A DNA stretch of 64,000 nucleotides. Origin: an uncultured Treponema sp. (GTDB taxonomy: Bacteria; Spirochaetota; Spirochaetia; Treponematales; Treponemataceae). Below, in pieces: positions 1 to 64,000 of the stretch. The translations under genes were made by a program, and so were the position numbers. Below the pieces are notes generated by a model. That model was not told the DNA's origin. It saw only the letters and a program-made list of their open reading frames with translations, and searched no databases. Each line of letters opens with the position of its first letter. Positions within the stretch are counted from its first letter, which is position 1. The DNA lies in NCBI GenBank assembly GCA_946410085.1, contig CAMJZA010000005.1, positions 1 to 64,000 of the forward strand, in the 5' to 3' direction.

Positions 1-7
1 ACCAAAC

Positions 8-41
8 AAAAAAGCCGTCCTGCAGCAGGACGGCTTTTTTG
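8..41. terminator. Bidirectional rho-independent terminator
   Basis: A perfect 9-bp stem (gccgtcctg at 14-22, caggacggc at 26-34) with a 3-base loop is flanked by an A run on the left and a T run on the right. It can therefore end transcription in both directions, for a plus-strand gene lying left of the window and for the minus-strand receptor gene that follows. Confidence 0.85.
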
Positions 42-103
42 TTTCCGAAAACCCCGCCGCTCACTATCATGCGCACGGGGCCGGGGGACATACCGGCTGG
101 CAA

Positions 104-132
104 TGTCCGGAAACAAAGAGAGTTTCCGGACA
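104..132. other. Perfect 11-bp inverted repeat downstream of the receptor gene
   Basis: TGTCCGGAAAC at 104-114 pairs with GTTTCCGGACA at 122-132 around a 7-base loop, just past the stop of the minus-strand receptor gene. It lacks a T run, so it could be an mRNA 3'-end stabilising hairpin or a protein site rather than an intrinsic terminator. Confidence 0.5.
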
Positions 133-139
133 GGCCGCA

Positions 140-2221
140 TCATGTTTCAAAGCTGTCAATCTGGGTTCCGATGCGGTAAATTGACCCGGAAACCGAGGTT
201 GCAATGTTCAGGAGATCATCGTCAGACGTCTCAAGCTGCTTGACATAGTTTTCCATCTGGTCAATATGGTTCTGCACGGACTCGGACGACTGCTTCAGGC
301 TCGTAACGTCATTGATGATGTCCTTTCTGGCTCCGTCAACGTCATCGGAAGCCGTCTTAACCTGACCGGTCGCATCGTTCATCGCACTCAGCGCCTCGCC
401 GATCTGTTTTGATCCTGCGGCCTGCTCATCCATTGCGTACTTGATTTCCTTTACCATGTCGCCCGTCGTTCCAATTTTGTCCATAACAGCCATGAAGGAC
501 TTGTCGGCCAGGTCGGACGAAGCAACGACAGAAGAAATGGCAGTCAGAATGCCCTTGAGCTGCAGGCCGATTTTCTTTGACTGTGCCGAAGAGTTCTCGG
601 ACAGCTTACGGATTTCGTCCGCAACAACGGCAAAGCCCTGTCCCGCTTCACCGGCATGGGCTGCCTCGATGGCTGCATTCATTGCAAGGAGGTTCGTCTG
701 GTTCGCAATGGAAGAAATGACGGAGTTTGCCTCATTAAGCATCTTGGACTGCTCTTCTATCTGCTGGATCTGCACGTTTACCTTACGTTGCTGCTCAATG
801 CCGTTGTCAACATCGCCGCTCAGGTTTCCGAACTCGCTTGCCATGTGCTGGATGGAGTTGCTGACGGACTGGATGCTGCTGATCATCTCGGTAACGGCAC
901 TGGAAGCCTGCTCAACGCTCTCGTCCTGATTCCGCAGCAGTTCGCGCAGACCGTTCACGGCGTCAGAGATGCGGTCAACGGCCGCAACCGTACTGCCGAC
1001 CTTCTCATGCTGTATGTCAACCTCGTCCCCGACACGCTTGATGCCGGAAAGCATATCGCCCAGAGAATCTGCATTCTTCTGAACCAGATTGCTCAGCTCA
1101 TCACCATAACCCCGCAGGTCATTCTTGGACTTCTTGAGGTCGCTGATAATCTCCTGCAGCTTGGCGACAAAGGCATTGAAGCCGCCGACCACCTGGCCAA
1201 GTTCATCCTGCGCACCGGATCCGGCAAGACGGCGGGTCAGGTCAGCATGTCCCTGGGAAATCTCATTCATCGAGCTTCCGACCACCTGCAGGGGCTTTAT
1301 GGTTGACCTGACAACAACAATACCGATTATGATAGCCAGAATCAGGGCAACAATACAGATGATAACCATTGCAACAAGCAGCTGACTGATACCGCCGTAG
1401 AAATCACTGTAGGGCGCAGCACAGATGACCGACCAGCTGCAGTCCTTGACCGGCTGGTAGGTAACTGCCATCTTCCTGCCGACACTCTCGTCAAAATAGA
1501 CAATCGTGCCTGATGACCCGTTCAGAATGTCTGCAACAATCGGCTTAAAGCCGGCAGACGCCTCATCACTGAGCTTTACGGCACTTTTAACCTTTTCAAT
1601 GTCCTCGTGTGCGATGATGGCGCCGGTTTTCCGGTCTACGATATAGGGATGCGATTTTTCCCCGACGGTAATGCCCTGTACGGTATGACACAGGGCCTCA
1701 CTGTTCACGACGGATGCGATAACGCCCATGACGCTGCCCGACTCGCTGAAAATCGGCATGCCGTAGTAGGTGCAGACATGCCCGTTTACCTTACTGTAGC
1801 CCGGCTCCTGAATATAGTACTTCCCCTTGAGGGCGTTCGCAATGTAGGCCCGTTCGTGCAGGTCGCTCCATTTACCGGTTGTCGCATAGCCGATGCCTTC
1901 ACCGTTATAGATGCCCATGCCGAGGTAGCCTTCCTCTCCCTTGACGGCAGAGTTCACGAGCTCCCACTTGTCGTGCAGGTCTACATTGGGATCCCGGATT
2001 ACCGACAGCTTTGCCATGGCCGTCAGCATCTTGACTTCACGATCATTTATATTGAAAATATCTGACGCTGTTGCATGGGCAAGGTCCATATTTCCCGTCC
2101 GAACCGCATCAGTCAGCTCACTTTGAGCCTTCCGGTAAGAGAAAAAGACGACCGCCAGACAGGTCAGTACAATCATGAACGACTGGGCTGCTATGATTTT
2201 TGTCTTTATACCAAGTACCAT
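140..2221 (-). CDS. Methyl-accepting chemotaxis protein (Cache-type receptor)
   Basis: Inner-membrane chemoreceptor of 693 residues that senses a periplasmic ligand and controls the CheA kinase. A first membrane helix lies at about residues 8-30, a periplasmic Cache sensor at about 35-280 and a second helix at about 282-310. HAMP follows, then the signalling coiled coil with the conserved hairpin tip ([18 protein letters not shown]) near residues 505-530. The start has a GAGGAG ribosome site. It follows the minus-strand gene ending at 2276 by 54 bases with no terminator between, so the two are probably cotranscribed. The ligand cannot be told from sequence. Confidence 0.93.
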   Translation of the reverse strand: MVLGIKTKIIAAQSFMIVLTCLAVVFFSYRKAQSELTDAVRTGNMDLAHATASDIFNINDREVKMLTAMAKLSVIRDPNVDLHDKWELVNSAVKGEEGYLGMGIYNGEGIGYATTGKWSDLHERAYIANALKGKYYIQEPGYSKVNGHVCTYYGMPIFSESGSVMGVIASVVNSEALCHTVQGITVGEKSHPYIVDRKTGAIIAHEDIEKVKSAVKLSDEASAGFKPIVADILNGSSGTIVYFDESVGRKMAVTYQPVKDCSWSVICAAPYSDFYGGISQLLVAMVIICIVALILAIIIGIVVVRSTIKPLQVVGSSMNEISQGHADLTRRLAGSGAQDELGQVVGGFNAFVAKLQEIISDLKKSKNDLRGYGDELSNLVQKNADSLGDMLSGIKRVGDEVDIQHEKVGSTVAAVDRISDAVNGLRELLRNQDESVEQASSAVTEMISSIQSVSNSIQHMASEFGNLSGDVDNGIEQQRKVNVQIQQIEEQSKMLNEANSVISSIANQTNLLAMNAAIEAAHAGEAGQGFAVVADEIRKLSENSSAQSKKIGLQLKGILTAISSVVASSDLADKSFMAVMDKIGTTGDMVKEIKYAMDEQAAGSKQIGEALSAMNDATGQVKTASDDVDGARKDIINDVTSLKQSSESVQNHIDQMENYVKQLETSDDDLLNIATSVSGSIYRIGTQIDSFET

Positions 2222-2275
2222 GCTACAGAATCTCCTCTATTGTTTCATTATCGGTCTTTTATGCTTTTTCAGGTA

Positions 2276-3088
2276 TCAGGAAGTAAAGGCTGACTCCAAG
2301 GCCTCTTTGCGCTCTGCACTGATCATATCATAGATTTTCTTGTTCAGCTGTCCCTTTACGGCAGGCTCCAGCTCCGGGGAGCCGTCTTCCTTTACGAACA
2401 TGAAGATACCGCAGTTCATGCCGCCCCTGCTGTGCTTCATGACCAGAACCGCATCACTCGTAAAGTGCAGGCCGTTAAAATGCACGTCCACACGGTTAAA
2501 ACGGTCATACACCCGGGCTTCAAGGGCTTCTTCAAAAACACAGCAGAAATACGCCCTGCTTATGTCCTTGAGTTGAGCCGTCGCATGAGGAAACACGACG
2601 CTGCAGCCCGCATTTCCATCTGCACGGACAATCTTGCGCCGTCCCCGGCCCCCTGCGCCGGCAAGCGTTTCAAGAATCCGCTCGAAATCCTCAGAAGCAT
2701 TCCCTTTCAGGGCAAGGATGCCGGCATTTATCCTGGCATCATTCTGATAGTAACTCTCAATCTGGTAGCTGTCCGCCGCAGAAGGAAGTGCCTTGAGAAC
2801 AATGCCAATCTTCTCTGAAGAGCGGTGCCTTGCACACAAGTCCTTGATGTAGGACTTCCAGTCTATGCCTGCAAGCGTAGAATCGATATTAAAAAAGAGA
2901 ATACAACCCGGGAACAGACGTATGACATCCTCAACTTTCTTCTTCAGCATGGATGCACTTATATCAGACAATCCGTAGGCCTCATAGCCGTGGGACATGA
3001 GCCGCTCCAGACAGGAGTCTGGTATCAGAACCCCGTCCGGTGCTATAAAAAAGGTCTTCCTGCCTACAATTGCAACATCTTCTACCAT
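2276..3088 (-). CDS. Uncharacterised protein cotranscribed with a chemoreceptor
   Basis: 270 residues if begun at the ATG at 3088. The open frame extends 94 residues further upstream, but that stretch is low-quality, Arg-rich and overlaps the divergent gene. I do not recognise the family with confidence. The N-terminal 90 residues look like an alternating beta/alpha receiver-like fold. The C-terminal part (DISRAYFCCVFEE, then YDRFNRVDVHFNG) has a hint of a PilZ-like beta barrel but lacks the full RxxxR motif. Its place upstream of a chemoreceptor and near a c-di-GMP phosphodiesterase fits a signalling role; this is inference. A consensus promoter ends 7 bases before the ATG, so the transcript should have no leader. 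Confidence 0.6.
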   Translation of the reverse strand: MVEDVAIVGRKTFFIAPDGVLIPDSCLERLMSHGYEAYGLSDISASMLKKKVEDVIRLFPGCILFFNIDSTLAGIDWKSYIKDLCARHRSSEKIGIVLKALPSAADSYQIESYYQNDARINAGILALKGNASEDFERILETLAGAGGRGRRKIVRADGNAGCSVVFPHATAQLKDISRAYFCCVFEEALEARVYDRFNRVDVHFNGLHFTSDAVLVMKHSRGGMNCGIFMFVKEDGSPELEPAVKGQLNKKIYDMISAERKEALESAFTS

Positions 3089-3124
3089 ATTTTTCAGTAT
3101 ACCATATAATCTGTATAGAAACAA
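3089..3124 (-). promoter_or_regulatory. Promoter for a leaderless transcript (gene starting at 3088)
   Basis: Read on the minus strand: TTGTTT (3119-3124), 17-base spacer, TATACT (3096-3101), then only 7 bases to the ATG. The transcription start would fall at or next to the start codon, and no Shine-Dalgarno sequence is present. Confidence 0.65.
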
Positions 3125-3171
3125 GTTTTTTCGACCGGGCCCCACCGGGAATGCACCGGGGACGCGGCTAC

Positions 3172-3201
3172 TTGGAACAAGGCTGCCGCACATGCTATAC
3201 T
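3172..3201 (+). promoter_or_regulatory. Sigma-70-type promoter upstream of the Rsm22-like gene
   Basis: TTGGAA (3172-3177), 18-base spacer, extended -10 TGC-TATACT (3196-3201). The predicted start lies about 14 bases before the ATG at 3222, with GGAG between, giving a very short leader. Confidence 0.55.
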
Positions 3202-3221
3202 GCCATACCGGAGCACCACGA

Positions 3222-4559
3222 ATGGAACAGAAAAGCCTCCTCCAGACGCACGTCAATACACTGATTTCCCTTGCCTCGGGCCAGGATACACGGACAGCCG
3301 GCAGGCGGACGGGAAAAGCCGACCTGAACCGGATTGCGGCAGCCCTCCTCCGCCTGCAGCGGGGCCTCACCGGCGAGCGGAAGCTTGCAGGCGGGCACTA
3401 TATGGACGAAAAAGCCCTGCTTTCCGCATATCTCCTCTATTACTGGCCGGTCTCCTACCAGCAGATGCGGTATATCCTCAGGCAGCTTCCCGGAGATTTT
3501 CTGCCCTCCTCACCGTGCACGGTAGGCAGGGAGTTTGCCATCCTTGATGTCGGTTCCGGCCCCGGACCAGCTTCCGCCGCACTCTGCGACTTCCTCCTGC
3601 AGGGGCAGAAGGACAAAACGGCCCCGCGTACCCGCAGCCAGCTTTCCCGTGCAGTTTCCGTGACCTTTACCGACCACGCTCCCCAGGCCCTTGCCCTTGC
3701 AAAGGCCCTTTTTGACCGGGACTTCCCTTCGGTGCAGGTACAGAGCCGGGTCGTCAACCTGGAACAGAATTCCGGGCAGGGAAAGCCCCCCCTGTCTCCG
3801 CTTCTGCCCGAAGCACAGGCCGGGAAACGATTCTCCGCAGTCCTCTTCAGCCATTCACTCAACGAACTGTGGCAGGGTCGGGAAAACCGGATTGCACGAA
3901 GAACGGCGCTTATCGGGCAGGTACTTGACCTTTATATGGAAGAAAACGCCCTTCTCATCCTGTGCGAACCGGCCCAGACGCAGAGCAGCCGGGAACTCAT
4001 CGCCGTACGGGATGCCCTCCTCGCCGCCAGGACGGACCTGCAGCTGATCGCCCCCTGCGTTGCGGAAGGCTTCCCCTGCCCCGCACTCCTGCAGGGAGAC
4101 GGCAGCACCTGCCATGCGGAAGGAAGCTGGGAAGCCGTTGAACCGGCCAGTTCCCTTGCGGAAGCGGCGGGACTTGACCGCCAGAGCATCAAGATGGCCT
4201 ACTTTGCCTTCCGCAAGGGGGCGTCAGAAAAGTCTGACAGCGGAGTCAGTGCGGGGACACCCGCAGCAGCAGCGGGGCAGCACAGCCGGGAAGCGGACCT
4301 GTCAGGCGGAAGCTTTACCGCACGGATTGTCTCCGATGCCATGCTCAATAAGGCGGGCCGGGTCCGTTTTGTCCTCTGTGACGGAAAACAGCGCTTCAGC
4401 CTGTCGGCAAAGAAAGGCGATGCAGGCGCGGGAGCAAAAGGCTTCTGGAATCTGAAGCGGGGAAAACGCATCACGGTACGGGGAGCTGAACGCCGGGGAG
4501 AAGCGGAAAAACCGTCCTTTGCCATGACGGACGGGACCAAACTGACGGTTCTGGACTGA
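3222..4559 (+). CDS. Rsm22/METTL17-family methyltransferase
   Basis: 445 residues from the ATG at 3222; the frame is open further upstream but that part overlaps a divergent promoter. The class I methyltransferase signature ILDVGSGPGPAS sits near residue 105. The family hallmark FSHSLNEL follows, and a Cys cluster (C, then CP, then CH) lies at about residues 275-300, the position where Rsm22/METTL17 proteins bind an Fe-S cluster. The C-terminal 90 residues look like a small basic beta domain. Family members associate with the small ribosomal subunit during its assembly; the RNA target here is not known. It ends 33 bases from the convergent phosphodiesterase gene. Confidence 0.8.
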   Translation: MEQKSLLQTHVNTLISLASGQDTRTAGRRTGKADLNRIAAALLRLQRGLTGERKLAGGHYMDEKALLSAYLLYYWPVSYQQMRYILRQLPGDFLPSSPCTVGREFAILDVGSGPGPASAALCDFLLQGQKDKTAPRTRSQLSRAVSVTFTDHAPQALALAKALFDRDFPSVQVQSRVVNLEQNSGQGKPPLSPLLPEAQAGKRFSAVLFSHSLNELWQGRENRIARRTALIGQVLDLYMEENALLILCEPAQTQSSRELIAVRDALLAARTDLQLIAPCVAEGFPCPALLQGDGSTCHAEGSWEAVEPASSLAEAAGLDRQSIKMAYFAFRKGASEKSDSGVSAGTPAAAAGQHSREADLSGGSFTARIVSDAMLNKAGRVRFVLCDGKQRFSLSAKKGDAGAGAKGFWNLKRGKRITVRGAERRGEAEKPSFAMTDGTKLTVLD

Positions 4560-4592
4560 AAAGGCAGGACTGACAGCCCTGCAATGGCAGCT

Positions 4593-6404
4593 TCAGGCGT
4601 TTTCCTGCGTCTCGACCTTCAAATCGTTTTCAAGCGACTGGATGACGTTCATCTCTCCGCTGAGGATCTTGTCGCAGAGGTACTTCGGCATCGGCTTTCC
4701 TTTCAGGAAGCCCTGCACGTTCACCTTCTTTTCCCCGAAGCCCTTGAGCGTCTCGTACTGCTCGTTCGTTTCGACCCCTTCGGCAACGGTATCCAGTCCC
4801 ATCTTCGCCACCATAGAGACGATGCTTTCCGTAATCTCGGTTTCCTTGTTTCCCGCAAGGGTTATGTTTTCAATGAAGGACTTGTCTATCTTGAGGGTAC
4901 TGATGGGAAGGACACGCAGGTAGCGGATTGAAGAGTAGCCGGTTCCAAAGTCATCGAGGGAAATGCTGATTTCCATGTCCTTAATCTGATTGAGTTTGGC
5001 AAGTATGTCGTCAAAGTCATCGATGAGGATGCCTTCGGTAATCTCCAGCTCCAGATGCTTGGGATTCACCTTGGACCAGAGGACCTTGTCGCGGAGCTTC
5101 TTCATGAAATTCTTCTCCTTGAACTGCAGGGGAGAAATATTCACGCTCAGGATACCGTCGAAGTTTTTATCCCGCTCCCACTGGGAGAGCGTCATCAATG
5201 CCGTATCTATGACCCAATCGCCGATCGGAATGACAAGCCGGGACTCTTCCGCAAGGGGGATGAACTTTTCCGGGCTCACCCAGCCCATCTCACTGTCATG
5301 CCAGCGCAGCAGGGCCTCAAAGCCCCGGAGCCTGCCGGTTGCAACCTCAAACTGGGGCTGGTAATAGAGCTGGAAGAGGCGTTTTTTCAGCGCTTCTGAA
5401 AGCTTGCCTTCCATGTCAATGCGGTGGAGGAAGACATCCTTTATCTGTTTTTCAAAGTTGCAGATGCGGTTCCGCCCCTGCTTCTTGGCATCGCTCAGCG
5501 CAAGGTCGGTATACTTTAACAGTTCCTCTTCCGTCTGCGCATCATCGGGGAAAATCGCAAGACCGCCGGAAAGTCCGATGCCAATCTCGTTCATCCGCCT
5601 GCGCAGCTCGTTCCCGATGTTCTCAAGCGGCTGAGCTGACTTCAAATGCCGCATGAGGATAAAGAACTCATCGCTCGAAAAGCGGAAGCAGGAAATGGAC
5701 GCCGTTTCCAGGCTGTGCAGAAGGCTGGAAAACTTGATGATAAGTTCATCTCCCACGGTATGCCCCTGGGAGTCGTTTATGTGCTTGAGGTTATCCAAGT
5801 CTACCAGGAGCAGGCCGAACTTTCCCCCGTTCGCCTTCGCGTCTTCAATGGCCTCCGCGATGGTATTGCTCAAACTCGCCCTGTTGTGCAGCGTCGTCAG
5901 GGAATCATAATAGACGGAATAGCGCAGCTGTTCATTCAGAATCTTCACGCTGTCCAGCTTGGACTGCAGGCTGGCCCGGCTTATGCTGAGCTCTTCGGTC
6001 AGCGCGGCAAGGCGCTCGTTCTGCCGCCGCAGCTGCATCTCGGTTTCCGTCCCCTTGCTGATGTCGAACAGCATCACCGTGACGCAGTTGTCGTCAATCG
6101 GCGTAACGACCATCTTGACGTGGCACTTGGTCATAAAGGAATAAAAGGTCCGCTCAAGAATCCGGTTATCGTAGACGCAGGTCTTGAACAGCTGCATCCA
6201 GTCTATGTCGGCATGCATCTTATCCTGCATCTGGGAAAGCAGGATATGGAGCTTGAAGTTGTTTGCCGTCAGATAGGCAAAGCTGTTGTTCTGATACTCC
6301 AGTCTGACATCAACGATCTCTTTTTTCTCATTATAGACGGGACCGGCGACAGCCAGAGCCTGGGGCAGGGTGTCAAATATCTTCTTAAAGGCTGTCGTTT
6401 CCAT
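4593..6404 (-). CDS. Cyclic-di-GMP phosphodiesterase (PAS-like, degenerate GGDEF, EAL)
   Basis: 603 residues and no membrane helix. An N-terminal PAS-like sensor (about 1-120) is followed by a short coiled coil, a GGDEF domain (about 165-330) and an EAL domain (about 335-590). The GGDEF motif reads SSDEF (near residue 246), so diguanylate cyclase activity is unlikely. The EAL side keeps the catalytic set: EALLRW, VNISPLQ, LEITE, DDFGTGYSS, KIDKSF, AEGVET. It therefore probably degrades c-di-GMP, with GGDEF as a regulatory module. The start has a GGAGGT ribosome site 13 bases upstream. It lies between two chemoreceptors, which suggests a motility role. Confidence 0.88.
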   Translation of the reverse strand: METTAFKKIFDTLPQALAVAGPVYNEKKEIVDVRLEYQNNSFAYLTANNFKLHILLSQMQDKMHADIDWMQLFKTCVYDNRILERTFYSFMTKCHVKMVVTPIDDNCVTVMLFDISKGTETEMQLRRQNERLAALTEELSISRASLQSKLDSVKILNEQLRYSVYYDSLTTLHNRASLSNTIAEAIEDAKANGGKFGLLLVDLDNLKHINDSQGHTVGDELIIKFSSLLHSLETASISCFRFSSDEFFILMRHLKSAQPLENIGNELRRRMNEIGIGLSGGLAIFPDDAQTEEELLKYTDLALSDAKKQGRNRICNFEKQIKDVFLHRIDMEGKLSEALKKRLFQLYYQPQFEVATGRLRGFEALLRWHDSEMGWVSPEKFIPLAEESRLVIPIGDWVIDTALMTLSQWERDKNFDGILSVNISPLQFKEKNFMKKLRDKVLWSKVNPKHLELEITEGILIDDFDDILAKLNQIKDMEISISLDDFGTGYSSIRYLRVLPISTLKIDKSFIENITLAGNKETEITESIVSMVAKMGLDTVAEGVETNEQYETLKGFGEKKVNVQGFLKGKPMPKYLCDKILSGEMNVIQSLENDLKVETQENA

Positions 6405-6593
6405 AGTAGCGCAGGGACCTCCGTCTGTCTGTTTTCATACAGAGTATTCAATAAAACTATTCTACACTACATTTCGTTTTTCTTCAAGAAAGAGTTTCAT
6501 GCAGTTTCATGCGACTTTTTCCCGTAAAGTAGCGGAGAAACGCTTGACACTTTTTCGTATTTTATATATGATGATTTACATCAAAACCAACGT

Positions 6594-6666
6594 GCTCCCT
6601 TAGCTCAGTTGGTAGAGCAACGGACTGTTAATCCGTCTGTCGCAAGTTCAATCCTTGCAGGGGGCG
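6594..6666 (+). tRNA. tRNA-Asn (anticodon GTT)
   Basis: 73 bases folding as a full cloverleaf. The acceptor is GCTCCCT/AGGGGGC with one G-U pair. The D arm is GCTC/GAGC, the anticodon stem ACGGA/TCCGT with loop CTGTTAA, and the T arm GCAAG-TTCAATC-CTTGC. CCA is not encoded. A promoter-like TTGACA (6544-6549) precedes it. The last 19 bases are repeated exactly 203 bp downstream. Confidence 0.95.
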
Positions 6667-6667
6667 T
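6649..6667 (+). repeat. tRNA 3'-end direct repeat, copy 1
   Basis: CAATCCTTGCAGGGGGCGT inside the tRNA-Asn T arm and acceptor. The identical 19 bases recur at 6852-6870. Each copy is followed within a few bases by TTAAG and a terminator hairpin. Confidence 0.9.
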
Positions 6668-6669
6668 TT

Positions 6670-6701
6670 AAGCTTCGTCTTATCGGGCGGAGCTTTTTTT
6701 T
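6670..6701 (+). terminator. Terminator of tRNA-Asn
   Basis: A 10-bp stem with two G-U pairs (6670-6679 with 6686-6695), a 6-base loop and a run of eight T, directly after the tRNA. Confidence 0.8.
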
Positions 6702-6735
6702 ATGTCCAACAAACCGCATTCCAGGAAAACGAACC

Positions 6736-6861
6736 GCAAGGATTGAAGCGGAATGAGCGCACGGCAAGGCCGCGGAAAGGCGCCACGGACGGCGCCGTCA
6801 GCGAATGGAGCCGTCCCGGAGCGGACGGACAGGAAGTCAGGACGCGGAGGGCAATCCTTGC
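6736..6861. mobile_element. Candidate 126-bp miniature element with tRNA-derived inverted ends
   Basis: The stretch is bounded by GCAAGGATTG (6736-6745) and its inverse CAATCCTTGC (6852-6861), which is also part of the tRNA-Asn T arm. The interior is GC-rich and contains the palindrome GACGGCGCCGTC. The left 22 bases, through GAAGCGGAATGAG, recur exactly at 6919-6940, and a shorter relative lies at 34651-34689. It carries no coding capacity. It may be a non-autonomous element or a decayed tRNA tandem copy; mobility is inferred only. Confidence 0.45.
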
Positions 6862-6870
6862 AGGGGGCGT
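6852..6870 (+). repeat. tRNA 3'-end direct repeat, copy 2
   Basis: Exact copy of the last 18 bases of tRNA-Asn plus one flanking base. The rest of a tRNA is absent, so this is not a second functional tRNA gene. Confidence 0.9.
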
Positions 6871-6873
6871 CTT

Positions 6874-6902
6874 AAGACCTGTCAGTATCGGCAGGTCTTT
6901 TT
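6874..6902 (+). terminator. Terminator after the second tRNA 3'-end copy
   Basis: AAGACCTG (6874-6881) pairs with CAGGTCTT (6892-6899), followed by T residues. It mirrors the terminator behind the real tRNA and so looks like part of the duplicated unit. Confidence 0.75.
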
Positions 6903-6918
6903 CATTTTAAACAAATCT

Positions 6919-6940
6919 GCAAGGATTGAAGCGGAATGAG
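6919..6940 (+). repeat. Second copy of the miniature element's left end
   Basis: 22 bases identical to 6736-6757. With the tRNA copy at 6852-6863 it forms a perfect 12-bp inverted repeat (CAATCCTTGCAG / CTGCAAGGATTG). No matching right end is seen before the next gene. Confidence 0.8.
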
Positions 6941-7004
6941 TGCCGTGCGGAAACTGTACTTGGCCCGTACCGTTCCCGCCAACACCCCTGCAGAAACAAA
7001 AAAA

Positions 7005-7028
7005 GCCTGTCTGTCCGACAGGCTTTTT
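7005..7028. terminator. Bidirectional terminator downstream of the second receptor gene
   Basis: Stem GCCTGTC/GACAGGC with a 5-base loop, an A run on the left and a T run on the right. It can end the minus-strand receptor transcript. Confidence 0.85.
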
Positions 7029-7078
7029 CCAAGCTATCCGGTCACCGGTGACGGACAGCTTACGGTAAGGTCAAGCGG

Positions 7079-9178
7079 TCAGACCTTGAACTGGTCTATC
7101 TCGTTGCCAATCTTTTCGATGGAATCCTTCACCCGCTCCGAAATGCTGCTCAGCGTAGAACCGCTTTCATCGATTCTCCGCGCGCCCGCCGACATCTCAT
7201 CAATGCCGGACTGCATGGCCTCCGTAAACTTCTGAAGGCGGACGACCTCCTGCAGGATGACCTTGTTGCCCTCGTTCATCTCGGTTGCGGCGTTGCGGAC
7301 TTCCACCGTACTGTCGTTCATGTTGTGCAGGGCAGAGATAATCTGCTGAGAACCGGACTTCTGCTCCTCCATAGCCGCTTTAATGTGCGTTACAAGCCCG
7401 TCAGTCTCCGTAATCTGATCCGTCACGGAAGAAAATGCCTGGCTTGAGTCGGCGGACGCGCTGACGACCGTCGCAATCAGCGACTGAATATTCTTCAGCT
7501 GCAGGCCGATCGTTTTGGACTGCTGGCTTGACGTCTCGGAAAGCTTACGGATTTCATCGGAAACGACCGCAAAGCCCTTTCCCGCCTCACCGGCATGGGC
7601 CGCCTCGATTGCGGCATTCATGGCAAGGAGGTTCGTCTGCTTGGCGATATTGGAGATGGTTGCGTTTGCCGCCTGCAGCATCGTGGACTGCTGCTCAATC
7701 TGCCGTATCTGGCTGTCAACGGCCTGCTGCTTGGTAATGCCGCCCTGTGCCTGTTCCTCGAGCAGGTTGAACGAAGACGCCATCTTGTCCACGGAATGAT
7801 TGACGGACTCAATGTTGCCGATCATCTGCTCAACCGCACTCGATGCTTCCGACACGACGGCGGACTGATTTTCGATCATGCGCTTGAGCGATTCGATGTT
7901 GGAAGCAATCTCATTCACCGACGCACTCGTCTGGTTCACGCTCGAGACCTGATTCTCTATCTGGCCGGAAATCGTCGCGATGTTCGAGATGATTTCCCGG
8001 ATGGACGCCGACGTTTCCTGCGCACTGCCGCTCATGTCGTTGCCCGCAGCATCAAGCTGCGCCCGGGACTGCTGTATGTCGCTCATAATGCCCTGCAGCT
8101 TTTCCGTAAAGAGGTTAAAGCCCTTGACCACGTCGCCGATTTCATCGTTGGAAGCCTCGTCAATGCGCTGGGTCAGGTCTGCATGACCGCTCGCAATCCT
8201 CGTAATGGACGCCTTGACAGTCTTGAGCGGCTTGAACAGGAGGGCAATCAGCAGGACCGTTATGAGGGACGAAAGCGCGAGGCTGGCAAACATGACCCAC
8301 ACCATGGACCCTTTCATCGCAAACAGGGATGCAAAATATACCTTATAGGGGGCGACGGCAAAGACAGTCCAGTCCGTTCCCGGTACCTTCTTGTACGACG
8401 CAATGAGATGGGCCTTCAGGCTGGGATCAAAGAAGTCCTCTACCCCTTCCCTGCCTTCGAATATGTGATTCAGGATAAGCCCGAGCCCCTGTGTCTCATC
8501 GAGTTTTTCCCCGCTGTCCGTTTCGTCGGTCCCCTCGTTGGCATTGGCAATCGTCACCCTCGTCTTGTAGTTTATGACGGACGGATGCATGCCGCCGCCC
8601 ATATCAATGGAAGAAATGGTGTCATAGACCGAATTTCCGCCGATAACCATAACAACGGCACCGATGGGCTTCCCGTTCTTATCGTAGACAGGAACACCGT
8701 AGTGCTGCAGGACGGAATTCGTGATTGCGCTCATGGCCGGGTCAGAAACGAAATCCTTACCGGCAAAGGACTGCTGAAAGTAGGGACGGCTTGCAAAATT
8801 AATGATGCGCCCGTCGCCCGTAATGGCATTGCCTTCCTTGTCATAGAAGGCGATATTCTCATAATACCCGCCGAGCGCCCCCGCAATACCCGCAAGCTGC
8901 CTGGTCTTTTCTTCGAGGGAAACTGTTTCATCCTTTATAAAGGCCTGTTCTGCAAGGAAATGGAGAGCCGCAAAGTTCTTCGCATTGACAGCCGCAATCT
9001 GATTCGCAACATCATCGGCAACCGATGACAGATGGTCATTGACGCTCTTATTCATGCCTTTCGCCGCAATCCGGTAGCTGATAAGGCTTATCGCAATATT
9101 GGAAACAATGACGACAGACAGAAAAATAACCAGCAGTTTAATCGTAATCGGAACACGGAACGATGACTTCTGGGACAT
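7079..9178 (-). CDS. Methyl-accepting chemotaxis protein
   Basis: 699 residues with the same architecture as the receptor at 140-2221: membrane helix at about 13-34, periplasmic Cache-like sensor to about 285, second helix near 290-315, HAMP, then a long signalling coiled coil with the tip [18 protein letters not shown] near residue 520. The signalling half is close to the first receptor while the sensor is quite different, so the two probably answer to different ligands. A GGAGG site precedes the ATG, and TATAAT lies about 50 bases further up, so this gene has an ordinary leader. Confidence 0.93.
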
Positions 9179-9433
9179 AAGGCCTCCTCTGCCAGAATCA
9201 GGCGCTTTTCAGGCAGCTGTTACTGACAGCTATCATTATATACTGTTCCGGGAAAAAATCAACGCCCCAGTTCCCCTGAAATCCGGGTATGAGGACTAAA
9301 GAAAGTAAAAAAACTCTCACAGGGGCCTGCCTGCCGGCATACGGACAGGTGTACGGCAGACGCATGACATCCCGGACGCTCTGTCCGGGTCATGCTGCAG
9401 CCGCTCCGCCTTTTTAAGCTGCGCAAGCGGCTT

Positions 9434-10162
9434 TTAAATCCGCACGGTTTCTACCATATAGCGGATTGACGTTCCGCTCTCATCCTCGACCGTCTTCTGG
9501 ATGACGAATACAACGGACTTGCCGGAAGGATCGGTGAATATCTTTTCTATCTGGTAGGAACTGACCCCTTTCCGCTCATACTGGGGATTGCCGACCTTCC
9601 AGGAACCGAGCAGCTTACCGTGCTGGTCTTCCATGCGCATATCGATGTAATAGCTGGAACTGACGTTCTTTCCCCGTCCCTTGACGGTCTGCCTGAGCTG
9701 AATCTTAAAGAATACGTCCGTGTCGTCGCTTGACCGTTCAAAGTCCTGAAAGACAATCCTGTCAGATACGCCACCACCTTCCGGCTTGGTAACCTTTCCG
9801 TCAGGGACATTCCGTATGTACAGGAGGTTCCGGGGAGAAACGGGGGAACACTTAAACCTGCCGAGGGAAGATGCGTTTTTCTTCAGGAGGGCATCAAAGG
9901 CCTTCCGACCGCTGACCTCCGTCGTCGCGCTGCTCGGCTTCGTGGCAAATACGCCGCCCGAAACAAAATCGTTCGCTGCAACATCGACGGCATAGATTTC
10001 GGCGTATGCCTGGAAGCTCAAATCGGTCTTCCCGTACTCGCCGAAGATATATGTCCTTCCGTCTTCTGAAAAACCTATGTCAGAAAAAGCCGCCGCATCG
10101 CCTGCAAAGGAAAACGAAGCCATCAGAGACAGGGCACAGGCGGCGATAAGTACTCGCTTCAT
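9434..10162 (-). CDS. Secreted DUF2259-type protein
   Basis: 242 residues from the ATG at 10162, which has GGGAGG in front; longer in-frame starts run into the divergent gene. The N-terminus MKRVLIAACALSLMASFSFA is a clear signal peptide. The mature part repeatedly names features of the DUF2259 family (IGFSEDGRTYIFGEYG, and a C-terminal half describing beta strands such as SSYYIDMRMED). This family is known from treponemes and has no assigned function. It stands alone, divergent from a membrane protein gene. The 255 bases between this gene and the receptor at 9178 hold the receptor's promoter and no gene. Confidence 0.75.
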   Translation of the reverse strand: MKRVLIAACALSLMASFSFAGDAAAFSDIGFSEDGRTYIFGEYGKTDLSFQAYAEIYAVDVAANDFVSGGVFATKPSSATTEVSGRKAFDALLKKNASSLGRFKCSPVSPRNLLYIRNVPDGKVTKPEGGGVSDRIVFQDFERSSDDTDVFFKIQLRQTVKGRGKNVSSSYYIDMRMEDQHGKLLGSWKVGNPQYERKGVSSYQIEKIFTDPSGKSVVFVIQKTVEDESGTSIRYMVETVRI

Positions 10163-10244
10163 AGTTCCTCCCATTTCAAATATCGGATGCAGTGCTTCTG
10201 ACTTTACAAAAAACAGCGATTGCTTTATGCTAGGAACACAAGCT

Positions 10245-11078
10245 ATGACCCTGAAAGCAAGGAACCGGATCCTGATACTCTTCTTTCTGATGGCTCTCCT
10301 CGACACGCTGCTGAATGCAGGCCTCTTTATACGGAGCATCATGGCAGAAACCCTCTCCTTCCCGCCCGATGCCGACATCGAACGGCAGATAGCGCTCCTT
10401 TCCAGACTGGACCTGCTCGCCTATGAGCCGCTTGCGGTCTGCATTTCCTGCCTCGCTTTCAATGCATACGCCCTCCTCACGACGCTGATCATCTACCTGA
10501 GCTTTGAAAAGACCCAGGCACTCGAAACCATCTATTTTCTCGGCTTCCTCCTGAGCTGCCTGGCAGAAAGCACCCGCCTGTTCATACCGATCTATGCCCT
10601 TGCACAGGATGCTCCGGCCTCCCTTGCAGTGCTGACCCGCATCGTCATCGGAGCGCGGATGCTCGCCCCCCTCTCCTTCCTCTTCGCCGAGCTGTTCAGC
10701 GACACGGAATCACGCCTGTTCGTGGAACGGAATTTAGTCATCATGCTCCTCGCTTCCATCTTCATGGGCCTGCTGATGCCGCTGCACACAGGCGGCTATT
10801 CGTCAATATTCACCTATCAGTGGGGCATTCAGGACATCTTTCACCTGAGCAGGCTCCTCATGGTAGCGGCAACGCTGCTCGCCATTATCTGCAAGATTGC
10901 GGTAAACTATTCAACGGAAACCATACACGAAGGCATCGGCTTCCTCATCAGCATCTGCGGCTACTTCATCCTCTGCAACAGCGATGCCTACATTCTGGTC
11001 ATCGTCGGGGCAGGCGCCCTCTTCATCGGGACCGTCTACTACCTGCGGTCCATGCACCAGCTCTACCGCTGGCGCTAG
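10245..11078 (+). CDS. Multi-pass membrane protein of unknown function
   Basis: 277 residues from the ATG at 10245; an ATG at 10227 is also possible. About seven hydrophobic segments are seen, the first at residues 8-28 (ILILFFLMALLDTLLNAGLF) and the last near 240-265. There is no recognisable catalytic motif and I do not recognise the family. The count and spacing recall a 7TM sensor module without a cytoplasmic output domain. A -10-like TAGGAA ends 8 bases before the ATG with no Shine-Dalgarno, hinting at a leaderless mRNA, although a -35 box is not evident. Confidence 0.65.
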   Translation: MTLKARNRILILFFLMALLDTLLNAGLFIRSIMAETLSFPPDADIERQIALLSRLDLLAYEPLAVCISCLAFNAYALLTTLIIYLSFEKTQALETIYFLGFLLSCLAESTRLFIPIYALAQDAPASLAVLTRIVIGARMLAPLSFLFAELFSDTESRLFVERNLVIMLLASIFMGLLMPLHTGGYSSIFTYQWGIQDIFHLSRLLMVAATLLAIICKIAVNYSTETIHEGIGFLISICGYFILCNSDAYILVIVGAGALFIGTVYYLRSMHQLYRWR

Positions 11079-11129
11079 AGCTGGACCTGGCAGGAGGCCG
11101 CAAAAGCGGCAGCCGGGGAACAGCCTGTC

Positions 11130-11759
11130 CTAAAGATGCAGGAGGAACTGGGAGACGCCGCCGAGCACGAGGGGAATGACGACGTTGTCATAGTCCTTGA
11201 GGGGCAAAAGCTCAATGAACATCCCCACGGACGCAATGATGAGGGCAAGGCCGCATTCGCCCGAAGCAAAGAAGCAGGAAAGGAATATTGCACAGAAACA
11301 CGTAAGACTGCCGGCAGCCGTCTTACCCTGCGTCAGGGGCAGCTGCATCCTGCCGAACAGGCGGCCCGCCAGGCTTGCCAGCCCGTCCCCGAAGGCGAGG
11401 GCATAAATGCCGATTGCGGCAGGCAGCGGCTCCCAGAGCAGGGCCGAAAGCAGGATCCCGGACGCAAGGGTCACGGGGCCGAATACAAAGCCGTTTTCGT
11501 CGCGCTTGCGGGCGGCAACGGCAGTCACGGACGAAATGACGGGAATCTCATGCCCCGAAAGCCGGGCAAGCTCTGAGACCGTGTACAGGATAACGGCAAG
11601 AAAAAGCAGGACGATGACCGGCCAGTAAAAGCGGGCGAGGAAGAAAGGCAGGCTGGCGCCGCATATATGAATGGACTTGCGGACAAACTCCTTCCGCAGC
11701 TCATTGATATGCTGGCGCCTGACGACCCCAGAATCTATCTGGCAGGAATAGCTCCGCAC
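11130..11759 (-). CDS. DGK1/dolichol-kinase-like CTP-dependent lipid kinase family protein
   Basis: 209 residues, GTG start directly after the stop of the large TPR gene, with GAGG in front, so the two are translationally close. The N-terminal RKSIHI and the later FGDGLASLAGRLFGR and TQGKTAAGSL segments are the conserved motifs of the phytol/dolichol/diacylglycerol kinase (SEC59/DGK1) family, which use CTP. Several membrane helices follow the family pattern. The probable role is phosphorylation of a membrane lipid alcohol; the substrate is not deducible. Some relatives are annotated as phosphatidate cytidylyltransferases. Confidence 0.72.
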   Translation of the reverse strand: MRSYSCQIDSGVVRRQHINELRKEFVRKSIHICGASLPFFLARFYWPVIVLLFLAVILYTVSELARLSGHEIPVISSVTAVAARKRDENGFVFGPVTLASGILLSALLWEPLPAAIGIYALAFGDGLASLAGRLFGRMQLPLTQGKTAAGSLTCFCAIFLSCFFASGECGLALIIASVGMFIELLPLKDYDNVVIPLVLGGVSQFLLHL

Positions 11760-14700
11760 TTACAGGCCCTCTTCCTCATCACTCTTGACCATCGGAATCG
11801 CCGTGTAAATCTCGGGGCTGAACTTCAGCTTCGGCTCCGTGATGTACTTGATGTTCTGCTCCGCAAGGTTTGAGCCTCCGGCGCGGACCATCGTCTCCTG
11901 ATTGCGGGCAAGGGCATCCCATGCCCGCAGGCTATCCTGTAGACTGACGATTGACTGGGCATTGTACTTGCTGTTGCCCGTCATTTCCGCAATGCGGGAC
12001 AGGGTAACGCCGAGGTTGTTCGATGCCTTCATGTAGGTATCGACGATGTCCGCATGGTCCTCGCGTACCTGGGGCAGCATGATGCCGTATATCTGCCGCT
12101 GGGCATCCAGAATCCGCAGGAGCTTCTCGTAGTAGCCCTGTGCCGCATAGTTGTCGTCACGCAGGCTCAGGGTGTTCGCGAGGGCAAGCAGGGAATGCGT
12201 GTCGTCCGGGTCGCCCTCCGAGCTCAGACGGAATGACATCAGTGCCTCGGGATAGTTCCGGTTCGTATACTGGATGTAGCCGATTCGGTAGCGGATTGAC
12301 GGCGTATCATTCTCGTTGTTGACGGACTTGACGTAGTTGTCGAGCGCCACGTCCATCTTGCCGGAGATGAAGTAATCGATGTTGCCGAGGTCCGCATACA
12401 GCTTTCCGACGGACTCCGTTCCCTTGAAGTACTTGTTCGAGGCATTTTCCTTCTCAAAGAGGTCCTTACCCTTCACGTACTGGGTTTCGGCATCGATATA
12501 CTTTTCTTCCTCCGCATAGGCCTCACCGAGCAGGCGGTAGGTATCGATGAGCTTGTAGGTGTCGCGGGTGCTCCGCGGCCGCATTGCAGTAAAGAACTCG
12601 ATCGCCTGATTAAAGCAGTTCATGCCGAGCTTGGTATTATAGGCACGCATATAGTAGCGGCCCATGTTGTACAGCGCCGTCGGGTTCTGGGGATTGGACT
12701 TGACCGCCGCTTCCAGAAGGCCGCGCAGGCCCTCGATGTGGCTCCGCAGGTACTCCTGTGACGGGGGCAGGTCGCCGTAGCGCTTGTCGAGCAGGTAGCC
12801 GGAAACTTCAATAAGGTCTTCCGAATCAAGGTTCTTGTTGTCGGGGAAGTAGCCCTCCTTATACTGCAGGACCTGCGGCAGGTTGTCCGTCCGCACGTAG
12901 TAACGCATCTGCCGGGAGAGGATCTTCGGCGTCAGCTTCTTCTGGTTCCCGTACAGCTCGTACAGGAGGTCGTACTGCTCCTTCGCCTTGTCGAACTTCG
13001 CCGGATCATCGTCCGCCCATGACAGGTAGGTATCGCCGAGCTGCAGCATGCCGTCATAGTCGTTGACGTAGTAATCCAGCACTTCCCGCTTCAGGATCTT
13101 CTCAGCCTCCGGGTAGTTGAACATGTCATTGGCAAGCATGTCCGCAAGGGCAAGTCCGGCAGGCTTGTCCTGCTTATAGCGCTTGAGGATCTGCCGGTAC
13201 ATGTTTTCCGCCCGGTCAAACTGCTTGTGCGCCCGGTAGGACTCCGCATACCTGTAGAACCAGTTCTTGACGGACTGGAACACCAATGCGCGGTTGAACT
13301 TGTCTTCCGACTGCGGATACATGTTTTCTTCTATTAATTCATAGCCCTGCTTGTAGAAGTGGCGGGCCATCAGCGGCTTATAGACAAAGTTGTCGCTCAG
13401 AATCCAGATGCAGAAGATGAGGATTGCCGCCGCCGTGCCGAGTATGGCAAGGGGCAGGATCCGGTTCTTGAGCTGGTACTGGGGCGTCTTCTTATAGGCT
13501 TCCCATTCCTCATTGCTCCGCCGCTCAAAGTCCTTGGGAACGCTCAGGGACTGAATGCCGAGCTGCTGCAGGTCTTCATCAGAGAGCAGTTTTTCCAGGT
13601 CAGAGGCAACTTTCTTCGCCGGGACCTTCTTCAGGACCTCTTCGAATATCTCAAACTGTGCGTCATCGGTAAAGTCGCTCTTGGTTGCAAACAGCTCGAT
13701 CGCAAGGCGGATATTGAGCGGATAATGCTCAAGGTTTTCGAGGAAGAGCTTATATTCCGCGTCGGTAAAGGTATTCTTCGGCTTCGCAGGACCGGAAGCA
13801 GGTCCGCTTTCGGTGTCGGCAACCGGTTCGGGAGCCTTTTTGTTCAGGTTCGCCGTTACCGTATCGGAGAAGCCGGGGATCGAGAACTCCTCGTTTCCAT
13901 CCTGTGCCGTTATGTTGCCGAGCTCAAAGTCATTTCCCGCATCAACCGGCGCGTCAAAGTCAACACCGTCCATCCCGGACGTATCAAAGGACTCAACGGT
14001 ATCTCCGGCATCCTCAGATTCCGCAGCAGCTTCTGCCTCCTCCAGAGGTGGAGCCTCGTCAGGGGCGCCAAAGGAATCCATGTCGCCGATGTCGGGCAGA
14101 TCCATGCCATCCAGAGCGGCAGCGGTCCCCGTATCCATGGCGGTCATATCGTCGGAAGCAGGAAGCTCTTCGACACCCGTATCAGCGGCCCCCATATCCT
14201 TCGTTTCCCCGTCATCGGAGAAGTCAGGCAGGTCGCCCAGTTCGGCGAGCGTGTCAGCGTCCGCAGGCAGCTCTTCCACCGCTTCCGCAGCCGGAGAAAG
14301 CTCCTCTCCCGCAAGCTCACCCATATCCGGCAGGGCGGTCTCGTCTTCTGCGGCAACACTTTCGTCAGCGGCAGGAACCGTATCGCTAAAGAGGCTTTCG
14401 TCGAGCGCCGACAGTTCAGCAGCTGCATCGACGGCGTTGCCCGTATCACCTGCTTCATCAGCGCTGCCCGCATCAAACGGCTCCGTCAGCCCGACAGCTT
14501 CCGCAGAGCCGGCATCCATTGTTTCGCCGCCTGCCGGTATTTCAGCGCCAAAGTCGGGGCTGTCCAGGTCAGAGACATCAAAGGGCTGTTCCGCTCCGGC
14601 AGTGTCCTCCCCTTCGGGGATGGCCCCGCCCGCTTCCTGCTTCTTCCGGTCCTCATAGGCGGCAAGGGCACCCGGATCGGGCGCTTCCCGCAGCTCGTCC

Positions 14701-15602
14701 GGCAGGGATTCACCAAGGTCAAGCCCCTCACCGGCAGCATCAAAGTCAAAGCTGCTGTCCGAAGCAGCATCCCCGGCATCTGCGGCCTCTGCAGAGGCAG
14801 TTCCGGCGTCCGTGAACGCAGCAGCATCTGCATCATCTATAGTAGGTATGTCATCAGGCAGTTCCGTCAGGCTGTCAGCCTCAGCGGCAGGCTCGGGGAT
14901 AAAGGCCTCTTCTGCGGGTTCCGGGACCGCTTCGACAGCAGGCTCCGGGTTCGCTTCCGGCACGGCAGACGCAGTGGGATCCGCAGCGGCGGCAAAGCTG
15001 GCGAGGTCAAACTCGTCATCCTCATCGGCAGCCGCACTTTCTTCAGGACCGGAAGAAGCTGCCGCCGCGGGGGCTTCGTCCTGCACCCCGTAGTCATCAT
15101 CCTCTTCTTCCTCTTCCGTTTCAACGGTCCCGTCCCCGCTGAAGGCAAGGAGGGAATCAAGGTCCTGATCCTCAATGGGGGTCAGGTCTTCCTCCTCCTC
15201 TTCCTCTTCTTCCTCGGCAGGATCTTCAAAGTCGCTCAAATCATCAGCCATGATGTTCAGGTCGGAACCAGGATTCAGGATATTGGAGACATCAGGCATG
15301 ACGGGAGCAGGAGCAGCCTCAGCAGCAGGCTCCTTCTTTGCGCTGGAACCGTCGTCAAACAGACCTTCGACGTTATATTTTTCACGCTCCCTTTCTGCGG
15401 CAGCGGCTTCGGCCTGCTGAACCTCTTCTTCAGAGACGACCGGCATTCCTTCGGCAAAATCCGCGGAGTCATCGGCAACGGTAATCTTCTTGGGAATCTT
15501 GACCGTTACAGGCTTTTCGCCCCGGGCAGAACGAATCTTTACCTCGTCACCCAGAGTCAATATATCCGCGTTAAACTGTTTGAGCTGATTTAATCCTGGC
15601 AT
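11760..15602 (-). CDS. Giant acidic TPR membrane protein, possible periplasmic-flagellar collar protein
   Basis: 1280 residues in three parts. Residues about 1-60 form a basic N-terminus (MPGLNQLKQFNADILTLG). Residues about 100-590 are an extremely acidic, Ala/Glu/Asp-rich low-complexity region. Residues about 620-705 form a folded helical segment. One membrane helix at about 710-738 is followed by a roughly 540-residue tail of tetratricopeptide-type helical repeats. With positives on the N side, the tail should be periplasmic. Large one-helix TPR proteins of this kind build the flagellar collar in spirochaetes (FlcA in Borrelia). That assignment is by resemblance only. A TATAAT box ends 9 bases before the ATG. 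Confidence 0.6.
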   Translation of the reverse strand: MPGLNQLKQFNADILTLGDEVKIRSARGEKPVTVKIPKKITVADDSADFAEGMPVVSEEEVQQAEAAAAEREREKYNVEGLFDDGSSAKKEPAAEAAPAPVMPDVSNILNPGSDLNIMADDLSDFEDPAEEEEEEEEEDLTPIEDQDLDSLLAFSGDGTVETEEEEEDDDYGVQDEAPAAAASSGPEESAAADEDDEFDLASFAAAADPTASAVPEANPEPAVEAVPEPAEEAFIPEPAAEADSLTELPDDIPTIDDADAAAFTDAGTASAEAADAGDAASDSSFDFDAAGEGLDLGESLPDELREAPDPGALAAYEDRKKQEAGGAIPEGEDTAGAEQPFDVSDLDSPDFGAEIPAGGETMDAGSAEAVGLTEPFDAGSADEAGDTGNAVDAAAELSALDESLFSDTVPAADESVAAEDETALPDMGELAGEELSPAAEAVEELPADADTLAELGDLPDFSDDGETKDMGAADTGVEELPASDDMTAMDTGTAAALDGMDLPDIGDMDSFGAPDEAPPLEEAEAAAESEDAGDTVESFDTSGMDGVDFDAPVDAGNDFELGNITAQDGNEEFSIPGFSDTVTANLNKKAPEPVADTESGPASGPAKPKNTFTDAEYKLFLENLEHYPLNIRLAIELFATKSDFTDDAQFEIFEEVLKKVPAKKVASDLEKLLSDEDLQQLGIQSLSVPKDFERRSNEEWEAYKKTPQYQLKNRILPLAILGTAAAILIFCIWILSDNFVYKPLMARHFYKQGYELIEENMYPQSEDKFNRALVFQSVKNWFYRYAESYRAHKQFDRAENMYRQILKRYKQDKPAGLALADMLANDMFNYPEAEKILKREVLDYYVNDYDGMLQLGDTYLSWADDDPAKFDKAKEQYDLLYELYGNQKKLTPKILSRQMRYYVRTDNLPQVLQYKEGYFPDNKNLDSEDLIEVSGYLLDKRYGDLPPSQEYLRSHIEGLRGLLEAAVKSNPQNPTALYNMGRYYMRAYNTKLGMNCFNQAIEFFTAMRPRSTRDTYKLIDTYRLLGEAYAEEEKYIDAETQYVKGKDLFEKENASNKYFKGTESVGKLYADLGNIDYFISGKMDVALDNYVKSVNNENDTPSIRYRIGYIQYTNRNYPEALMSFRLSSEGDPDDTHSLLALANTLSLRDDNYAAQGYYEKLLRILDAQRQIYGIMLPQVREDHADIVDTYMKASNNLGVTLSRIAEMTGNSKYNAQSIVSLQDSLRAWDALARNQETMVRAGGSNLAEQNIKYITEPKLKFSPEIYTAIPMVKSDEEEGL

Positions 15603-15641
15603 AGCCTTTTCATTATACTCCGCAAATTAACAATCTTTCAA
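15603..15641 (-). promoter_or_regulatory. Promoter with near-zero leader for the TPR protein gene
   Basis: Minus strand: TTGAAA (15636-15641), 18-base spacer, TATAAT (15612-15617), 9 bases to the ATG at 15602. The leader would be about 0-3 bases. Confidence 0.65.
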
Positions 15642-15702
15642 GTTCAATATCGGAATAAAAAAAAGCCACTATAAGAAATTTCCATTGCAATTACCAGTGA
15701 AT

Positions 15703-15708
15703 TATAAT
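15703..15708 (+). promoter_or_regulatory. -10 box of the CBM48-like gene
   Basis: TATAAT 22 bases before the AGGGAGG ribosome site region; the -35 match (TTCCAT at 15680-15685, 17-base spacing) is weak. Contrast the divergent gene, whose box abuts its ATG. Confidence 0.5.
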
Positions 15709-15735
15709 AAAGTAAGAAATAGGGAGGCCGATATT

Positions 15736-16479
15736 ATGTGTATGGATAAGAAGATCTTCCGTTCATTCGCTATTTCCCTGCTCATGCTGCTTATCCCGGG
15801 GCTTTTCTTCGCCGCGGAAGTCAAAACCGGCCTCACCGAAGAAGAGGCAGATTACGCAAATCTGGTAACCGGCATAAATACGGTTCAGGAGCCGTACATC
15901 AAGAACGGCTATGTTGTATTCACCGCCGACAAAAGCGCCCGCTTTGTCGGAATTGCGTTCGATTTTGAAAACTACAAGACCATCCACCACTACCAGAAGC
16001 ACAACACCTATACGGACAGCGGGGAAGTCAAGAGTTCGCTCTACTTCTATGCCCTCAAGCTGACGAAGGACATGCAGAAGATCAAGTACCGCGTCGTCAT
16101 CGACGGGCTGTGGACCCTTGATCCGACCAACGAAAGCAGGATTTTTGACCGCTCGACCGGCCTGCTCCTTTCCGTCTATGACGCAACGCGGGACATTCCC
16201 CCTGCAACCGAGCAGCTGAAAAGCGGGATTGTCCGCTTTGTCTATCAGGGCGAGGAAGGCAAGCAGGTCCGTCTCGGCGGCAGCTTTACCAACTGGGACA
16301 GCTGGATTTACGAGATGAAGGAAGTAAAGCCCGGTCTCTACCAGTTTGAACTGAGCCTCCCGCCCGGAACCTACCAGTACGCCTATTTTTCGGGGATGAA
16401 CACGATTGTCGACACGACAAACCCCGAACGCTGCTACACGATAGACGGCAAGACCGCCTCGCAGATTACCGTCCGCTAG
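15736..16479 (+). CDS. Secreted protein with a C-terminal glycogen-binding (CBM48/AMPK-like) domain
   Basis: 247 residues. The start was chosen at 15736 because GGAGG lies 8 bases upstream; an earlier ATG at 15685 has no such site. A signal peptide ends near FFAAE. Residues about 30-160 are an uncharacterised beta-rich region. Residues about 165-245 (VRFVYQGEEGKQVRLGGSF, TNWDSW, LPPGTYQYAYF) match the E-set CBM48 fold seen in AMPK beta and in isoamylase N-termini, including the aromatic sugar-binding positions. A periplasmic or surface glucan-binding role is inferred. No catalytic domain is present. Confidence 0.72.
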   Translation: MCMDKKIFRSFAISLLMLLIPGLFFAAEVKTGLTEEEADYANLVTGINTVQEPYIKNGYVVFTADKSARFVGIAFDFENYKTIHHYQKHNTYTDSGEVKSSLYFYALKLTKDMQKIKYRVVIDGLWTLDPTNESRIFDRSTGLLLSVYDATRDIPPATEQLKSGIVRFVYQGEEGKQVRLGGSFTNWDSWIYEMKEVKPGLYQFELSLPPGTYQYAYFSGMNTIVDTTNPERCYTIDGKTASQITVR

Positions 16480-16484
16480 ACTGC

Positions 16485-17162
16485 TCACGCACTCAAGGGT
16501 GCCGGTGTATCGTTTCCGCCGCCGTTGTCGTTGTCACCGTCATCATCAAAGCCTTTCATATACGCAATGAGCATCAGCCTGCGCAGGGCCTTGGGCAGTG
16601 CCTCGCGCAGGGCTTCCGTCTGCCCCCCGTCCGGGGCCAGGGACAGGGCCTGTTCCATGAAATCCGCCATAATCGGAAGCGGTGCAGAAAAGCGCGCAAG
16701 CTCCTCCTCCCCGTACTCCCGGTGCTCAAAGGGCAGCAGCGTCTCGTCAGGATAGAAGCGGCAGGGCCGCCAGCGGGGCCTGCCGTTTTTGTCATGCTCA
16801 CCGGCATAGCCGAACAGGCGGCAGATGAGGCAGCGGCCTCCGTAGACCGTGCAGTGGTAGGGAGTCCCGGGGTCAAAGAGGATGCAGCCGTCATCGTTGT
16901 TGGCAGATACAAAATCGCCTTCCATGATCCAGCGGGCAACACGGGGATTGTTTTCCAAAAGCCAGGCAGCCAGATAGAGGGCCTCGCATTCCAGCAGGTC
17001 CGGCTCAAAATGCGCACAGCAGTCCCCGCAGCCATCCGGGCAGGAGAAGGAGGCCGCCGCCTTCCAGGCTTCCTGCCGGTCCGCAATACGTGCATACACG
17101 GCCCCGAGGGAGTCGATAAGCTCCTTTTCGTGCGTATCTTCCAGAATCTTCAAGATATCCAT
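16485..17162 (-). CDS. YkgJ-type Cys-cluster protein (metal-binding)
   Basis: 225 residues, soluble. The defining motif CPDGCGDCC lies near residues 41-49, followed by a conserved CTVYGGRCLICRLFG segment and WRPCRFYP. These are the conserved Cys groups of the family described as a putative zinc- or iron-chelating domain. The tail is rich in Asp, Asn and Gly. It converges with the secreted CBM48 gene, five bases apart. A TGC-TAGAAT box on the minus strand lies about 30 bases before the ATG. The biological role is unknown. Confidence 0.8.
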   Translation of the reverse strand: MDILKILEDTHEKELIDSLGAVYARIADRQEAWKAAASFSCPDGCGDCCAHFEPDLLECEALYLAAWLLENNPRVARWIMEGDFVSANNDDGCILFDPGTPYHCTVYGGRCLICRLFGYAGEHDKNGRPRWRPCRFYPDETLLPFEHREYGEEELARFSAPLPIMADFMEQALSLAPDGGQTEALREALPKALRRLMLIAYMKGFDDDGDNDNGGGNDTPAPLSA

Positions 17163-17398
17163 AGCATGCCGTCCCTATCATTGACAAGAATTACCCGATT
17201 CTAGCAGAAAGAACAGCGAAACGCAAGCAAATGTCCGCTATGGGGCCCCTCCCCGCTCCATACGTTTTTATCCCTGCTCCATACGGTTCCTCCTCCCTGC
17301 CCCCTTGCCGTTTGCATGCAAAAACCGATATATTGATCATATATTACTCGTCTAGATAGAGATATTATATAGAAGAAAATCTGAAAGGAGAATAGACA

Positions 17399-18262
17399 AT
17401 GGCTGAAGAATCATGCAACCACGAATGCGGAGGCTGCGGCAAGGAAGGCTGCAAGGACAGGGACATGCACGAACAGCTTCGCGCAGGGTCTTCCGTCAAG
17501 AAAGTAATCGCAGTCATCAGCGGTAAGGGCGGCGTGGGAAAGTCCCTCGTCACGAGCCTGCTTGCGGCAAAAGTGCACCGGGACGGCTACCGGTCGGCAA
17601 TACTCGATGCAGACATCACCGGTCCTTCCATTCCGACCGCGTTCGGCCTGCAGGAAGAACGGGCAGAAGGCGGCTCCATGGCAGGCCCCGACGGGAAGCA
17701 TTCGGAATACCTCAAGCCCGTCGTCAGCGAAGGCGGCGTGCAGATCATGTCCATGAACTTCCTGCTCCCCCACGAAACCGACCCGGTCATCTGGCGCGGT
17801 CCGGTCATCTCCGGTGCAGTCCGCCAGTTCTGGAGCGACGTCCTCTGGGACAACGTGGATTTCATGTTCGTGGACTGTCCGCCGGGAACGGGCGACGTTC
17901 CGCTGACCGTCTTCCAGTCCATCCCGATTGACGGCATCATCGTCGTCGCCTCGCCCCAGCAGCTGGTCCGCGTCATCGTGGAAAAGGCCGTCAACATGGC
18001 GAACATGATGAAGGTGCCGATTCTGGGTCTCATCGAGAACATGAGCTACGTCAAGTGCCCTGACTGCGGCAGGGAACTGCGCATTTTCGGCGAAAACAAC
18101 ATTGACGGCATTGCAAAGGACTTTGGCCTTGAAGTGCTCGCCCGCCTGCCCATCGAACAGAACATGTCCGTCGCCGTGGACAACGGCGAAGTGGAAACGA
18201 TCGACGAAGGTTACATAGACCGGGCGGCCCAGGCCGTTGAAAGCATGATCAAGAAGGTGTAA
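17399..18262 (+). CDS. mrp: Mrp/NBP35-family Fe-S cluster carrier ATPase
   Basis: 287 residues. The deviant Walker A GKGGVGKS near residue 42 identifies the ParA/MinD superfamily, and DADITGPSIP is the Mrp signature. A Cys-rich N-terminus (CNHECGGCGKEGC) resembles the NBP35 Fe-S-binding extension. A C-terminal CPDC pair is the bridging cluster site found in ApbC and Nbp35. It delivers Fe-S clusters to target proteins. AAAGGAG precedes the ATG. Its stop overlaps the dus start by one base (TAATG), so the two genes are coupled. The AT-rich upstream 70 bases should hold the promoter. Confidence 0.9.
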   Translation: MAEESCNHECGGCGKEGCKDRDMHEQLRAGSSVKKVIAVISGKGGVGKSLVTSLLAAKVHRDGYRSAILDADITGPSIPTAFGLQEERAEGGSMAGPDGKHSEYLKPVVSEGGVQIMSMNFLLPHETDPVIWRGPVISGAVRQFWSDVLWDNVDFMFVDCPPGTGDVPLTVFQSIPIDGIIVVASPQQLVRVIVEKAVNMANMMKVPILGLIENMSYVKCPDCGRELRIFGENNIDGIAKDFGLEVLARLPIEQNMSVAVDNGEVETIDEGYIDRAAQAVESMIKKV

Positions 18263-19311
18263 TGCCCCGCCTTATCTGCGGCCCCATGGCAACGCTGAGC
18301 CATGAGGCCTTCCGCCGCAGCGTCGAACGGTTCGGCGGCTGCGACGAATACTTTACCGAAATGATAAACGCCCCTTCCCTCCTGAACAGGGGACCATTCG
18401 AGCAGTATTACCTGCTGAACGGTCCCAGCCCTGAAAAAATCGTCTGGCAGCTGACGGGAAACCGTGCCGGTCCCCTTGCGGAAGCGGCAGCCCTTGTTGC
18501 GGAACGGGGCGGCATTGGCGTGGACATAAACATGGGCTGCTCCGCCCCCCAGATCTACAGGACCGGGGCGGGCATCGCCTGGATGACCAGGCCGCTGGAA
18601 GAAACACGGGAAGCGGTCAGGGCCGTCAGGCAGGCTCTTGTCCCCTTCCCCGCCATGCGGCTCAGCGTCAAGTGCAGGCTCGGCGACGAGGATTTTACCG
18701 ACGGGGGCTTTTTCGCCTTTACCGACATGCTGGCAGACGAAGGCGTCCAGCTGATAACCCTGCACCCGCGGACCAGGAAAGAAAAGAGCCGCGGCCTCCC
18801 CCGCCATGAGTATGTGGAAAAGCTCTGCCTGCGCTACGGCGGACGGCTGCAGGTGTACCTGAACGGGGGCGTCAAGGATGCGGGAACGCTGCAGGCAGCC
18901 CTTGCCGCGGCCCCAGACACAGACGGCGTGATGATTGCCCGCGCCGTAGCCCAGAAGCCCTGGCTGTTTGCGGAACTGAAACACACACGTATAATAGAAG
19001 GAAACGCCGGGGTCCTGACCGATCCGGCAGATGATTCCACGGACGGTCCAAGGGTCGGTCCGACAGACGGTCCGCTGAAAATTGACTGCCAGCAGCTTGC
19101 CCTCGACTTCATTGCCGACGTTGAAGCCTGCCAGCCCCCGGAGTTCTACCGGACAAGGCTCCAGCGCTTTTTCGCCTACTACTGCGACAACTTCTCCTTT
19201 GCCCACTACTTTAAGACAAAGATGCTCAATGCAACCAGCCCGGACGAATGCCGTGCGCAGGTGCTGGACTACTTTGCCCGCCAGAGCGGCGACCGCTACC
19301 GGACCCTGTAA
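18262..19311 (+). CDS. dus: tRNA-dihydrouridine synthase
   Basis: 349 residues. This flavin enzyme reduces uridines in tRNA D loops using NADPH. The family hallmarks are present in order: CGPMATLSHEAFR near the N-terminus, EMINAPSLL, DINMGCSAPQI with the catalytic Cys, LSVKCRLG, ITLHPRTRKEKSRG, the FMN-phosphate site LNGGVKD and GVMIARAVAQKPWLF. It is coupled to mrp by a one-base overlap. The C-terminal half carries a Gly/Thr/Asp-rich insertion (about residues 250-275) before the helical tRNA-binding tail. The exact Dus subfamily is not assigned. Confidence 0.9.
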   Translation: MPRLICGPMATLSHEAFRRSVERFGGCDEYFTEMINAPSLLNRGPFEQYYLLNGPSPEKIVWQLTGNRAGPLAEAAALVAERGGIGVDINMGCSAPQIYRTGAGIAWMTRPLEETREAVRAVRQALVPFPAMRLSVKCRLGDEDFTDGGFFAFTDMLADEGVQLITLHPRTRKEKSRGLPRHEYVEKLCLRYGGRLQVYLNGGVKDAGTLQAALAAAPDTDGVMIARAVAQKPWLFAELKHTRIIEGNAGVLTDPADDSTDGPRVGPTDGPLKIDCQQLALDFIADVEACQPPEFYRTRLQRFFAYYCDNFSFAHYFKTKMLNATSPDECRAQVLDYFARQSGDRYRTL

Positions 19312-19410
19312 GCCCCGGCGGCATGCGCTTTGCCCGCTGGCAGGCAGCTTAGTCCCGCGGACAGCCTACCGGCGGGCGGCCAGCTTTTCTACGGCAGCAA
19401 GGGACAGGCC

Positions 19411-19630
19411 GGGTTTTAAATGCTACTAAGCCGGGTTTTAAATGCTACTAAGCCAGGTTTTAAATGTTGCACGGCTAGGTTTTAAATGCTGTAAGACTGG
19501 GTTTTAAACGTTGTAAGGCTAGTTTTTAAACGTTACACGGCCAGGTTTTAAACGTTGCAAGGCCAGTTTTTAAACGTTGTACGGCCAGTTTTTAAACGTT
19601 GTACGGCTGGGTTTTAAATGTAGCACGGCA
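19411..19630 (+). repeat. Array of ten 22-bp direct repeats (array 1)
   Basis: Ten units in exact 22-bp phase begin at 19411, 19433, 19455, 19477, 19499, 19521, 19543, 19565, 19587 and 19609. Consensus RGKTTTTAAAYGYTRY followed by AMGGCY, with TTTTAAA invariant. Units 1 and 2 are identical and the others differ at several variable positions. There are no spacers. Each unit contains TAA, and since 22 is not a multiple of 3 every frame is stopped, so it is noncoding. The array lies between dus and a small membrane protein gene. A second array of the same family lies at 49416-49635 in inverse orientation. Confidence 0.93.
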
Positions 19631-19635
19631 CGAAA

Positions 19636-19695
19636 ATGAAAATCCCGGAGGAAGAGCGGGCGAAGTACGCGGCGATGCTGGCACAGGAGGCGTAG
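19636..19695 (+). other. Short open frame after the repeat array, possible gene remnant
   Basis: An 18-residue frame from the ATG at 19636 to TAG at 19693-19695 (ends KYAAMLAQEA) directly follows the array. The composition looks coding-like, but it is too short to call. It may be the tail of a lost gene. Confidence 0.2.
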
Positions 19696-19742
19696 AAGAC
19701 CTGCCCGCCTCCCGGTTCGGCCGGAGACCCCGCATCGACCCC

Positions 19743-19771
19743 TTGAGTAAATGCCGACAAGTCAATAGAAT
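19743..19771 (+). promoter_or_regulatory. Promoter of the small membrane protein / DUF937 operon
   Basis: TTGAGT (19743-19748), 17-base spacer, TAGAAT (19766-19771), about 32 bases before the start region at 19810. Good match in both boxes and spacing. Confidence 0.7.
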
Positions 19772-19809
19772 GAAAGGGCGTTTGAATCTTTGCATACAGG
19801 GAGTTCCGC

Positions 19810-20040
19810 ATGGTTGCACTTATCATAGGTATCATTTTGATTTTGTTCTGCGTCTTCGCCTGCCTGCCCATGGGGCTGGCATGGGGAGCCGCCGTCATCG
19901 CATTCCTGAAGGGCTGTGCGCCCGTCCTCGCCGCCTTCATCGGACTGGTTTCCGTGTTCATCGGCATTGCCGACATCAAGGACAAGCGGGAAGCAATGGC
20001 CGAAGAAGAAGAGGCCATGAAGGCCGAAGAAAGCAAATAG
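19810..20040 (+). CDS. Small membrane protein with a charged tail
   Basis: 76 residues. Two hydrophobic helices (about 3-25 and 32-52) are followed by a strongly charged C-terminus (KDKREAMAEEEEAMKAEESK). AGGGAG lies 6 bases before the ATG. It is 10 bases from the DUF937 gene, probably in the same operon. No family is recognised. Confidence 0.7.
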   Translation: MVALIIGIILILFCVFACLPMGLAWGAAVIAFLKGCAPVLAAFIGLVSVFIGIADIKDKREAMAEEEEAMKAEESK

Positions 20041-20050
20041 GGAGGGTTCC

Positions 20051-20662
20051 ATGGCAGACGCAGCATCTTCAATTCTGTCGGCGCTGGTAAGTTCGGCAAA
20101 CATCAAGAACATCGGCAAGGAAGCAGGCGCTTCGACTGCCGACGTCAAAAAGGTCCTGACAAGTGCGCTTCCGAGCCTCCTGCAGGGTGCGAACGCTCAG
20201 GCAAGCGGTGCTTCCACGGCCGCAGGCTTCCTGCAGGCGATCAGCTCGCACGCTTCGGACAAGGCCGGTACGATTGACCTGTCCGACGGCGCCAAGATTC
20301 TTTCCCACCTGCTCGGTTCCGGCATGACGGGTACGACGAATGCCGTCGCAAAGGAGTCCGGCGTTGACAAGGCCAAGGTAAGCTCAATTCTCGCTGCCGC
20401 CGCTCCGATCCTGCTGAGCGTGCTGGGGCAGCAGACGAACGCCTCTTCTTCCAGCTCAAATGCGGTCGCCGCCCTGCTGGGCAGCGTTGTTTCGAACAAC
20501 ATGGGCAGCATTCTTTCGGGCCTCCTCGGAGGCGGATCTCCCGCCCAGTCCGGCAGCAAGCCGGGCAGTTCCTCAAAGCCCGGTTCGGCAAAACCGGGCA
20601 GCGGCAAGAAGCAGGACCTCGCCGGGGCAGCCGTGAATATTCTGGGCAGTCTGCTCAAGTAA
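20051..20662 (+). CDS. DUF937-family protein
   Basis: 203 residues, rich in Ala, Ser and Gly. Two repeats of a helical motif are visible: DVKKVLTSALPSLLQGANAQ near residues 32-51 and KVSSILAAAAPILLSVLGQQ near 110-129. This is typical of DUF937 (YidB-like) proteins. A low-complexity Pro/Gly/Ser/Lys linker at about 165-190 precedes a last hydrophobic helix (AAVNILGSLLK). GGGAGG precedes the ATG. Function is unknown in the family. It stands directly upstream of the rplM promoter. Confidence 0.75.
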   Translation: MADAASSILSALVSSANIKNIGKEAGASTADVKKVLTSALPSLLQGANAQASGASTAAGFLQAISSHASDKAGTIDLSDGAKILSHLLGSGMTGTTNAVAKESGVDKAKVSSILAAAAPILLSVLGQQTNASSSSSNAVAALLGSVVSNNMGSILSGLLGGGSPAQSGSKPGSSSKPGSAKPGSGKKQDLAGAAVNILGSLLK

Positions 20663-20666
20663 GCAC

Positions 20667-20696
20667 TTGACTATTTTTACGATATAGTGATATAGT
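20667..20696 (+). promoter_or_regulatory. Promoter of rplM-rpsI
   Basis: TTGACT (20667-20672), 18-base spacer, TATAGT (20691-20696). The start would fall near 20703, giving a leader of about 100 bases before rplM. Confidence 0.75.
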
Positions 20697-20714
20697 TTTA
20701 TACCCCGTACATAG

Positions 20715-20739
20715 TGCAGGCAACTGCTCATTGCCTGCA
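20715..20739 (+). promoter_or_regulatory. Hairpin in the rplM leader, candidate ribosomal-protein regulatory site
   Basis: TGCAGGCAA (20715-20723) pairs perfectly with TTGCCTGCA (20731-20739) around a 7-base loop, about 12 bases from the predicted transcript start. Autoregulatory L13 leaders are known in other bacteria; equivalence here is untested. Confidence 0.45.
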
Positions 20740-20801
20740 GACATTCCGAGGCAGGATGCAAGGCTTTGGATGTCGAAAGTTTTATTTGAAGGTACACATA
20801 C

Positions 20802-21251
20802 ATGGACGAGAAAGGTAAGAAATTTCAGACAGTCTTTGCCAAGGGTGGAGAGACCAAGCATGACTGGTACATCATCGACGCTTCAGGACAGACCTTGGGA
20901 CGCGTCGCAGCAGTCGTTGCCGCAACCGTTCGCGGTAAGAACAAGCCGACCTACACCCCCAACGAAGAGTGCGGAGATTATGTTGTCGTCATCAATGCCG
21001 ACAAGATTGTCGTTTCCGGCAACAAGGGTCACGACATGCTTTACCGCCATTACACCGGCTATGTCGGCGGACTCAAGAGCGAGTCTTTTGACTCCCTGCT
21101 TGCCCGCAAGCCGACCGAGCCGCTCAGGAAGACGGTCTGGGGAATGCTGCCCCACAACCGCCTGGGCCGCAAGCTCGTAAACTATGTCAAGATTTACGCT
21201 GGCAGCGAGCATCCCCATGCCGCCCAGAATCCCAAGCCGCTGGCAGTTTGA
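20802..21251 (+). CDS. rplM: 50S ribosomal protein L13
   Basis: 149 residues, slightly longer than the usual 142 because of an N-terminal extension (MDEKGKKFQTVFAKGGETK). The L13 signature is clear: WYIIDASGQTLGRVA, the GKNKPTYTPN segment, VVINADKIVVSGNK, and the C-terminal MLPHNRLGRKLVNYVKIYAG. It is cotranscribed with rpsI 17 bases downstream, the common rplM-rpsI arrangement. Its leader carries a hairpin that may serve feedback control. Confidence 0.97.
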   Translation: MDEKGKKFQTVFAKGGETKHDWYIIDASGQTLGRVAAVVAATVRGKNKPTYTPNEECGDYVVVINADKIVVSGNKGHDMLYRHYTGYVGGLKSESFDSLLARKPTEPLRKTVWGMLPHNRLGRKLVNYVKIYAGSEHPHAAQNPKPLAV

Positions 21252-21268
21252 GTTAAAAGGAGTTTACC

Positions 21269-21661
21269 GTGGTAACGAATATAGCAATTGGAACAGGAAG
21301 AAGGAAGACCGCCGTTGCCCGCGTGTTTCTGCGCGAGGGAAGCGGTAAGATTGTCGTGAACGGAAAGGACGTGAAGGAGTATTTCCCGACTGATGAGGAA
21401 GTCCGCCTCGTCCACCAGCCCCTTCTGGTTACTTCAAACGATTCTAAGTTTGACATCCTGATTAACGTACAGGGTGGCGGACTGAATGGACAGGCAGCTG
21501 CCTGCCTGCACGGCATCTCCCGCGCACTGACGCAGGTTGATCCCAACTGCCGCACCGCCCTCAAGGCAAACGGCTACCTGACCCGCGATTCCCGTATGGT
21601 CGAGCGCAAGAAGTACGGTCAGAGGGGAGCCCGCCGGCGCTTCCAGTTCAGCAAGCGCTAA
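21269..21661 (+). CDS. rpsI: 30S ribosomal protein S9
   Basis: 130 residues with a GTG start at 21269 preceded by AAGGAG. GTGRRKTAVARVFLREG at the N-terminus and the C-terminal RKKYGQRGARRRFQFSKR tail, which reaches the ribosomal P site, are diagnostic for S9. Second gene of the rplM operon, followed after 19 bases by recX on the same strand. Confidence 0.97.
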   Translation: MVTNIAIGTGRRKTAVARVFLREGSGKIVVNGKDVKEYFPTDEEVRLVHQPLLVTSNDSKFDILINVQGGGLNGQAAACLHGISRALTQVDPNCRTALKANGYLTRDSRMVERKKYGQRGARRRFQFSKR

Positions 21662-21680
21662 GGATTCTTTTCCTTTTCGC

Positions 21681-22325
21681 ATGACATTGAGCGAAATAGA
21701 GCAGACTGCACCGGGTGTGTGGAAAATCACGCCGTCGGGTGGGTCTGCCTTTTTTTTGCGCGAAGCCTATCTTTCCTGCCTTTCCCCCGACGTGCTGGAG
21801 CAGTCTTGCCGCGCCCTGACCGCCGCCGGAGATTCGCCCGTCGAATTTTCCGATGAGGAGTATGCGGATATGCTTTCTGCTTCCCTTGCATATTCCGCCG
21901 AAACGCTGGCGATGGGATATCTTGCCCGGGTGGAACAGTGCCGGACGGCACTGACGGCAAAGCTCGGCAAGAAGGGACTTGCCGCTCAGGACATAGAGCG
22001 GGCACTGGACTATCTGGAAGGATGCGGCTACCTGGACGACCGGCGTTTTGCCGGGGCATGGCTCCGCAGCCGGGCGATAAACCACGCCGAAGGGCGGCTC
22101 CGCCTGGGAGCCGAGCTTGCCGCCCGGGGCATTGCCCGGGAGGACGCCCGGGCAGCACTCGAGGAGTTTTTCAGCGAGCATGATGAAGGCGAGCTGTGCC
22201 GGAAGGCACTTGAGCGCAGCATGAAAACCTGCAGGGACCGGAACCGCCTTTTCCGCTCCCTGCTCCGCAAGGGCTTTACCGCAGCGGAAATCACTGCGGC
22301 TCTGCGGGAGACAGAACTGGTCTAG
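21681..22325 (+). CDS. recX: Regulatory protein RecX
   Basis: 214 residues. RecX is a three-helix-repeat protein that caps RecA filaments and limits recombination. The core is recognisable from about residue 70: ALAYSA-type first helix, [53 protein letters not shown] and the last repeat [18 protein letters not shown]. RecA is not in the window. Its stop overlaps the stop of the convergent GH130 gene through a shared CTAG (22322-22325). Confidence 0.88.
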
Positions 22326-23503
22326 CCCTTGAGCGCGCGGTTCGCCCGGATGAGGGCGAGGCGCTGTTCCACCTGTCCGCGGGAGGTCAGGCTGTCCGGC
22401 GGGGTATTGAGGCAGTAGTCCACCATGCGGTCCACCGTCGTTTCCGCAACGTGCATGCGGGTATCGCTTGACGCATAGTAGATGAGCAGGCGGCCGTCGT
22501 CGTCGGCAATCGCCCCGTTCGTAAAGACCACGTTGCCCACATCGCCGGTGCGCTCATCTCCTTCCGGGGCAATCAGGTAGCCGGAAGGGGATGCGATGAC
22601 GCAGGTCGGGTCGGCAAGACTCGTCATGAAGGCGTAGATGACGTAGCGGAGGCCGGCCGCCGTGTTCCGCACGCCGTGCGCGATGAACAGCCAGCCCTTA
22701 TCGGTCTTGACGGGGACGGCACCGGACCCGTTCTTCACTTCCTTTATCGTGTGGTAGACCTTGGGGTCGATGATTTTTTCGTCCGTTACTTCGGCAGGGT
22801 TCATGCTGCCGCTGAAGCCCGCACAGATGCCGCCGCCTGACCCGGTTTCGATGAAGCCGTCCTGCGGCCGCGTATAAAAAAGGTATTTGCCGTTTACCAA
22901 TTCGGGATGCAGGACCACGTTGCGCTGCTGGCTGCTTTTGCTCTTGAGGTCGGGAAGGCGTTCCCAGTGTACCAGGTCCTTTGTCCTGACAATGCCTGCC
23001 GCTGCGGTCGCCGCAGACGTGTCGCCTTCCGGCGCGGCCGGGTCCCTGCGTTCACTGCAGAAGACACCGTAGATCCAGCCGTCTTCGTGCCGGGTCAGGC
23101 GCATGTCGTACACGTTGGTATCGGGATCATCGGTCTGGGGCAGGAGGATAGGGAGTCCCCTGAACTCAAAGCTGTCGATGCCGTTGGGACTTTCGGCGAC
23201 GGCAAAGAATGACTTGCGGTCCGCACCTTCCACGCGGACGACGAGGCAGTAGCGGCCCTCGTATTTGATTGCGCCTGCGTTGAATGCGGCATTGATGCCC
23301 ATCCGTTCCATCAGGTAGGGGTTAGTCTTTTTGTTCAGGTCATAGCGCCAGTCAAGCGGCGTGTGGGCGGCCGTTATGACCGGATTCCGGTAGCGCAGGA
23401 AAATGCCGTTGCCGGGGTAGACCGGGCTGTTCGGCAGCCGTATGAGGGCCTCGTGCTCTGCCTGCAGCAGGGCAAGCCTGTCTTCAAAACTCTGCATCAT
23501 CAT
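22322..23503 (-). CDS. GH130 glycoside phosphorylase (beta-mannoside phosphorylase type)
   Basis: 393 residues, no signal peptide, so intracellular. The stretches [51 protein letters not shown] and the C-terminal [27 protein letters not shown] follow the GH130 group 1 enzymes. These phosphorolyse 4-O-beta-mannosyl-glucose to mannose 1-phosphate and glucose. The general-acid Asp is probably the one in VYDMRLT; substrate is inferred from resemblance. It lies 126 bases downstream of the flavin oxidoreductase and pfkA genes. The promoter abuts a triple ATG, so the mRNA should be leaderless. Confidence 0.82.
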
Positions 23504-23538
23504 GGGGTCATTATAGCCGGAAGAAGCTAAACTGTAAA
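23504..23538 (-). promoter_or_regulatory. Promoter for a leaderless GH130 transcript
   Basis: Minus strand: TTTACA (23533-23538), 17-base spacer, perfect TATAAT (23510-23515), then 6 bases to the first of three consecutive ATG codons at 23503. No Shine-Dalgarno is possible. Confidence 0.75.
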
Positions 23539-23628
23539 GTAAATTAATTTTTTTTACTTAATTTTTGTCCGGGTGCCGCCCGCCCCAGCAACCCGACTGG
23601 AGGCCGGACGCAGTCTACCGCCCGGGGC

Positions 23629-24510
23629 CTAGGCCTGCAGGACCGGCCGATCCTCCCCTGCCCGCTCGCTGCACAGGGCGCTGACAATGGGACGGCCCAG
23701 CAGCACCGTGTCTACTCCCCAGCTGGACGCCTTGCGCATCTGGGACGTGAGCCGGATGCCGCCGTCTACCCAGAGCTTGTGGCAGTTCGCCTTGAGCAGG
23801 CCGGCATGCGCTTCAAGGAAACAGGCCGTGCTGCCCTCCCGGGTTTCGACCCTGCCGCCGTGATTGGAAACATAGATGATGTCGGGCCTGACCGCCTGCA
23901 CCGTCTCAAGGTCCTCGTCCTTAAAGACGCCCTTGATGGCAAACAGCATGCCCCGCGCGTTGAAGCGCTTCTTGAGTTCCAGCAGCATCGCCGGTGTCTT
24001 CTGTTCCAGATGAACGAGGTTGCGCATCGTGATGATGTTGTAGGCATCTATGTCAATGCCGAAGATTTCCGCAATGTCGTCCGCCCACTCCGACCGTTCC
24101 AGAATCTTTTCGTTCGGATAGGGCTTGATGAACACCGCTGCCTTTGTGTCGGGAATGAGCTTCCGCTGCTCCCGCACCGCCTCTATGCCGTACTGGAGCT
24201 TGCAGTCAGGCGTACCATCACCGATTGAAAGCTTGATGCCCCGCCCACTGGCAAAGCGGATGATATCCCTATAGAAGGATTTTTCGTCCGGGTAACCGAC
24301 GTTTTCAATCGCCCCCGTGATGGGCGCAAGGCGCAGCTGGGGAAATTCCGCCAGTTCGCTCCCGAAGCCGATGCTGTTCCAGTCATTGCAGTTGTGGATG
24401 AAATTACGGCTGTCAAAGGGACCGCCCATGCCGGGCATCTCTCCCAGGCAGCCCGCCCCGTTGCACACCGGACAAAAATGGCATTTATATGCAGACCATG
24501 TATCGGACAC
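23629..24510 (-). CDS. FMN-dependent alpha-hydroxy-acid oxidising protein
   Basis: 293 residues from a GTG at 24510, chosen because GGGAG lies 6 bases upstream and the codon follows the pfkA stop by one base. TIM-barrel flavoenzyme of the lactate/glycolate oxidase superfamily. AVFIKPYPN, YVSNHGGRVE (FMN and active-site His region), WVDGGIRLTSQMRKA and VLLGRPIV are the conserved C-terminal blocks. The N-terminus has an unusual Cys group (CHFCPVCNGAGC) that could bind a metal or Fe-S centre. It is shorter than classic lactate oxidases. Coupled to pfkA. Confidence 0.75.
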   Translation of the reverse strand: MSDTWSAYKCHFCPVCNGAGCLGEMPGMGGPFDSRNFIHNCNDWNSIGFGSELAEFPQLRLAPITGAIENVGYPDEKSFYRDIIRFASGRGIKLSIGDGTPDCKLQYGIEAVREQRKLIPDTKAAVFIKPYPNEKILERSEWADDIAEIFGIDIDAYNIITMRNLVHLEQKTPAMLLELKKRFNARGMLFAIKGVFKDEDLETVQAVRPDIIYVSNHGGRVETREGSTACFLEAHAGLLKANCHKLWVDGGIRLTSQMRKASSWGVDTVLLGRPIVSALCSERAGEDRPVLQA

Positions 24511-24511
24511 G

Positions 24512-25597
24512 TCAGTCTCCCAGCCCCGTTCCCAGCTCGCGGGCACACTGAATCATCGGATGATCGAGCGGAACGTTCTTTACCCTGCCGGCGACATCCT
24601 CCAGGGGCACACCGACAATCTTGCCGTTCTGCAGGGCAACGAGCTTGCCGAAATCCCCTTCCGCAAGAAAGTGGGCGGCAGCCGTCCCGAAGTGGGTCGC
24701 AAGGATGCGGTCGTAGGGAGAGGGCGTCCCTCCCCGCTGCAGGTAGCCGAGTACGGTCACGCGGGACTCCAGGCGGGTCGCCGCCTCAAGCTCGTGGGCA
24801 ACCCGGTAGGCGATGGAATAGGGCATTGCCGCCCGCGCCTTCTTGAACTCCTTCTTTGACAGCAGGGCTTCGTCCTTAGACCGGGCGCCTTCTGCAACGA
24901 CTATAATGGAAAAGTTCTTGCCGGCATCCCGCCGCTCCATCACTTTCTGCGCAACGGCATTGATATCGTAGGGAATTTCAGGAATCAGGACCACGTCCCC
25001 GCCCCCGGCAATGCCCGCATAGAGGCCGAGCCAGCCGGCCTTGTGGCCCATCACCTCGATGACCATGAGGCGGCTGTGGCTGTGGGCAGTCGTATGGATG
25101 CGGTCAATCGCATCGGTTGCGACATCGAGCGCGGTATGGAAGCCGAAGGTCATGTCCGTCTTTTCAATGTCGTTGTCTATCGTCTTGGGCAGGCCGATGA
25201 CGTTCAGACCTTCTTTGGCAAGCAGGCTGGCGGTCGTGTTGGTTCCGTTGCCGCCGATGCAGACGAGGGCATCCAGCCCCCACTTCTGGTAATTCGCCTT
25301 GATGGCATCGACGGGAAGAAGGCCGGTGTCGGGATCGGGAACGGGATTCTTGAAGGGCTTGTCGCGGGCGGTTCCCAAAATCGTGCCGCCTACCGTCAAA
25401 AGGCCCACGAGGTCATCGGACTTGACGGGGAACATATCCCCCTGCACGAGCCCCCGGTAGCCGTTCCGTATTCCTATGGCATTCATGCCGTAGCGGATTT
25501 TCGCCGTACGGCAGACAGCGCGTATCGCGGCATTCAGGCCGGGGGCATCTCCCCCGCTCGTCAGAATGCCGAATGTTTTGACCTTCGAGTTCGCCAT
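24512..25597 (-). CDS. pfkA: 6-phosphofructokinase family protein
   Basis: 361 residues from the ATG at 25597; an upstream in-frame extension overlaps low-complexity DNA and is rejected. SGGDAPGLNAAIRAV, GGTILGTAR, IGLPKTIDNDI, TTAHSHSRLMVIEVMG and VTVLGYLQRGG are the PFK blocks. The nucleotide-site motif reads GGNGT rather than GGDGS/T, and the next loop has Lys (PKTIDND) where classic ATP enzymes have Gly. Lys there is found in PPi-dependent and some ATP-dependent groups, so the phosphate donor is uncertain. First gene of a unit with the oxidoreductase. Promoter abuts the ATG. Confidence 0.88.
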   Translation of the reverse strand: MANSKVKTFGILTSGGDAPGLNAAIRAVCRTAKIRYGMNAIGIRNGYRGLVQGDMFPVKSDDLVGLLTVGGTILGTARDKPFKNPVPDPDTGLLPVDAIKANYQKWGLDALVCIGGNGTNTTASLLAKEGLNVIGLPKTIDNDIEKTDMTFGFHTALDVATDAIDRIHTTAHSHSRLMVIEVMGHKAGWLGLYAGIAGGGDVVLIPEIPYDINAVAQKVMERRDAGKNFSIIVVAEGARSKDEALLSKKEFKKARAAMPYSIAYRVAHELEAATRLESRVTVLGYLQRGGTPSPYDRILATHFGTAAAHFLAEGDFGKLVALQNGKIVGVPLEDVAGRVKNVPLDHPMIQCARELGTGLGD

Positions 25598-25632
25598 GCC
25601 GCCAGTATACCAAAGAACAAGCCGTTTTGAAA
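25598..25632 (-). promoter_or_regulatory. Promoter for a leaderless pfkA transcript
   Basis: Minus strand: TTTCAA (25627-25632), 17-base spacer, TATACT (25604-25609), 6 bases (GGCGGC) to the ATG at 25597. Confidence 0.6.
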
Positions 25633-25786
25633 AGGGGGCGGGCTTCCGGCGGCCGTGCGGCGACCGTGCGGCTGCCCCCGGCATACGCCCGCCCCTGTCC
25701 GCCCCATCCGCCTTCAGCCCCTGCCGCCACGTCCGGGCCTCCAGCATAAAAATGCGTTATGGAATCCCGTTATAACACGGAATATA

Positions 25787-25815
25787 TTGTAAAAATAACA
25801 GATTGGGATTACCCT
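25787..25815 (+). promoter_or_regulatory. Promoter with no leader before the response regulator gene
   Basis: TTGTAA (25787-25792), 17-base spacer, TACCCT (25810-25815), 6 bases to the ATG at 25822. The -10 is a weak match, but the geometry equals that of ffh and pfkA. Confidence 0.45.
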
Positions 25816-25821
25816 AGAAGC

Positions 25822-26544
25822 ATGAAAAGCAAGATAATCATCATCGAAGATGTCAAGGAAATGTCTGATCTCGTTTCCATGTATATTGAAAATGCCGGTT
25901 ACGAAGCCCTGCCCTGCGAGACGGCGGAAATCGCGCTCGAAAAGCTCAGCGGCGGCTACATTCCCGATCTTGTTCTTCTGGACCTGAACCTCCCGGGCAT
26001 GAGCGGCCTTGAATTCCTGAAGCGCTTCAGGGAGGAATACAAGGCGACCATCCCCGTCATCATCGTTTCTGCCCGGGACGCAGACGAGGACATCATCGCC
26101 GGTCTCGGCTACGGGGCAGACGACTTTGTGCCCAAGCCATTCAGTCCCAAGGTCCTCGTCGCCCGGGTTCAGGCAAAGCTTGCCCGGCAGGCAGCGACGG
26201 AAGCTTCCGTCGAAGAAACCCTCAGCTTCGGCCCCTACATCCTCTACTGCAACAGCTGCGTCCTCAAGCGGGGCCCCGAAAAGATTTCCCTTTCCGCCAA
26301 AGAGTACGAGGTACTCGAATTCCTCGTCCGCAATGCGGGCAGACCGCTCAGCCCCGAACTCATCTACAATTCGGTCTGGAAAAACCAGTACGGCGACTAC
26401 ACGGCCATCGCAGTCTACGTGCAGCGGCTCCGCAAGAAAATAGAAGACGATCCTTCCCAGCCCAAATACATCTCGACCGTCTTCGGCAAGGGCTACAACT
26501 TTGACCGGAATCCGGTGCGGGAACCGGACGACAAGAACGCCTAG
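25822..26544 (+). CDS. OmpR/PhoB-family response regulator
   Basis: 240 residues from the ATG at 25822 (a longer in-frame start at 25759 crosses the promoter). Receiver domain at about 1-120, with an acidic pair in IIEDVKE, the phosphoacceptor Asp in LVLLDLNLPGMSG and the switch Lys in FVPKPF. The C-terminal winged helix at about 135-230 ends in AVYVQRLRKKIEDDPSQPKYISTV, the recognition helix and wing. It pairs with the kinase gene 24 bases downstream. Target genes are unknown. Confidence 0.93.
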   Translation: MKSKIIIIEDVKEMSDLVSMYIENAGYEALPCETAEIALEKLSGGYIPDLVLLDLNLPGMSGLEFLKRFREEYKATIPVIIVSARDADEDIIAGLGYGADDFVPKPFSPKVLVARVQAKLARQAATEASVEETLSFGPYILYCNSCVLKRGPEKISLSAKEYEVLEFLVRNAGRPLSPELIYNSVWKNQYGDYTAIAVYVQRLRKKIEDDPSQPKYISTVFGKGYNFDRNPVREPDDKNA

Positions 26545-26568
26545 CAGGATGAAAGGGACGGACCTGCA

Positions 26569-27975
26569 ATGAAGATACGCACACAGCTGCAGCTGCTGAT
26601 TCTGTTCATGGTACTCGTCCCCCTCCTCTGCGTCATCTCAATGCCCCTGTTCCAGTACATCACCTCTCCCCAGCGCTACCTGCTGGCGGGCTACAAGCTG
26701 ATCCGCAACCTGGAAGACCTGGATATTTCCGGGGACGACATGGACAAGCTCGGCGAGCAGCTCAAGCGGATTCCCCCGAACATGGAGACGATGGTCTACT
26801 ACAATGCAGGCGTCCTGATTTCTTCCATACCCGAAATCAAGGCGGGTTCGTCAATGACGCCGATGGACCTCTTTGACTTCATACGGACGACGAGCGACAA
26901 CTACAACTACCAGCTCCACTCCCTGGGCATGCGGCACCCTACCCGCCGCCTGGAAGAAGCAGTCCTCACGCCCCAGACCATCCTCATCGTCTGCCGGGCA
27001 AAGGCCCGCCGGACCATGACGATACGCGAATCGGGCAAGTGGCAGTTCCGCCTCCTCATCTTCCCGGGCCTCGCAATCCTCATCGCCTTCGAAATCCTCT
27101 GCGCAATCTTCCTGATAAACCTCTCCAAGACCATCACCACATCCATCACGATCCTCGAGGAAACGACGCAGAAAATCGCCCGGGGCGCCCTGGACACGAA
27201 AATCGTTACCCCCCGCACGGGACGGAATGCGAACGAGATAACCTCCCTCTCCGAAAGCCTTGAGCAGATGCGGGCTTCCCTCAAGGACGAGCAGGACCGG
27301 CGCACCAAGTTCATCATGGGAATCAGCCACGACCTGAGGACCCCGGTCGCCCTCATCAAGGGCTATACCGAAGCCATCACCGACGGTGTCGTAACCGACA
27401 TGGACAAGGTGCAGAACTCCCTCTCGATCATCCACACCAAGGCAGACCAGCTTGAAGGGATGATAAATGACCTGATCAATTACGTGAAGCTGAACAATAC
27501 GGACTGGCGGCAGAGCCTGGAACTCGTCACGCTCAAGCCCCTCCTCGACGAGTTTGCCGGCAGCGCGGAAGCAACGTCGGAAGTCTACCGGCGGACGATA
27601 CGGACCGTCATAGACGTAAAGCCCGAAACACGGATAAAGATGGACAGGAAGCTCATGCAGCGCGCGCTTGAGAACCTCTACTCAAACGCCCTCCGCTACA
27701 CGAAGGACGGCGACAGCATCAGCATAGAAGCACGGGAAACGGAGCAGACCATCACCGTCAGCATTGCGGACTCGGGAATCGGCATCAGCAAAAAGGACCT
27801 TTCAAAAATCTGGGACACCTTTTACCGGGGTACCAACTCCCGGCGCGAGAGCGGCATGGGTATAGGACTGTCCGTTGTCCGCACGATCATCGACACCCAC
27901 GGCTGGAACATCAGCGTGGATTCCACGCTCGGCGAAGGCACGACCTTTACCATCACGATACCGAAAAAGAACTGA
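26569..27975 (+). CDS. Sensor histidine kinase
   Basis: 468 residues. Membrane helices lie at about 11-34 and 158-190, bracketing a roughly 120-residue periplasmic sensor with no recognisable fold. HAMP follows at about 185-240. The H box MGISHDLRTPVALIKGY lies near residue 252. The ATP-binding domain carries the N box (LENLYSNALRY), G1 (IADSGIGI), the F box (WDTFYRG) and G2 (GMGIGLSVV). It is cotranscribed with the OmpR-type regulator just upstream. The signal is unknown. Confidence 0.93.
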   Translation: MKIRTQLQLLILFMVLVPLLCVISMPLFQYITSPQRYLLAGYKLIRNLEDLDISGDDMDKLGEQLKRIPPNMETMVYYNAGVLISSIPEIKAGSSMTPMDLFDFIRTTSDNYNYQLHSLGMRHPTRRLEEAVLTPQTILIVCRAKARRTMTIRESGKWQFRLLIFPGLAILIAFEILCAIFLINLSKTITTSITILEETTQKIARGALDTKIVTPRTGRNANEITSLSESLEQMRASLKDEQDRRTKFIMGISHDLRTPVALIKGYTEAITDGVVTDMDKVQNSLSIIHTKADQLEGMINDLINYVKLNNTDWRQSLELVTLKPLLDEFAGSAEATSEVYRRTIRTVIDVKPETRIKMDRKLMQRALENLYSNALRYTKDGDSISIEARETEQTITVSIADSGIGISKKDLSKIWDTFYRGTNSRRESGMGIGLSVVRTIIDTHGWNISVDSTLGEGTTFTITIPKKN

Positions 27976-28097
27976 AAGGGCTGCCGGGCCGCACATGCCC
28001 CGCACCGGACGCACGCGCCCGACGGCAACCGCCTGACCGGCCCGGTCTGCCCCGCAAGCAACTTTTGAGACAGGCACTAGCACAAAATCCCGTTTTC

Positions 28098-28106
28098 TGC
28101 TATGAT
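28098..28106 (+). promoter_or_regulatory. Extended -10 promoter upstream of the carB leader peptide
   Basis: TGC-TATGAT (28098-28106), 11 bases before the leader ATG at 28118. No good -35 is seen, as expected for extended -10 promoters. Confidence 0.5.
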
Positions 28107-28117
28107 ATGTTTTCAGT

Positions 28118-28198
28118 ATGAAGAACGGGCTGACAACATGCAGGAGCAATCTCACCATGCGGCTGCCCGGTTTGAATTTCTATTGTTACTGTATTTGA
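28118..28198 (+). CDS. Predicted 26-residue leader peptide of carB
   Basis: ATG at 28118 to TGA at 28196-28198, too short for ordinary gene finding. Its last codons (TTG AAT TTC TAT TGT TAC TGT ATT TGA) form a U-rich mRNA tract, and the stop lies one base before a terminator hairpin. This layout matches leader-peptide attenuators, in particular the pyrBI type, where ribosome closeness to a polymerase pausing at U-rich sequence disrupts the terminator when UTP is low. There are no runs of one regulatory amino acid, which argues against starvation sensing of a particular tRNA. Translation is not proven. Confidence 0.5.
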   Translation: MKNGLTTCRSNLTMRLPGLNFYCYCI

Positions 28199-28199
28199 C

Positions 28200-28233
28200 G
28201 GCGAGTTTCTTTTGAGAACTCGCCTTTTTTTTT
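28200..28233 (+). terminator. Attenuator terminator before carB
   Basis: GGCGAGTT (28200-28207) pairs with AACTCGCC (28217-28224), followed by nine T. It lies between a promoter with a short open frame and the carB ribosome site AAGGAG, so it must be read through for carB expression. Confidence 0.8.
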
Positions 28234-28247
28234 AAGGAGCAAGAAAG

Positions 28248-31200
28248 ATGAAACGGACGGACATCAAGAAAGTTATGATTATCGGCTCGGGACCAATCGT
28301 CATCGGCCAGGCCTGTGAGTTTGACTATTCGGGCACCCAGGCCTGCAAGGCCCTGCGCGAACAGGGCTATAAAATCGTTTTGGTAAACTCAAACCCCGCG
28401 ACAATCATGACCGACCCCGTGATGGCCGACGCAACCTACATTGAGCCGCTCAACGTGGAGCGCCTGTCACAGATCATCGAAAAGGAACGGCCCGACGCCC
28501 TCCTGCCGAACCTCGGCGGTCAGACGGGCCTGAACATGGCGATGGAACTGAACAAGGCGGGCATCCTTGAAAAGTACGGGGTCAAGGTCATCGGCGTCAA
28601 CCTCGACGCGATTGAGCGCGGCGAGGACCGCGAAATCTTCAAGGAAACGATGAAAAAGCTCGGCATCGCAACCCCCAAGTCGGACATCTGCCACACGGTC
28701 GAAGGTGCAGAGAAAATCGCAGCGGAAATCGGCTTCCCGATCGTCGTCCGTCCCGCCTATACGATGGGAGGCCAGGGCGGCGGCTTCTGCTATAACGTGG
28801 AGGAACTGCGGACCATCGTCAGCAACGGACTGGACCTTTCGATTACCCACCAGTGCCTTATCGAGCAGTCAATCCTGGGATGGGAGGAGCTTGAAGTTGA
28901 AGTCGTGCGCGATGCCAAGAACCAGATGGTCGCCATCTGCTTCATCGAAAACATCGATGCGGTCGGCGTCCACACCGGAGACTCCTTCTGTTCCGCCCCC
29001 TTCCTCACGATACAGCCGGAACTCGAAGCGCGGCTCAAGGAGATGGCATTCAAGATCGTTGAGTCCATCGGCGTCATCGGCGGCACAAACGTCCAGTTTG
29101 CCCACAACCCCAAGACCGGCGAAGTCGTCATCATCGAAATCAACCCCCGGACGAGCCGTTCGTCCGCACTCGCTTCAAAGGCGACAGGCTTCCCCATCGC
29201 GCTCATCTCGGCAAAACTGGCGAGCGGCCTCACGCTCGACGAGATTCCCTACTGGCGCGACGGCACGCTCGACAAATACACGCCGGGCGGCGCCCCCGAC
29301 GGCGACTACGTTGTCCTCAAGTTTGCCCGCTGGGCATTCGAGAAATTCCGCGGTGTCGAAGACTCGCTCGGCACCTCGATGAAGGCCGTCGGCGAGGTCA
29401 TGGCAATCGGCAAGACCTTCAAGGAAACCTTCCAGAAGGCAATCCGCGGCCTGGAAAACGGCAGGAGCGGCCTGGGCTTTGCCAAGGACTTTAACAAGAA
29501 GTCCGCCGAAGAGCTGTGCGAGATGCTCAAGACCGCTTCGAGCGAGCGCTACTTCCAGCTGTACGAGGCCATCCGCAAGGGCGTCCCGCTCGAAAAACTC
29601 CACGCCATCACCTACGTCAAGATGTACTTCCTTGAGCAGATGAAGGAACTCGTTGACCTTGAGGAAGAGCTGCTCAAGACCCCCGGCCGGGTCCCCGAAG
29701 GCAAGCTGCTCATACAGGCAAAGAAGGACGGTTTTTCCGACCGCTATCTTTCAAAGATCCTGAAGGTGAGCGAAAAGGACATCAGGAACCGGCGCAGGGA
29801 ACTGGGCATAAAAGAAGCATGGCTCGCCGTTCCCGTCAGCGGCGTCAAGAACGCGAACTACTACTATTCAACCTACAATGCAGCGGACAGGAGCGTGGCG
29901 ACCGACAACAGGAAGAAGGTCATGATTCTGGGCGGCGGTCCCAACAGGATCGGTCAGGGCATTGAGTTTGACTACTGCTGCTGCCATGCGGCGATGCAGC
30001 TCAAGGAACTGGGCTACGAGACGATCATCGTCAACTGCAACCCGGAGACGGTTTCGACAGACTACGACACGTCGGACAAGCTCTACTTTGAGCCGGTCAC
30101 GACCGAAGACGTCCTGCAGATTTACGAGAAGGAAAAGCCCTTCGGCGTCATCGTCCAGTTCGGCGGGCAGACCCCGCTCAACATTGCGCGCGAGCTGCAG
30201 GAAAACGGCGTGAACATCCTGGGAACATCGATTGACTCGATTGACATTGCCGAGGACCGCGACCTCTTCCGCCACATGATGGAAAAGCTCGAAATCCCCA
30301 TGCCGGAAAGCGGCATGGCAATCAACTTTGAGGAAGCAAAGGCCTGTGCGGACAAGATCGGCTACCCGATCATGATCCGCCCCTCCTTCGTCCTGGGCGG
30401 ACGCGGCATGGAAGTCATCTACGACGAAAGCACCCTGCGCGAATACGTGGAAAAGGCAGTCGGCGTGACGCCGGACCGGCCGCTCCTGATTGACCGCTTC
30501 CTGAAGAACGCGCTTGAATGCGAGGCTGACGCCCTTGCCGACTGCCGGGCAACGAGCAGCGATTCCGAAACGACGTACACAACCCATGTCTACATTCCCG
30601 CCGTCATGGAGCACGTGGAACTTGCCGGCATTCACTCGGGGGACTCAGCCTGCGTCATTCCGCCGGTTTCCATACCGGCAGGCAACCTTGCGACGATCAA
30701 GGAATACACGCGCAAAATCGCAGAAGCACTCCACGTGTGCGGACTCATGAACATGCAGTACGCAATCGAAGACGGCAAGGTCTACGTCATCGAAGCAAAT
30801 CCGCGCGCAAGCCGCACCGTTCCGCTCGTCTCGAAGGTCTGCGACACGCAGATGGCCCGCCTTGCAACCCGCATGATGCTCGGCGAGTCCCTTGAGTCCC
30901 TCGGCCTCAAGGACAAGACGATACCCTACTACGGCGCAAAGGAGGCGGTCCTGCCTTGGGCACGATTCCCCGGCGTTGACCCGATCCTCGGACCGGAAAT
31001 GCGTTCCACCGGAGAAGTCCTGGGCCTTGCCGAAAGCTTCCCCCTCGCCTTCTACAAGGCGCAGGAAGCGGCCGGTTCGGAACTGCCCCACGCGCCCGCC
31101 GCCTGGGAAAACAAGAAGGTGCTGATCAGCCTGAGCAACAAGGACAGCCAGCGTGACCAGGTCCTGACGATCGGAAAAACACTGAAGGAACTCGGCTTTA

Positions 31201-31532
31201 CCCTCGTCGGAACGCAGGGCACCGCCGACTTCTTCAATGACAACGGCATCAAGTGCGAACTCGTAAACAAGATCGGCGGCGGCCGGCCCGACGTCGTTGA
31301 CCTGATCATGAACAAGGAAGTCTGCCTCGTCATCAACACGCCCAAGGCAAAGCGGAACTATCAGGAAGACCGGAAGACAATCCGCAAGGCCTGCCTGAAG
31401 TACAAGGTTTCCTACATCACGACGCTCGCCGGCGCACTCGCCGCCGTCAAGGGCATTCAGTCCGTCAAGAACGGCATGGGAGGAGAAGGCGGCGTCCGCT
31501 CACTGCAGGAGTACCACAGCCTGATAAAATAG
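28248..31532 (+). CDS. carB: Carbamoyl-phosphate synthase large subunit
   Basis: 1094 residues, normal length. It makes carbamoyl phosphate from bicarbonate, ATP and ammonia delivered by CarA. Two homologous synthetase halves each carry an ATP-grasp domain: KVMIIGSGPIVIGQACEFDYSG opens the first and KVMILGGGPNRIGQGIEFDYC, near residue 560, opens the second. The C-terminal MGS-like allosteric domain (GFTLVGTQGTADFF) is present. No carA lies beside it. Regulation is probably by the leader attenuator just upstream. The last 15 codons are duplicated in diverged form at 31596-31640. pyrF lies two genes downstream, consistent with pyrimidine synthesis. Confidence 0.96.
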   Translation: MKRTDIKKVMIIGSGPIVIGQACEFDYSGTQACKALREQGYKIVLVNSNPATIMTDPVMADATYIEPLNVERLSQIIEKERPDALLPNLGGQTGLNMAMELNKAGILEKYGVKVIGVNLDAIERGEDREIFKETMKKLGIATPKSDICHTVEGAEKIAAEIGFPIVVRPAYTMGGQGGGFCYNVEELRTIVSNGLDLSITHQCLIEQSILGWEELEVEVVRDAKNQMVAICFIENIDAVGVHTGDSFCSAPFLTIQPELEARLKEMAFKIVESIGVIGGTNVQFAHNPKTGEVVIIEINPRTSRSSALASKATGFPIALISAKLASGLTLDEIPYWRDGTLDKYTPGGAPDGDYVVLKFARWAFEKFRGVEDSLGTSMKAVGEVMAIGKTFKETFQKAIRGLENGRSGLGFAKDFNKKSAEELCEMLKTASSERYFQLYEAIRKGVPLEKLHAITYVKMYFLEQMKELVDLEEELLKTPGRVPEGKLLIQAKKDGFSDRYLSKILKVSEKDIRNRRRELGIKEAWLAVPVSGVKNANYYYSTYNAADRSVATDNRKKVMILGGGPNRIGQGIEFDYCCCHAAMQLKELGYETIIVNCNPETVSTDYDTSDKLYFEPVTTEDVLQIYEKEKPFGVIVQFGGQTPLNIARELQENGVNILGTSIDSIDIAEDRDLFRHMMEKLEIPMPESGMAINFEEAKACADKIGYPIMIRPSFVLGGRGMEVIYDESTLREYVEKAVGVTPDRPLLIDRFLKNALECEADALADCRATSSDSETTYTTHVYIPAVMEHVELAGIHSGDSACVIPPVSIPAGNLATIKEYTRKIAEALHVCGLMNMQYAIEDGKVYVIEANPRASRTVPLVSKVCDTQMARLATRMMLGESLESLGLKDKTIPYYGAKEAVLPWARFPGVDPILGPEMRSTGEVLGLAESFPLAFYKAQEAAGSELPHAPAAWENKKVLISLSNKDSQRDQVLTIGKTLKELGFTLVGTQGTADFFNDNGIKCELVNKIGGGRPDVVDLIMNKEVCLVINTPKAKRNYQEDRKTIRKACLKYKVSYITTLAGALAAVKGIQSVKNGMGGEGGVRSLQEYHSLIK

Positions 31533-31535
31533 GCG

Positions 31536-31560
31536 CGAGCTTTGGCACCGCCAAAGCTCG
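31536..31560. other. Strong hairpin in the insertion behind carB
   Basis: CGAGCTTTGGC pairs perfectly over 11 bp with GCCAAAGCTCG around the 3-base loop ACC, 3 bases after the carB stop. There is no T run. It belongs to the 63-bp segment lying between carB and its duplicated 3' end. Confidence 0.6.
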
Positions 31561-31595
31561 GTAGTGAGGGAGCGTAACGACCGAACGGAGAGAGG

Positions 31596-31640
31596 GGGGG
31601 CGTGAAATCATTGCAGGAGTATCACCGGCTCATAAAGTAA
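31596..31640 (+). pseudogene. Duplicated, diverged 3' end of carB
   Basis: Fifteen codons here encode GGVKSLQEYHRLIK and a stop, against GGVRSLQEYHSLIK and a stop at the end of carB (31488-31532), 108 bp upstream. Most nucleotide differences are synonymous, and the stop is TAA rather than TAG. That looks like the end of a homologous carB from another lineage rather than a decayed local copy. It cannot be expressed as part of carB. Confidence 0.75.
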
Positions 31641-31809
31641 CCGGAGAATAACCGAAGAATAACCGAGGGCATCTTTTGCCGGTCCGCCGCCTGCAAGCAC
31701 TGCACCGTGACGGACCGGCCGGGGCCTGCCGGCCGCCGCCTCCGGCTTTACGCCCGACACGCGGAGACAAGCGGTGCAGACAGTCACGCAGCCGCCTCCG
31801 CTTCCCGCC

Positions 31810-31838
31810 TTGTAACATTCGCCGTTTTCCTGTATCAT
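31810..31838 (+). promoter_or_regulatory. Promoter for a leaderless ettA transcript
   Basis: TTGTAA (31810-31815), 17-base spacer, TATCAT (31833-31838), 7 bases to the ATG at 31846. No Shine-Dalgarno. Confidence 0.55.
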
Positions 31839-31845
31839 CACAGGC

Positions 31846-33609
31846 ATGGCAAAGACTGTAGACGACAAGAAGATTATTTACACGATGGACCGCGTTTCCC
31901 GCGCGTACGGGACGAAGGTCGTCCTGAAGGACATAAGCATTTCCTATTACCTCGGCGCGAAAATCGGCGTGATTGGAGAAAACGGGGCCGGTAAGTCATC
32001 CCTCTTCAAGATTTTTGCCGGAATCGACAAGGACTACACGGGCGAGACCCGCCTGCTGGACGGCTATACGATGGGCTACCTGGAGCAGGAGCCGCAGCTG
32101 GAAGCCGGCAAGACGGTCAAAGAGATTGTCATGGAAGGCGTCAAGCCCATCACGGACCTGCTTGCAGAGTTCGACAAGGTAAACGAGGCATTCGGCGATC
32201 CCGACGCAGACTACGACAAGCTCTGCACGAAGCAGGCGGAACTGCAGGAAAAGCTCGACGCCTGTGACGCATGGAATCTGGATGCAAACCTTGAGCTTGC
32301 GATGGACGCACTGCGCTGCCCGCCGCCTGAGCAGGTCGTTGACGTCCTTTCGGGCGGTGAGCGCCGCCGCGTCGCATTGTGCCGCCTCCTGCTGCAGCAG
32401 CCCGACATCCTCCTGCTGGACGAACCGACGAACCATCTGGACGCAGAGACCGTCGCATGGCTCGAGCGGCACCTGCACCAGTACAAGGGAACGGTCATCG
32501 CGATTACCCACGACCGCTACTTCCTGGACAACGTTGCCGGATGGATTCTGGAAATGGACCGGGGCGAAGGCTACCCCTTCAAGGGCAATTATTCCGCATG
32601 GCTTGAAGCAAAGGAAAAGCGCCTGGAACTTGAAGAAAAGCAGGCTTCCGTCCGTGCCCGCGAGATGAAGGAAGAACTTGACTGGATTCATACCGGAGCA
32701 AAGGGCCGGCAGGCAAAGCACAAGGAACACATCACGAAGTACGAGCAGCTGCTTGCCGAAGAAAACAAGCGGGTCAAGCTCCGCGACAACGAGATTTCGA
32801 TTCCCGCCGGGCCCCGCCTCGGCAATGCCGTCATAGATGTTTCAAAGCTGACCAAGTCATTTGACGACAAGGTGCTCTTTGAAAACCTTGACTTCCATAT
32901 TCCCGCCGGAGCGGTCGTCGGCATCGTCGGCCCCAACGGTGCGGGTAAGACGACCCTCTTCAAGATGCTCGCCACTGCGGCAGGGCAGAAGGTACAGCTT
33001 CCCGACGGCAGCGAGGGAGAGGAGAAGCCCGACTCCGGCGAAATTACGATCGGGTCTACGGTCAAGCTCGTCTACGTTGACCAGATGCGCAGCAAGCTTG
33101 ATCCGAACAAGACGGTCTGGGAAACCCTTTCCGGCGGAGCCGACCTCGTAAAGCTCGGTGCCGTTGACGAAAAGGGCCGCCCGCTGAACGGAGCCGTGCG
33201 CGAAGTAAACAGCCGGGCCTACTGCTCATGGTTCAACTTCAACGGGCCTGAGCAGAGCAAGAAGGTTTCCGTCCTGTCGGGCGGTGAAAAGAACCGGCTC
33301 AACATGGGACTGATGTTCAAGGAAGCGGGAAACGTCCTCCTCCTTGACGAGCCGACCAACGACCTTGACATTGCAACGACCCGCTCACTCGAGCAGGCGA
33401 TCAACGAGTTCGCCGGCTGTGTCCTCGTCATAAGCCATGACCGCTACTTCCTGGACCGCATCTGCACCCACATACTCGCATTCGAAAACAACAGCGAAGT
33501 CCAGTGGTTCGAAGGCTCCTGGTCCGACTATGCCGAATGGCGGCGCAAGCAGCTCGGCGACGATGCCGACCGTCCGCACAAGACCGTCTACCGCAAGCTC
33601 GTCAGGTAA
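31846..33609 (+). CDS. ettA: ABC-F protein, energy-dependent translational throttle type
   Basis: 587 residues, soluble, two ATP-binding cassettes and no membrane domain. Walker A motifs GENGAGKS (near residue 45) and GPNGAGKT (near 362), signatures LSGGERRRVALCR and LSGGEKNRLN, Walker B LLLLDEPTNHLD and LLLDEPTNDLD. The linker with AREMKEELDWIHTGAKGRQAK is characteristic of EttA, which binds the ribosomal E site and gates the first peptide bond according to ATP/ADP. Slightly longer than E. coli EttA (555) through small insertions in the second cassette. Confidence 0.9.
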   Translation: MAKTVDDKKIIYTMDRVSRAYGTKVVLKDISISYYLGAKIGVIGENGAGKSSLFKIFAGIDKDYTGETRLLDGYTMGYLEQEPQLEAGKTVKEIVMEGVKPITDLLAEFDKVNEAFGDPDADYDKLCTKQAELQEKLDACDAWNLDANLELAMDALRCPPPEQVVDVLSGGERRRVALCRLLLQQPDILLLDEPTNHLDAETVAWLERHLHQYKGTVIAITHDRYFLDNVAGWILEMDRGEGYPFKGNYSAWLEAKEKRLELEEKQASVRAREMKEELDWIHTGAKGRQAKHKEHITKYEQLLAEENKRVKLRDNEISIPAGPRLGNAVIDVSKLTKSFDDKVLFENLDFHIPAGAVVGIVGPNGAGKTTLFKMLATAAGQKVQLPDGSEGEEKPDSGEITIGSTVKLVYVDQMRSKLDPNKTVWETLSGGADLVKLGAVDEKGRPLNGAVREVNSRAYCSWFNFNGPEQSKKVSVLSGGEKNRLNMGLMFKEAGNVLLLDEPTNDLDIATTRSLEQAINEFAGCVLVISHDRYFLDRICTHILAFENNSEVQWFEGSWSDYAEWRRKQLGDDADRPHKTVYRKLVR

Positions 33610-33696
33610 AGGCAGGAGGCCGCACGTGCGTTGCGGCCCCGCAGCTGAACGTTGCAACTGCAACAGGAAGATATTCAGGAAACTCAGGAAACCACT

Positions 33697-34644
33697 ATGG
33701 AACATTGCATGGACAGGCTGCGCTCGCTCGCAGCAAAATACGGCCCCCTCTGCGTGGGGCTCGATACAGATCCCTCCTATCTGCCCGCAGCGGTTGTAAA
33801 GGACTTTTCCTCCCCCGCACAGGCAGTACTCGCCTACAATACGGAAATCATCGCACGCATCAAGGCAGACGGAAGTGCCTGCTGCTGCAAGGTACAGGCC
33901 GCCTACTACGAGGCAATGGGCGTGGAAGGCATGCAGGTCTATGCCCGGACGCTCAAGGCCGTGCGCGAGTCGGGACTCGTCTGCATTTCCGACGTAAAGC
34001 GGGGCGACATTGCCGCGTCCGCCACGGCATACGCACGGGCACACTTCAGCGGGGACTTTGAAACCGACATCATCACCGTAAATCCCTACATGGGATTTGA
34101 CACGGTAAAGGCCTTCACGGACTTCTGCATGAAAGAAGGAAAGGGAATCTTCGTCCTGCTCAGGACAAGCAACCCCGGCATGTGCGACATAGAGCAGCAG
34201 GAGCTCAAGGCGGGCGGCCGCGTTCTGGACAGGGTTGCCGCCGAGCTGAACAGGATTGCAAAGGAAAGCAGGCCCACCTTCCCCGGCCAGACCTGTTCCC
34301 CGGTCGGCGCAGTCGTGGGCTGTACGGAAGAAAGCGATGCCGCCGCCCTCCGCGCCCTGTGCCCGGAAGTCTTTTTCCTCATTCCCGGTTACGGTGCGCA
34401 GGGAGGAGCAGCCTCCATTGCCCGCACGCTGCTCGGCACGGCACAGGCCGGCAGCACGGCCGCACCAGCAGGTCCTGCCGCCCCGATGGGCACGGTCAAT
34501 TCCTCGCGGGGCATTCTGTGCGCATGGAAAAAAGACGCAGCCTGTCAGGAAAAAGAAAAGGCCGGAACGCTGACGCTGGCCGACATCGCTGACTGTGCGG
34601 CACAGGCATCGATTGCCTCCAAAAAGGACCTGCTCGCCCTGTAA
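33697..34644 (+). CDS. pyrF: Orotidine 5'-phosphate decarboxylase (long type)
   Basis: 315 residues from the ATG at 33697, preceded by AGGAA. It converts OMP to UMP, the last step of UMP synthesis. CVGLDTDPSYLP opens the barrel, and ISDVKRGDIAASATAYA contains the catalytic Asp-Lys-Asp cluster. VNPYMGFDTVKAF and FLIPGYGAQGG are the type-2 PyrF signatures. The C-terminal third carries an Ala/Gly/Pro-rich loop. It lies 87 bases after ettA and shares the pyrimidine pathway with carB upstream, though the gap after carB suggests separate promoters. Confidence 0.93.
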   Translation: MEHCMDRLRSLAAKYGPLCVGLDTDPSYLPAAVVKDFSSPAQAVLAYNTEIIARIKADGSACCCKVQAAYYEAMGVEGMQVYARTLKAVRESGLVCISDVKRGDIAASATAYARAHFSGDFETDIITVNPYMGFDTVKAFTDFCMKEGKGIFVLLRTSNPGMCDIEQQELKAGGRVLDRVAAELNRIAKESRPTFPGQTCSPVGAVVGCTEESDAAALRALCPEVFFLIPGYGAQGGAASIARTLLGTAQAGSTAAPAGPAAPMGTVNSSRGILCAWKKDAACQEKEKAGTLTLADIADCAAQASIASKKDLLAL

Positions 34645-34650
34645 CAGCAC

Positions 34651-34689
34651 AAGCGGAATGCGTGAGGCACAGGAGGCGCTATCCTTGCA
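34651..34689 (+). repeat. Short relative of the tRNA-Asn miniature element
   Basis: AAGCGGAATG at 34651-34660 and ATCCTTGCA at 34681-34689 match the two ends of the 6736-6861 element in the same order, with most of the interior missing. The match is short and could be chance. Confidence 0.35.
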
Positions 34690-34791
34690 TCTGTCTTTGC
34701 AGGCTGGCGGGGGCCTGCCCCTCTGGCATGATTGCCCCCTGCAAAAAAAGTGCTAGTATGATAGGTGGGAATGCCCACTAAGGAGGTCTGT

Positions 34792-35043
34792 ATGCCGCTC
34801 ACCGCTGTAAGAAGCTACGATACGAAGATTGACGTAAAGAAGAGGATTACGCTCCGAAGTTCAAAATACGAGTACTACCATGTCGAAGAATTTGAGGACG
34901 GACGCATCGTGCTTGAGCCCCGCGAACTGGTTGCCCCGTTTGAAATACAGGCAGAAACTCTTTCCATGATGGATTCCGCAGTAGAGAATCTGAAAAATGG
35001 CATGGTATCCGAACCTGTCGATTTATCGGAGTTTGATGCTTAA
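34792..35043 (+). CDS. Probable antitoxin of a type II toxin-antitoxin pair
   Basis: 83 residues from the ATG at 34792, which has AAGGAGG 5 bases upstream; an earlier in-frame ATG at 34765 lacks one. The N-terminal half is basic and beta-rich (MPLTAVRSYDTKIDVKKRITLRSS), as in AbrB/MazE-type DNA-binding antitoxins. The C-terminal half is an acidic helix (SMMDSAVENLKNGMV) suited to wrap the toxin. It lies 2 bases upstream of a toxin-like gene that carries a stop mutation. A TGCTAGTATGAT box lies about 40 bases upstream. Confidence 0.6.
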   Translation: MPLTAVRSYDTKIDVKKRITLRSSKYEYYHVEEFEDGRIVLEPRELVAPFEIQAETLSMMDSAVENLKNGMVSEPVDLSEFDA

Positions 35044-35045
35044 CC

Positions 35046-35417
35046 ATGTATACAATTCATCTGGGAATCCCGGAAATGAAAGAATTCTGAAATTTATTAC
35101 GGAAGAAAGTGAAAGAAGGCAAGGCTACGAAGGTTGAACAGTCATTGTATCAGAAATTCGGAAAGACTATGAAATTGCTTTCCATAAATCCTCGCCATAC
35201 AGGACTTCATACGCACGACATAGAATCCCTTACGAAACGTTATGGAATGAAAGTCTGGGAGTCCTACCTTGAGAACAACAAGCCTGCCGCCGGTCGCGTA
35301 TTTTGGGTGTATGCACCGAATCAGAATGACATAACGATTATCGGATTGGAACCGTACCCAAATACAAAGAAGGATTCCTATAAAAAAATCACCCTCTCAG
35401 CTGTGCGCGGGCAATAG
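35046..35417 (+). pseudogene. RelE/ParE-like toxin interrupted by an in-frame TGA
   Basis: The frame starts at ATG 35046, reads MYTIHLGIPEMKEF, meets TGA at 35088-35090 and continues open to 35417 in the same frame. Codon 15 would be Trp (TGG) in relatives I recall, so one base change explains the break. The rest (SINPRHTGLHTHDIESLT, KVWESYLENNKPAAGR, VFWVYAPNQNDITIIGLEP) looks like an intact RelE-type fold. Reinitiation at a GTG at 35109 would give a 102-residue product lacking the first strand. Probably inactive, or a sequencing or strain-specific nonsense mutation. Confidence 0.65.
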
Positions 35418-35570
35418 CAGGGAATTGGCTGTGCCCCTTGCAGCGGCATTTGCCAAAATCCCAGAAATGTTCTATAATACTTGAGTTTGCGGGAACGGTT
35501 TCTATCATGCCGTCTCGGTTCCTGCCATATCCTGCCGAAAGCTTCCTCTCCTATCTGGAGTAGGCATTAC

Positions 35571-35777
35571 AATCTAGCTAGAGTGTATCCCACCGCCTTG
35601 CAAGATTTGACAGCATAATCCAGCTAGAGTATGATCCCAGCAATGGACAGTCATCACTCCCGCGGATGAACAATGTGCGCTCCCAGCAATGGACAGTCAT
35701 CACACCCGCGAATGGACAATATGCGCTCCCTGCAATGGACAGTCATCGCTCCTACGAACGGACAATGTGCGCTCTCA
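35571..35777. repeat. Array of nine 23-bp degenerate direct repeats (array 3)
   Basis: Units of 23 bp begin at 35571 and every 23 bases to 35755. The last six alternate between two subtypes, GCAATGGACAGTCATCACTC and CGAATGGACAATGTGCGCTC (first 20 bases), forming three 46-bp double units. The first three are more diverged (AATCTAGCTAGAGTGTATCC and AATCCAGCTAGAGTATGATC). The array abuts the stop codon of the XRE regulator gene (35779). Its sequence is unrelated to the 22-bp arrays, though the unit size and total length are similar. No gene was seen in the other 150 bases of this gap. Confidence 0.8.
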
Positions 35778-35778
35778 G

Positions 35779-36147
35779 TTAGACGGCCCCGTACTTCTCT
35801 GACAGGGCTTTCACGACGGCCTTGACGACCTGCACATCGGCGCGGGAGAAAGCGGACATGCGGCTGGCCAGTTCTTTCATGAGCGGGTCGGGGGCGGGCT
35901 GAACGGAGGCTTTGGGGACAAGGGGAATGGCCGTGGAGTTGAAGCCGTTCACAAGGAATTCGACCGTCACCTGCAGGGCCTCCGCTATCCGAACGGCCTT
36001 GTCCGCAGTGGGGATGGAGCCGTTTTTCTTGAGGTAACTGCTTATCGTGTCAACACTTATGCCAGTCCTCACGGAAAGCTCCTTTGTCGTGCAGTCCTGA
36101 ATGTACATAGCCTCTTTTAGATTCTCTTGAAAGCCCATCTTGGACAT
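35779..36147 (-). CDS. XRE-family transcriptional regulator
   Basis: 122 residues. A helix-turn-helix at about residues 10-65 (TTKELSVRTGISVDTISSYLKKNGSIP) is followed by ALQVTVEFLVNGF, the usual end of a Cro/CI-type domain, then a helical C-terminal part. It is divergent from the secreted-protein gene at 36266. The region between has several CTAGTAA motifs overlapping both promoters, so it probably represses itself and the plus-strand operon. The array of 23-bp repeats lies directly downstream. Confidence 0.85.
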   Translation of the reverse strand: MSKMGFQENLKEAMYIQDCTTKELSVRTGISVDTISSYLKKNGSIPTADKAVRIAEALQVTVEFLVNGFNSTAIPLVPKASVQPAPDPLMKELASRMSAFSRADVQVVKAVVKALSEKYGAV

Positions 36148-36148
36148 T

Positions 36149-36233
36149 CTAGTAAATTTTCACTAATAGTAAGAAGATACTAGTAAAAAGGTACAAAGCG
36201 TGCTATAATCATGGACTAGTAATATTTTACCAG
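36149..36233. promoter_or_regulatory. Divergent promoter with repeated CTAGTAA operator motifs
   Basis: CTAGTAA occurs at 36149-36155, 36180-36186 and 36216-36222, with a variant CTAATAGTAAG at 36163-36173. The last site extends to the near-palindrome CTAGTAATATTTTACCAG (36216-36233). The plus-strand promoter TGC-TATAAT (36201-36209) has its -35 position inside the second site and its start point inside the last. The first site touches the regulator's ATG. Binding by the adjacent XRE protein is inferred. Confidence 0.6.
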
Positions 36234-36265
36234 CTGGACGGCTGGATTCAGCGGAGGTTCAAGAT

Positions 36266-36607
36266 ATGAAGAAACTTTTGACGGCGTTGGCACTGGCCTT
36301 GTGCTGCATGGCGGGAAGCTTCGCTTATGAGGCTTATGTCGTGGGCACTGACCTGCATTTCGACAATGTAAGGGGTGTTGATGTTTATGTTAAGAAAACC
36401 TACGCAAAGTCTGCTGGTACCGAGACTTCCGATTTCTACTTTATGCATTGGGTTCTGAGGCTTGACGATGGAACTTGGTGGCATGTGGAAGGCAGTGGTG
36501 TGGCTACCAATGCCCCAATCAATTATCGCGGCGATACGGATGTTTTCATAGAAATGGAGAAGAAAGAACTTAAAGATTTGAAAGACAAGAAAAAGAAATC
36601 CAAATAG
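36266..36607 (+). CDS. Small secreted protein of unknown function
   Basis: 113 residues. MKKLLTALALALCCMAGSFA is a signal peptide, with a possible lipobox-like Cys that is not in a classic context. The mature part has aromatic-rich strands (DFYFMHWVLRLDDGTWWHVEG) and a Lys-rich tail (KDLKDKKKKSK). GGAGG precedes the ATG. It lies 14 bases upstream of the glycosylase-like gene and is probably cotranscribed with it under the XRE operators. No family is recognised. Confidence 0.65.
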   Translation: MKKLLTALALALCCMAGSFAYEAYVVGTDLHFDNVRGVDVYVKKTYAKSAGTETSDFYFMHWVLRLDDGTWWHVEGSGVATNAPINYRGDTDVFIEMEKKELKDLKDKKKKSK

Positions 36608-36621
36608 GAGGCGGAAAGGGT

Positions 36622-37311
36622 ATGGTGACTGAAGATGCTGTCGATGAGTTCGTGGAGCGAAATCTACAGGGGTGCGGTAGGACATTCCAAAATGTGGAGA
36701 ATATGTATGCCGGTGATAGCGACGAAAGCAAGAATATCGTCGGCAATGTGAAGTTGTACCTAAAGCGGATGCTCAAAGAGAATCCTGCATACCTCATTGT
36801 CGGTGAAGCCCCGGGATATAAAGGTTGCCGCCACAGCGGGGTTCCGTTCACTTCGGAAAGAAATCTTCTCCAGACAGATTTCTTTCGGGAGCAGGGAGGC
36901 TATAGAGTCAGGAATCCCAAGAAACCTGAAAGCGAGGCCTCTGCCACGATAGTATGGAATTTTCTTTGTCCTCCCGATGGCGGAAAACGAAAGCCCGTTC
37001 CGCTGATATGGAACGCATTTCCCTTTCATCCCTATGACCCCGCAAAGGTAACGAAGAATGGAACGAAGAGCAACAGAAAACCGAATGCGGAAGAGCTTTC
37101 TTTTGGGAAGGGGATATTGGAAGCGCTGATAAAGTTGTACGGCTTCGGTGCCAAGAATGTCGTGGCCGTCGGAAAAACTGCGGAAGCTGTGCTGGAGAAG
37201 ATTTTTCCAGGTGAAATCATATTCGAAGTTCCCCATCCGGCGAATGGTCATAAAGCCGACTTCGAAGAGGGGCTGAGCAACTTCATACTATCGCTCAATT
37301 TGTCTGTTTAG
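36622..37311 (+). CDS. Uracil-DNA glycosylase superfamily protein
   Basis: 229 residues. Motif 1 reads GEAPGYKGCRHSGVPFTSER (about residues 57-76), the pattern of family 4-like glycosylases. WNAFPFHPYDP follows in the middle, and the C-terminal active-site block is VPHPANGHKAD near residue 210. There are no obvious Fe-S cysteines. It should excise damaged or modified bases from DNA. Its position in an XRE-controlled accessory operon rather than beside repair genes hints at a role with foreign DNA, but that is speculation. Base composition is less GC-rich than the core genes around it. Confidence 0.72.
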   Translation: MVTEDAVDEFVERNLQGCGRTFQNVENMYAGDSDESKNIVGNVKLYLKRMLKENPAYLIVGEAPGYKGCRHSGVPFTSERNLLQTDFFREQGGYRVRNPKKPESEASATIVWNFLCPPDGGKRKPVPLIWNAFPFHPYDPAKVTKNGTKSNRKPNAEELSFGKGILEALIKLYGFGAKNVVAVGKTAEAVLEKIFPGEIIFEVPHPANGHKADFEEGLSNFILSLNLSV

Positions 37312-37389
37312 GCGGGGATGACGGCAAGGCTTCGTGAAACGCTGGAGGCCGCCGTCAACCTTGTCGATGACACGGACAGCGTGAGGCGG

Positions 37390-38745
37390 TCACTGGGAAC
37401 CTTGCGGGCAGGTGCTGATGTAGTCACCCAGACGCGCCGCGCAGTAGAGGGGCAGATTTATGAGCGTGTAGGGCTTCCGCTTCACCGGCGTTACGGCCTG
37501 TTCGATGGAATATTCCCCGCTGTACAGGCGGATTCCCACGGTGCAGTCGGAGTTCTCAAGATATGCATGCAGCGAGCGCAGGGTTCCCGTTTTTCCGCTC
37601 TTTACTTCCACAGGGTACACCGTGCCGGCTTTTATGAAAAGGAAATCCACCTCGGCATTGGACTGCTTTTTCTCCCTCGCCCAGAACAGGGGCTTCTCGA
37701 TTTTCCTGTCGTTCGCCGCAAGCAGTTCCTGCCCGACAATCTGCTCCGCAAGCTTTCCGCTGTAGATGACGCTCAGGCTGTCGCCCTTGAAATACCAGCC
37801 TGCAATTCCGAGCGCGTGGTTCAGCATCCCCGAGTCCAGGAATTGCAGGTGCGGGCGGAGTTTCAAATCCGGCATGAACGGCAACGTCGCTTCCGTCACC
37901 GGGTAACGCAGGTACAGGAGCATCGCGCGTTCCAAGGTCCGCAGGGCGTTCCCGATTTCCTTGGATTTATAGCCGGAGTTCCCGAATTTCTCAAAGGCAA
38001 TCCTGTTGCCAGTTTCTGCCGGGGCAGTCTCTATCACGTGGCGGATGATGTTCGTCTCGCTTTCGTTTCTGGCATATTTGGAAACATCGTCCTTGAATGC
38101 TGAAAAAAGGGCCTCGTACACATCGGAAACCTGGCTCAAATCCCGAGTTTCCGTGTAGCGGGCGACGGCCTCCGGCATTCCGCCGACAAAGGTATACAAC
38201 CTGAACAGTTCGCTCAATCTGTGATGGGCAATCTGCGGGACGGGAACGGTCCGGTACAAGTCAAGCACGGCCTGATCGTCCAGCGCAAGGAGGAATTCTT
38301 CAAAGGTCATGGGATACAGGTAACGGTATTCCACCCGCCCCACCGGAAAGCTGATTCTGTGCATGTCCATCATGATTTCGAGCAGGGAGCCTGCGCTTAT
38401 GACGAACAGCCCGGGGACATCCTCGTAGAAGTAGCGCATCTGCATGACCGCGTTCGGTGAGTGCTGGATTTCATCAATGAAGAGCAGGGTTTCGCCGGCA
38501 GGGCTGACGTTTTTCTCAATGCAGATGAACTGGAAGAGCTTTTTTGCGTCCAATGAATTGTTGAACAGCTCCCGGTCATCCTCTTTCTCCAGGTTCAGGT
38601 AGATGAACGTGTCAAAATCCCTGGCGAACTCCTTGATAACGGTCGTCTTGCCGACCTGCCTGGCCCCGCGGAGGACGAGGGGCTTCCGGTGTTCGGAGAC
38701 TTTCCACTTCCGTAGTTCCTGTACGATAGACCGTTCAAAACTCAT
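37390..38745 (-). CDS. AAA-type ATPase with DUF4143 C-terminal domain
   Basis: 451 residues. Walker A GARQVGKTT near residue 28, Walker B LLFIDEIQHSP near 88 and a sensor in LFVISAGSLLE. The C-terminal half is DUF4143, ending in a nuclease-like fold region (KKQSNAEVDFLFIKAGTVYPVEVKSG with the E-D-EVK pattern of PD-(D/E)XK folds). Such proteins are widespread, often in variable copy number, and their role is unknown. Upstream lies a cluster of three 33-bp repeats. It converges with the glycosylase gene. Confidence 0.85.
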   Translation of the reverse strand: MSFERSIVQELRKWKVSEHRKPLVLRGARQVGKTTVIKEFARDFDTFIYLNLEKEDDRELFNNSLDAKKLFQFICIEKNVSPAGETLLFIDEIQHSPNAVMQMRYFYEDVPGLFVISAGSLLEIMMDMHRISFPVGRVEYRYLYPMTFEEFLLALDDQAVLDLYRTVPVPQIAHHRLSELFRLYTFVGGMPEAVARYTETRDLSQVSDVYEALFSAFKDDVSKYARNESETNIIRHVIETAPAETGNRIAFEKFGNSGYKSKEIGNALRTLERAMLLYLRYPVTEATLPFMPDLKLRPHLQFLDSGMLNHALGIAGWYFKGDSLSVIYSGKLAEQIVGQELLAANDRKIEKPLFWAREKKQSNAEVDFLFIKAGTVYPVEVKSGKTGTLRSLHAYLENSDCTVGIRLYSGEYSIEQAVTPVKRKPYTLINLPLYCAARLGDYISTCPQGSQ

Positions 38746-38759
38746 TGCCGCCCCCTTTG

Positions 38760-38858
38760 CACAAAGTCAGGGCAATTTTACGCTGTTTCTGACACAAAGT
38801 CAAGGCAATTTTCACCTGTTCCCGGCACAAAGTCAAGGCAACCGGGGAATGCAAAGCA
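38760..38858. repeat. Three 33-bp tandem repeats upstream of the DUF4143 ATPase gene
   Basis: Units begin at 38760, 38793 and 38826, each opening with CACAAAGTCARGGCAA. Units 1 and 2 continue with TTTT and a variable CTGTTYC part; the third diverges after 20 bases. They lie 14 bases before the ATPase start and may hold its promoter or operators. Confidence 0.75.
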
Positions 38859-38955
38859 GGAGCCCCCAGCCGCCCATGCCGGTCGCGCCCCGCCTTGTTC
38901 TTTTACCAGCTATATACTATAATAGACAGCAAAATCTTTTTCTTGAGGTACAATC

Positions 38956-40530
38956 ATGGCAGATGAAGTGAGGGTCCGGTACGCACCGTCCCCGACCGGA
39001 ATGCAGCACATCGGCGGCGTGAGGACCGCCCTTTTCAACTATCTGTACGCCCGTTCACGGGGCGGCAAATTCATCCTGCGCCTTGAAGACACGGACAGGA
39101 CCCGCTACGACGAAAAATATGTGAAGAACCTCTACGACACGATGGCCTGGCTGGGCCTGGAATGGGACGAGGGCGGCGACAAGGGGGGCGAGTACGGCCC
39201 CTACGTGCAGAGCCAGCGCTTTGAACTGTACAAGAAGTATGCGGACGAACTCGTTGCCAAGGGAGAAGCCTACTACTGCTTCTGCGATGCCGAACGCCTG
39301 GAGCGGATCCGCAAGATTCAGACCGAAAACAAGATGGCACCCGGCTACGACCGCCACTGCCGCCTGCTCACGCCGGACGAGGTCAAGGAAAACCTTGCGA
39401 AGGGCCTCCCCTACGTCATCCGCCTCAAGGTTCCGCTCGAAGGCGAAACCAAGTTCCACGACCACCTGCTCGGCGACATCATCTGGAAGAACGAGGACAT
39501 CTCGCCCGATCCCATCCTGCTCAAGTCAGACGGCTTCCCGACCTACCATCTGGCGAACATCGTCGACGACCATCTGATGCACATCTCCCACGTCATGCGG
39601 GCACAGGAGTGGATTCCTTCTACCCCCCTCCACGTGCAGATGTACCGCTCGTTCGGCTGGGAGCACCCGGAGTTCTGCCACCTGCCCATGGTCAACGGCG
39701 CGGACGGCAAGAAGCTGTCCAAGCGGCACGGCTCCACGAGCCTGAACGAGTTCCGGGCGCGGGGCTACCTGCCCATGGCAATCGTCAACTATGTCGCCCT
39801 GCTCGGCTGTTCCTACGAGGACGGCAAGGACCTGTACACGCTCGAAGAGCTTGCCGCGAACTTCAAGCTGGAGCACCTGAACAAGGCACCCGCCGTCTTT
39901 GACTATAAGAAACTCGAATGGTACAACGGCCAGTATATCCGCATGCTGAGCGACGAGGACCTGTACAAGTGGACCCTGCCCTTCATCACCGGCACCGGCG
40001 ACGGTGCGCTTGAGATTCCCGAAGGCAGCTCACAGCCTGCGCCCAAGGTGGGTCCGGACTATTCGGGCGTTGCACTCGGCGAGGACGGAGAGCCTTACTG
40101 CGTGGACAAGGGAATGGGCATGAGTTCCGCCGACGTCAAGGCAGCCCTGCTCAAGCTGATGCCGCTGATCAAGGAACGCCTGCACTTCCTGACCGATGCG
40201 GCGGAGATGGTCCGCTTCCTCTTTACGGAACCTGCCGTTCCGCCCAAGGGTGACATCATTCCCAAGAAGCTCGACGAGGCAAAGACGAAGGAAGTGCTGG
40301 AAGCGGCAAAAACATTCGTGCAGCAGCTTCCGTCGCTCGACCACGAGGCTGCGGAAGGCCTTGCCCGCGAAACGGCGGACAAGCTGGGCGTCAAGCTCGG
40401 CGACTTCATGATGCCCATCCGCATGGCGGTAACGGGAAGCAAGGTCTCACCGCCGCTCATCGGTTCCATCCTCATTCTGGGTGTCGACAAGTCGCTCGAA
40501 CGGATTGACCGGACGCTGGCGGCATTCTAA
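38956..40530 (+). CDS. gltX: Glutamate--tRNA ligase
   Basis: 524 residues, class I synthetase. The HIGH-type motif is PSPTGMQHIGGVRT near residue 11 and the KMSKS-type motif is KKLSKRHGS near residue 250. LRLEDTDRTRYDEKY and VHVQMYRSFGWEHPEFCHLP are further family blocks. The C-terminal anticodon-binding region is complete, with a longer linker (about 335-380) than in E. coli. A TATAAT box near 38920 and TTGAGGT before the ATG give it an ordinary leader. Whether it also charges tRNA-Gln cannot be read from sequence alone. Confidence 0.95.
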   Translation: MADEVRVRYAPSPTGMQHIGGVRTALFNYLYARSRGGKFILRLEDTDRTRYDEKYVKNLYDTMAWLGLEWDEGGDKGGEYGPYVQSQRFELYKKYADELVAKGEAYYCFCDAERLERIRKIQTENKMAPGYDRHCRLLTPDEVKENLAKGLPYVIRLKVPLEGETKFHDHLLGDIIWKNEDISPDPILLKSDGFPTYHLANIVDDHLMHISHVMRAQEWIPSTPLHVQMYRSFGWEHPEFCHLPMVNGADGKKLSKRHGSTSLNEFRARGYLPMAIVNYVALLGCSYEDGKDLYTLEELAANFKLEHLNKAPAVFDYKKLEWYNGQYIRMLSDEDLYKWTLPFITGTGDGALEIPEGSSQPAPKVGPDYSGVALGEDGEPYCVDKGMGMSSADVKAALLKLMPLIKERLHFLTDAAEMVRFLFTEPAVPPKGDIIPKKLDEAKTKEVLEAAKTFVQQLPSLDHEAAEGLARETADKLGVKLGDFMMPIRMAVTGSKVSPPLIGSILILGVDKSLERIDRTLAAF

Positions 40531-40575
40531 GGGCTGCAGGCAAAACGCGGCAGCGGGTGTCCCCCTGCCGCCGTC

Positions 40576-40669
40576 CCCCTGTCCAAAACGCCGTCCAGCT
40601 CCCCTGCGGACAATGCGGGGCGGGAGAACCGCCCGTTCCGCATCAACCCGCCCCCTGTCCAAAATGCCG
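40576..40669 (+). repeat. 18-bp direct repeat upstream of ppaC
   Basis: CCCCTGTCCAAAAYGCCG occurs at 40576-40593 and 40652-40669 with one mismatch. The second copy contains the -35 region of ppaC. The rest of this 160-base gap is GC-rich and holds no gene. Confidence 0.6.
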
Positions 40670-40684
40670 CCGTTCTGCTATACT
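40656..40684 (+). promoter_or_regulatory. Promoter for a leaderless ppaC transcript
   Basis: TGTCCA (40656-40661), 17-base spacer, TGC-TATACT (-10 at 40679-40684), 6 bases (TGCAGC) to the ATG at 40691. Confidence 0.65.
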
Positions 40685-40690
40685 TGCAGC

Positions 40691-42343
40691 ATGACAAGCA
40701 AAGTGTACATCATCGGACACCGGAATCCGGACACGGATTCAGTCGTTGCGGCAAAAGCATACGCGGAACTCAAGCACCTGCTGGGGCATGAAGAATACAT
40801 CGCAGCACGGGCCGGACACCTTGCGCCCCAGACCGAATACATCTTCAAGCGCTTCAAGATAGAAGCGCCGGAATATATCCCCGACCTCGTTCCCAAAACT
40901 GCCTACTACATGAGCGACAAGTTCGTTTCCGTCAGGGAAGACGTCTCCCTCTGGAAGGCGGTCGACAAAATGATAAGCACCAACGCAGCCGTCCTTCCCA
41001 TCGTCAACGTGGACGGCACCTATCAGGGCATGCTCAACTACAATGCATTTGCCCTCAATTCATACAAGCTGCTCACCCCCAAGCAGGGCGACATCTTCCT
41101 GGCAAGCCTGCACCTGATCGAAAAGACGCTCAACGCAACGCCCGTCGTCGAATTTGACCCGGACGACTACTTTAACTGTTCGATCATGATCGGCGACGAC
41201 GACTGCGGAACCTTCAGGAAACTGCTCGAAGAACACAAGAGCGAAAACATCATCGTCATCACGGGAGACCGGGAAGACATCCAGCGCCTGTGCATCGAAG
41301 CCCGCGTCAAGGCGCTCATCATCACCAAGGACTACATCGTCAGCAGGGAACTGCGCGAGCTGGCACGGGCAAACCGGGTCTCGATTATCTCCGGCCATGA
41401 CAGCACCGCAACGACCGCCATGCTCATCGAATACTCCTCGCCGGTCAGCGCAATGGCAGACAAGGTGAGCAAGCCGGTCCTCGCAAGCGACACCGTACAG
41501 CGCATCCGCCCCCTGCTCGCCCAGAGCCCCTCCCGCTGCCTCCCCGTCGTAAACGACGACTACAAGGTCATCGGCACGATAAGCGAGAGCGACCTGCTCC
41601 ACGAAGCAAACATCGAAGTCATCCTCGTGGACCATAACGAACCGGGACAGGCCGTTGAAGGCATAGAGCATTACGTCATCAGGGAAATCATAGACCACCA
41701 CCGGATTTCCACCTTCAGCACCCGCCAGCCCATCACCTTCATCAACCGGCCGGTCGGATCAACCTCAACGATCATCGCAAACCTCTACCACGAAAACCAC
41801 GTGTCCATCCCAAAGGACATCGCCTCCCTCCTGCTCTGCGGCATCCTGAGCGACACCCTGATCCTCCAGTCGGCAACGACGACGGAACTGGACGTGCATA
41901 CCGCCGAATACCTGTCGAGCATTACCGAACTGGACATCAGGGAACTGGGGAACGACATCATCCGCTCAGGCAGCCACATCGGCAGCCGGAGCGCAGACGA
42001 CATCATCCGGCAGGACATGAAGGAATACAGCGAGGGCAAGTGCAGGTACACGGTCAGCCAGATAGAGGTGGACGGAACGCAGGAACTGCTCGCACGCAAG
42101 GCGGAGTTCCTGAAAAAGCTGGAGGCAATACGCAGCGGCGGAAAACTGCTCTTTGCGGCCCTGCTCGTTACCGACATTACCAAGCTGTCCAGCCTCATGC
42201 TGATTGCCTACGATGCAAAGTTTGCAAGCATGCTCAGCTTCCCCAAGAAAGAAGACAACGTGTACTACATGAAGGACATCGTTTCCCGCAAGAAGCAGCT
42301 CATTCCCCTCCTGAGCGAGCTCGTTGCGAAAGTCGGCGACTAG
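40691..42343 (+). CDS. ppaC: Family II inorganic pyrophosphatase with CBS and DRTGG domains
   Basis: 550 residues from the ATG at 40691. The DHH domain opens with IIGHRNPDTDSVVAA. A regulatory insertion of two CBS domains flanking a DRTGG domain occupies about residues 70-300. The DHH core then resumes with LVDHNEPGQAVEGIEHYVIREIIDHHRIS, and DHHA2 is C-terminal. It hydrolyses pyrophosphate with Mn2+ or Co2+, with activity tuned by adenine nucleotides bound at CBS sites. Length and domain order match the known CBS-type enzymes. Confidence 0.93.
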   Translation: MTSKVYIIGHRNPDTDSVVAAKAYAELKHLLGHEEYIAARAGHLAPQTEYIFKRFKIEAPEYIPDLVPKTAYYMSDKFVSVREDVSLWKAVDKMISTNAAVLPIVNVDGTYQGMLNYNAFALNSYKLLTPKQGDIFLASLHLIEKTLNATPVVEFDPDDYFNCSIMIGDDDCGTFRKLLEEHKSENIIVITGDREDIQRLCIEARVKALIITKDYIVSRELRELARANRVSIISGHDSTATTAMLIEYSSPVSAMADKVSKPVLASDTVQRIRPLLAQSPSRCLPVVNDDYKVIGTISESDLLHEANIEVILVDHNEPGQAVEGIEHYVIREIIDHHRISTFSTRQPITFINRPVGSTSTIIANLYHENHVSIPKDIASLLLCGILSDTLILQSATTTELDVHTAEYLSSITELDIRELGNDIIRSGSHIGSRSADDIIRQDMKEYSEGKCRYTVSQIEVDGTQELLARKAEFLKKLEAIRSGGKLLFAALLVTDITKLSSLMLIAYDAKFASMLSFPKKEDNVYYMKDIVSRKKQLIPLLSELVAKVGD

Positions 42344-42383
42344 ACGGAACGGGGCGCTGTGCCCCGCAGGGCACATGCCGCCC

Positions 42384-42412
42384 TTGAAAACGGCGGCATT
42401 TTCTGCTAGAAT
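42384..42412 (+). promoter_or_regulatory. Promoter for a leaderless ffh transcript
   Basis: TTGAAA (42384-42389), 17-base spacer, TGC-TAGAAT (-10 at 42407-42412), 6 bases (CCCTTT) to the ATG at 42419. One of the best sigma-70 matches in the window, yet it leaves no room for a leader. Confidence 0.75.
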
Positions 42413-42418
42413 CCCTTT

Positions 42419-43861
42419 ATGCTAGAAAAACTGACGGGAACATTCAGCGACATTGTCCGCAGCATCAGCGGCAAGTCCAAGATCACAGAGAAGAATATAG
42501 AAGAGAGCGTCGAGCAGATTAAGATGGCCCTGCTCGAAGCGGACGTAAACCTGCGCGTCGTCCGCCGCTTCGTCAATTCCACCATCGAAGAAGCCAAGGG
42601 CGACAAGGTATTAAAGTCCGTTGACCCCGGCCAGCAGTTCGTCAAGATAATCTATGACAAGATTGTCGCAATGCTCGGCGACAGCAAGACCGACTTTACC
42701 CTCAAGGGGCCGGACACCCAGTCCGTCATCCTCCTGCTCGGCCTGCAGGGTGCCGGAAAGACGACCGCCGCCCACAAGCTCGCCTTCCGCCTGCAGAAGG
42801 AAGGCCGCCGTCCCCTGCTGGTCGCCTGTGACCTCATCCGGCCTGCCGCCGTGGAACAGCTTTCCGTACTCGGCGAAAAGATCGGCGTGCCAGTCTACAA
42901 GGAAGAAGGTGCGACCGCCGCAGACGCCGTCAAGGTCGCAAAGAATTCGATCAGCTTTGCCAGGAAGAACGGCTACGATACCGTCATCGTCGATACGTCC
43001 GGCCGCCTCCAGATAGACACGGAGATGATGGCGGAACTCGTCAACATCAAGAAGGCAGTTGACCCGATTGAAACCGTCCTTGTCGCCGACGCCATGACCG
43101 GCCAGAACGCCGTCGACATCGCCAAGTCCTTTGACGAACAGCTGGGACTCACCGGCGTCATCCTGACCAAGTTCGACTCCGACGCACGCGGCGGTGCGGC
43201 CCTTTCACTCAAGAGCATAACCGGCAAGCCCATCCTCTTCATCGGTACGGGCGAAAAGACGGAAGACTTTGAGCCATTCCATCCCGACCGCATTGCCAGC
43301 CGCATCCTCGGCATGGGCGACGTCGTCTCCCTCGTCGAAAAGGCGCAGGAGACCGTTGACCAGGAAGAAGCCCTCAAGATGCAGAAGAAGATGGCCCGCA
43401 ACGAGTTCACCCTGCAGGACATGCTCGACCAGCTCCAGTCGGTCAAGAAGATGGGAAGCGTCCAGCAGATTCTGGACATGATTCCCGGTCTTGCGGGACA
43501 GGTGAGTGAGGACCAGATAGACAAGGCCGGCCTCAAGCGGCAGGAAGCAATCATCCAGAGCATGACGGCAAAGGAGCGGGCAAACCACCTGATCATCGGC
43601 CCGAGCCGCCGCAAGCGGATCGCCAAGGGAAGCGGTACCACCGTGCAGGAAGTGAACAAGCTGCTCAAGCAGTTTGAAAAGACCAAGCTCACGATGAAGA
43701 AACTCACCCGCAACCGAGGCGCACAGGCAAAGATGATGAGCCAGCTCGGTGCAATGGGCGGTATGGGCGGCATGGGCGATATGATGGGAGGCGGCATGCC
43801 CGACCTGTCTTCAATGAAGCTCCCCAAAGGCTTCTCCCTGCCCAAGGGCTTCAAGTTCTAG
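42419..43861 (+). CDS. ffh: Signal recognition particle protein Ffh (SRP54)
   Basis: 480 residues. N domain at about 1-90. The GTPase G domain has GLQGAGKTT, DTSGRLQID, TKFDSDARGG and the IGTGEKTEDFEPFHP closing loop. The C-terminal M domain (about 325-440) binds SRP RNA (GPSRRKRIAKGSGTTVQEVNKLLKQF), then comes a Met/Gly-rich tail for signal peptides. It targets membrane and secreted proteins cotranslationally. No SRP RNA gene was seen in the window. Start adopted at the ATG six bases after the promoter. Confidence 0.97.
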   Translation: MLEKLTGTFSDIVRSISGKSKITEKNIEESVEQIKMALLEADVNLRVVRRFVNSTIEEAKGDKVLKSVDPGQQFVKIIYDKIVAMLGDSKTDFTLKGPDTQSVILLLGLQGAGKTTAAHKLAFRLQKEGRRPLLVACDLIRPAAVEQLSVLGEKIGVPVYKEEGATAADAVKVAKNSISFARKNGYDTVIVDTSGRLQIDTEMMAELVNIKKAVDPIETVLVADAMTGQNAVDIAKSFDEQLGLTGVILTKFDSDARGGAALSLKSITGKPILFIGTGEKTEDFEPFHPDRIASRILGMGDVVSLVEKAQETVDQEEALKMQKKMARNEFTLQDMLDQLQSVKKMGSVQQILDMIPGLAGQVSEDQIDKAGLKRQEAIIQSMTAKERANHLIIGPSRRKRIAKGSGTTVQEVNKLLKQFEKTKLTMKKLTRNRGAQAKMMSQLGAMGGMGGMGDMMGGGMPDLSSMKLPKGFSLPKGFKF

Positions 43862-43897
43862 CAGCACCTCGCTCGGTTAAACGTTCAGGAAACAAAA

Positions 43898-43925
43898 AAG
43901 GCGGCCTCACTCGTGAAGCCGCCTT
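43898..43925 (-). terminator. Terminator of the MIF-family gene
   Basis: AAGGCGGC (43898-43905) pairs with GCCGCCTT (43918-43925). The T run lies on the minus strand side, so it ends the minus-strand gene and may also stall ffh transcripts. A second GC hairpin lies at 43938-43963. Confidence 0.7.
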
Positions 43926-43972
43926 CTCGGCATGAAAACGGCGGCCCAGTTCTGAGGCCGCCGTATCTGTTT

Positions 43973-44314
43973 CTAGAAGTTCCGTCCGTTCCAGCCCCAG
44001 TCGGCAACGCCCTGATACTTGACGTATACCTTGTCGGCCGGAATCCCCAGTTCATCGTGCATGATGCGGCAGATTTCCGCCGTCATCTTGTCCGCATCAT
44101 CTGCGGAAACAGAACCGAACACGGAAACGGAAATGAACGCACCCTTGTCCAGCTTCTTGCCCGCCAGCCACAGGTCATACTCATCGTCAATGCCCACCAT
44201 GAGGTAGGACTCACCCTTGTGCATCAGGGAAATCGCCTTCCCCAATTTGGACTTGATTGACTCTTTCTGCTCTGTCGTGACGGGCACGGTTACCTTGGAA
44301 TCAATGAACGGCAT
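43973..44314 (-). CDS. MIF/tautomerase superfamily protein
   Basis: 113 residues, the size of macrophage-migration-inhibitory-factor homologues. It begins MPFIDSKV, so Pro follows the initiator Met, as needed for the catalytic N-terminal proline. GESYLMVGIDDEYDLWLAGK and the last strand WGWNGRNF fit the MIF fold. It probably acts as a phenylpyruvate/dopachrome-type tautomerase; its physiological substrate in bacteria is unknown. GGAGG precedes the ATG. It lies upstream of no partner; the ABC-transporter operon ends 27 bases away on the same strand. Confidence 0.82.
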   Translation of the reverse strand: MPFIDSKVTVPVTTEQKESIKSKLGKAISLMHKGESYLMVGIDDEYDLWLAGKKLDKGAFISVSVFGSVSADDADKMTAEICRIMHDELGIPADKVYVKYQGVADWGWNGRNF

Positions 44315-44341
44315 GTTTCCTCCTATTTCTGCTATTCCCTT

Positions 44342-45466
44342 CTATTTCTTCTGCCGGTTCTTAATCAGCAGGAACACACTCTGGAGCACAATGAAGAAAC
44401 AGAGGATGATTGAAAGCACAATCTTGTTCCACCAGGAAGAAAGCGTTCCCTGGCAGCGGATGAGCGTTTCAATCGTCGCCTTGATCAGGACTCCGAAGAA
44501 GGTACCGACTATGCTTCCCACGCCTCCGGTCAGCATCGTACCGCCGATAACGGCAGAAGAAATTGCTTCCATTTCAAAGCCGCGGGCCTGCTCAACGAAT
44601 CCCGAAGTCGTGTTCAGGCAGAAGACCGTTCCCGCAAGGGCAGCCATGAAGCCTTCAATGACATACGCAACGAACTTGTTGCGCTTGACGTTGATTCCCA
44701 TCAGGAGGGCGGACTGCTCGTTGCCGCCGATCGCGTAGAGGTTGCGTCCGAACTTGGTATACTTGAGGACAAACCAGATGATGACGACGACCGCGATTGC
44801 AATCAGAACGCTCGGATGCACGAACGGATAGCTGACGACACCGCGTTTGTTCTGGGTTGCACCAAGCAGCCAGTCAATGAACTCGATGCCCGGATTCTCC
44901 TCCGTTCCCGTCCTGAAGTAGATGTTCTTGTTCGCCACTTCAAGGAAGGCACGGCCGCCGGCATTTGCATCGGTAATTGCAATCTGCTCGGTACTCAGGA
45001 TGGCCGTCAGACCGCGGCAGCCGAAGAGGCCGGCAAGCGTGATGATGAAGGGCTGCAGTTCCATGTAGGAAATGAGCCAGCCCTGGAAAACACCGAACAG
45101 GACGCCCAGACCAAGGACAATTGCAACCGATGAAGAGGCACTGAAGCCCTTCTTCTCCATGCAGTAGGAGAGGATCATGCAGGACAGACCGATGACCGAA
45201 CCGACGGAAATATCAATGCCGCCCGTAATCATGACCATCGTCATACCCGAAGCCGCAATGAGCAGACCGGCGTTGTCGATGAGCATGTTCAGCAGGATCT
45301 GCCTGCGTCCGAAGCCTGCTTCTGCATAGATGATGCATCCGAAGATGTACATGATCAGGAACAGACAGATGGTGATGAAAAGCAGGAAGTTTGAGCTGTC
45401 AATGCCCGCCTTCTTTTTCTTTGCCGCTGCAAGGGCGGTTTCATTCGTAGCTTTCTTGTTTGTCAT
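44342..45466 (-). CDS. Sugar ABC transporter permease (YjfF type)
   Basis: 374 residues from the ATG at 45466, which has GGAGGGG upstream and overlaps the previous stop as ATGA; a longer frame to 45523 would overlap the preceding gene by 60 bases. About ten membrane helices of the RbsC/MglC (BPD_transp_2) family. The block AAGSGMTMVMITGGIDISVGSV is typical. It includes an inserted loop at about residues 175-200. Second permease of the four-gene importer, matching the ytfQRT-yjfF order of the E. coli galactofuranose system. Confidence 0.85.
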   Translation of the reverse strand: MTNKKATNETALAAAKKKKAGIDSSNFLLFITICLFLIMYIFGCIIYAEAGFGRRQILLNMLIDNAGLLIAASGMTMVMITGGIDISVGSVIGLSCMILSYCMEKKGFSASSSVAIVLGLGVLFGVFQGWLISYMELQPFIITLAGLFGCRGLTAILSTEQIAITDANAGGRAFLEVANKNIYFRTGTEENPGIEFIDWLLGATQNKRGVVSYPFVHPSVLIAIAVVVIIWFVLKYTKFGRNLYAIGGNEQSALLMGINVKRNKFVAYVIEGFMAALAGTVFCLNTTSGFVEQARGFEMEAISSAVIGGTMLTGGVGSIVGTFFGVLIKATIETLIRCQGTLSSWWNKIVLSIILCFFIVLQSVFLLIKNRQKK

Positions 45467-46575
45467 TTTGCCCCTCCGAGTGCCAGTGCATTCTGCCGCT
45501 TCAGTTTCATAGCGCTCCTCCACCGCTGGAATGCGGGAGACTGCAGCAGAACAATAAGGATAACGACCACGGCCTTATAGACCGGCAGCTGGTCGGCGGA
45601 AATGCCGATTGCATACAGGCTCGTCGTAAGGCACTGAATCGTAATGGCACCAATGACGGAACCGGCAAGGTTGAACTTACCGCCGCCCAGACTGTTGCCG
45701 CCCAGGGCGACCGCAAGAATGGCGTCCATTTCCAGGTTCAAGCCGATGTTGTTCGCATCGCTCGAATAGATGCGGCTCGAAGCGATGAGTCCTGAAATAC
45801 TTGCACAGAATCCGCAGAACACATAGCAGAAGAAGATGACCATCGTGGAGTTGATTCCAACCAGACGGCCGGCCTTCGGGTTAATTCCGACGGTCTGAAT
45901 GTAGGTAGAAATCGCCGTCTTCTTCAGGATGATCTGGGTCAGGATGAGGAAGGCGATGACGATGAATATCGGCGTCGGTATGACGACCTTGGGCAGGAAA
46001 CCTCCGATCCAGCGGAAGGATTCCATGCGGACATAGAGGATGACACCCGTTGCCTTGGCACCCGTCTCCGTCAGCTTGGAACTGATGAGCTGGGCAATAC
46101 CGCGGCCCGCCGTATACAGAATCAGCGTTGCAATCATCGGCTGAATGTTGAACTGCGCAACGAGAAGGCCGTTGAAGGCACCGCAGGCAAGACCGCCGAG
46201 TATACCGATGATGATGGCAATCGCCATCGGGGTGGCATAGGCATCATAGCTTTCACCGAGGCTGCGGACAATCAATGCACCGGAAACAGCCATAATCGCA
46301 CCGACCGAAATATCGGTTCCCCGGGAGGAAGCGACGACCAGGGTCATGCCGATGGCAAGGATGATCAGCTCGCACGAGCGGTTCAATACGTCTATGATGA
46401 AGCCGTACAGAACGCCGTTGTTAATCGAAATCTTAAAGAAATCGGGCGTGATGATGACGTTGACAATCAGCATCAGAATCAAGGCAGCGATGGGGAGGAG
46501 CAACTGGCTCTTCCGCAGCCTGCCCACTACATACGGAATGCTCAATTCCGTCTTGGTCCTTTTTGTATCAGCCAT
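45463..46575 (-). CDS. Sugar ABC transporter permease (YtfT type)
   Basis: 370 residues with about ten hydrophobic helices of the RbsC-like family. Conserved blocks include ILAIGMTLVVASSRGTDISVGA and LAVALGGNSLGGGKFNLAG. It overlaps the ATPase gene by one base and the other permease by four, so all are cotranslated. It forms a heterodimeric channel with the YjfF-type permease. Confidence 0.85.
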   Translation of the reverse strand: MADTKRTKTELSIPYVVGRLRKSQLLLPIAALILMLIVNVIITPDFFKISINNGVLYGFIIDVLNRSCELIILAIGMTLVVASSRGTDISVGAIMAVSGALIVRSLGESYDAYATPMAIAIIIGILGGLACGAFNGLLVAQFNIQPMIATLILYTAGRGIAQLISSKLTETGAKATGVILYVRMESFRWIGGFLPKVVIPTPIFIVIAFLILTQIILKKTAISTYIQTVGINPKAGRLVGINSTMVIFFCYVFCGFCASISGLIASSRIYSSDANNIGLNLEMDAILAVALGGNSLGGGKFNLAGSVIGAITIQCLTTSLYAIGISADQLPVYKAVVVILIVLLQSPAFQRWRSAMKLKRQNALALGGAK

Positions 46576-48092
46576 TATTTTTCTCCTCCCGCGATAGCCT
46601 TCATGACATCATCCTGCGTCAGATTGTTGTTCATGAGCTCGCCGACCTTTGCACCGTCGCGCATGACGCAGAGCTTGTTGACCGTGCGGAGCATCTCGTC
46701 AATCTCGGAACTGATGAACATGACCGTCATGCCTTCTTCCGCAAGCTTGATGACGAGCTTCTGGATTTCCGTCTTGGTTCCGACGTCGATACCCCGCGTC
46801 GGCTCATCAAGGATGAGGAATTCCGGGTTCGTAACCAGCCAGCGGCCGATGATGACCTTCTGCTGGTTTCCTCCGGACAGCTGCTTGATCAGCGTTTCCG
46901 TTGAAGGCGCCTTAATGCTCAGTGCCTTGATGTACTTGTTCGTCAGCTCAAGCTGCTTCGCCATCGGCAAAAGCTTAAAGACACCGGTCTTTGCCTGAAG
47001 GGCAATCATCATGTTCTCGCGGATCGAAAGGTCTGCAATGATGCTTTCTGCCTTCCGGTCTTCGGGAAGGAATGCCATGCCGCTCTTTATGGAATCGAGC
47101 GGGGACTTTGCCTTGAGTTCTTTATTATTGAAGGTAAGCTGACCGCCGTCGGGCCTGTCTGCACCGTAAATGGCACGCGCCATCTCGGAACGTCCCGAAC
47201 CGAGCAGACCGGTCAGGCCGACAACCTCGCCTTTCTTTATTTCCACACTGAACGGCTTTATCGTACCGGTATGCGTCAGTGCAACTGCCTTGAGGATAAT
47301 CGGAACATCGGTCTTCTCTTCGATTGCATTATTGCTGTGCAGGGAGTCAAGCTCTGCAACCTCGTGACCGAGCATCGTCTGTACGAGCTTAAGCCGGGGC
47401 AGATCGGCAATGGGGAACTCACCTTCAAGCTCACCGTTGCGCAGAACCGTAATCCTGTCGCAGACCGCATAGACCTGCTCAAGGAAGTGGGTAACGAATA
47501 TGATGCCCTTCCCGTCCGCCTTGAGCTGCCGCATGACGGCGAACAGCTTGTCTACTTCCTTGTCATCCAGGGACGAAGTCGGTTCGTCCAGAATCAGGAC
47601 CTTGCAGTTAAAGTTGACTGCACGGGCAATCGCAACCATCTGCTGTATGGCAACTGAATACTCTCCCAGAGAACGGGTAACGTCTATATCTTCAAGGCCG
47701 ACCCAGGAGAGGATCTCCCTCGCCTTCTGGTTCATCTGTTTCCAATCGACCGTGAAAAGCTTGGAACGGGGTTCGTGCCCCGCAAAAATATTTTCGGCAA
47801 CCGAGATGTTCGTACACAGGTTCACTTCCTGGAACACCGTGCTTATGCCGTTCGCCTGCGCCTCTTCCGGAGAACGGTTGTTTATCATCTTCCCGTCAAG
47901 GTATATCTCGCCGGATTCCCTCGTGTGAACACCGGTCAAAACCTTGATAAGCGTACTCTTGCCAGCTCCGTTCTCTCCCATCAGGGCATGGATTTCCCCA
48001 CTGCGGAGCGTGAAATCAACATTCTGCAAGGCCTTTACGCCGGGAAACGTCATGTTTATTTTTTTCATCGAAAGCAGGACATCATTTGCCAT
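46575..48092 (-). CDS. Sugar ABC transporter ATP-binding protein (YtfR type)
   Basis: 505 residues with two fused nucleotide-binding domains, as in RbsA and MglA. First half: GENGAGKSTLIKVLTG Walker A, LDEPTSSLDD Walker B. Second half: GLLGSGRSEMARAIYG in place of a canonical Walker A, signature QLSGGNQQKVIIGRWL, Walker B LILDEPTRGID. The degenerate second site is normal for the family. It powers the importer whose binding protein is encoded 117 bases upstream and permeases downstream. Confidence 0.9.
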   Translation of the reverse strand: MANDVLLSMKKINMTFPGVKALQNVDFTLRSGEIHALMGENGAGKSTLIKVLTGVHTRESGEIYLDGKMINNRSPEEAQANGISTVFQEVNLCTNISVAENIFAGHEPRSKLFTVDWKQMNQKAREILSWVGLEDIDVTRSLGEYSVAIQQMVAIARAVNFNCKVLILDEPTSSLDDKEVDKLFAVMRQLKADGKGIIFVTHFLEQVYAVCDRITVLRNGELEGEFPIADLPRLKLVQTMLGHEVAELDSLHSNNAIEEKTDVPIILKAVALTHTGTIKPFSVEIKKGEVVGLTGLLGSGRSEMARAIYGADRPDGGQLTFNNKELKAKSPLDSIKSGMAFLPEDRKAESIIADLSIRENMMIALQAKTGVFKLLPMAKQLELTNKYIKALSIKAPSTETLIKQLSGGNQQKVIIGRWLVTNPEFLILDEPTRGIDVGTKTEIQKLVIKLAEEGMTVMFISSEIDEMLRTVNKLCVMRDGAKVGELMNNNLTQDDVMKAIAGGEK

Positions 48093-48209
48093 CGCCGCAC
48101 CTTTCCTTTACTAACTTCCTGTAGAAACATAAAGCCGGAGCAGGACTTTTATTTCCATGTCTCCGGCTTTTCAATAATCCCGTATTTTTAACTGATATGA
48201 AGCCTTCGC

Positions 48210-49217
48210 TTAGTACTTGCGCTCAGGAAGAGCATCGGCAGCCTTGCGGGCCTTTCCGACACCGTTCTTGTCGAAAGTCTCCTCAACGACATACTGCTTC
48301 TTGTCAACCGTCTGGCCCTTCTCGAGCTTCTGGATGATCTCGGCAACACGGGGTCCGTGGAGCGGGTTACACTCCTGGGCGCAGTTGATTTCCTCACCGT
48401 TGATGATGCGGTTGAAGGACTCCTTAACGGCATCGAAGGTGATGATGATGATGTCCTTTCCGGGAACCTTTCCGGCAGCCTTGATGGCGTCGATTGCACC
48501 CCAGGCCATGTTGTCGTTCTCAGCATAGACAACGTCAATCTTCGGGGTAGACTTCAGGATAGACTCCATGACTTCCTGTCCCTTTGACTGGGTGAACTCA
48601 CCGGTCTGCTGGGCAACGATCTTCCAGTTAGAGTGGGTCTTCACAGCCTCTTCGAGTCCCTGGGTGCGTCCGATCTGAGCAGAAGCTCCGATCGTTCCCT
48701 GGAGGTCAACGATGCTGATCGTGTCCTTGTCGCGTCCCTTTGCCTTGAGGTAAGCCTCGAGCCATGCACATGCATCCTGTCCTTCCTTAAGGAAGTTTCC
48801 GCCGACCCATGCAACATACAGGTCATCAACACCCTTCATCTCGCGGTCTGAAAGGATAACCGGAATTCCGGCCTTCTTTGCCTCGGTCAGAACCGTCTCC
48901 CATCCCGTCTCAACGACCGGAGCAACGACGATGTAGTCAACGTCCTGCTGGATGAAGTTGCGGATAGCCTTGATCTGGTTCTCCTGCTTCTGCTGTGCAT
49001 CATCGAAAATCAGCTTGTAGCCGTTGCTCTCGATGAAGGTATCCTTGAAGGACTGGGTATTTGCAAGGCGCCAGTCAGACTCTGCACCAACCTGTGCGTA
49101 GCCGACGGTGATAACCTTTGCAGAACTCTTCTTGTTGTTCTTCTTTGACCAGGGCCAAGCAAAAACGGACGTTACCGCAGCCGCTGCCAGAAGTGAAACT
49201 GCCAAAATCTTTTTCAT
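48210..49217 (-). CDS. Sugar ABC transporter substrate-binding protein (YtfQ-like)
   Basis: 335 residues with a signal peptide (MKKILAVSLLAAAAVTSVFA) and a Lys-rich start of the mature chain. The sequence follows YtfQ closely: VGYAQVGAESDWR, DDAQQKQENQIKAIRNFI, VAPVVETGWETVL, LQGTIGASAQIGRTQG, SKGQEVMESILK. This points to galactofuranose or a related sugar as ligand, though specificity needs testing. GGAGG precedes the ATG. First and probably most-expressed gene of the operon. Its promoter region carries repeat and inverted-repeat motifs. Confidence 0.88.
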   Translation of the reverse strand: MKKILAVSLLAAAAVTSVFAWPWSKKNNKKSSAKVITVGYAQVGAESDWRLANTQSFKDTFIESNGYKLIFDDAQQKQENQIKAIRNFIQQDVDYIVVAPVVETGWETVLTEAKKAGIPVILSDREMKGVDDLYVAWVGGNFLKEGQDACAWLEAYLKAKGRDKDTISIVDLQGTIGASAQIGRTQGLEEAVKTHSNWKIVAQQTGEFTQSKGQEVMESILKSTPKIDVVYAENDNMAWGAIDAIKAAGKVPGKDIIIITFDAVKESFNRIINGEEINCAQECNPLHGPRVAEIIQKLEKGQTVDKKQYVVEETFDKNGVGKARKAADALPERKY

Positions 49218-49235
49218 AAATCGTTCCTCCTAAGT

Positions 49236-49310
49236 GTTGAACTTATGATACCACTATAACAGGAATTTTGAATAAGTACATTGATTTTTTTATCAACTTT
49301 CGTTGAACTT
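49236..49310 (-). promoter_or_regulatory. Promoter/operator region of the sugar importer operon
   Basis: A minus-strand TATAGT box lies near 49252-49257. GTTGAACTT (plus strand) occurs at 49236-49244 and again at 49302-49310, bracketing it. TTGATTTTTTTATCAA, an inverted repeat with 5-bp arms, lies at 49281-49296 upstream of the -35 position. These are candidate sites for a sugar-responsive regulator that is not in the window. Confidence 0.45.
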
Positions 49311-49415
49311 TATTAGTATTTTTCCGCTTTTTTCACTCCCGCAGGGAAAAAGTTCATTTTTTTACGGCAAAAGGGGGAATATTTTCTCTTTTTCCGCCCG
49401 ACTGCCGAAGGAGCA

Positions 49416-49635
49416 GCATTTAAAACCTAGACGCACAGCGTTTAAAACCTAGACGTGCAGCGTTTAAAAACAAGCTGAACACCATTTAAAACCTGGCCGT
49501 GTAACGTTTAAAAACCAGCCGGGTAACGTTTAAAACCTAGCTGAGCAGCATTTAAAACTCAGCCTTGCAACATTTAAAACCGAGCCTAGTAACGTTTAAA
49601 ACCTGTCTTAGTAACGTTTAAAACCGAGCCGGTAA
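49416..49635 (-). repeat. Array of ten 22-bp direct repeats (array 2)
   Basis: TTTAAA cores begin at 49419 and recur every 22 bases to 49617, ten units in perfect phase. Read on the minus strand, each unit contains GGTTTTAAAYGYTRC or a close variant, the same family as the array at 19411-19630. As there, copies differ at the variable positions, there are no spacers and all frames are stopped. It lies between the sugar importer promoter and the restriction-gene remnant. The other bases of this 658-base gap hold no gene. Confidence 0.93.
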
Positions 49636-49837
49636 AAAAATGCTCCTGCCAGAAGCAATATTCTCTCGCTTCTACAAAGCGTTGACCACATCTGATAAAG
49701 CATGTATGATAAAATTGCAGTGTATCGTATGATACCTGAGCTTTTGGGGAAAGAACGCAGCGTTTGATTCACTGATAAGGAACTTTATTGAATCAGTTAC
49801 ACCGACATTTTCCTCGCTTACGCCGACATCCATTTTG

Positions 49838-49866
49838 TTGATTTTCTCCTGTCTGCATGCTAGAAT
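49838..49866 (+). promoter_or_regulatory. Promoter with near-zero leader for the restriction-gene remnant
   Basis: TTGATT (49838-49843), 17-base spacer, TGC-TAGAAT (-10 at 49861-49866), 9 bases to the ATG at 49876. Confidence 0.65.
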
Positions 49867-49875
49867 AAAAAAGCT

Positions 49876-50623
49876 ATGGACTACATGAAACTCAAGGAAA
49901 AATCGCTCAAAATTGCCGTGAGGGACGACTTTTTCAACAAGTACAAGTACACGCAGCTGGGCAACATAGACTTCGTGATTGCCAAGCACGTCATAGATGA
50001 ATATGCACAGGCTTTGTTTGACGAGTTTGACGATGACGAGGTGAAGTCCGTCCTCTGGGCGGAAGCAAAGCAGGGCACGACGCACGACATCTACGAGAGT
50101 TTCGTCCAGCTCATCCTGACAATCGGCAAGGAGCGGACCTTCGAAAAATACCTGCCGCCCAAGTACATCGGGGCATTCGACGCGGAAAAGTTCGCGTTCA
50201 TCGAATACCACGAAATCCAGCACATCTTTTACCAGAACGACTTCAACTGGAACGTCACCCCGTCCAATCACGACAGCAAGGAATTCAAGCAGCTGCACAA
50301 GCTGTGCGAGGACCTGCTTGAGGAGAATTCGATTCTCTTCCGCTATGAGAGCCAGGGCCAGGAACTGAAGGAATTCATCAGGGCGAACTTCAAGACCGAC
50401 AAGTCCGTCTCGGAGAAAATCTCCGTCACCAATAACAACTTCACCTTCGTGTTCCAGAAGTGGAGCAACGTCGTCAAGCCGACGATAAGCGTGGACTGGG
50501 AGAAGGTAAAGAAGGCGGGCATCATCGCGGCTGACTTCTTCCTTGCCGACCTGCGCGCGCCAAGCAGAAACTTCTTGCGGAGAAGATAGAAGCTGTCGTT
50601 TACAAGTATGGCTTCTTGAGATA
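49876..50623 (+). pseudogene. Remnant of a large restriction-modification (DNA methylase) gene
   Basis: The frame from 49876 to 50589 encodes 237 residues that match, as I recall the family, the N-terminal domain preceding the methylase core of large single-chain restriction-modification enzymes (AEAKQGTTHDIYESFVQLIL, LPPKYIGAFDAEKFAFIEYH, VDWEKVKKAGIIAADFFLADL). It then shifts to the sequence QKLLAEKIEAVVYKYGFLR and stop, read two bases out of frame (50565-50624), which looks like the true C-terminus. The whole catalytic middle, with its NPPY motif, is missing. An internal deletion with a frameshift explains this. The intact promoter suggests recent decay. Confidence 0.6.
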
Positions 50624-50625
50624 GT
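50564..50625 (+). repeat. Restriction-gene 3'-end repeat, copy A
   Basis: 62 bases encoding the C-terminal QKLLAEKIEAVVYKYGFLR and stop. It aligns without gaps to 51652-51713 (53 of 62 identical; the last 45 bases differ at two) and more weakly to 51294-51326. Together they border the two toxin-antitoxin cassettes. Confidence 0.85.
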
Positions 50626-50657
50626 ACGTGATATAATAGAAGAAACGGAGGTTCTGT

Positions 50658-50882
50658 ATGTCAGATTTTGCGTATGCGTATTTTTCGACGGAATTGGATA
50701 AGCTTTCCTTGCCCGATTTGGAACAGTTGCTTGAAAAGATTCAGGGGCTGATTGCAAAGCAGAGGGAGAAGAAAATTTCAAGGGAAGAAGCCGCGCTTCG
50801 GGCGATTTTTGCACGGGCAGATTCCGAACATGCGTCTTCGAACGGCGAAAAATGGACCCGTGAGGAACTGTATGAGCGGTAA
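50658..50882 (+). CDS. Antitoxin-like protein of a PIN-domain pair
   Basis: 74 residues with GGAGG before the ATG. A long amphipathic helix (LSLPDLEQLLEKIQGLIAKQREKK) is followed by a short tail ending WTREELYER. There is no obvious DNA-binding fold, so it may be the toxin-neutralising subunit only. Its stop overlaps the toxin start by eleven bases, the usual translational coupling. Confidence 0.65.
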   Translation: MSDFAYAYFSTELDKLSLPDLEQLLEKIQGLIAKQREKKISREEAALRAIFARADSEHASSNGEKWTREELYER

Positions 50883-51294
50883 GGAATTTCTCGATTCGAA
50901 CATCCTTGTCTACTGTGTTGATGAGGATGACAAGACGAAGCAACAAACAGCTCGGGAGCTTATCGCATCACTCATCAATACCCGGACTGGCAGAATCTCT
51001 ACACAGACTTTGCAGGAGTTCTTCAACATTTCCGTAAAGAAATTGAAAAGAAACAAATCAACGGTGCAGAAGGATGTCACAGATTTCGCGGATGTGTTTC
51101 CCGTACACATAAACACAGTCAAGGACATTCTTACTGCTATCACAATCAGCATAAAGAACCAGCTTTCGTTCTATGACTCCCTCATCATCGCCGCAGCCAA
51201 GGCGGAGGGCTGTGAGATAGTGTATTCCGAAGATTTAAACGACGGGCAGGAAATGGATGGGGTAAAGATAGTGAATCCGTTCCGGCAAGAATAG
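50872..51294 (+). CDS. PIN-domain ribonuclease toxin (VapC-like)
   Basis: 140 residues from the ATG at 50872, inside the end of the antitoxin gene; a longer upstream frame overlaps the antitoxin and is rejected. The PIN acidic residues appear in order: FLDSNILVYCVD, the Glu of TLQEFFNI, and the Asp of LSFYDSLIIAAA, followed by VYSEDLNDG. Toxins of this type cut tRNA or other RNA. It appears intact. Directly after its stop comes the short copy B of the restriction-gene 3' end. Confidence 0.85.
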   Translation: MSGKEFLDSNILVYCVDEDDKTKQQTARELIASLINTRTGRISTQTLQEFFNISVKKLKRNKSTVQKDVTDFADVFPVHINTVKDILTAITISIKNQLSFYDSLIIAAAKAEGCEIVYSEDLNDGQEMDGVKIVNPFRQE

Positions 51295-51326
51295 GCGGGT
51301 GTATACAAGTATGGATTCCTGAAACA
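51294..51326 (+). repeat. Restriction-gene 3'-end repeat, copy B (short, diverged)
   Basis: 33 bases matching copy A at 25 positions, with TACAAGTATGG exact. It encodes AGVYKYGFLKQ against AVVYKYGFLR in copy A, so it is recognisable mainly at the peptide level. Confidence 0.6.
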
Positions 51327-51337
51327 GGATGTTGTAT

Positions 51338-51544
51338 ATGATTGCAGTAAAAGCATATTATGACGGAAATGCATTTATTCCGATCGAAAAAAAGTCTTTC
51401 AAAAAGAATCAACAGGCTCTTATAGTAATTGAAGAAACTTCCGTTCCCCCAAAAAAATGCAGGGGAATTGCATCTGAATATGCCAATCCTTCTCTTGTAG
51501 GAAAAGAAAGCGAAATAGCAGCAGAGACTTTTTCGGGTAAATGA
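51338..51544 (+). CDS. Antitoxin-like protein upstream of a truncated PIN gene
   Basis: 68 residues from the ATG at 51338 (AGGA 8 bases upstream; an ATG at 51329 is also possible). MIAVKAYYDGNAFIPIEKK and QQALIVIEE fit a small beta-barrel start as in some VapB-type antitoxins, followed by an acidic C-terminus. Its TGA overlaps the PIN start codon (ATGA). With its toxin destroyed, it is probably a leftover. Confidence 0.6.
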   Translation: MIAVKAYYDGNAFIPIEKKSFKKNQQALIVIEETSVPPKKCRGIASEYANPSLVGKESEIAAETFSGK

Positions 51545-51732
51545 TTATGACGCTCATAGACACAAATGTTGTTCTCAGATATCTACTCAATGACATAGAG
51601 GAACAGGCTGACAAGGCTGCAGACGTCATAGAAAACGGAGCGTTCACATTAGCAGAAATCCTTGGCAAAGAAGATAGAAGCTGGCGTTTACACGTATGGC
51701 TTCTTGAGATAGTCATAGCTGCAAGGAGCTGA
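51541..51732 (+). pseudogene. PIN-domain toxin truncated by the 3'-end repeat
   Basis: It opens MIMTLIDTNVVLRYLLNDIE, a typical PIN start with the first acidic residue in LIDTN. At residue 38 the sequence runs into copy C of the restriction-gene 3' end (from 51652), read in a different frame. The remaining 25 residues are that repeat, not PIN. The Glu, Asp and C-terminal acidic residues needed for catalysis are gone. The junction is sharp, showing recombination between a PIN gene and the repeat. Confidence 0.75.
51652..51713 (+). repeat. Restriction-gene 3'-end repeat, copy C
   Basis: 62 bases encoding QKSLAKKIEAGVYTYGFLR and stop in one frame. It is the right border of the second toxin-antitoxin cassette and cuts the PIN gene. 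Confidence 0.85.
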
Positions 51733-51734
51733 GT

Positions 51735-52160
51735 GTGTCCAAACTGAAACGCTTCTGCTATGTTCTCCTGCAATGCACCTGGGGAGCAGGGCAGACCGTG
51801 CTGGGCTTCTTCTTTTTCCTCGCCAACATACGGTGCCCGCATTCGTTGTACCGGGGCTGCATAGACACGCAGTGGAAGAACCCCTATGCCGGGCTGAGTC
51901 TCGGACTCTTCATTTTTACACCCCAGGCCGGCGGTGAGTATACGGCGCAGGTCCGCGTCCACGAGTACGGGCATACCGTCCAGTCCCTGATGCTCGGCCC
52001 CCTGTATTCCGTCGTCGGAATCATCTCCGTCACATGGGCTTCCCTGCCGTATTTTCAGAAACTGCGGGAACAGAAGGGCATTCCGTACACGGCCTGCTTC
52101 GTGGAAAAATGGGCAAGCAGGCTCGGCGAGAAAGTGACCGGCGAAAAAGCTGCGTGGTAA
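51735..52160 (+). CDS. Membrane protein with an HEYGH motif
   Basis: 141 residues, GTG start at 51735 with AAGGAG upstream. The N-terminal hydrophobic segment (VLLQCTWGAGQTVLGFFFFL) and a second one near residues 93-110 suggest two membrane passes. HEYGHTVQSLMLGPLY at about 76-91 has the HExxH-like pattern HEYGH, but the Glu is followed by YGH, as in some zinc-dependent membrane proteases. Whether it is catalytic is unclear because no third ligand is evident. It lies just outside copy C. No other family is recognised. Confidence 0.65.
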   Translation: MSKLKRFCYVLLQCTWGAGQTVLGFFFFLANIRCPHSLYRGCIDTQWKNPYAGLSLGLFIFTPQAGGEYTAQVRVHEYGHTVQSLMLGPLYSVVGIISVTWASLPYFQKLREQKGIPYTACFVEKWASRLGEKVTGEKAAW

Positions 52161-52352
52161 AAACACCCGGACTGCAAAATTTCGTCTATATACTTTCCTC
52201 TATATAGCGCAAACTTTGCAGTAGGATGTGCCAGGGAACGCTTGTTTTACCTGAACAGACTTATCAAGAAGAAGCAGGACGGCCCCGCGAACGTCTTCAT
52301 CAGACTGAAAGGGGTGTGCACGTCAGTCTTTGCGTCCCCGAAGAATTTGAAA

Positions 52353-52829
52353 CTACAGGTCACATTCAATCGTCAGCATCTTGAGCGAGAATCCGTTGCG
52401 CTCGTAAAACCTGAGGCCGTCCTTGTTCTGGGGAAAGACCTGCGTGCGGAAAAAATCCGCGCCCATTTCCCTGCCGTATTGCTTTGCGGCATCCAGCAGA
52501 AGGGTTCCTGTCCCGCGGTTACGGAAGCTTTTTGTCACGAGCAAATCCTGAAGATAGATATTGCTCTGCGGCTTCAGGCAGGAAATCTCTTTTGCACGGA
52601 CAAAAATGACATGGGCAAATCCGATTACAGTTCCGCCGGCCTCATCCTCCGCAACAAACATGACCTGGCTTTCGCTGTGCAGGATGCACTCAAGCTGCCC
52701 GGCCCTTTCTCCTTTGTTGCTCAGGACGAAATGCTCCGGCTGATAGAGCACGGAGTCTTCTTCCAGTTCCGTGTAGAGCTTTTCCAGAATACCGGCATCT
52801 TCTTTTTTTGCCTTTCGTATGACGGTCAT
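52353..52829 (-). CDS. GNAT-family N-acetyltransferase
   Basis: 158 residues. MTVIRKAKKEDAGILEKLY is the usual GNAT start. The acetyl-CoA pyrophosphate loop is KSFRNRGTGTLLLDAAKQYG (about residues 113-132), with Gly replacing the more common Ile in R/Q-x-x-G-x-G/A. RFYERNGFSLK closes the fold. GGGAGG precedes the ATG. The substrate is unknown. The 190 bases between it and the HEYGH gene hold no recognisable gene. Confidence 0.85.
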   Translation of the reverse strand: MTVIRKAKKEDAGILEKLYTELEEDSVLYQPEHFVLSNKGERAGQLECILHSESQVMFVAEDEAGGTVIGFAHVIFVRAKEISCLKPQSNIYLQDLLVTKSFRNRGTGTLLLDAAKQYGREMGADFFRTQVFPQNKDGLRFYERNGFSLKMLTIECDL

Positions 52830-53214
52830 ATTATATTCCTCCCTTCCACATGCTCCTGAGTACGAACAGCGGTTCCGTATCTGCGGTGACAGGAGAAGAA
52901 AACCGCATGGAAAAATGAACGGGTAGGTAGGAGAGAGTCATTTGGTGTAATAGTATACCATCGTTTTCTCCATTCTGCAAATGATTCGTGAATCTGCAAA
53001 TGATCCGTGAACAACCCGGCATCTGCCGGATTTGAGACAAAACACGACACGAATACCGCTTTTCCTGCGGAAAAAGCCGTAAAAAGTCCTTTTTATCCCG
53101 ATTTCCGTACTTCATCGTTCGGGGTACGGGCTGCCGGCCGTACGGGAACCCGCATGAAACCTGCGTCAACAGGAATTTCCTTCAGTTCCGCCAAAGTGAG
53201 CTAAAAAACTACAC

Positions 53215-53454
53215 GCAGCCCGCCTGCCTTTCGTTTATATTGTGCGGCGTACAGGAGGAAAACGAATGACGTACAGCTGAACGGCCCCTTCCCGTAAAAC
53301 CGGAAGCGGAAGGGGCAGCAGAACCGGACGGACATCCGCTGTCAGCGGATACTGTCCGGCAGGCAACACAAAACAGAACGGCAGGCCGGGGCCGCAAAAA
53401 CACATTCTTCATGCAAAGGAACATGAAGAATAAAAAGAAAAGAGGAATAACCTT
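53215..53454 (+). promoter_or_regulatory. Structured leader upstream of the HU-like gene, with a five-codon frame
   Basis: A TTTATATTG box near 53233 is followed by AGGAGG and ATG ACG TAC AGC TGA at 53266-53280. Three hairpins come next: about 53284-53315, 53324-53357 (ATCCGCT/AGCGGAT core) and 53405-53431 (TTCTTCATG/CATGAAGAA). The gene itself has its own GAGGAA site. This could be a regulatory leader or a small RNA. The rest of the 52830-53214 gap shows nothing recognisable. Confidence 0.35.
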
Positions 53455-54267
53455 ATGAAACAGAATCTTATCAACACCGAAGACAATTCACCGAAGTCGG
53501 GCAAACTTTCCATTGCCCTGTATCCGAATGCCCTGCGCAAGAGCAACGGAAAAGAAATCAGTTACTATGCCCGCGTCGTAAACCGCAGGTGCCTGGGCAT
53601 GGACGACATCGTCAATGACCTGCTTTCCGAAGACGGCAGCATTGATGCCGTACAGATGAAAAAAGACTGGAACAGCATCATCAATGCCATTGCAATGCGC
53701 ATCAGCGCGGGGATTTCCGTCGATTTCGGACTGGGAGTACTTTCCCCTGCCGTCACCGGCAGCTTTAGCGGCGAGCAGTCTGAATTCAACAGGAACAAAA
53801 ACTGCATCACGGTAAAATACCGGCCGTCGCAGGACATAAAAAAGACGATGTCCTCCCTTGAGCCGGTGATTACGCGGGGCAACATCTGCCGTCCGGAAAT
53901 CACGCGCGTTTTCGACTGCGGCTCAGGCTGGGACAGCGCAAACCTGAAGGAAGATCAGAGCCTTGACTCCGGTACCATCAGCGCAGGCAACCTGCTCATC
54001 ATCGAGGGAAAGAATCTCCGCCTCGACGGAAGCAGCGGCGAAGTCGGCCTGTACCTGGACAACATTGCGGCACCGGACAAATCAATCCGGCTGGGACCGG
54101 AATCCCTCTGCCGCAACAATCCCGCACTTCTTGAGTTCATCGTTCCCCGTGAGATTGAACAGGATGCAGAATACCGGATCCGTCTGGTAACGCAGCACAT
54201 GCCGGGAGGCAGGCTCAGGGAATCGCCCCTGAGCGGCAGTTTCCCCACCGTGTTCAGCGCAGCCTGA
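53455..54267 (+). CDS. HU-like DNA-binding / DUF4469 protein
   Basis: 270 residues, no signal peptide. The N-terminal half (about 18-130) reads like the HU-related domain (IALYPNALRKSNGKEISYYARVV, DIVNDLLSED, VDFGLGVLSPAVTGSF). The C-terminal half (about 150-265) is the immunoglobulin-like DUF4469 domain (RVFDCGSGWDS, GNLLIIEGKNLRL). Such proteins occur in Bacteroidetes and treponemes and their role is unknown; nucleoid binding is inferred from the HU part. It converges with rnhB. Confidence 0.75.
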   Translation: MKQNLINTEDNSPKSGKLSIALYPNALRKSNGKEISYYARVVNRRCLGMDDIVNDLLSEDGSIDAVQMKKDWNSIINAIAMRISAGISVDFGLGVLSPAVTGSFSGEQSEFNRNKNCITVKYRPSQDIKKTMSSLEPVITRGNICRPEITRVFDCGSGWDSANLKEDQSLDSGTISAGNLLIIEGKNLRLDGSSGEVGLYLDNIAAPDKSIRLGPESLCRNNPALLEFIVPREIEQDAEYRIRLVTQHMPGGRLRESPLSGSFPTVFSAA

Positions 54268-54308
54268 CGGACAGGCAGGTCATACGGGAGCCGTGCAGGT
54301 GCGGTCGG

Positions 54309-54887
54309 TCAGGGATAGGAGAAGGTCAGCCGCTGTATGGGCGAAGGCCCGTACTCGTGGCAGGCTGCAATGTGGGCCTTGGTCGGGTAGCCCTTGTGCT
54401 TCGCGTAACCGTAGGCCGGGTACAGGGCGTCATAGTCACGCATAATCCGGTCCCGGCCTACCTTCGCGATAATGCTCGCCGCCATGACCTGGGGGTATTT
54501 CCCGTCAGCCTTAACCTCTGCCCTGACGGGGCAGGACAGGCCGGGGGTATACAGGCCATCGGCAATTGCTTCAAGTTCCCCTGCCTGCAGGGCAGCCAGG
54601 CGGGGAAAGCGGTTCAGCATATCCTGAAAGGCACGGGCCATCGCCAGAAGGCTTGCCTGCAGGATGTTTATGCGGTCTATTTCATCCGCCTCCACCCGGG
54701 CAAAGCCCCAGCAGGCCCGCTCCTTTATGACCATCTCGGCTGCCTCCCGTTTTTTTTCTGACAGCTTCTTGCTGTCGTTCAAGAGTTCAAGGGGAAAATC
54801 ATCCGGCAGGACGACACAGCCCGCCGTCACGGGTCCCGCCAGCGGTCCCCTCCCCGCTTCATCCAAACCTGCAAGGCAGCCATTCAT
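54309..54887 (-). CDS. rnhB: Ribonuclease HII
   Basis: 192 residues from the ATG at 54887 (GGAG upstream; a longer frame overlaps the preceding gene). It removes ribonucleotides from DNA and RNA-DNA hybrids. The catalytic set is visible: GLDEAGRGPLAGPV with the Asp-Glu pair, LNDSKKLSEKKRE, and the C-terminal AASIIAKVGRDRIM with its Asp. It lies 13 bases after the exoprotein gene, at the end of the long minus-strand block. Confidence 0.95.
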   Translation of the reverse strand: MNGCLAGLDEAGRGPLAGPVTAGCVVLPDDFPLELLNDSKKLSEKKREAAEMVIKERACWGFARVEADEIDRINILQASLLAMARAFQDMLNRFPRLAALQAGELEAIADGLYTPGLSCPVRAEVKADGKYPQVMAASIIAKVGRDRIMRDYDALYPAYGYAKHKGYPTKAHIAACHEYGPSPIQRLTFSYP

Positions 54888-54900
54888 GCCGACAGCTCCT

Positions 54901-57258
54901 TCATTCCGTAAATCCCCGTATCGTATTTGACTCCAGCGCAAGCGTCGTCGCGCCTCCGCTCATCCTGACCGCCGCAAGCTTCCCCGGTGAGCCTGCCGCC
55001 CGGAGCGCCCCGTTCAGGACGTTCCCCCGCAGCAGGCAGCTACCGCCCGAAATCTCGGCAATCCGTCCCGTGTAGCAGGACACGCTCGCAACGGATTTTT
55101 CCAGACGCAGGTCCGAGTCAACCATGCAGAAGGCGAGCGCAGTATACGAAGAGACGGCGCAGGCAGAGTCCGTCAGGGCGACCTGTGACGTATAGGCGGT
55201 AAACAGGGAGGAATAGGATGCGGCATAGGCAGAAAAAGAGGACGAGCGGGCCGCTACGGCGGAACAGCGCAGTTCCATGAGTCTGCCTTCCTGCTCAAAG
55301 CGGGCAGAAAGGTCACAGCCTTCAAAGCTCAGGCTGCCGTCCTGCACGCTGATGAAAACCGTCTGTTTCCTGCCGCCCTCCCCTGCCGCCGCAAAGCCAG
55401 CCCCGGGAACGGCGTCCGCATCTTCTTCTTTTAAAATCGAACAGTTCCTGAAGGCAACATTCGTCCGGTCAATGACAAGGGAGGCGTCCCGCAGGAAGCG
55501 CAGTGTCGCACGGCTTCCGGTGATAGCGCAGGGGCGCGTGATCGTCACGACAGTCCGGACCGGCACGTCGTCCAGCACGTGCAGGGTCAGCTTTTCGTTC
55601 GCATTGATTGCGGCGGCAGCCTGCTCAAACGTACGGAAAGGTGCGGCATAGCTGCCGTTTTGGGTTTCCGCATCCCCGCCTGCCGCCCGCAGGTAGATGT
55701 TCCTGCCTTCGACAAGCACGTGCAGTTCCGTGCGCTCCCCGGCATTCCCCGCGGCATCCACCGCATAGGCAGCAACCCGGTAGCAGGTTGCCTGCCCGCC
55801 GACCGTTGCCAGGCGAAAGCTGTTTCCCGCAAGCTTCGTAAAACCGCCGACCGGACCGGCACAAAACGCAGCCGCAGGCTCCCCGGCATCACCGGCGGTC
55901 CCGCCCGCTCCGTCAATCCCGGCGGCAGCGTCCCCTCCGGCAATCCCGACAGCAGCGGCGGCAAGGTCATCACCGTCGCCGCGGGGAATGCCTTCGCTGA
56001 CGGCATAGAAGACGCTCGAGCCCGCCTCGCTTTCAATGCGGATTTCCCGGTCGTCAGTAAAGGCAAGCCCGCTGCGCTCAGCAGGAATGACGGCAGGCGG
56101 CAGGGGCGGCAGGCGGTCCAGATGAAAGGCTGCGGAAAGTTCCCCCTGATAGACGCCGTCAAGATAGACCCCGCTCGTAAAGGTCCCGCATACGTCCTCC
56201 CCCGTAAACGCATCCATGACGAGCGACTCGTAGCGGCCGGGAGCGGGGCCCAGGATTTTCGGGACACTTCCGTCAGTATCGGAAGCGGCATCGGACCTGC
56301 CCAGGCAGTAGGCGCTCAGGTAGGGAGGCGCCAGAGCGAGCGAGAAGCGGCAGCTGCCGTCGTCCTGAACGCGGCACGCAAGCGAGGGTTTCGGATACAG
56401 GACGAACGCCTGCGCCTTCGCATCATCGGCCTCGCCTTCGGCTTTCCAAAAGAGGACGTGCGTCTCGCTCCGGTCCACCTGCAGGGCGGTCAGCTTTCCC
56501 TTCCATTCCCCGTCATCAATCTTAAATACATACGAGGCATCAAGCGGCAGCACCGTCTCCCAGTCGGAAATGCGGAAGGGCAGCGCGGACGGCAGCGCAT
56601 CGGTTCCCTCCTGTGCAGGTGCAGTCCTGACGAGAAAGCGGAACAGCGTCTCGCCGTCCGTCACGATGAAGGGAATATAGCGGACCACCGTATTCGCCCT
56701 GCCAAAGGAAAGCAGACCCCCCGGGAAAAAACGGCTGTCCCCGTCGGGAAGTGAGCTGCCGGTCATGTAGCGGAATTCCGCGGGAATTAAAAAGGCGCTG
56801 CCCGCCGTATACTTCCTGACCGGATTCGTGCAGATCATGCGGACAAAGTTCTTCTGGTTTTCGTTCCAGCTGTGCCCTGCATCCAGCCGGGACGCTGGCG
56901 TAACGCTGTAGTCAATGCTGTAATCGGACCGCCTGCCTGCCCGGTCGACCGTCGTGATTTTGAGGTGCACGTCCCCTTCCTGATCAATCAGGGAAGGACC
57001 GTCATAGGCAAATCCGAAGAGGAGTGGGTCGGAGCCGGAAATGGAATAATAGACCTCAAAGCCGTCGGGGACATCAATGAGAAGGGGCTGCCGGTTTCCC
57101 CAGGTACCGGCGACCGGGCTGATGATGCTGCATGCAGCAGCCGCGGACTGGCAGACCCCCTTCCCCGTGCAGACGAACACACCGAGGAAGAGCAGGATGA
57201 GAATCCTCAAAACATGCCTTCCCGCACAGCGGAAGGCCCTGCCAGCCGGCTTCCCCAT
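54901..57258 (-). CDS. Large secreted protein with Ig-like and beta-helix regions
   Basis: 785 residues. A signal peptide precedes CQSAAAACSI. The first 100 residues resemble the chitobiase/Fn3-associated domain (DGFEVYYSISGSDPLLF, KITTVDRAGRRSDYSI). A second such module appears near 385-500 (VFYAVSEGIPRGDGDD, YRVAAYAVDAAGNAGE), interrupted by an Ala/Gly-rich stretch. From about 520 (IYLRAAGGDAETQNGSYAAP, FRTFEQAAAAIN) it becomes a right-handed beta-helix like DUF1565 proteins. Probably exported to the periplasm or cell surface; no enzyme active site is evident. Confidence 0.7.
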   Translation of the reverse strand: MGKPAGRAFRCAGRHVLRILILLFLGVFVCTGKGVCQSAAAACSIISPVAGTWGNRQPLLIDVPDGFEVYYSISGSDPLLFGFAYDGPSLIDQEGDVHLKITTVDRAGRRSDYSIDYSVTPASRLDAGHSWNENQKNFVRMICTNPVRKYTAGSAFLIPAEFRYMTGSSLPDGDSRFFPGGLLSFGRANTVVRYIPFIVTDGETLFRFLVRTAPAQEGTDALPSALPFRISDWETVLPLDASYVFKIDDGEWKGKLTALQVDRSETHVLFWKAEGEADDAKAQAFVLYPKPSLACRVQDDGSCRFSLALAPPYLSAYCLGRSDAASDTDGSVPKILGPAPGRYESLVMDAFTGEDVCGTFTSGVYLDGVYQGELSAAFHLDRLPPLPPAVIPAERSGLAFTDDREIRIESEAGSSVFYAVSEGIPRGDGDDLAAAAVGIAGGDAAAGIDGAGGTAGDAGEPAAAFCAGPVGGFTKLAGNSFRLATVGGQATCYRVAAYAVDAAGNAGERTELHVLVEGRNIYLRAAGGDAETQNGSYAAPFRTFEQAAAAINANEKLTLHVLDDVPVRTVVTITRPCAITGSRATLRFLRDASLVIDRTNVAFRNCSILKEEDADAVPGAGFAAAGEGGRKQTVFISVQDGSLSFEGCDLSARFEQEGRLMELRCSAVAARSSSFSAYAASYSSLFTAYTSQVALTDSACAVSSYTALAFCMVDSDLRLEKSVASVSCYTGRIAEISGGSCLLRGNVLNGALRAAGSPGKLAAVRMSGGATTLALESNTIRGFTE

Positions 57259-57272
57259 AGCGGCGGTCCGGA

Positions 57273-57881
57273 TCAGCCCTTGAATATCTCGGAGAGGACT
57301 TCGCGGAGTTCAGGATAGGGCTTATAGTAGTGCTCTTCAAGCTCTTCCTTCGTCAGGCCCACCATCTCATGGCTGCAGTAGTTGATCCAGGTATTGTTGT
57401 CGGGCTGGTCAATGACAAACTTACGGCACCAGTAGTCAGGCTGAATCGGAAGCTGCTCTTCCTTATAGGCGTAAATCTTGTAGTCGTGCACGACAACCTT
57501 GATGTTCTCGCGCGGAACACCCTTTTCGAGCAGGATGCCGACCAGATAGTTCAGGGTCCGGCCGGAATCATAGATATCGTCGACGAGCATGATCTTGTCG
57601 CCCGGCCGCAGGTAGTCGGGCGAATAGGTCCAGCCGTCAATCCTGACCGCATTCTGAATCTTCACGTTGCTGTAGCTCCGTGCCACGACCGCAGCATACA
57701 GGATGGGCTTGTGCTCCTTCATCGCGACCTTGTAGTACTCGCTGATGACATTCGCCATGTATGCCCCGCCGCGGAGGGAGGCATAGATGATGTCGGGAAC
57801 AAAACCGTCCTCCTTGCAAATCCGGTGGGCAATTTTCAGCGCATCATTCCTGACTACTTCATACTGCAAAAACTCTTTCAT
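57273..57881 (-). CDS. Phosphoribosyltransferase-fold protein
   Basis: 202 residues. The PRPP-binding loop IMLVDDIYDSGRTL lies near residues 97-110, preceded by DIIYASLRGGAYMANVI, the usual PRTase core. The base-binding hood is unlike classic HPRT. It may be a xanthine/hypoxanthine-type enzyme, or the Treponema-type paralogue of unknown base specificity. AAGGAG precedes the ATG. It sits 29 bases after clpC on the same strand. Confidence 0.8.
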   Translation of the reverse strand: MKEFLQYEVVRNDALKIAHRICKEDGFVPDIIYASLRGGAYMANVISEYYKVAMKEHKPILYAAVVARSYSNVKIQNAVRIDGWTYSPDYLRPGDKIMLVDDIYDSGRTLNYLVGILLEKGVPRENIKVVVHDYKIYAYKEEQLPIQPDYWCRKFVIDQPDNNTWINYCSHEMVGLTKEELEEHYYKPYPELREVLSEIFKG

Positions 57882-57910
57882 CGCTCGCTCCTTATCGTTT
57901 GTCTGTAAAA

Positions 57911-60502
57911 CTAGTGCTCTATTGACTGTTCAGGCGCCAGCTGCAGGCGCTTGTCCGTTGCAATCGAGATGACCGTCTTCGGCTTCTTGAAGCGGACACT
58001 CAGCTTTTCGCCGTTGCAGTCTATGATGACACAATCGCTTTCGCCCCGCTTTCCGCTGAGCAGCAGGGTCGCAAGCTCGTCCTCAATATCCCGCTGAATG
58101 AGGCGGCGCATGGGACGGGCACCCATGCTCACATCATATCCGTGCTCCACCATGAAATCCCGTGCCTTCGGCTTGAGCACAAGGGAAAGGCCCTGCTCCG
58201 CAAGGCGGTCGCGGAGTTCCTGCAGCTGCAGGTCAAGGATCCGGGCAACCTGTTCCCTATTCAGGGCATTGAACACGATGATGTCGTCAATCCGGTTCAG
58301 GAGTTCCGGCGACATAATCCGCTTGAGCTCTTCCATTGCACTCGCCCGGATGTCTTCAAAGGGCAGGACGCCGTCTTCCGCAGTGGAAAAACCGAGCCTG
58401 CTCTCGCTCGTTATCTGCCGTGCCCCGGCATTGCTCGTCATGATGACGACCGTGTTGCGGAAGCTCACCGTATGGCCCAGGTTGTCGCTCAGCTCTCCTT
58501 CCTCGAACAGCTGCAGGAGGAGGTTAAAGATGTCGGAATGGGCCTTCTCTATCTCGTCGAGCAGGACAACCGAATAGGGATGCTGGCGCACCTTCTCGGT
58601 CAGCGTTCCGCCCTCATCATAGCCGACATAGCCGGGAGGAGCTCCGACAAGGCGGGAGGCCGTATGCTTTTCCATGAAGTCACTCATGTCTACGCGGATC
58701 AGGGCATCTTCGGTGCCAAAGAGGAAGCGCGCCAGCGACTTGGCAAGCTGGGTTTTTCCGACACCGGTCGGTCCAAGGAAGATAAAGGAGCCGAGGGGAC
58801 GCTTTAAGGAAGAAACCCCTGCCCTGCTCCGCCTGATTGCGCCGCTTATCAGGTGCACGGCTTCGTCCTGACCGATGACCTCCTGATGCAGGATCTTTTC
58901 CATATCGAGCAGGCGCTTCGCCTCGCCGTCGTCCAGCTGGTCCGCCGGTATATGGGTCATCTTGCTGATGATGCTGCAGATATCGTCTTTGGTAACAACC
59001 CGGCGGGAAGACAGCACGTTGTTCTTCCATGCGATGTTAAACTCTTCCAGCCTGCGCCGCAAATCAGCAACCTTGTCGCGGACGACAGCCGCATTCTCGT
59101 AATCCTGCCGCTGTACCAGGCTGCGCTTTTCCTCACTCAGGCTTTCGATCGAATTCTCAATCTCGTCAAGCTCCTGCGGCCGCCGGTCTTCCAGAATCTT
59201 CTTTGCCGCGCCCGCTTCGTCCATGATGTCGATTGCCTTGTCGGGCAGGAACTTCTCGTAGACATAGCGGACCGAATACTTGACGATCATCGGAATGACG
59301 TCATCGGCATAGGAAACATGGTGGAAGTCCTCGTACTTTGCCTTGAGTCCTTCCAGAATCCGCACGGTATCTTCTTCGGACGGCTCTTCTACATCGACCT
59401 TCTGAAAGCGGCGGGCAAGGGCGGCATCCTTTTCGATGTACTTGCGGAATTCCTTCGTCGTCGTTGCGCCGACAACCTGTATTTCGCCCCGGCTCAGGGC
59501 AGGCTTCATCATGTTGCTTGCGTCCATCTGGCCTTCGGAACCGCCGGCACCGATGATCGTGTGCAGCTCGTCGATGAAGAGGATGACATCATGGGATTCC
59601 TTGACTTCCTTCATCACCCGCTTGAGGCGTTCCTCAAACTCGCCGCGGTATTTCGTACCGGCAATCATCGCCGCCATGTCGAGCGAAAGGATGCGCTTCT
59701 TCAAGAGCCCCTTGGGAACATTGCCCTTGACAATCCGCTGGGCAAGCCCTTCGGCAATCGCCGTCTTGCCGACTCCCGGTTCACCGACCAGCACGGGGTT
59801 ATTCTTGGTGCGCCGGCTGAGAATCTGCACGACCCGCTGAATTTCCGTATCGCGGCCGATGACGGGATCGGCATCGTCGCTCCGGGCGTCTTCGGTCAGG
59901 TCGCGGCTGAACTGGGCAAGGATCGAATTCTTGTCGGCAGTCTTCCGCTGTTCGCGGCCGTCCGCCATCATCGGCACCGCAGCGGTTCCCAGGTTCTGGA
60001 TGTTGGTCGGGCGGAAGGTGTTGTCAGCAGTCTTTGCAGACGAGGGAATCTTCCGCTCTATCTCGAGGACCTTGTGCCGCAGCTGCTCGATTGAGATGGG
60101 GATGCTGCGGAAGAACTGCTGGCAGATGGAATCCTTTTCCGCCACCATCGCCAGCAGCAGGTGCTCGGTACCGATGTAGTCGCAGCCCAGGAGCTGGGCT
60201 TCCATGCCCGCCGCATTGATGACATCCGTCAGGCGGCGCGAAAACGGCAGGTTGTAAATCTCCGTCATCGGAATCCGGGCCGGCATGCTCTGCTCAATGT
60301 TCAGCTGCAGGGTCAGGACATTGATCCGCAGGGCCTTGATGACCAGATAGCCCAAACCGTCCCCGTTCTTGAGCATGGCAAGCATGACATGTTCCGGTTC
60401 CAGCTGCTCGCTGCCCAGATGATATGCTTCGTCGGCGGCAAGCGCCATGACGAGCCGCTGTGCCTTAGGCGAAAGGCTTTTATTTCCGTTTCCATTTGCC
60501 AT
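57911..60502 (-). CDS. clpC: ATP-dependent protease unfoldase ClpC
   Basis: 863 residues. The double Clp-N domain is at about 1-145. The first AAA ring module has Walker [15 protein letters not shown] near residue 220. A middle segment with a UVR-type motif ([20 protein letters not shown]) near 450 is where adaptors such as McsB bind. The second module has [15 protein letters not shown] near 560. The loop ESRLGFS may be the ClpP-docking hydrophobic tripeptide. It unfolds proteins marked by arginine phosphorylation or other adaptors. It follows mcsA and mcsB as in Firmicutes, but no ctsR is present here. Confidence 0.93.
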
Positions 60503-60582
60503 GTATCAATTCTCCTATTACCGGTCCGTTGCAGGACCCTTTTCCGGCTCCGTAACCGGTCCGTCGCCAGCTGCCAGCACGC

Positions 60583-61707
60583 TCATTCTATCGTACTGAA
60601 CGCTTCCTGAAAGATGATGGCCCGCAGCCGTTCTTCTTTCCTCTGCTTATTTCCTTCGACATCAGCTTCGAATGTAAAGCTGCCGTTCTTCAATACATAT
60701 TCCAGATGCCCTTCCTGAATGCGGAACAGAAGGGCAAACAGCTCTGCATCGTCAATGCCGGAAGCCATCTTCATGTCGATTCCCCACTTGATGCCGCTGA
60801 TGATGTCAATGCCCTCCCTGAGCGGGATAAAGAGACTTGAGCGCGCAAGGGCGATTGCCCGGTAGAGGCAGTTGCGGACCTCGCTTTCCATCGTCTTGCC
60901 GCACTCCTCCCTGGCCAGCCGCTCCAGTTCGGTAATCTTCTTTCCTGCGGCGACGATCGACGCAATCTGATCATATTCGGAACCGGTCTGGCTGTCTACC
61001 GTGTAGATGTCGTAGTAGGAACCGAGCGAGGTTCCGCTCCCCCCGTTGCCGCTGACCGCTCCGCCCGAGCCCGCCCCGTACGATGCACGGAAGGCCACAT
61101 TGGAAGAACTGAGTGCCTGAATCGCCCCGCGTATCCGGCCCAGCATGGAAAGCGAGGGCAGGTGAACGCGGATGGAAAGCCGCATGCCGCTCCCTGCGTC
61201 CATCACCGAAGAGGTCAGGAAACCGTAATCGTAGCTCGCCGCAAACTGAATCTGCTTCTGGAGCAGGGAGTCAATCGTGCGCCCCGCCTGCACGGTCCGC
61301 TCAAAATCAAGCCCGCTCGAAAAGGCGGAAAGGTGCAGATGGTCCAGGATGTTGACCGTACAGGCAAGCTTGCCGTCCTTGCGCAGGATGACCGCCTGGT
61401 CTCCCGCCTTGCCGGCTGCGGCTGCCGCCTCGTTCAGGATGCCCCGCTCATCGAGAATCCGCCTGCCCAGATCGTCCAGATCCTTGACGCAGATTGCCTG
61501 AAAATCGTCAGCATTTTCCAGATGGTTAAAGACATCGGTCACGATGAACTGGATCCGTGTTCCGTCATTGCCCCGCAGCCGGGAGGGAAAGGGAAAGTTC
61601 GCAAGGTTCCGGGCCAGGCGGATTCTGCTGGAAAGAATGACGTCGTTTTCCGCCCCCGTCTCTGTGTACCAGGCGCCCTGGCTGTCGGCAGTCAGGCTGG
61701 AACTCAT
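60583..61707 (-). CDS. mcsB: McsB-like protein-arginine kinase with altered catalytic motifs
   Basis: 374 residues, overlapping mcsA by four bases. The N-terminal ILSSRIRLARNLANFPF is the phosphagen-kinase nucleotide site. The family motif NEEDHLRI is replaced by NILDHLHL (near residue 138), removing two acidic residues. The active-site TSCPTN block reads TSSVMD, so the Cys used in known McsB enzymes is Ser. The downstream GSGMRLSIRVHLPSL is recognisable. The fold is thus kept but activity as an arginine kinase is doubtful; it may act only as a ClpC adaptor. Which residues are essential is from memory of the Bacillus enzyme. Confidence 0.8.
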   Translation of the reverse strand: MSSSLTADSQGAWYTETGAENDVILSSRIRLARNLANFPFPSRLRGNDGTRIQFIVTDVFNHLENADDFQAICVKDLDDLGRRILDERGILNEAAAAAGKAGDQAVILRKDGKLACTVNILDHLHLSAFSSGLDFERTVQAGRTIDSLLQKQIQFAASYDYGFLTSSVMDAGSGMRLSIRVHLPSLSMLGRIRGAIQALSSSNVAFRASYGAGSGGAVSGNGGSGTSLGSYYDIYTVDSQTGSEYDQIASIVAAGKKITELERLAREECGKTMESEVRNCLYRAIALARSSLFIPLREGIDIISGIKWGIDMKMASGIDDAELFALLFRIQEGHLEYVLKNGSFTFEADVEGNKQRKEERLRAIIFQEAFSTIE

Positions 61708-62267
61708 TGACCTTCCTCCCCGGTGAGCGGTCCGGCTCCGTCAGCCGGATCCGTGTCCTCCCCATCCGCAACGGGAACCTTTTCGAGTGCGCGCAGGTAG
61801 TCGCGGTACATCGCAGCCTTCTCGTATTCCTCGTTTTCAATCGCCTTGGACAGCTTGTCCTGCAGGACAATCCGGTCATTCAGAACGGACCTCATGTTGG
61901 AAAGCCGTTCCGGCATGCTGCCGGTATAGACGCCGTGAATGCCCTTCCCGTGGATATAGGCGCGTATGTCGTCCTTGAAAATCGCATAGCATTCCGGGCA
62001 GCCGACCATGCCTTTCCGGCGGATTTCACCGACGCTGATGCCGCAGACCGGACACATGCGGCGGCTTTCCCGCTGTGCCTTCCGGGAGAGATTCGCAAGC
62101 TCCTTGAACAGGTCTCCGATCGAAGACTCGATGCTCCTCGGATCAGAGCTGATGCCCCGCTCTATCGCGCACTCCGCGCACATGTTTATCTTCCGCTTCT
62201 GGCCGTTTCCGGACATCTGTTCCAAAAAAATAACAGCTTCCCTTTCCTTACAGAAATCGCAAAGCAT
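61704..62267 (-). CDS. mcsA: McsA-like zinc-binding adaptor protein
   Basis: 187 residues. Two zinc-binding pairs open the protein (CDFCKEREAVIF, then CAECAIE), and a second set is CPVCGISVGE / GCPECYAIF. The C-terminal UVR motif (DRIVLQDKLSKAIENEEYEK, then AAMYRDYLRALEK) matches the segment known to bind ClpC or McsB. First gene of the mcsA-mcsB-clpC block, with GGGAG before the ATG and TATAAT-like boxes in the 40 bases before it. Confidence 0.88.
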   Translation of the reverse strand: MLCDFCKEREAVIFLEQMSGNGQKRKINMCAECAIERGISSDPRSIESSIGDLFKELANLSRKAQRESRRMCPVCGISVGEIRRKGMVGCPECYAIFKDDIRAYIHGKGIHGVYTGSMPERLSNMRSVLNDRIVLQDKLSKAIENEEYEKAAMYRDYLRALEKVPVADGEDTDPADGAGPLTGEEGQ

Positions 62268-62312
62268 ATCTTCAAAATCTCCCGGCTTTATTATAATACA
62301 TTATAGTACATT

Positions 62313-63641
62313 TTACGATTTACGCAAAGTATCCAGCGGCTTTTCCCGCCCGGCTTTCAGGGCAGGAAGCAGGGACGCCGTGAGCGACAGGAAGAGGGTG
62401 AGCAGGGCAACCCCGCCCGCCTGTGCCGCACTGATGCTGACGGAAATGTCCTGCAGGTAGTAGGCAGGATCCAGAAGCTTTATCCCCACATAGACGGAAC
62501 CGGTTCCCAGGTGGGACAGGCGGTAGACGGCGGAAGCGACGAAATTGGTCAGCTTTTCGATCAGGGCCAGGATCGGATTGATGTTCACGGCGGCAAGGAT
62601 GCCCAGCGGCATGCCCACCACAAGGCCGCCCAGACCGCAGATGCCCCCGACAATCAGGAAGGCAGTGCTGATACCGCGCGGGGACGCACCGACGCTCTTG
62701 AGGATTGCAATCTCCTTCAGGCGTTCCATCGTCACCATGACGAGGGCGGAACTGATGTTCACGCTTGCGACCAGCACAATCAGGATCATGATGAGGAGCA
62801 GGAGGACCCGGGTGGAAGAGAAGTTTTCAAACTGGCTTGCATTCAGCTCGCTCCAGGTCCAGACGGAACTGAAGGGAAAGAGCTCGGCCGCAGCCCGCTT
62901 TACCCGCTGGACGGTACTCGTAAAGGTTCCGTCGGTCTTGAGCTGCAGCGAATAGCGGGCGGCATTCGCGGGCAAAAAGCGGAAGCCCGTCCCGAGCGGA
63001 ACGAACACCCAGAGGGCATCGAGTTCCTGATAGCCCGAGGAAACAATGCCGCACACCGTAAACACGGCGCTTTTCGGCACAATCATGCCGGAATCCGTCA
63101 GGCGGGCAGACACCAGGGAAATGCGGTCCCCCACTGTCACCCCCAGGTCTTCCGCCATCTTTTCGCAGAGAACGGCGGATTTCCCGTCAGGAAAGGAAGC
63201 CGTCCCGGCAGACAGCTTGAACAGGCGGGCAAAATCCCCGTTCGCGCTGAATATGTCGTCCTGCACCGCACGGACGCTTGCCCCGCTGCGGCTGCCGGAA
63301 GCGGACAGGGATGACGCGAGCGCCGTCCCCTGGACTTCGGGAAAGACCTGCGTCACATGGGGCAGGCCTGCAGCGAGCCGGCCGGCTTCCTCAAAGGCTT
63401 CGAGCGAGGCCGTCTCGTCATAGCCGGAAGCAAAGAAGATGTCGACGTCCTGCGTGGACAGGCCGATGATCCGGCCCGTAATCCCGTCTATCATGCCGTC
63501 GCTGATGCCCATGACGGCAAAGAGCGGTATGAGGCTGATGCCGATGCAGACCATCGAGGCAAACAGGCTCCTGCGCCCGTTCGTCCGGTTCCAGGAAAAG
63601 ACGATGCGGCCGGCATACAGAAAGCTCGAACGCAGCGTCAT
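62313..63641 (-). CDS. Lipoprotein-releasing (LolC/E-like) ABC permease
   Basis: 442 residues. N-terminal membrane helix, long periplasmic MacB-type domain (about 55-270), then three helices at about 300-430 ([20 protein letters not shown], then [36 protein letters not shown]). This is the FtsX-type permease of LolCDE/MacB transporters, and the C-terminal KPLDTLRKS is typical of LolC/E. Its ATG overlaps the lolD-like stop as ATGA. It probably moves lipoproteins from the inner membrane; only one permease gene is visible, so it may be a homodimer. Confidence 0.85.
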
Positions 63642-64000
63642 GGGGCAAGCTCCCGTGCCTTTCCCCCCTCAATCACGTAGCGGAGGCTGCCCTTAGACGC
63701 GATGTGCATGTCGTGCGTCACGAGCACGAGGGTCTTGCGGTGCAGGTCTGCCATGGAAAAGAGCAGGTCGCCGATGAGGACCGCATTTGCCGGGTCAAGG
63801 TTGCCCGTCGGCTCGTCGGCAAGGATGAGTTCGGGGTCATTGACCAGGCTGCGGGCAACTGCCACCCGCTGCCGCTCGCCGCCGGACAGCTGAGACGGGT
63901 AATGCTGCATCCGGTCCGCAAGGCCCACGTCGTTCAGGAGGGAGGCCGCCTTCTCCATTGCCTGCTTCCGGGGCAGGCCTGCCATGTAGGCAGGGAGAAA
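63638..64000 (-). CDS. Lipoprotein-releasing ABC transporter ATPase (LolD-like), 5' end outside the window
   Basis: The last 120 codons of the gene are visible and it continues past base 64000. Signature motif [16 protein letters not shown], Walker [14 protein letters not shown] and the H loop [10 protein letters not shown] identify an ABC ATPase of the LolD/MacB subfamily. Walker A lies beyond the window. It is coupled to the LolE-like permease by a four-base overlap. Confidence 0.88.

Follow-up and report, generated by a model that had tools for sequence, protein, structure and literature searches.

A candidate pyrBI-like leader-peptide attenuator in front of carB in a genus of spirochaetes

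How is carB controlled in this spirochaete, and to which signal would that control respond? The window (the whole 64-kb stretch of DNA that was analysed, part of G000:C5) holds a carB gene encoding a complete carbamoyl-phosphate synthase large chain of 1094 aa with the Pfam CPSase large-chain domains, and between positions 28077 and 28248 there follow in order a -35-like element, an extended -10 site, a leader ATG, 26 codons, a stop codon, a hairpin, T9, AAGGAG and carB (Table 1). A preliminary description of this DNA, made from the letters alone, had proposed an extended -10 promoter, a 26-codon frame, a stop one base before a strong terminator and a carB ribosome site. Each of these parts was present in the sequence, with 1 nt separating the leader TGA (28196-28198) from the terminator stem (28200-28224). 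The extended -10 site of the proposed promoter stood, but a -35-like CTAGCA at 28077 puts the beginning of the promoter farther 5'.

Table 1. Features of the carB leader region in window coordinates.
Feature	Position	Strand	Particulars	Basis
Sigma-70-type promoter	28077..28106	+	-35-like CTAGCA 28077-28082; TG 28098-28099; -10 TATGAT 28101-28106	Sequence
Predicted transcription start region	28113..28117	+	~3-5 nt 5' UTR, Shine-Dalgarno-free	Prediction from -10-to-ATG spacer
Leader ORF, 26 codons, MKNGLTTCRSNLTMRLPGLNFYCYCI	28118..28198	+	ATG 28118; stop TGA 28196-28198	
Codon 12, CTC (Leu)	28151..28153	+		Near-invariance across genus
Last seven codons, U-rich; proposed site of UTP-sensitive RNA polymerase pausing	28175..28195	+		T content, silent-site T
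Candidate long-range pairing sequestering leader start, 5' arm	28114..28118	+	CAGTA	Pairing z, covariation
Candidate start-codon pairing, 3' arm	28187..28191	+	TACTG	Pairing z, covariation
Intrinsic terminator (putative attenuator)	28200..28233	+	9-pair stem 28200-28224; T9 28225-28233	
carB Shine-Dalgarno site	28234..28239	+	AAGGAG	Sequence
carB, putative controlled gene	28248..31532	+		Pfam CPSase_L_D1/D2/D3 and MGS

We examined the distribution of this arrangement using a profile-free layout detector, which asks for a -10 site followed after 8-14 nt by an ATG that opens an ORF of 12-38 codons, and for a stop lying -12 to +8 nt from a strong terminator. It returned one match, the carB leader site, on the two strands of the 64-kb window, and no match when a further 198 kb taken from the genus and its relatives was scanned. 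Among the distinct upstream regions of close-type carB genes in the genus it matched 87 of 103, compared with 0/103 reverse complements and 0/102 unrelated stretches, and the attenuator layout is confirmed as far from chance. A profile search placed the element in 93 of the same 103 regions, and L204, L223 and L231 also carry it although the profile placed no leader there. A carB match was detected in 184 of the 196 genus genomes searched, about half of the carB-bearing genomes having the close type and the remainder a more distant paralogue. Many of these genomes are fragmented and are probably metagenome assemblies. The leader counts given below come from related species and are not independent, so that P values are nominal, although the differences are so large that the conclusions on conservation should be robust. 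When the detector was loosened and run on 92 sequences from order-level relatives, from paralogues and from carB genes further removed, it matched 10, of which L105 is a genus member and L095 is a second carB-type gene (carB2, see below); most of the others had no U-rich end.

A few genomes have lost the element, which counts against a pyrBI-type UTP response. The carB of L001 (91% identical) is directly preceded by the same promoter with the attenuator absent, and a promoter abuts carB without an attenuator in L171 and L173, and apparently in L220 and L236, while in L168, L183 and L193 the DNA just 5' of carB is of another kind and consists partly of repeats. Separately, we observed repeat-like, often GC-rich insertions between the terminator and the carB ribosome site in L114, L121, L128, L137, L141 and others, and in L127 an insertion near the carB start that apparently duplicates this start. 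The same promoter or the entire attenuator was also found duplicated elsewhere, in L143 (G067:C27) and L142 (G055:C1:122579); in L143 the promoter leads straight into an ORF which, judged by eye, resembles ribulose-phosphate epimerase. In L002, a Fibrobacter-labelled MAG, a possible ORF of ~66 codons runs across a terminator-like hairpin before a 76%-identical carB, and this would be pyrBI-like if real.

The preliminary description had named lack of conservation of the open frame as grounds for rejection. In a set of 90 usable leaders, with ORFs of 13-37 codons (mostly 23-24), the leader frame was open in all 90 while the other two frames were open in 23 and 8. In 88/90 the distance from stop to terminator stem was between -12 and +8 nt, where 8.5 were expected from shuffles, with a median of -6.5 nt from stop end to stem start, and this position is held although ORF length varies across the whole range; both the frame and the stop at the terminator are thus conserved across ~90 species. 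Pairing in the terminator stem is kept among relatives through base-pair replacement at all eight tabulated positions. Because the stop codon lies beside the hairpin, a ribosome finishing the leader would cover the hairpin 5' arm. The encoded peptide is less constant. A consensus, MKTE.CF..xILK....VHTIFI, recurs in the main group, but the leader peptides diverge in length and sequence, with a third-position excess of ~1.75-fold and 740 non-synonymous vs 166 synonymous codon changes; since the peptide is weakly constrained, it appears to be the act of translation that counts, and not the peptide made. The leader of L135 counts against pyrBI-type UTP control, as a frameshift carries its ORF past the terminator.

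The leader end had also been described as U-rich, and this holds in the window despite the GC-rich genome, with five of the seven NNY codons there ending in T compared with 45 of 295 in carB (binomial P ~0.001). Over the 90 leaders the T fraction was 0.56 in the last 21 nt vs 0.30 in the rest of the leader, and T ended 91% of NNY codons among the last seven, 75% of those earlier in the leader and 40% of those in carB genes. The stretch upstream of the terminator therefore appears to have been selected as nucleotides, beyond the amino acids that it encodes. A U-rich pause region is also a feature of the pyrBI leader.

At its other end, the leader ORF starts too close to the promoter for a ribosome-binding site to fit. 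The distance from the -10 hexamer to the leader ATG is 11 nt in the window and in 68 of the 90 leaders, and as the ATG is so close the leader mRNA would be nearly leaderless; from this fixed spacing and a predicted 5' UTR of 2-6 nt we infer near-leaderless initiation. The full-length carB of L001 and the carB2 genes of G000, G065, G060, G207 and G090 begin at the same ATG position behind similar promoters, which makes the leader ATG a plausible working start. Of 98 genus genomes, 26 contain the promoter pattern CTAGNAYAA-N8-TTTNTGATA, most of them a single time, and almost every copy stands before carB; the backward control of this pattern gave one match in the 98. We considered the CTAG box as an operator, but it is probably just a variant -35, other species having TTG-containing hexamers there. 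The start region may also pair with the leader end, with a genus-wide mean z of -1.67 compared with 0.30 for a middle-of-leader control (both vs shuffles), although in the window itself start-codon pairing is weak (z -1.0). ATGGA:TCCAT covariation in this pairing gave a Fisher P of 0.0003 with relatedness ignored, and sequestration of the leader start by the leader end is possible. We set aside a small hairpin (CAGT-ATGAAA-ACTG) that would hold the start codon in its loop, since it reflects mostly sequence conservation with little covariation.

We then considered the pathway that carB serves. A pyrB-like match was present in 24/24 genomes searched, 23 of them over the cut-off. Six genomes (G007, G010, G013, G049, G057, G198) have pyrB with no carA found, and their carB may possibly be an ammonia-dependent, stand-alone carbamoyl-phosphate synthase; in G007, G010 and G013 carB2 was not found either, so that with pyrB present carB is probably the sole feeder of the pyrimidine route there. 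Two observations count against a UTP response. Ornithine carbamoyltransferase-like genes are also present (as weaker second matches), so carB could serve arginine too, and an attenuator was absent before pyrB in the nine upstream regions examined. In the window, pyrF (orotidine-5'-phosphate decarboxylase, PF00215) lies at 33652-34644, 2 kb downstream of carB and past an ABC-F-like gene, and the layout detector found no leader attenuator at it.

The stop geometry, the silent-site U, the lack of PyrR or a known riboswitch (below) and the pyrimidine-pathway target together favour UTP sensing, and we consider that carB is probably controlled according to UTP by a pyrBI-like transcription attenuator. 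This rests on sequence and comparison, namely the promoter, the open frame, the stop-terminator geometry, silent-site U, terminator compensation and the genus-wide distribution, from which we infer the start site, leader translation, pausing, the UTP signal and the direction of regulation. The preliminary description had interpreted the element in the same way, and the conserved frame, silent-site U and pyrBI-like stop-terminator distance support that interpretation. Transcription would start 3-5 nt before the leader ATG, and a ribosome would load on the near-leaderless end and trail RNA polymerase. With UTP plentiful, polymerase would pass quickly through the U-rich last codons and the ribosome would lag, so that the hairpin at 28200-28224 would fold and transcription would stop. 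With UTP scarce, polymerase would pause in the U-rich stretch and the ribosome would catch up to the stop beside the stem, where it would cover the hairpin 5' arm and let polymerase read into carB, giving more carbamoyl phosphate for pyrimidines.

A plain pyrBI model would give no reason to expect one feature of the leaders, and this counts against that reading. An in-frame CTC occurs in 77/90 leaders, at codon 12 in 74 and shifted in three, and in the 23-24-codon group codon 12 is CTC in 55/59 with no synonymous codon used, whereas CTC makes up ~17% of Leu codons in carB genes; the codons flanking it vary. A more elaborate version of the UTP attenuator would make use of it, in which the near-leaderless start, codon 12 and start-codon re-pairing together time a race, and in which two carbamoyl-phosphate synthase paralogues would be concerned. 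Here CTC would be an almost invariant slow point delaying the first ribosome, the start codon would re-pair with the leader end once the U-rich tract is made, and to open the gate a ribosome would have to load while polymerase is still short of the U tract. We offer this tentatively, as a doubtful elaboration; if true, it would be a refinement that adds to the pyrBI principle an inbuilt clock allowing a single chance.

The same elements could instead serve a translation-coupled attenuator that senses a cue other than UTP, such as the rate of general translation or that of leaderless initiation. The terminator would then be blocked by any ribosome at the stop, and U-richness would slow polymerase constitutively. 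The stop-terminator geometry suffices for such behaviour, and the fixed-spacing, near-leaderless start and invariant CTC could tune ribosome arrival, but selection for silent-site U at the ORF end is left unaccounted for, as is the presence of the layout on carB genes and its absence from the other 198 kb scanned, and we regard this alternative as unlikely.

Sensing of one particular amino acid or of a nascent peptide, through Leu codon 12 or through an Arg-type arrest peptide like fungal CPA1 leaders, would make sense of the nearly invariant CTC and of the consensus peptide recurring in the main group. The preliminary description had stated that the leader has no run of Arg or other regulatory codons, and this was borne out; across the leaders there is no codon run for a regulating amino acid and no sensor-like amino acid excess, Arg being 1.4% of residues in the 90 leaders. 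The divergence of the peptide also speaks against such a sensor, and the leader stop is too near the terminator for an amino-acid attenuator. Attenuation by Arg is ruled out by codon content and geometry. Sensing of tRNA-Leu through CTC was likewise rejected, as this genome has a tRNA-Leu(GAG) gene whose product is expected to read CTT as well as CTC; its charging would not exclude CTT, and the absence of CTT would be left unaccounted for. We therefore consider a specific amino-acid or peptide sensor very unlikely.

Still less probable is an attenuator that senses through RNA or protein, such as a PyrR site or riboswitch, with the ORF incidental. Some conserved pairing at the start codon would fit it, but the leader frame is conserved far above the other frames, and in the window Rfam at gathering thresholds gave no riboswitch or T-box, a single tRNA being the sole match, which leaves the riboswitch without support. 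PyrR (NF003549) was over the cut-off in 0/21 genomes, G000 included, and PyrR-dependent attenuation was rejected. Finally, the hairpin could serve to end transcription of the upstream gene, with the ORF there by chance, as suggested by a + strand histidine kinase ending at 27975. This reading is effectively refuted, as a promoter intervenes and in 17 relatives without a kinase homologue upstream, where the nearest upstream ORFs are often on the opposite strand, the element yet stays with carB.

The same layout was also found before carB2 in three species, at L095/L303 (G016), L319 (G048) and L333 (G153), where the leader ORFs end at the terminator and are fairly U-rich (MKNAGYKTEIVMCIFPRVLFLN, MKTKLCKNLITNDLNLSAHTITICKSYN and MKEQGVQEMITHIFCCSYFIF, respectively). 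The G048 leader resembles the carB leader while those of G016 and G153 look different, so that both capture and independent origin are possible. Other carB2 genes, in L098/L342 (G008), L242 (G001) and L322/L323 (G009, G194), have a strong terminator hairpin just ~10 nt past the predicted transcription start, and they lack a leader ORF that opens with ATG and ends at this hairpin. Pairing of GUC(G), at their 5' end, with (C)GAC in the terminator 5' arm could form a mini-antiterminator, and carB2 would then be under a distinct, possibly start-site-dependent control. Furthermore, the carB2 ORF of L241 (5224-9528 of G000:C30; 1434 aa) joins a CPSase large chain to a diaminopimelate epimerase domain (PF01678), and open frames of like length occur in many genus members.

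If the pyrBI-type reading is true, UTP sensing through coupled transcription and translation extends to spirochaetes, and the spirochaete ribosome can keep close enough behind polymerase to govern termination; coupling has been little studied in this phylum. The ~90 natural leaders (13-37 codons), the natural losses and the second paralogue would form a ready-made mutational series with which to probe stop-to-hairpin distance, silent-site U and one unexplained codon. In the open-licence literature we found no report of leader-peptide UTP attenuation in spirochaetes, in agreement with the earlier statement that no such control had been described there.

Among known systems, the trp, his and leu attenuators share a leader ORF and an intrinsic terminator with the carB element, but they use codon runs, competing hairpins and a leader stop more than 20 bp from the terminator (PMC4824070 for the distance in amino-acid attenuators), whereas the spirochaete stop adjoins the stem and there is no run. 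The P1 promoter of E. coli carAB serves the same enzyme and is pyrimidine-responsive, but through DNA-binding factors and UTP-dependent reiterative initiation, and attenuation is reported as uninvolved in its arginine control (PMC6245113).

By gene, the closest known analogue is carAB of Pseudomonas aeruginosa, a close one that we compare by a later citation and with geometry aside. Its transcript is reportedly leaderless, to go by the title of Kwon et al. 1994 ('no untranslated region exists'). It resembles the spirochaete element in having a car leader peptide and may do so in its message, for which a near-leaderless spacing is predicted in the spirochaete, and it differs in being a gammaproteobacterial carA-carB-greA operon that is also arginine-controlled, while the spirochaete carB stands alone. 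As far as that later source describes it, a leader peptide is encoded from the car promoter region and pyrimidine control is possibly by attenuation (PMC4997734).

In pyrBI of E. coli and Salmonella the terminator lies within the leader gene (pyrL) and is blocked by the advancing ribosome (PMC4824070), and its suppression needs a closely coupled ribosome (PMC4824070, PMC5021804). The shared features are a translated, U-rich leader (with translation predicted in the spirochaete), an intrinsic terminator that a ribosome can block and a pyrimidine gene downstream. In the spirochaete the target is carB, the ORF is shorter (mostly 23-24 codons vs a 135-bp leader gene), the stop is usually just before the stem where that of pyrBI is beyond it, and the leader has a predicted near-leaderless start and the invariant CTC. 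The two belong to different phyla, and the likeness is one of layout, without a demonstrated sequence relation. The novelty would lie in the phylum, in a carB target that stands alone and in the conserved extras, while the principle itself is already known from pyrBI.
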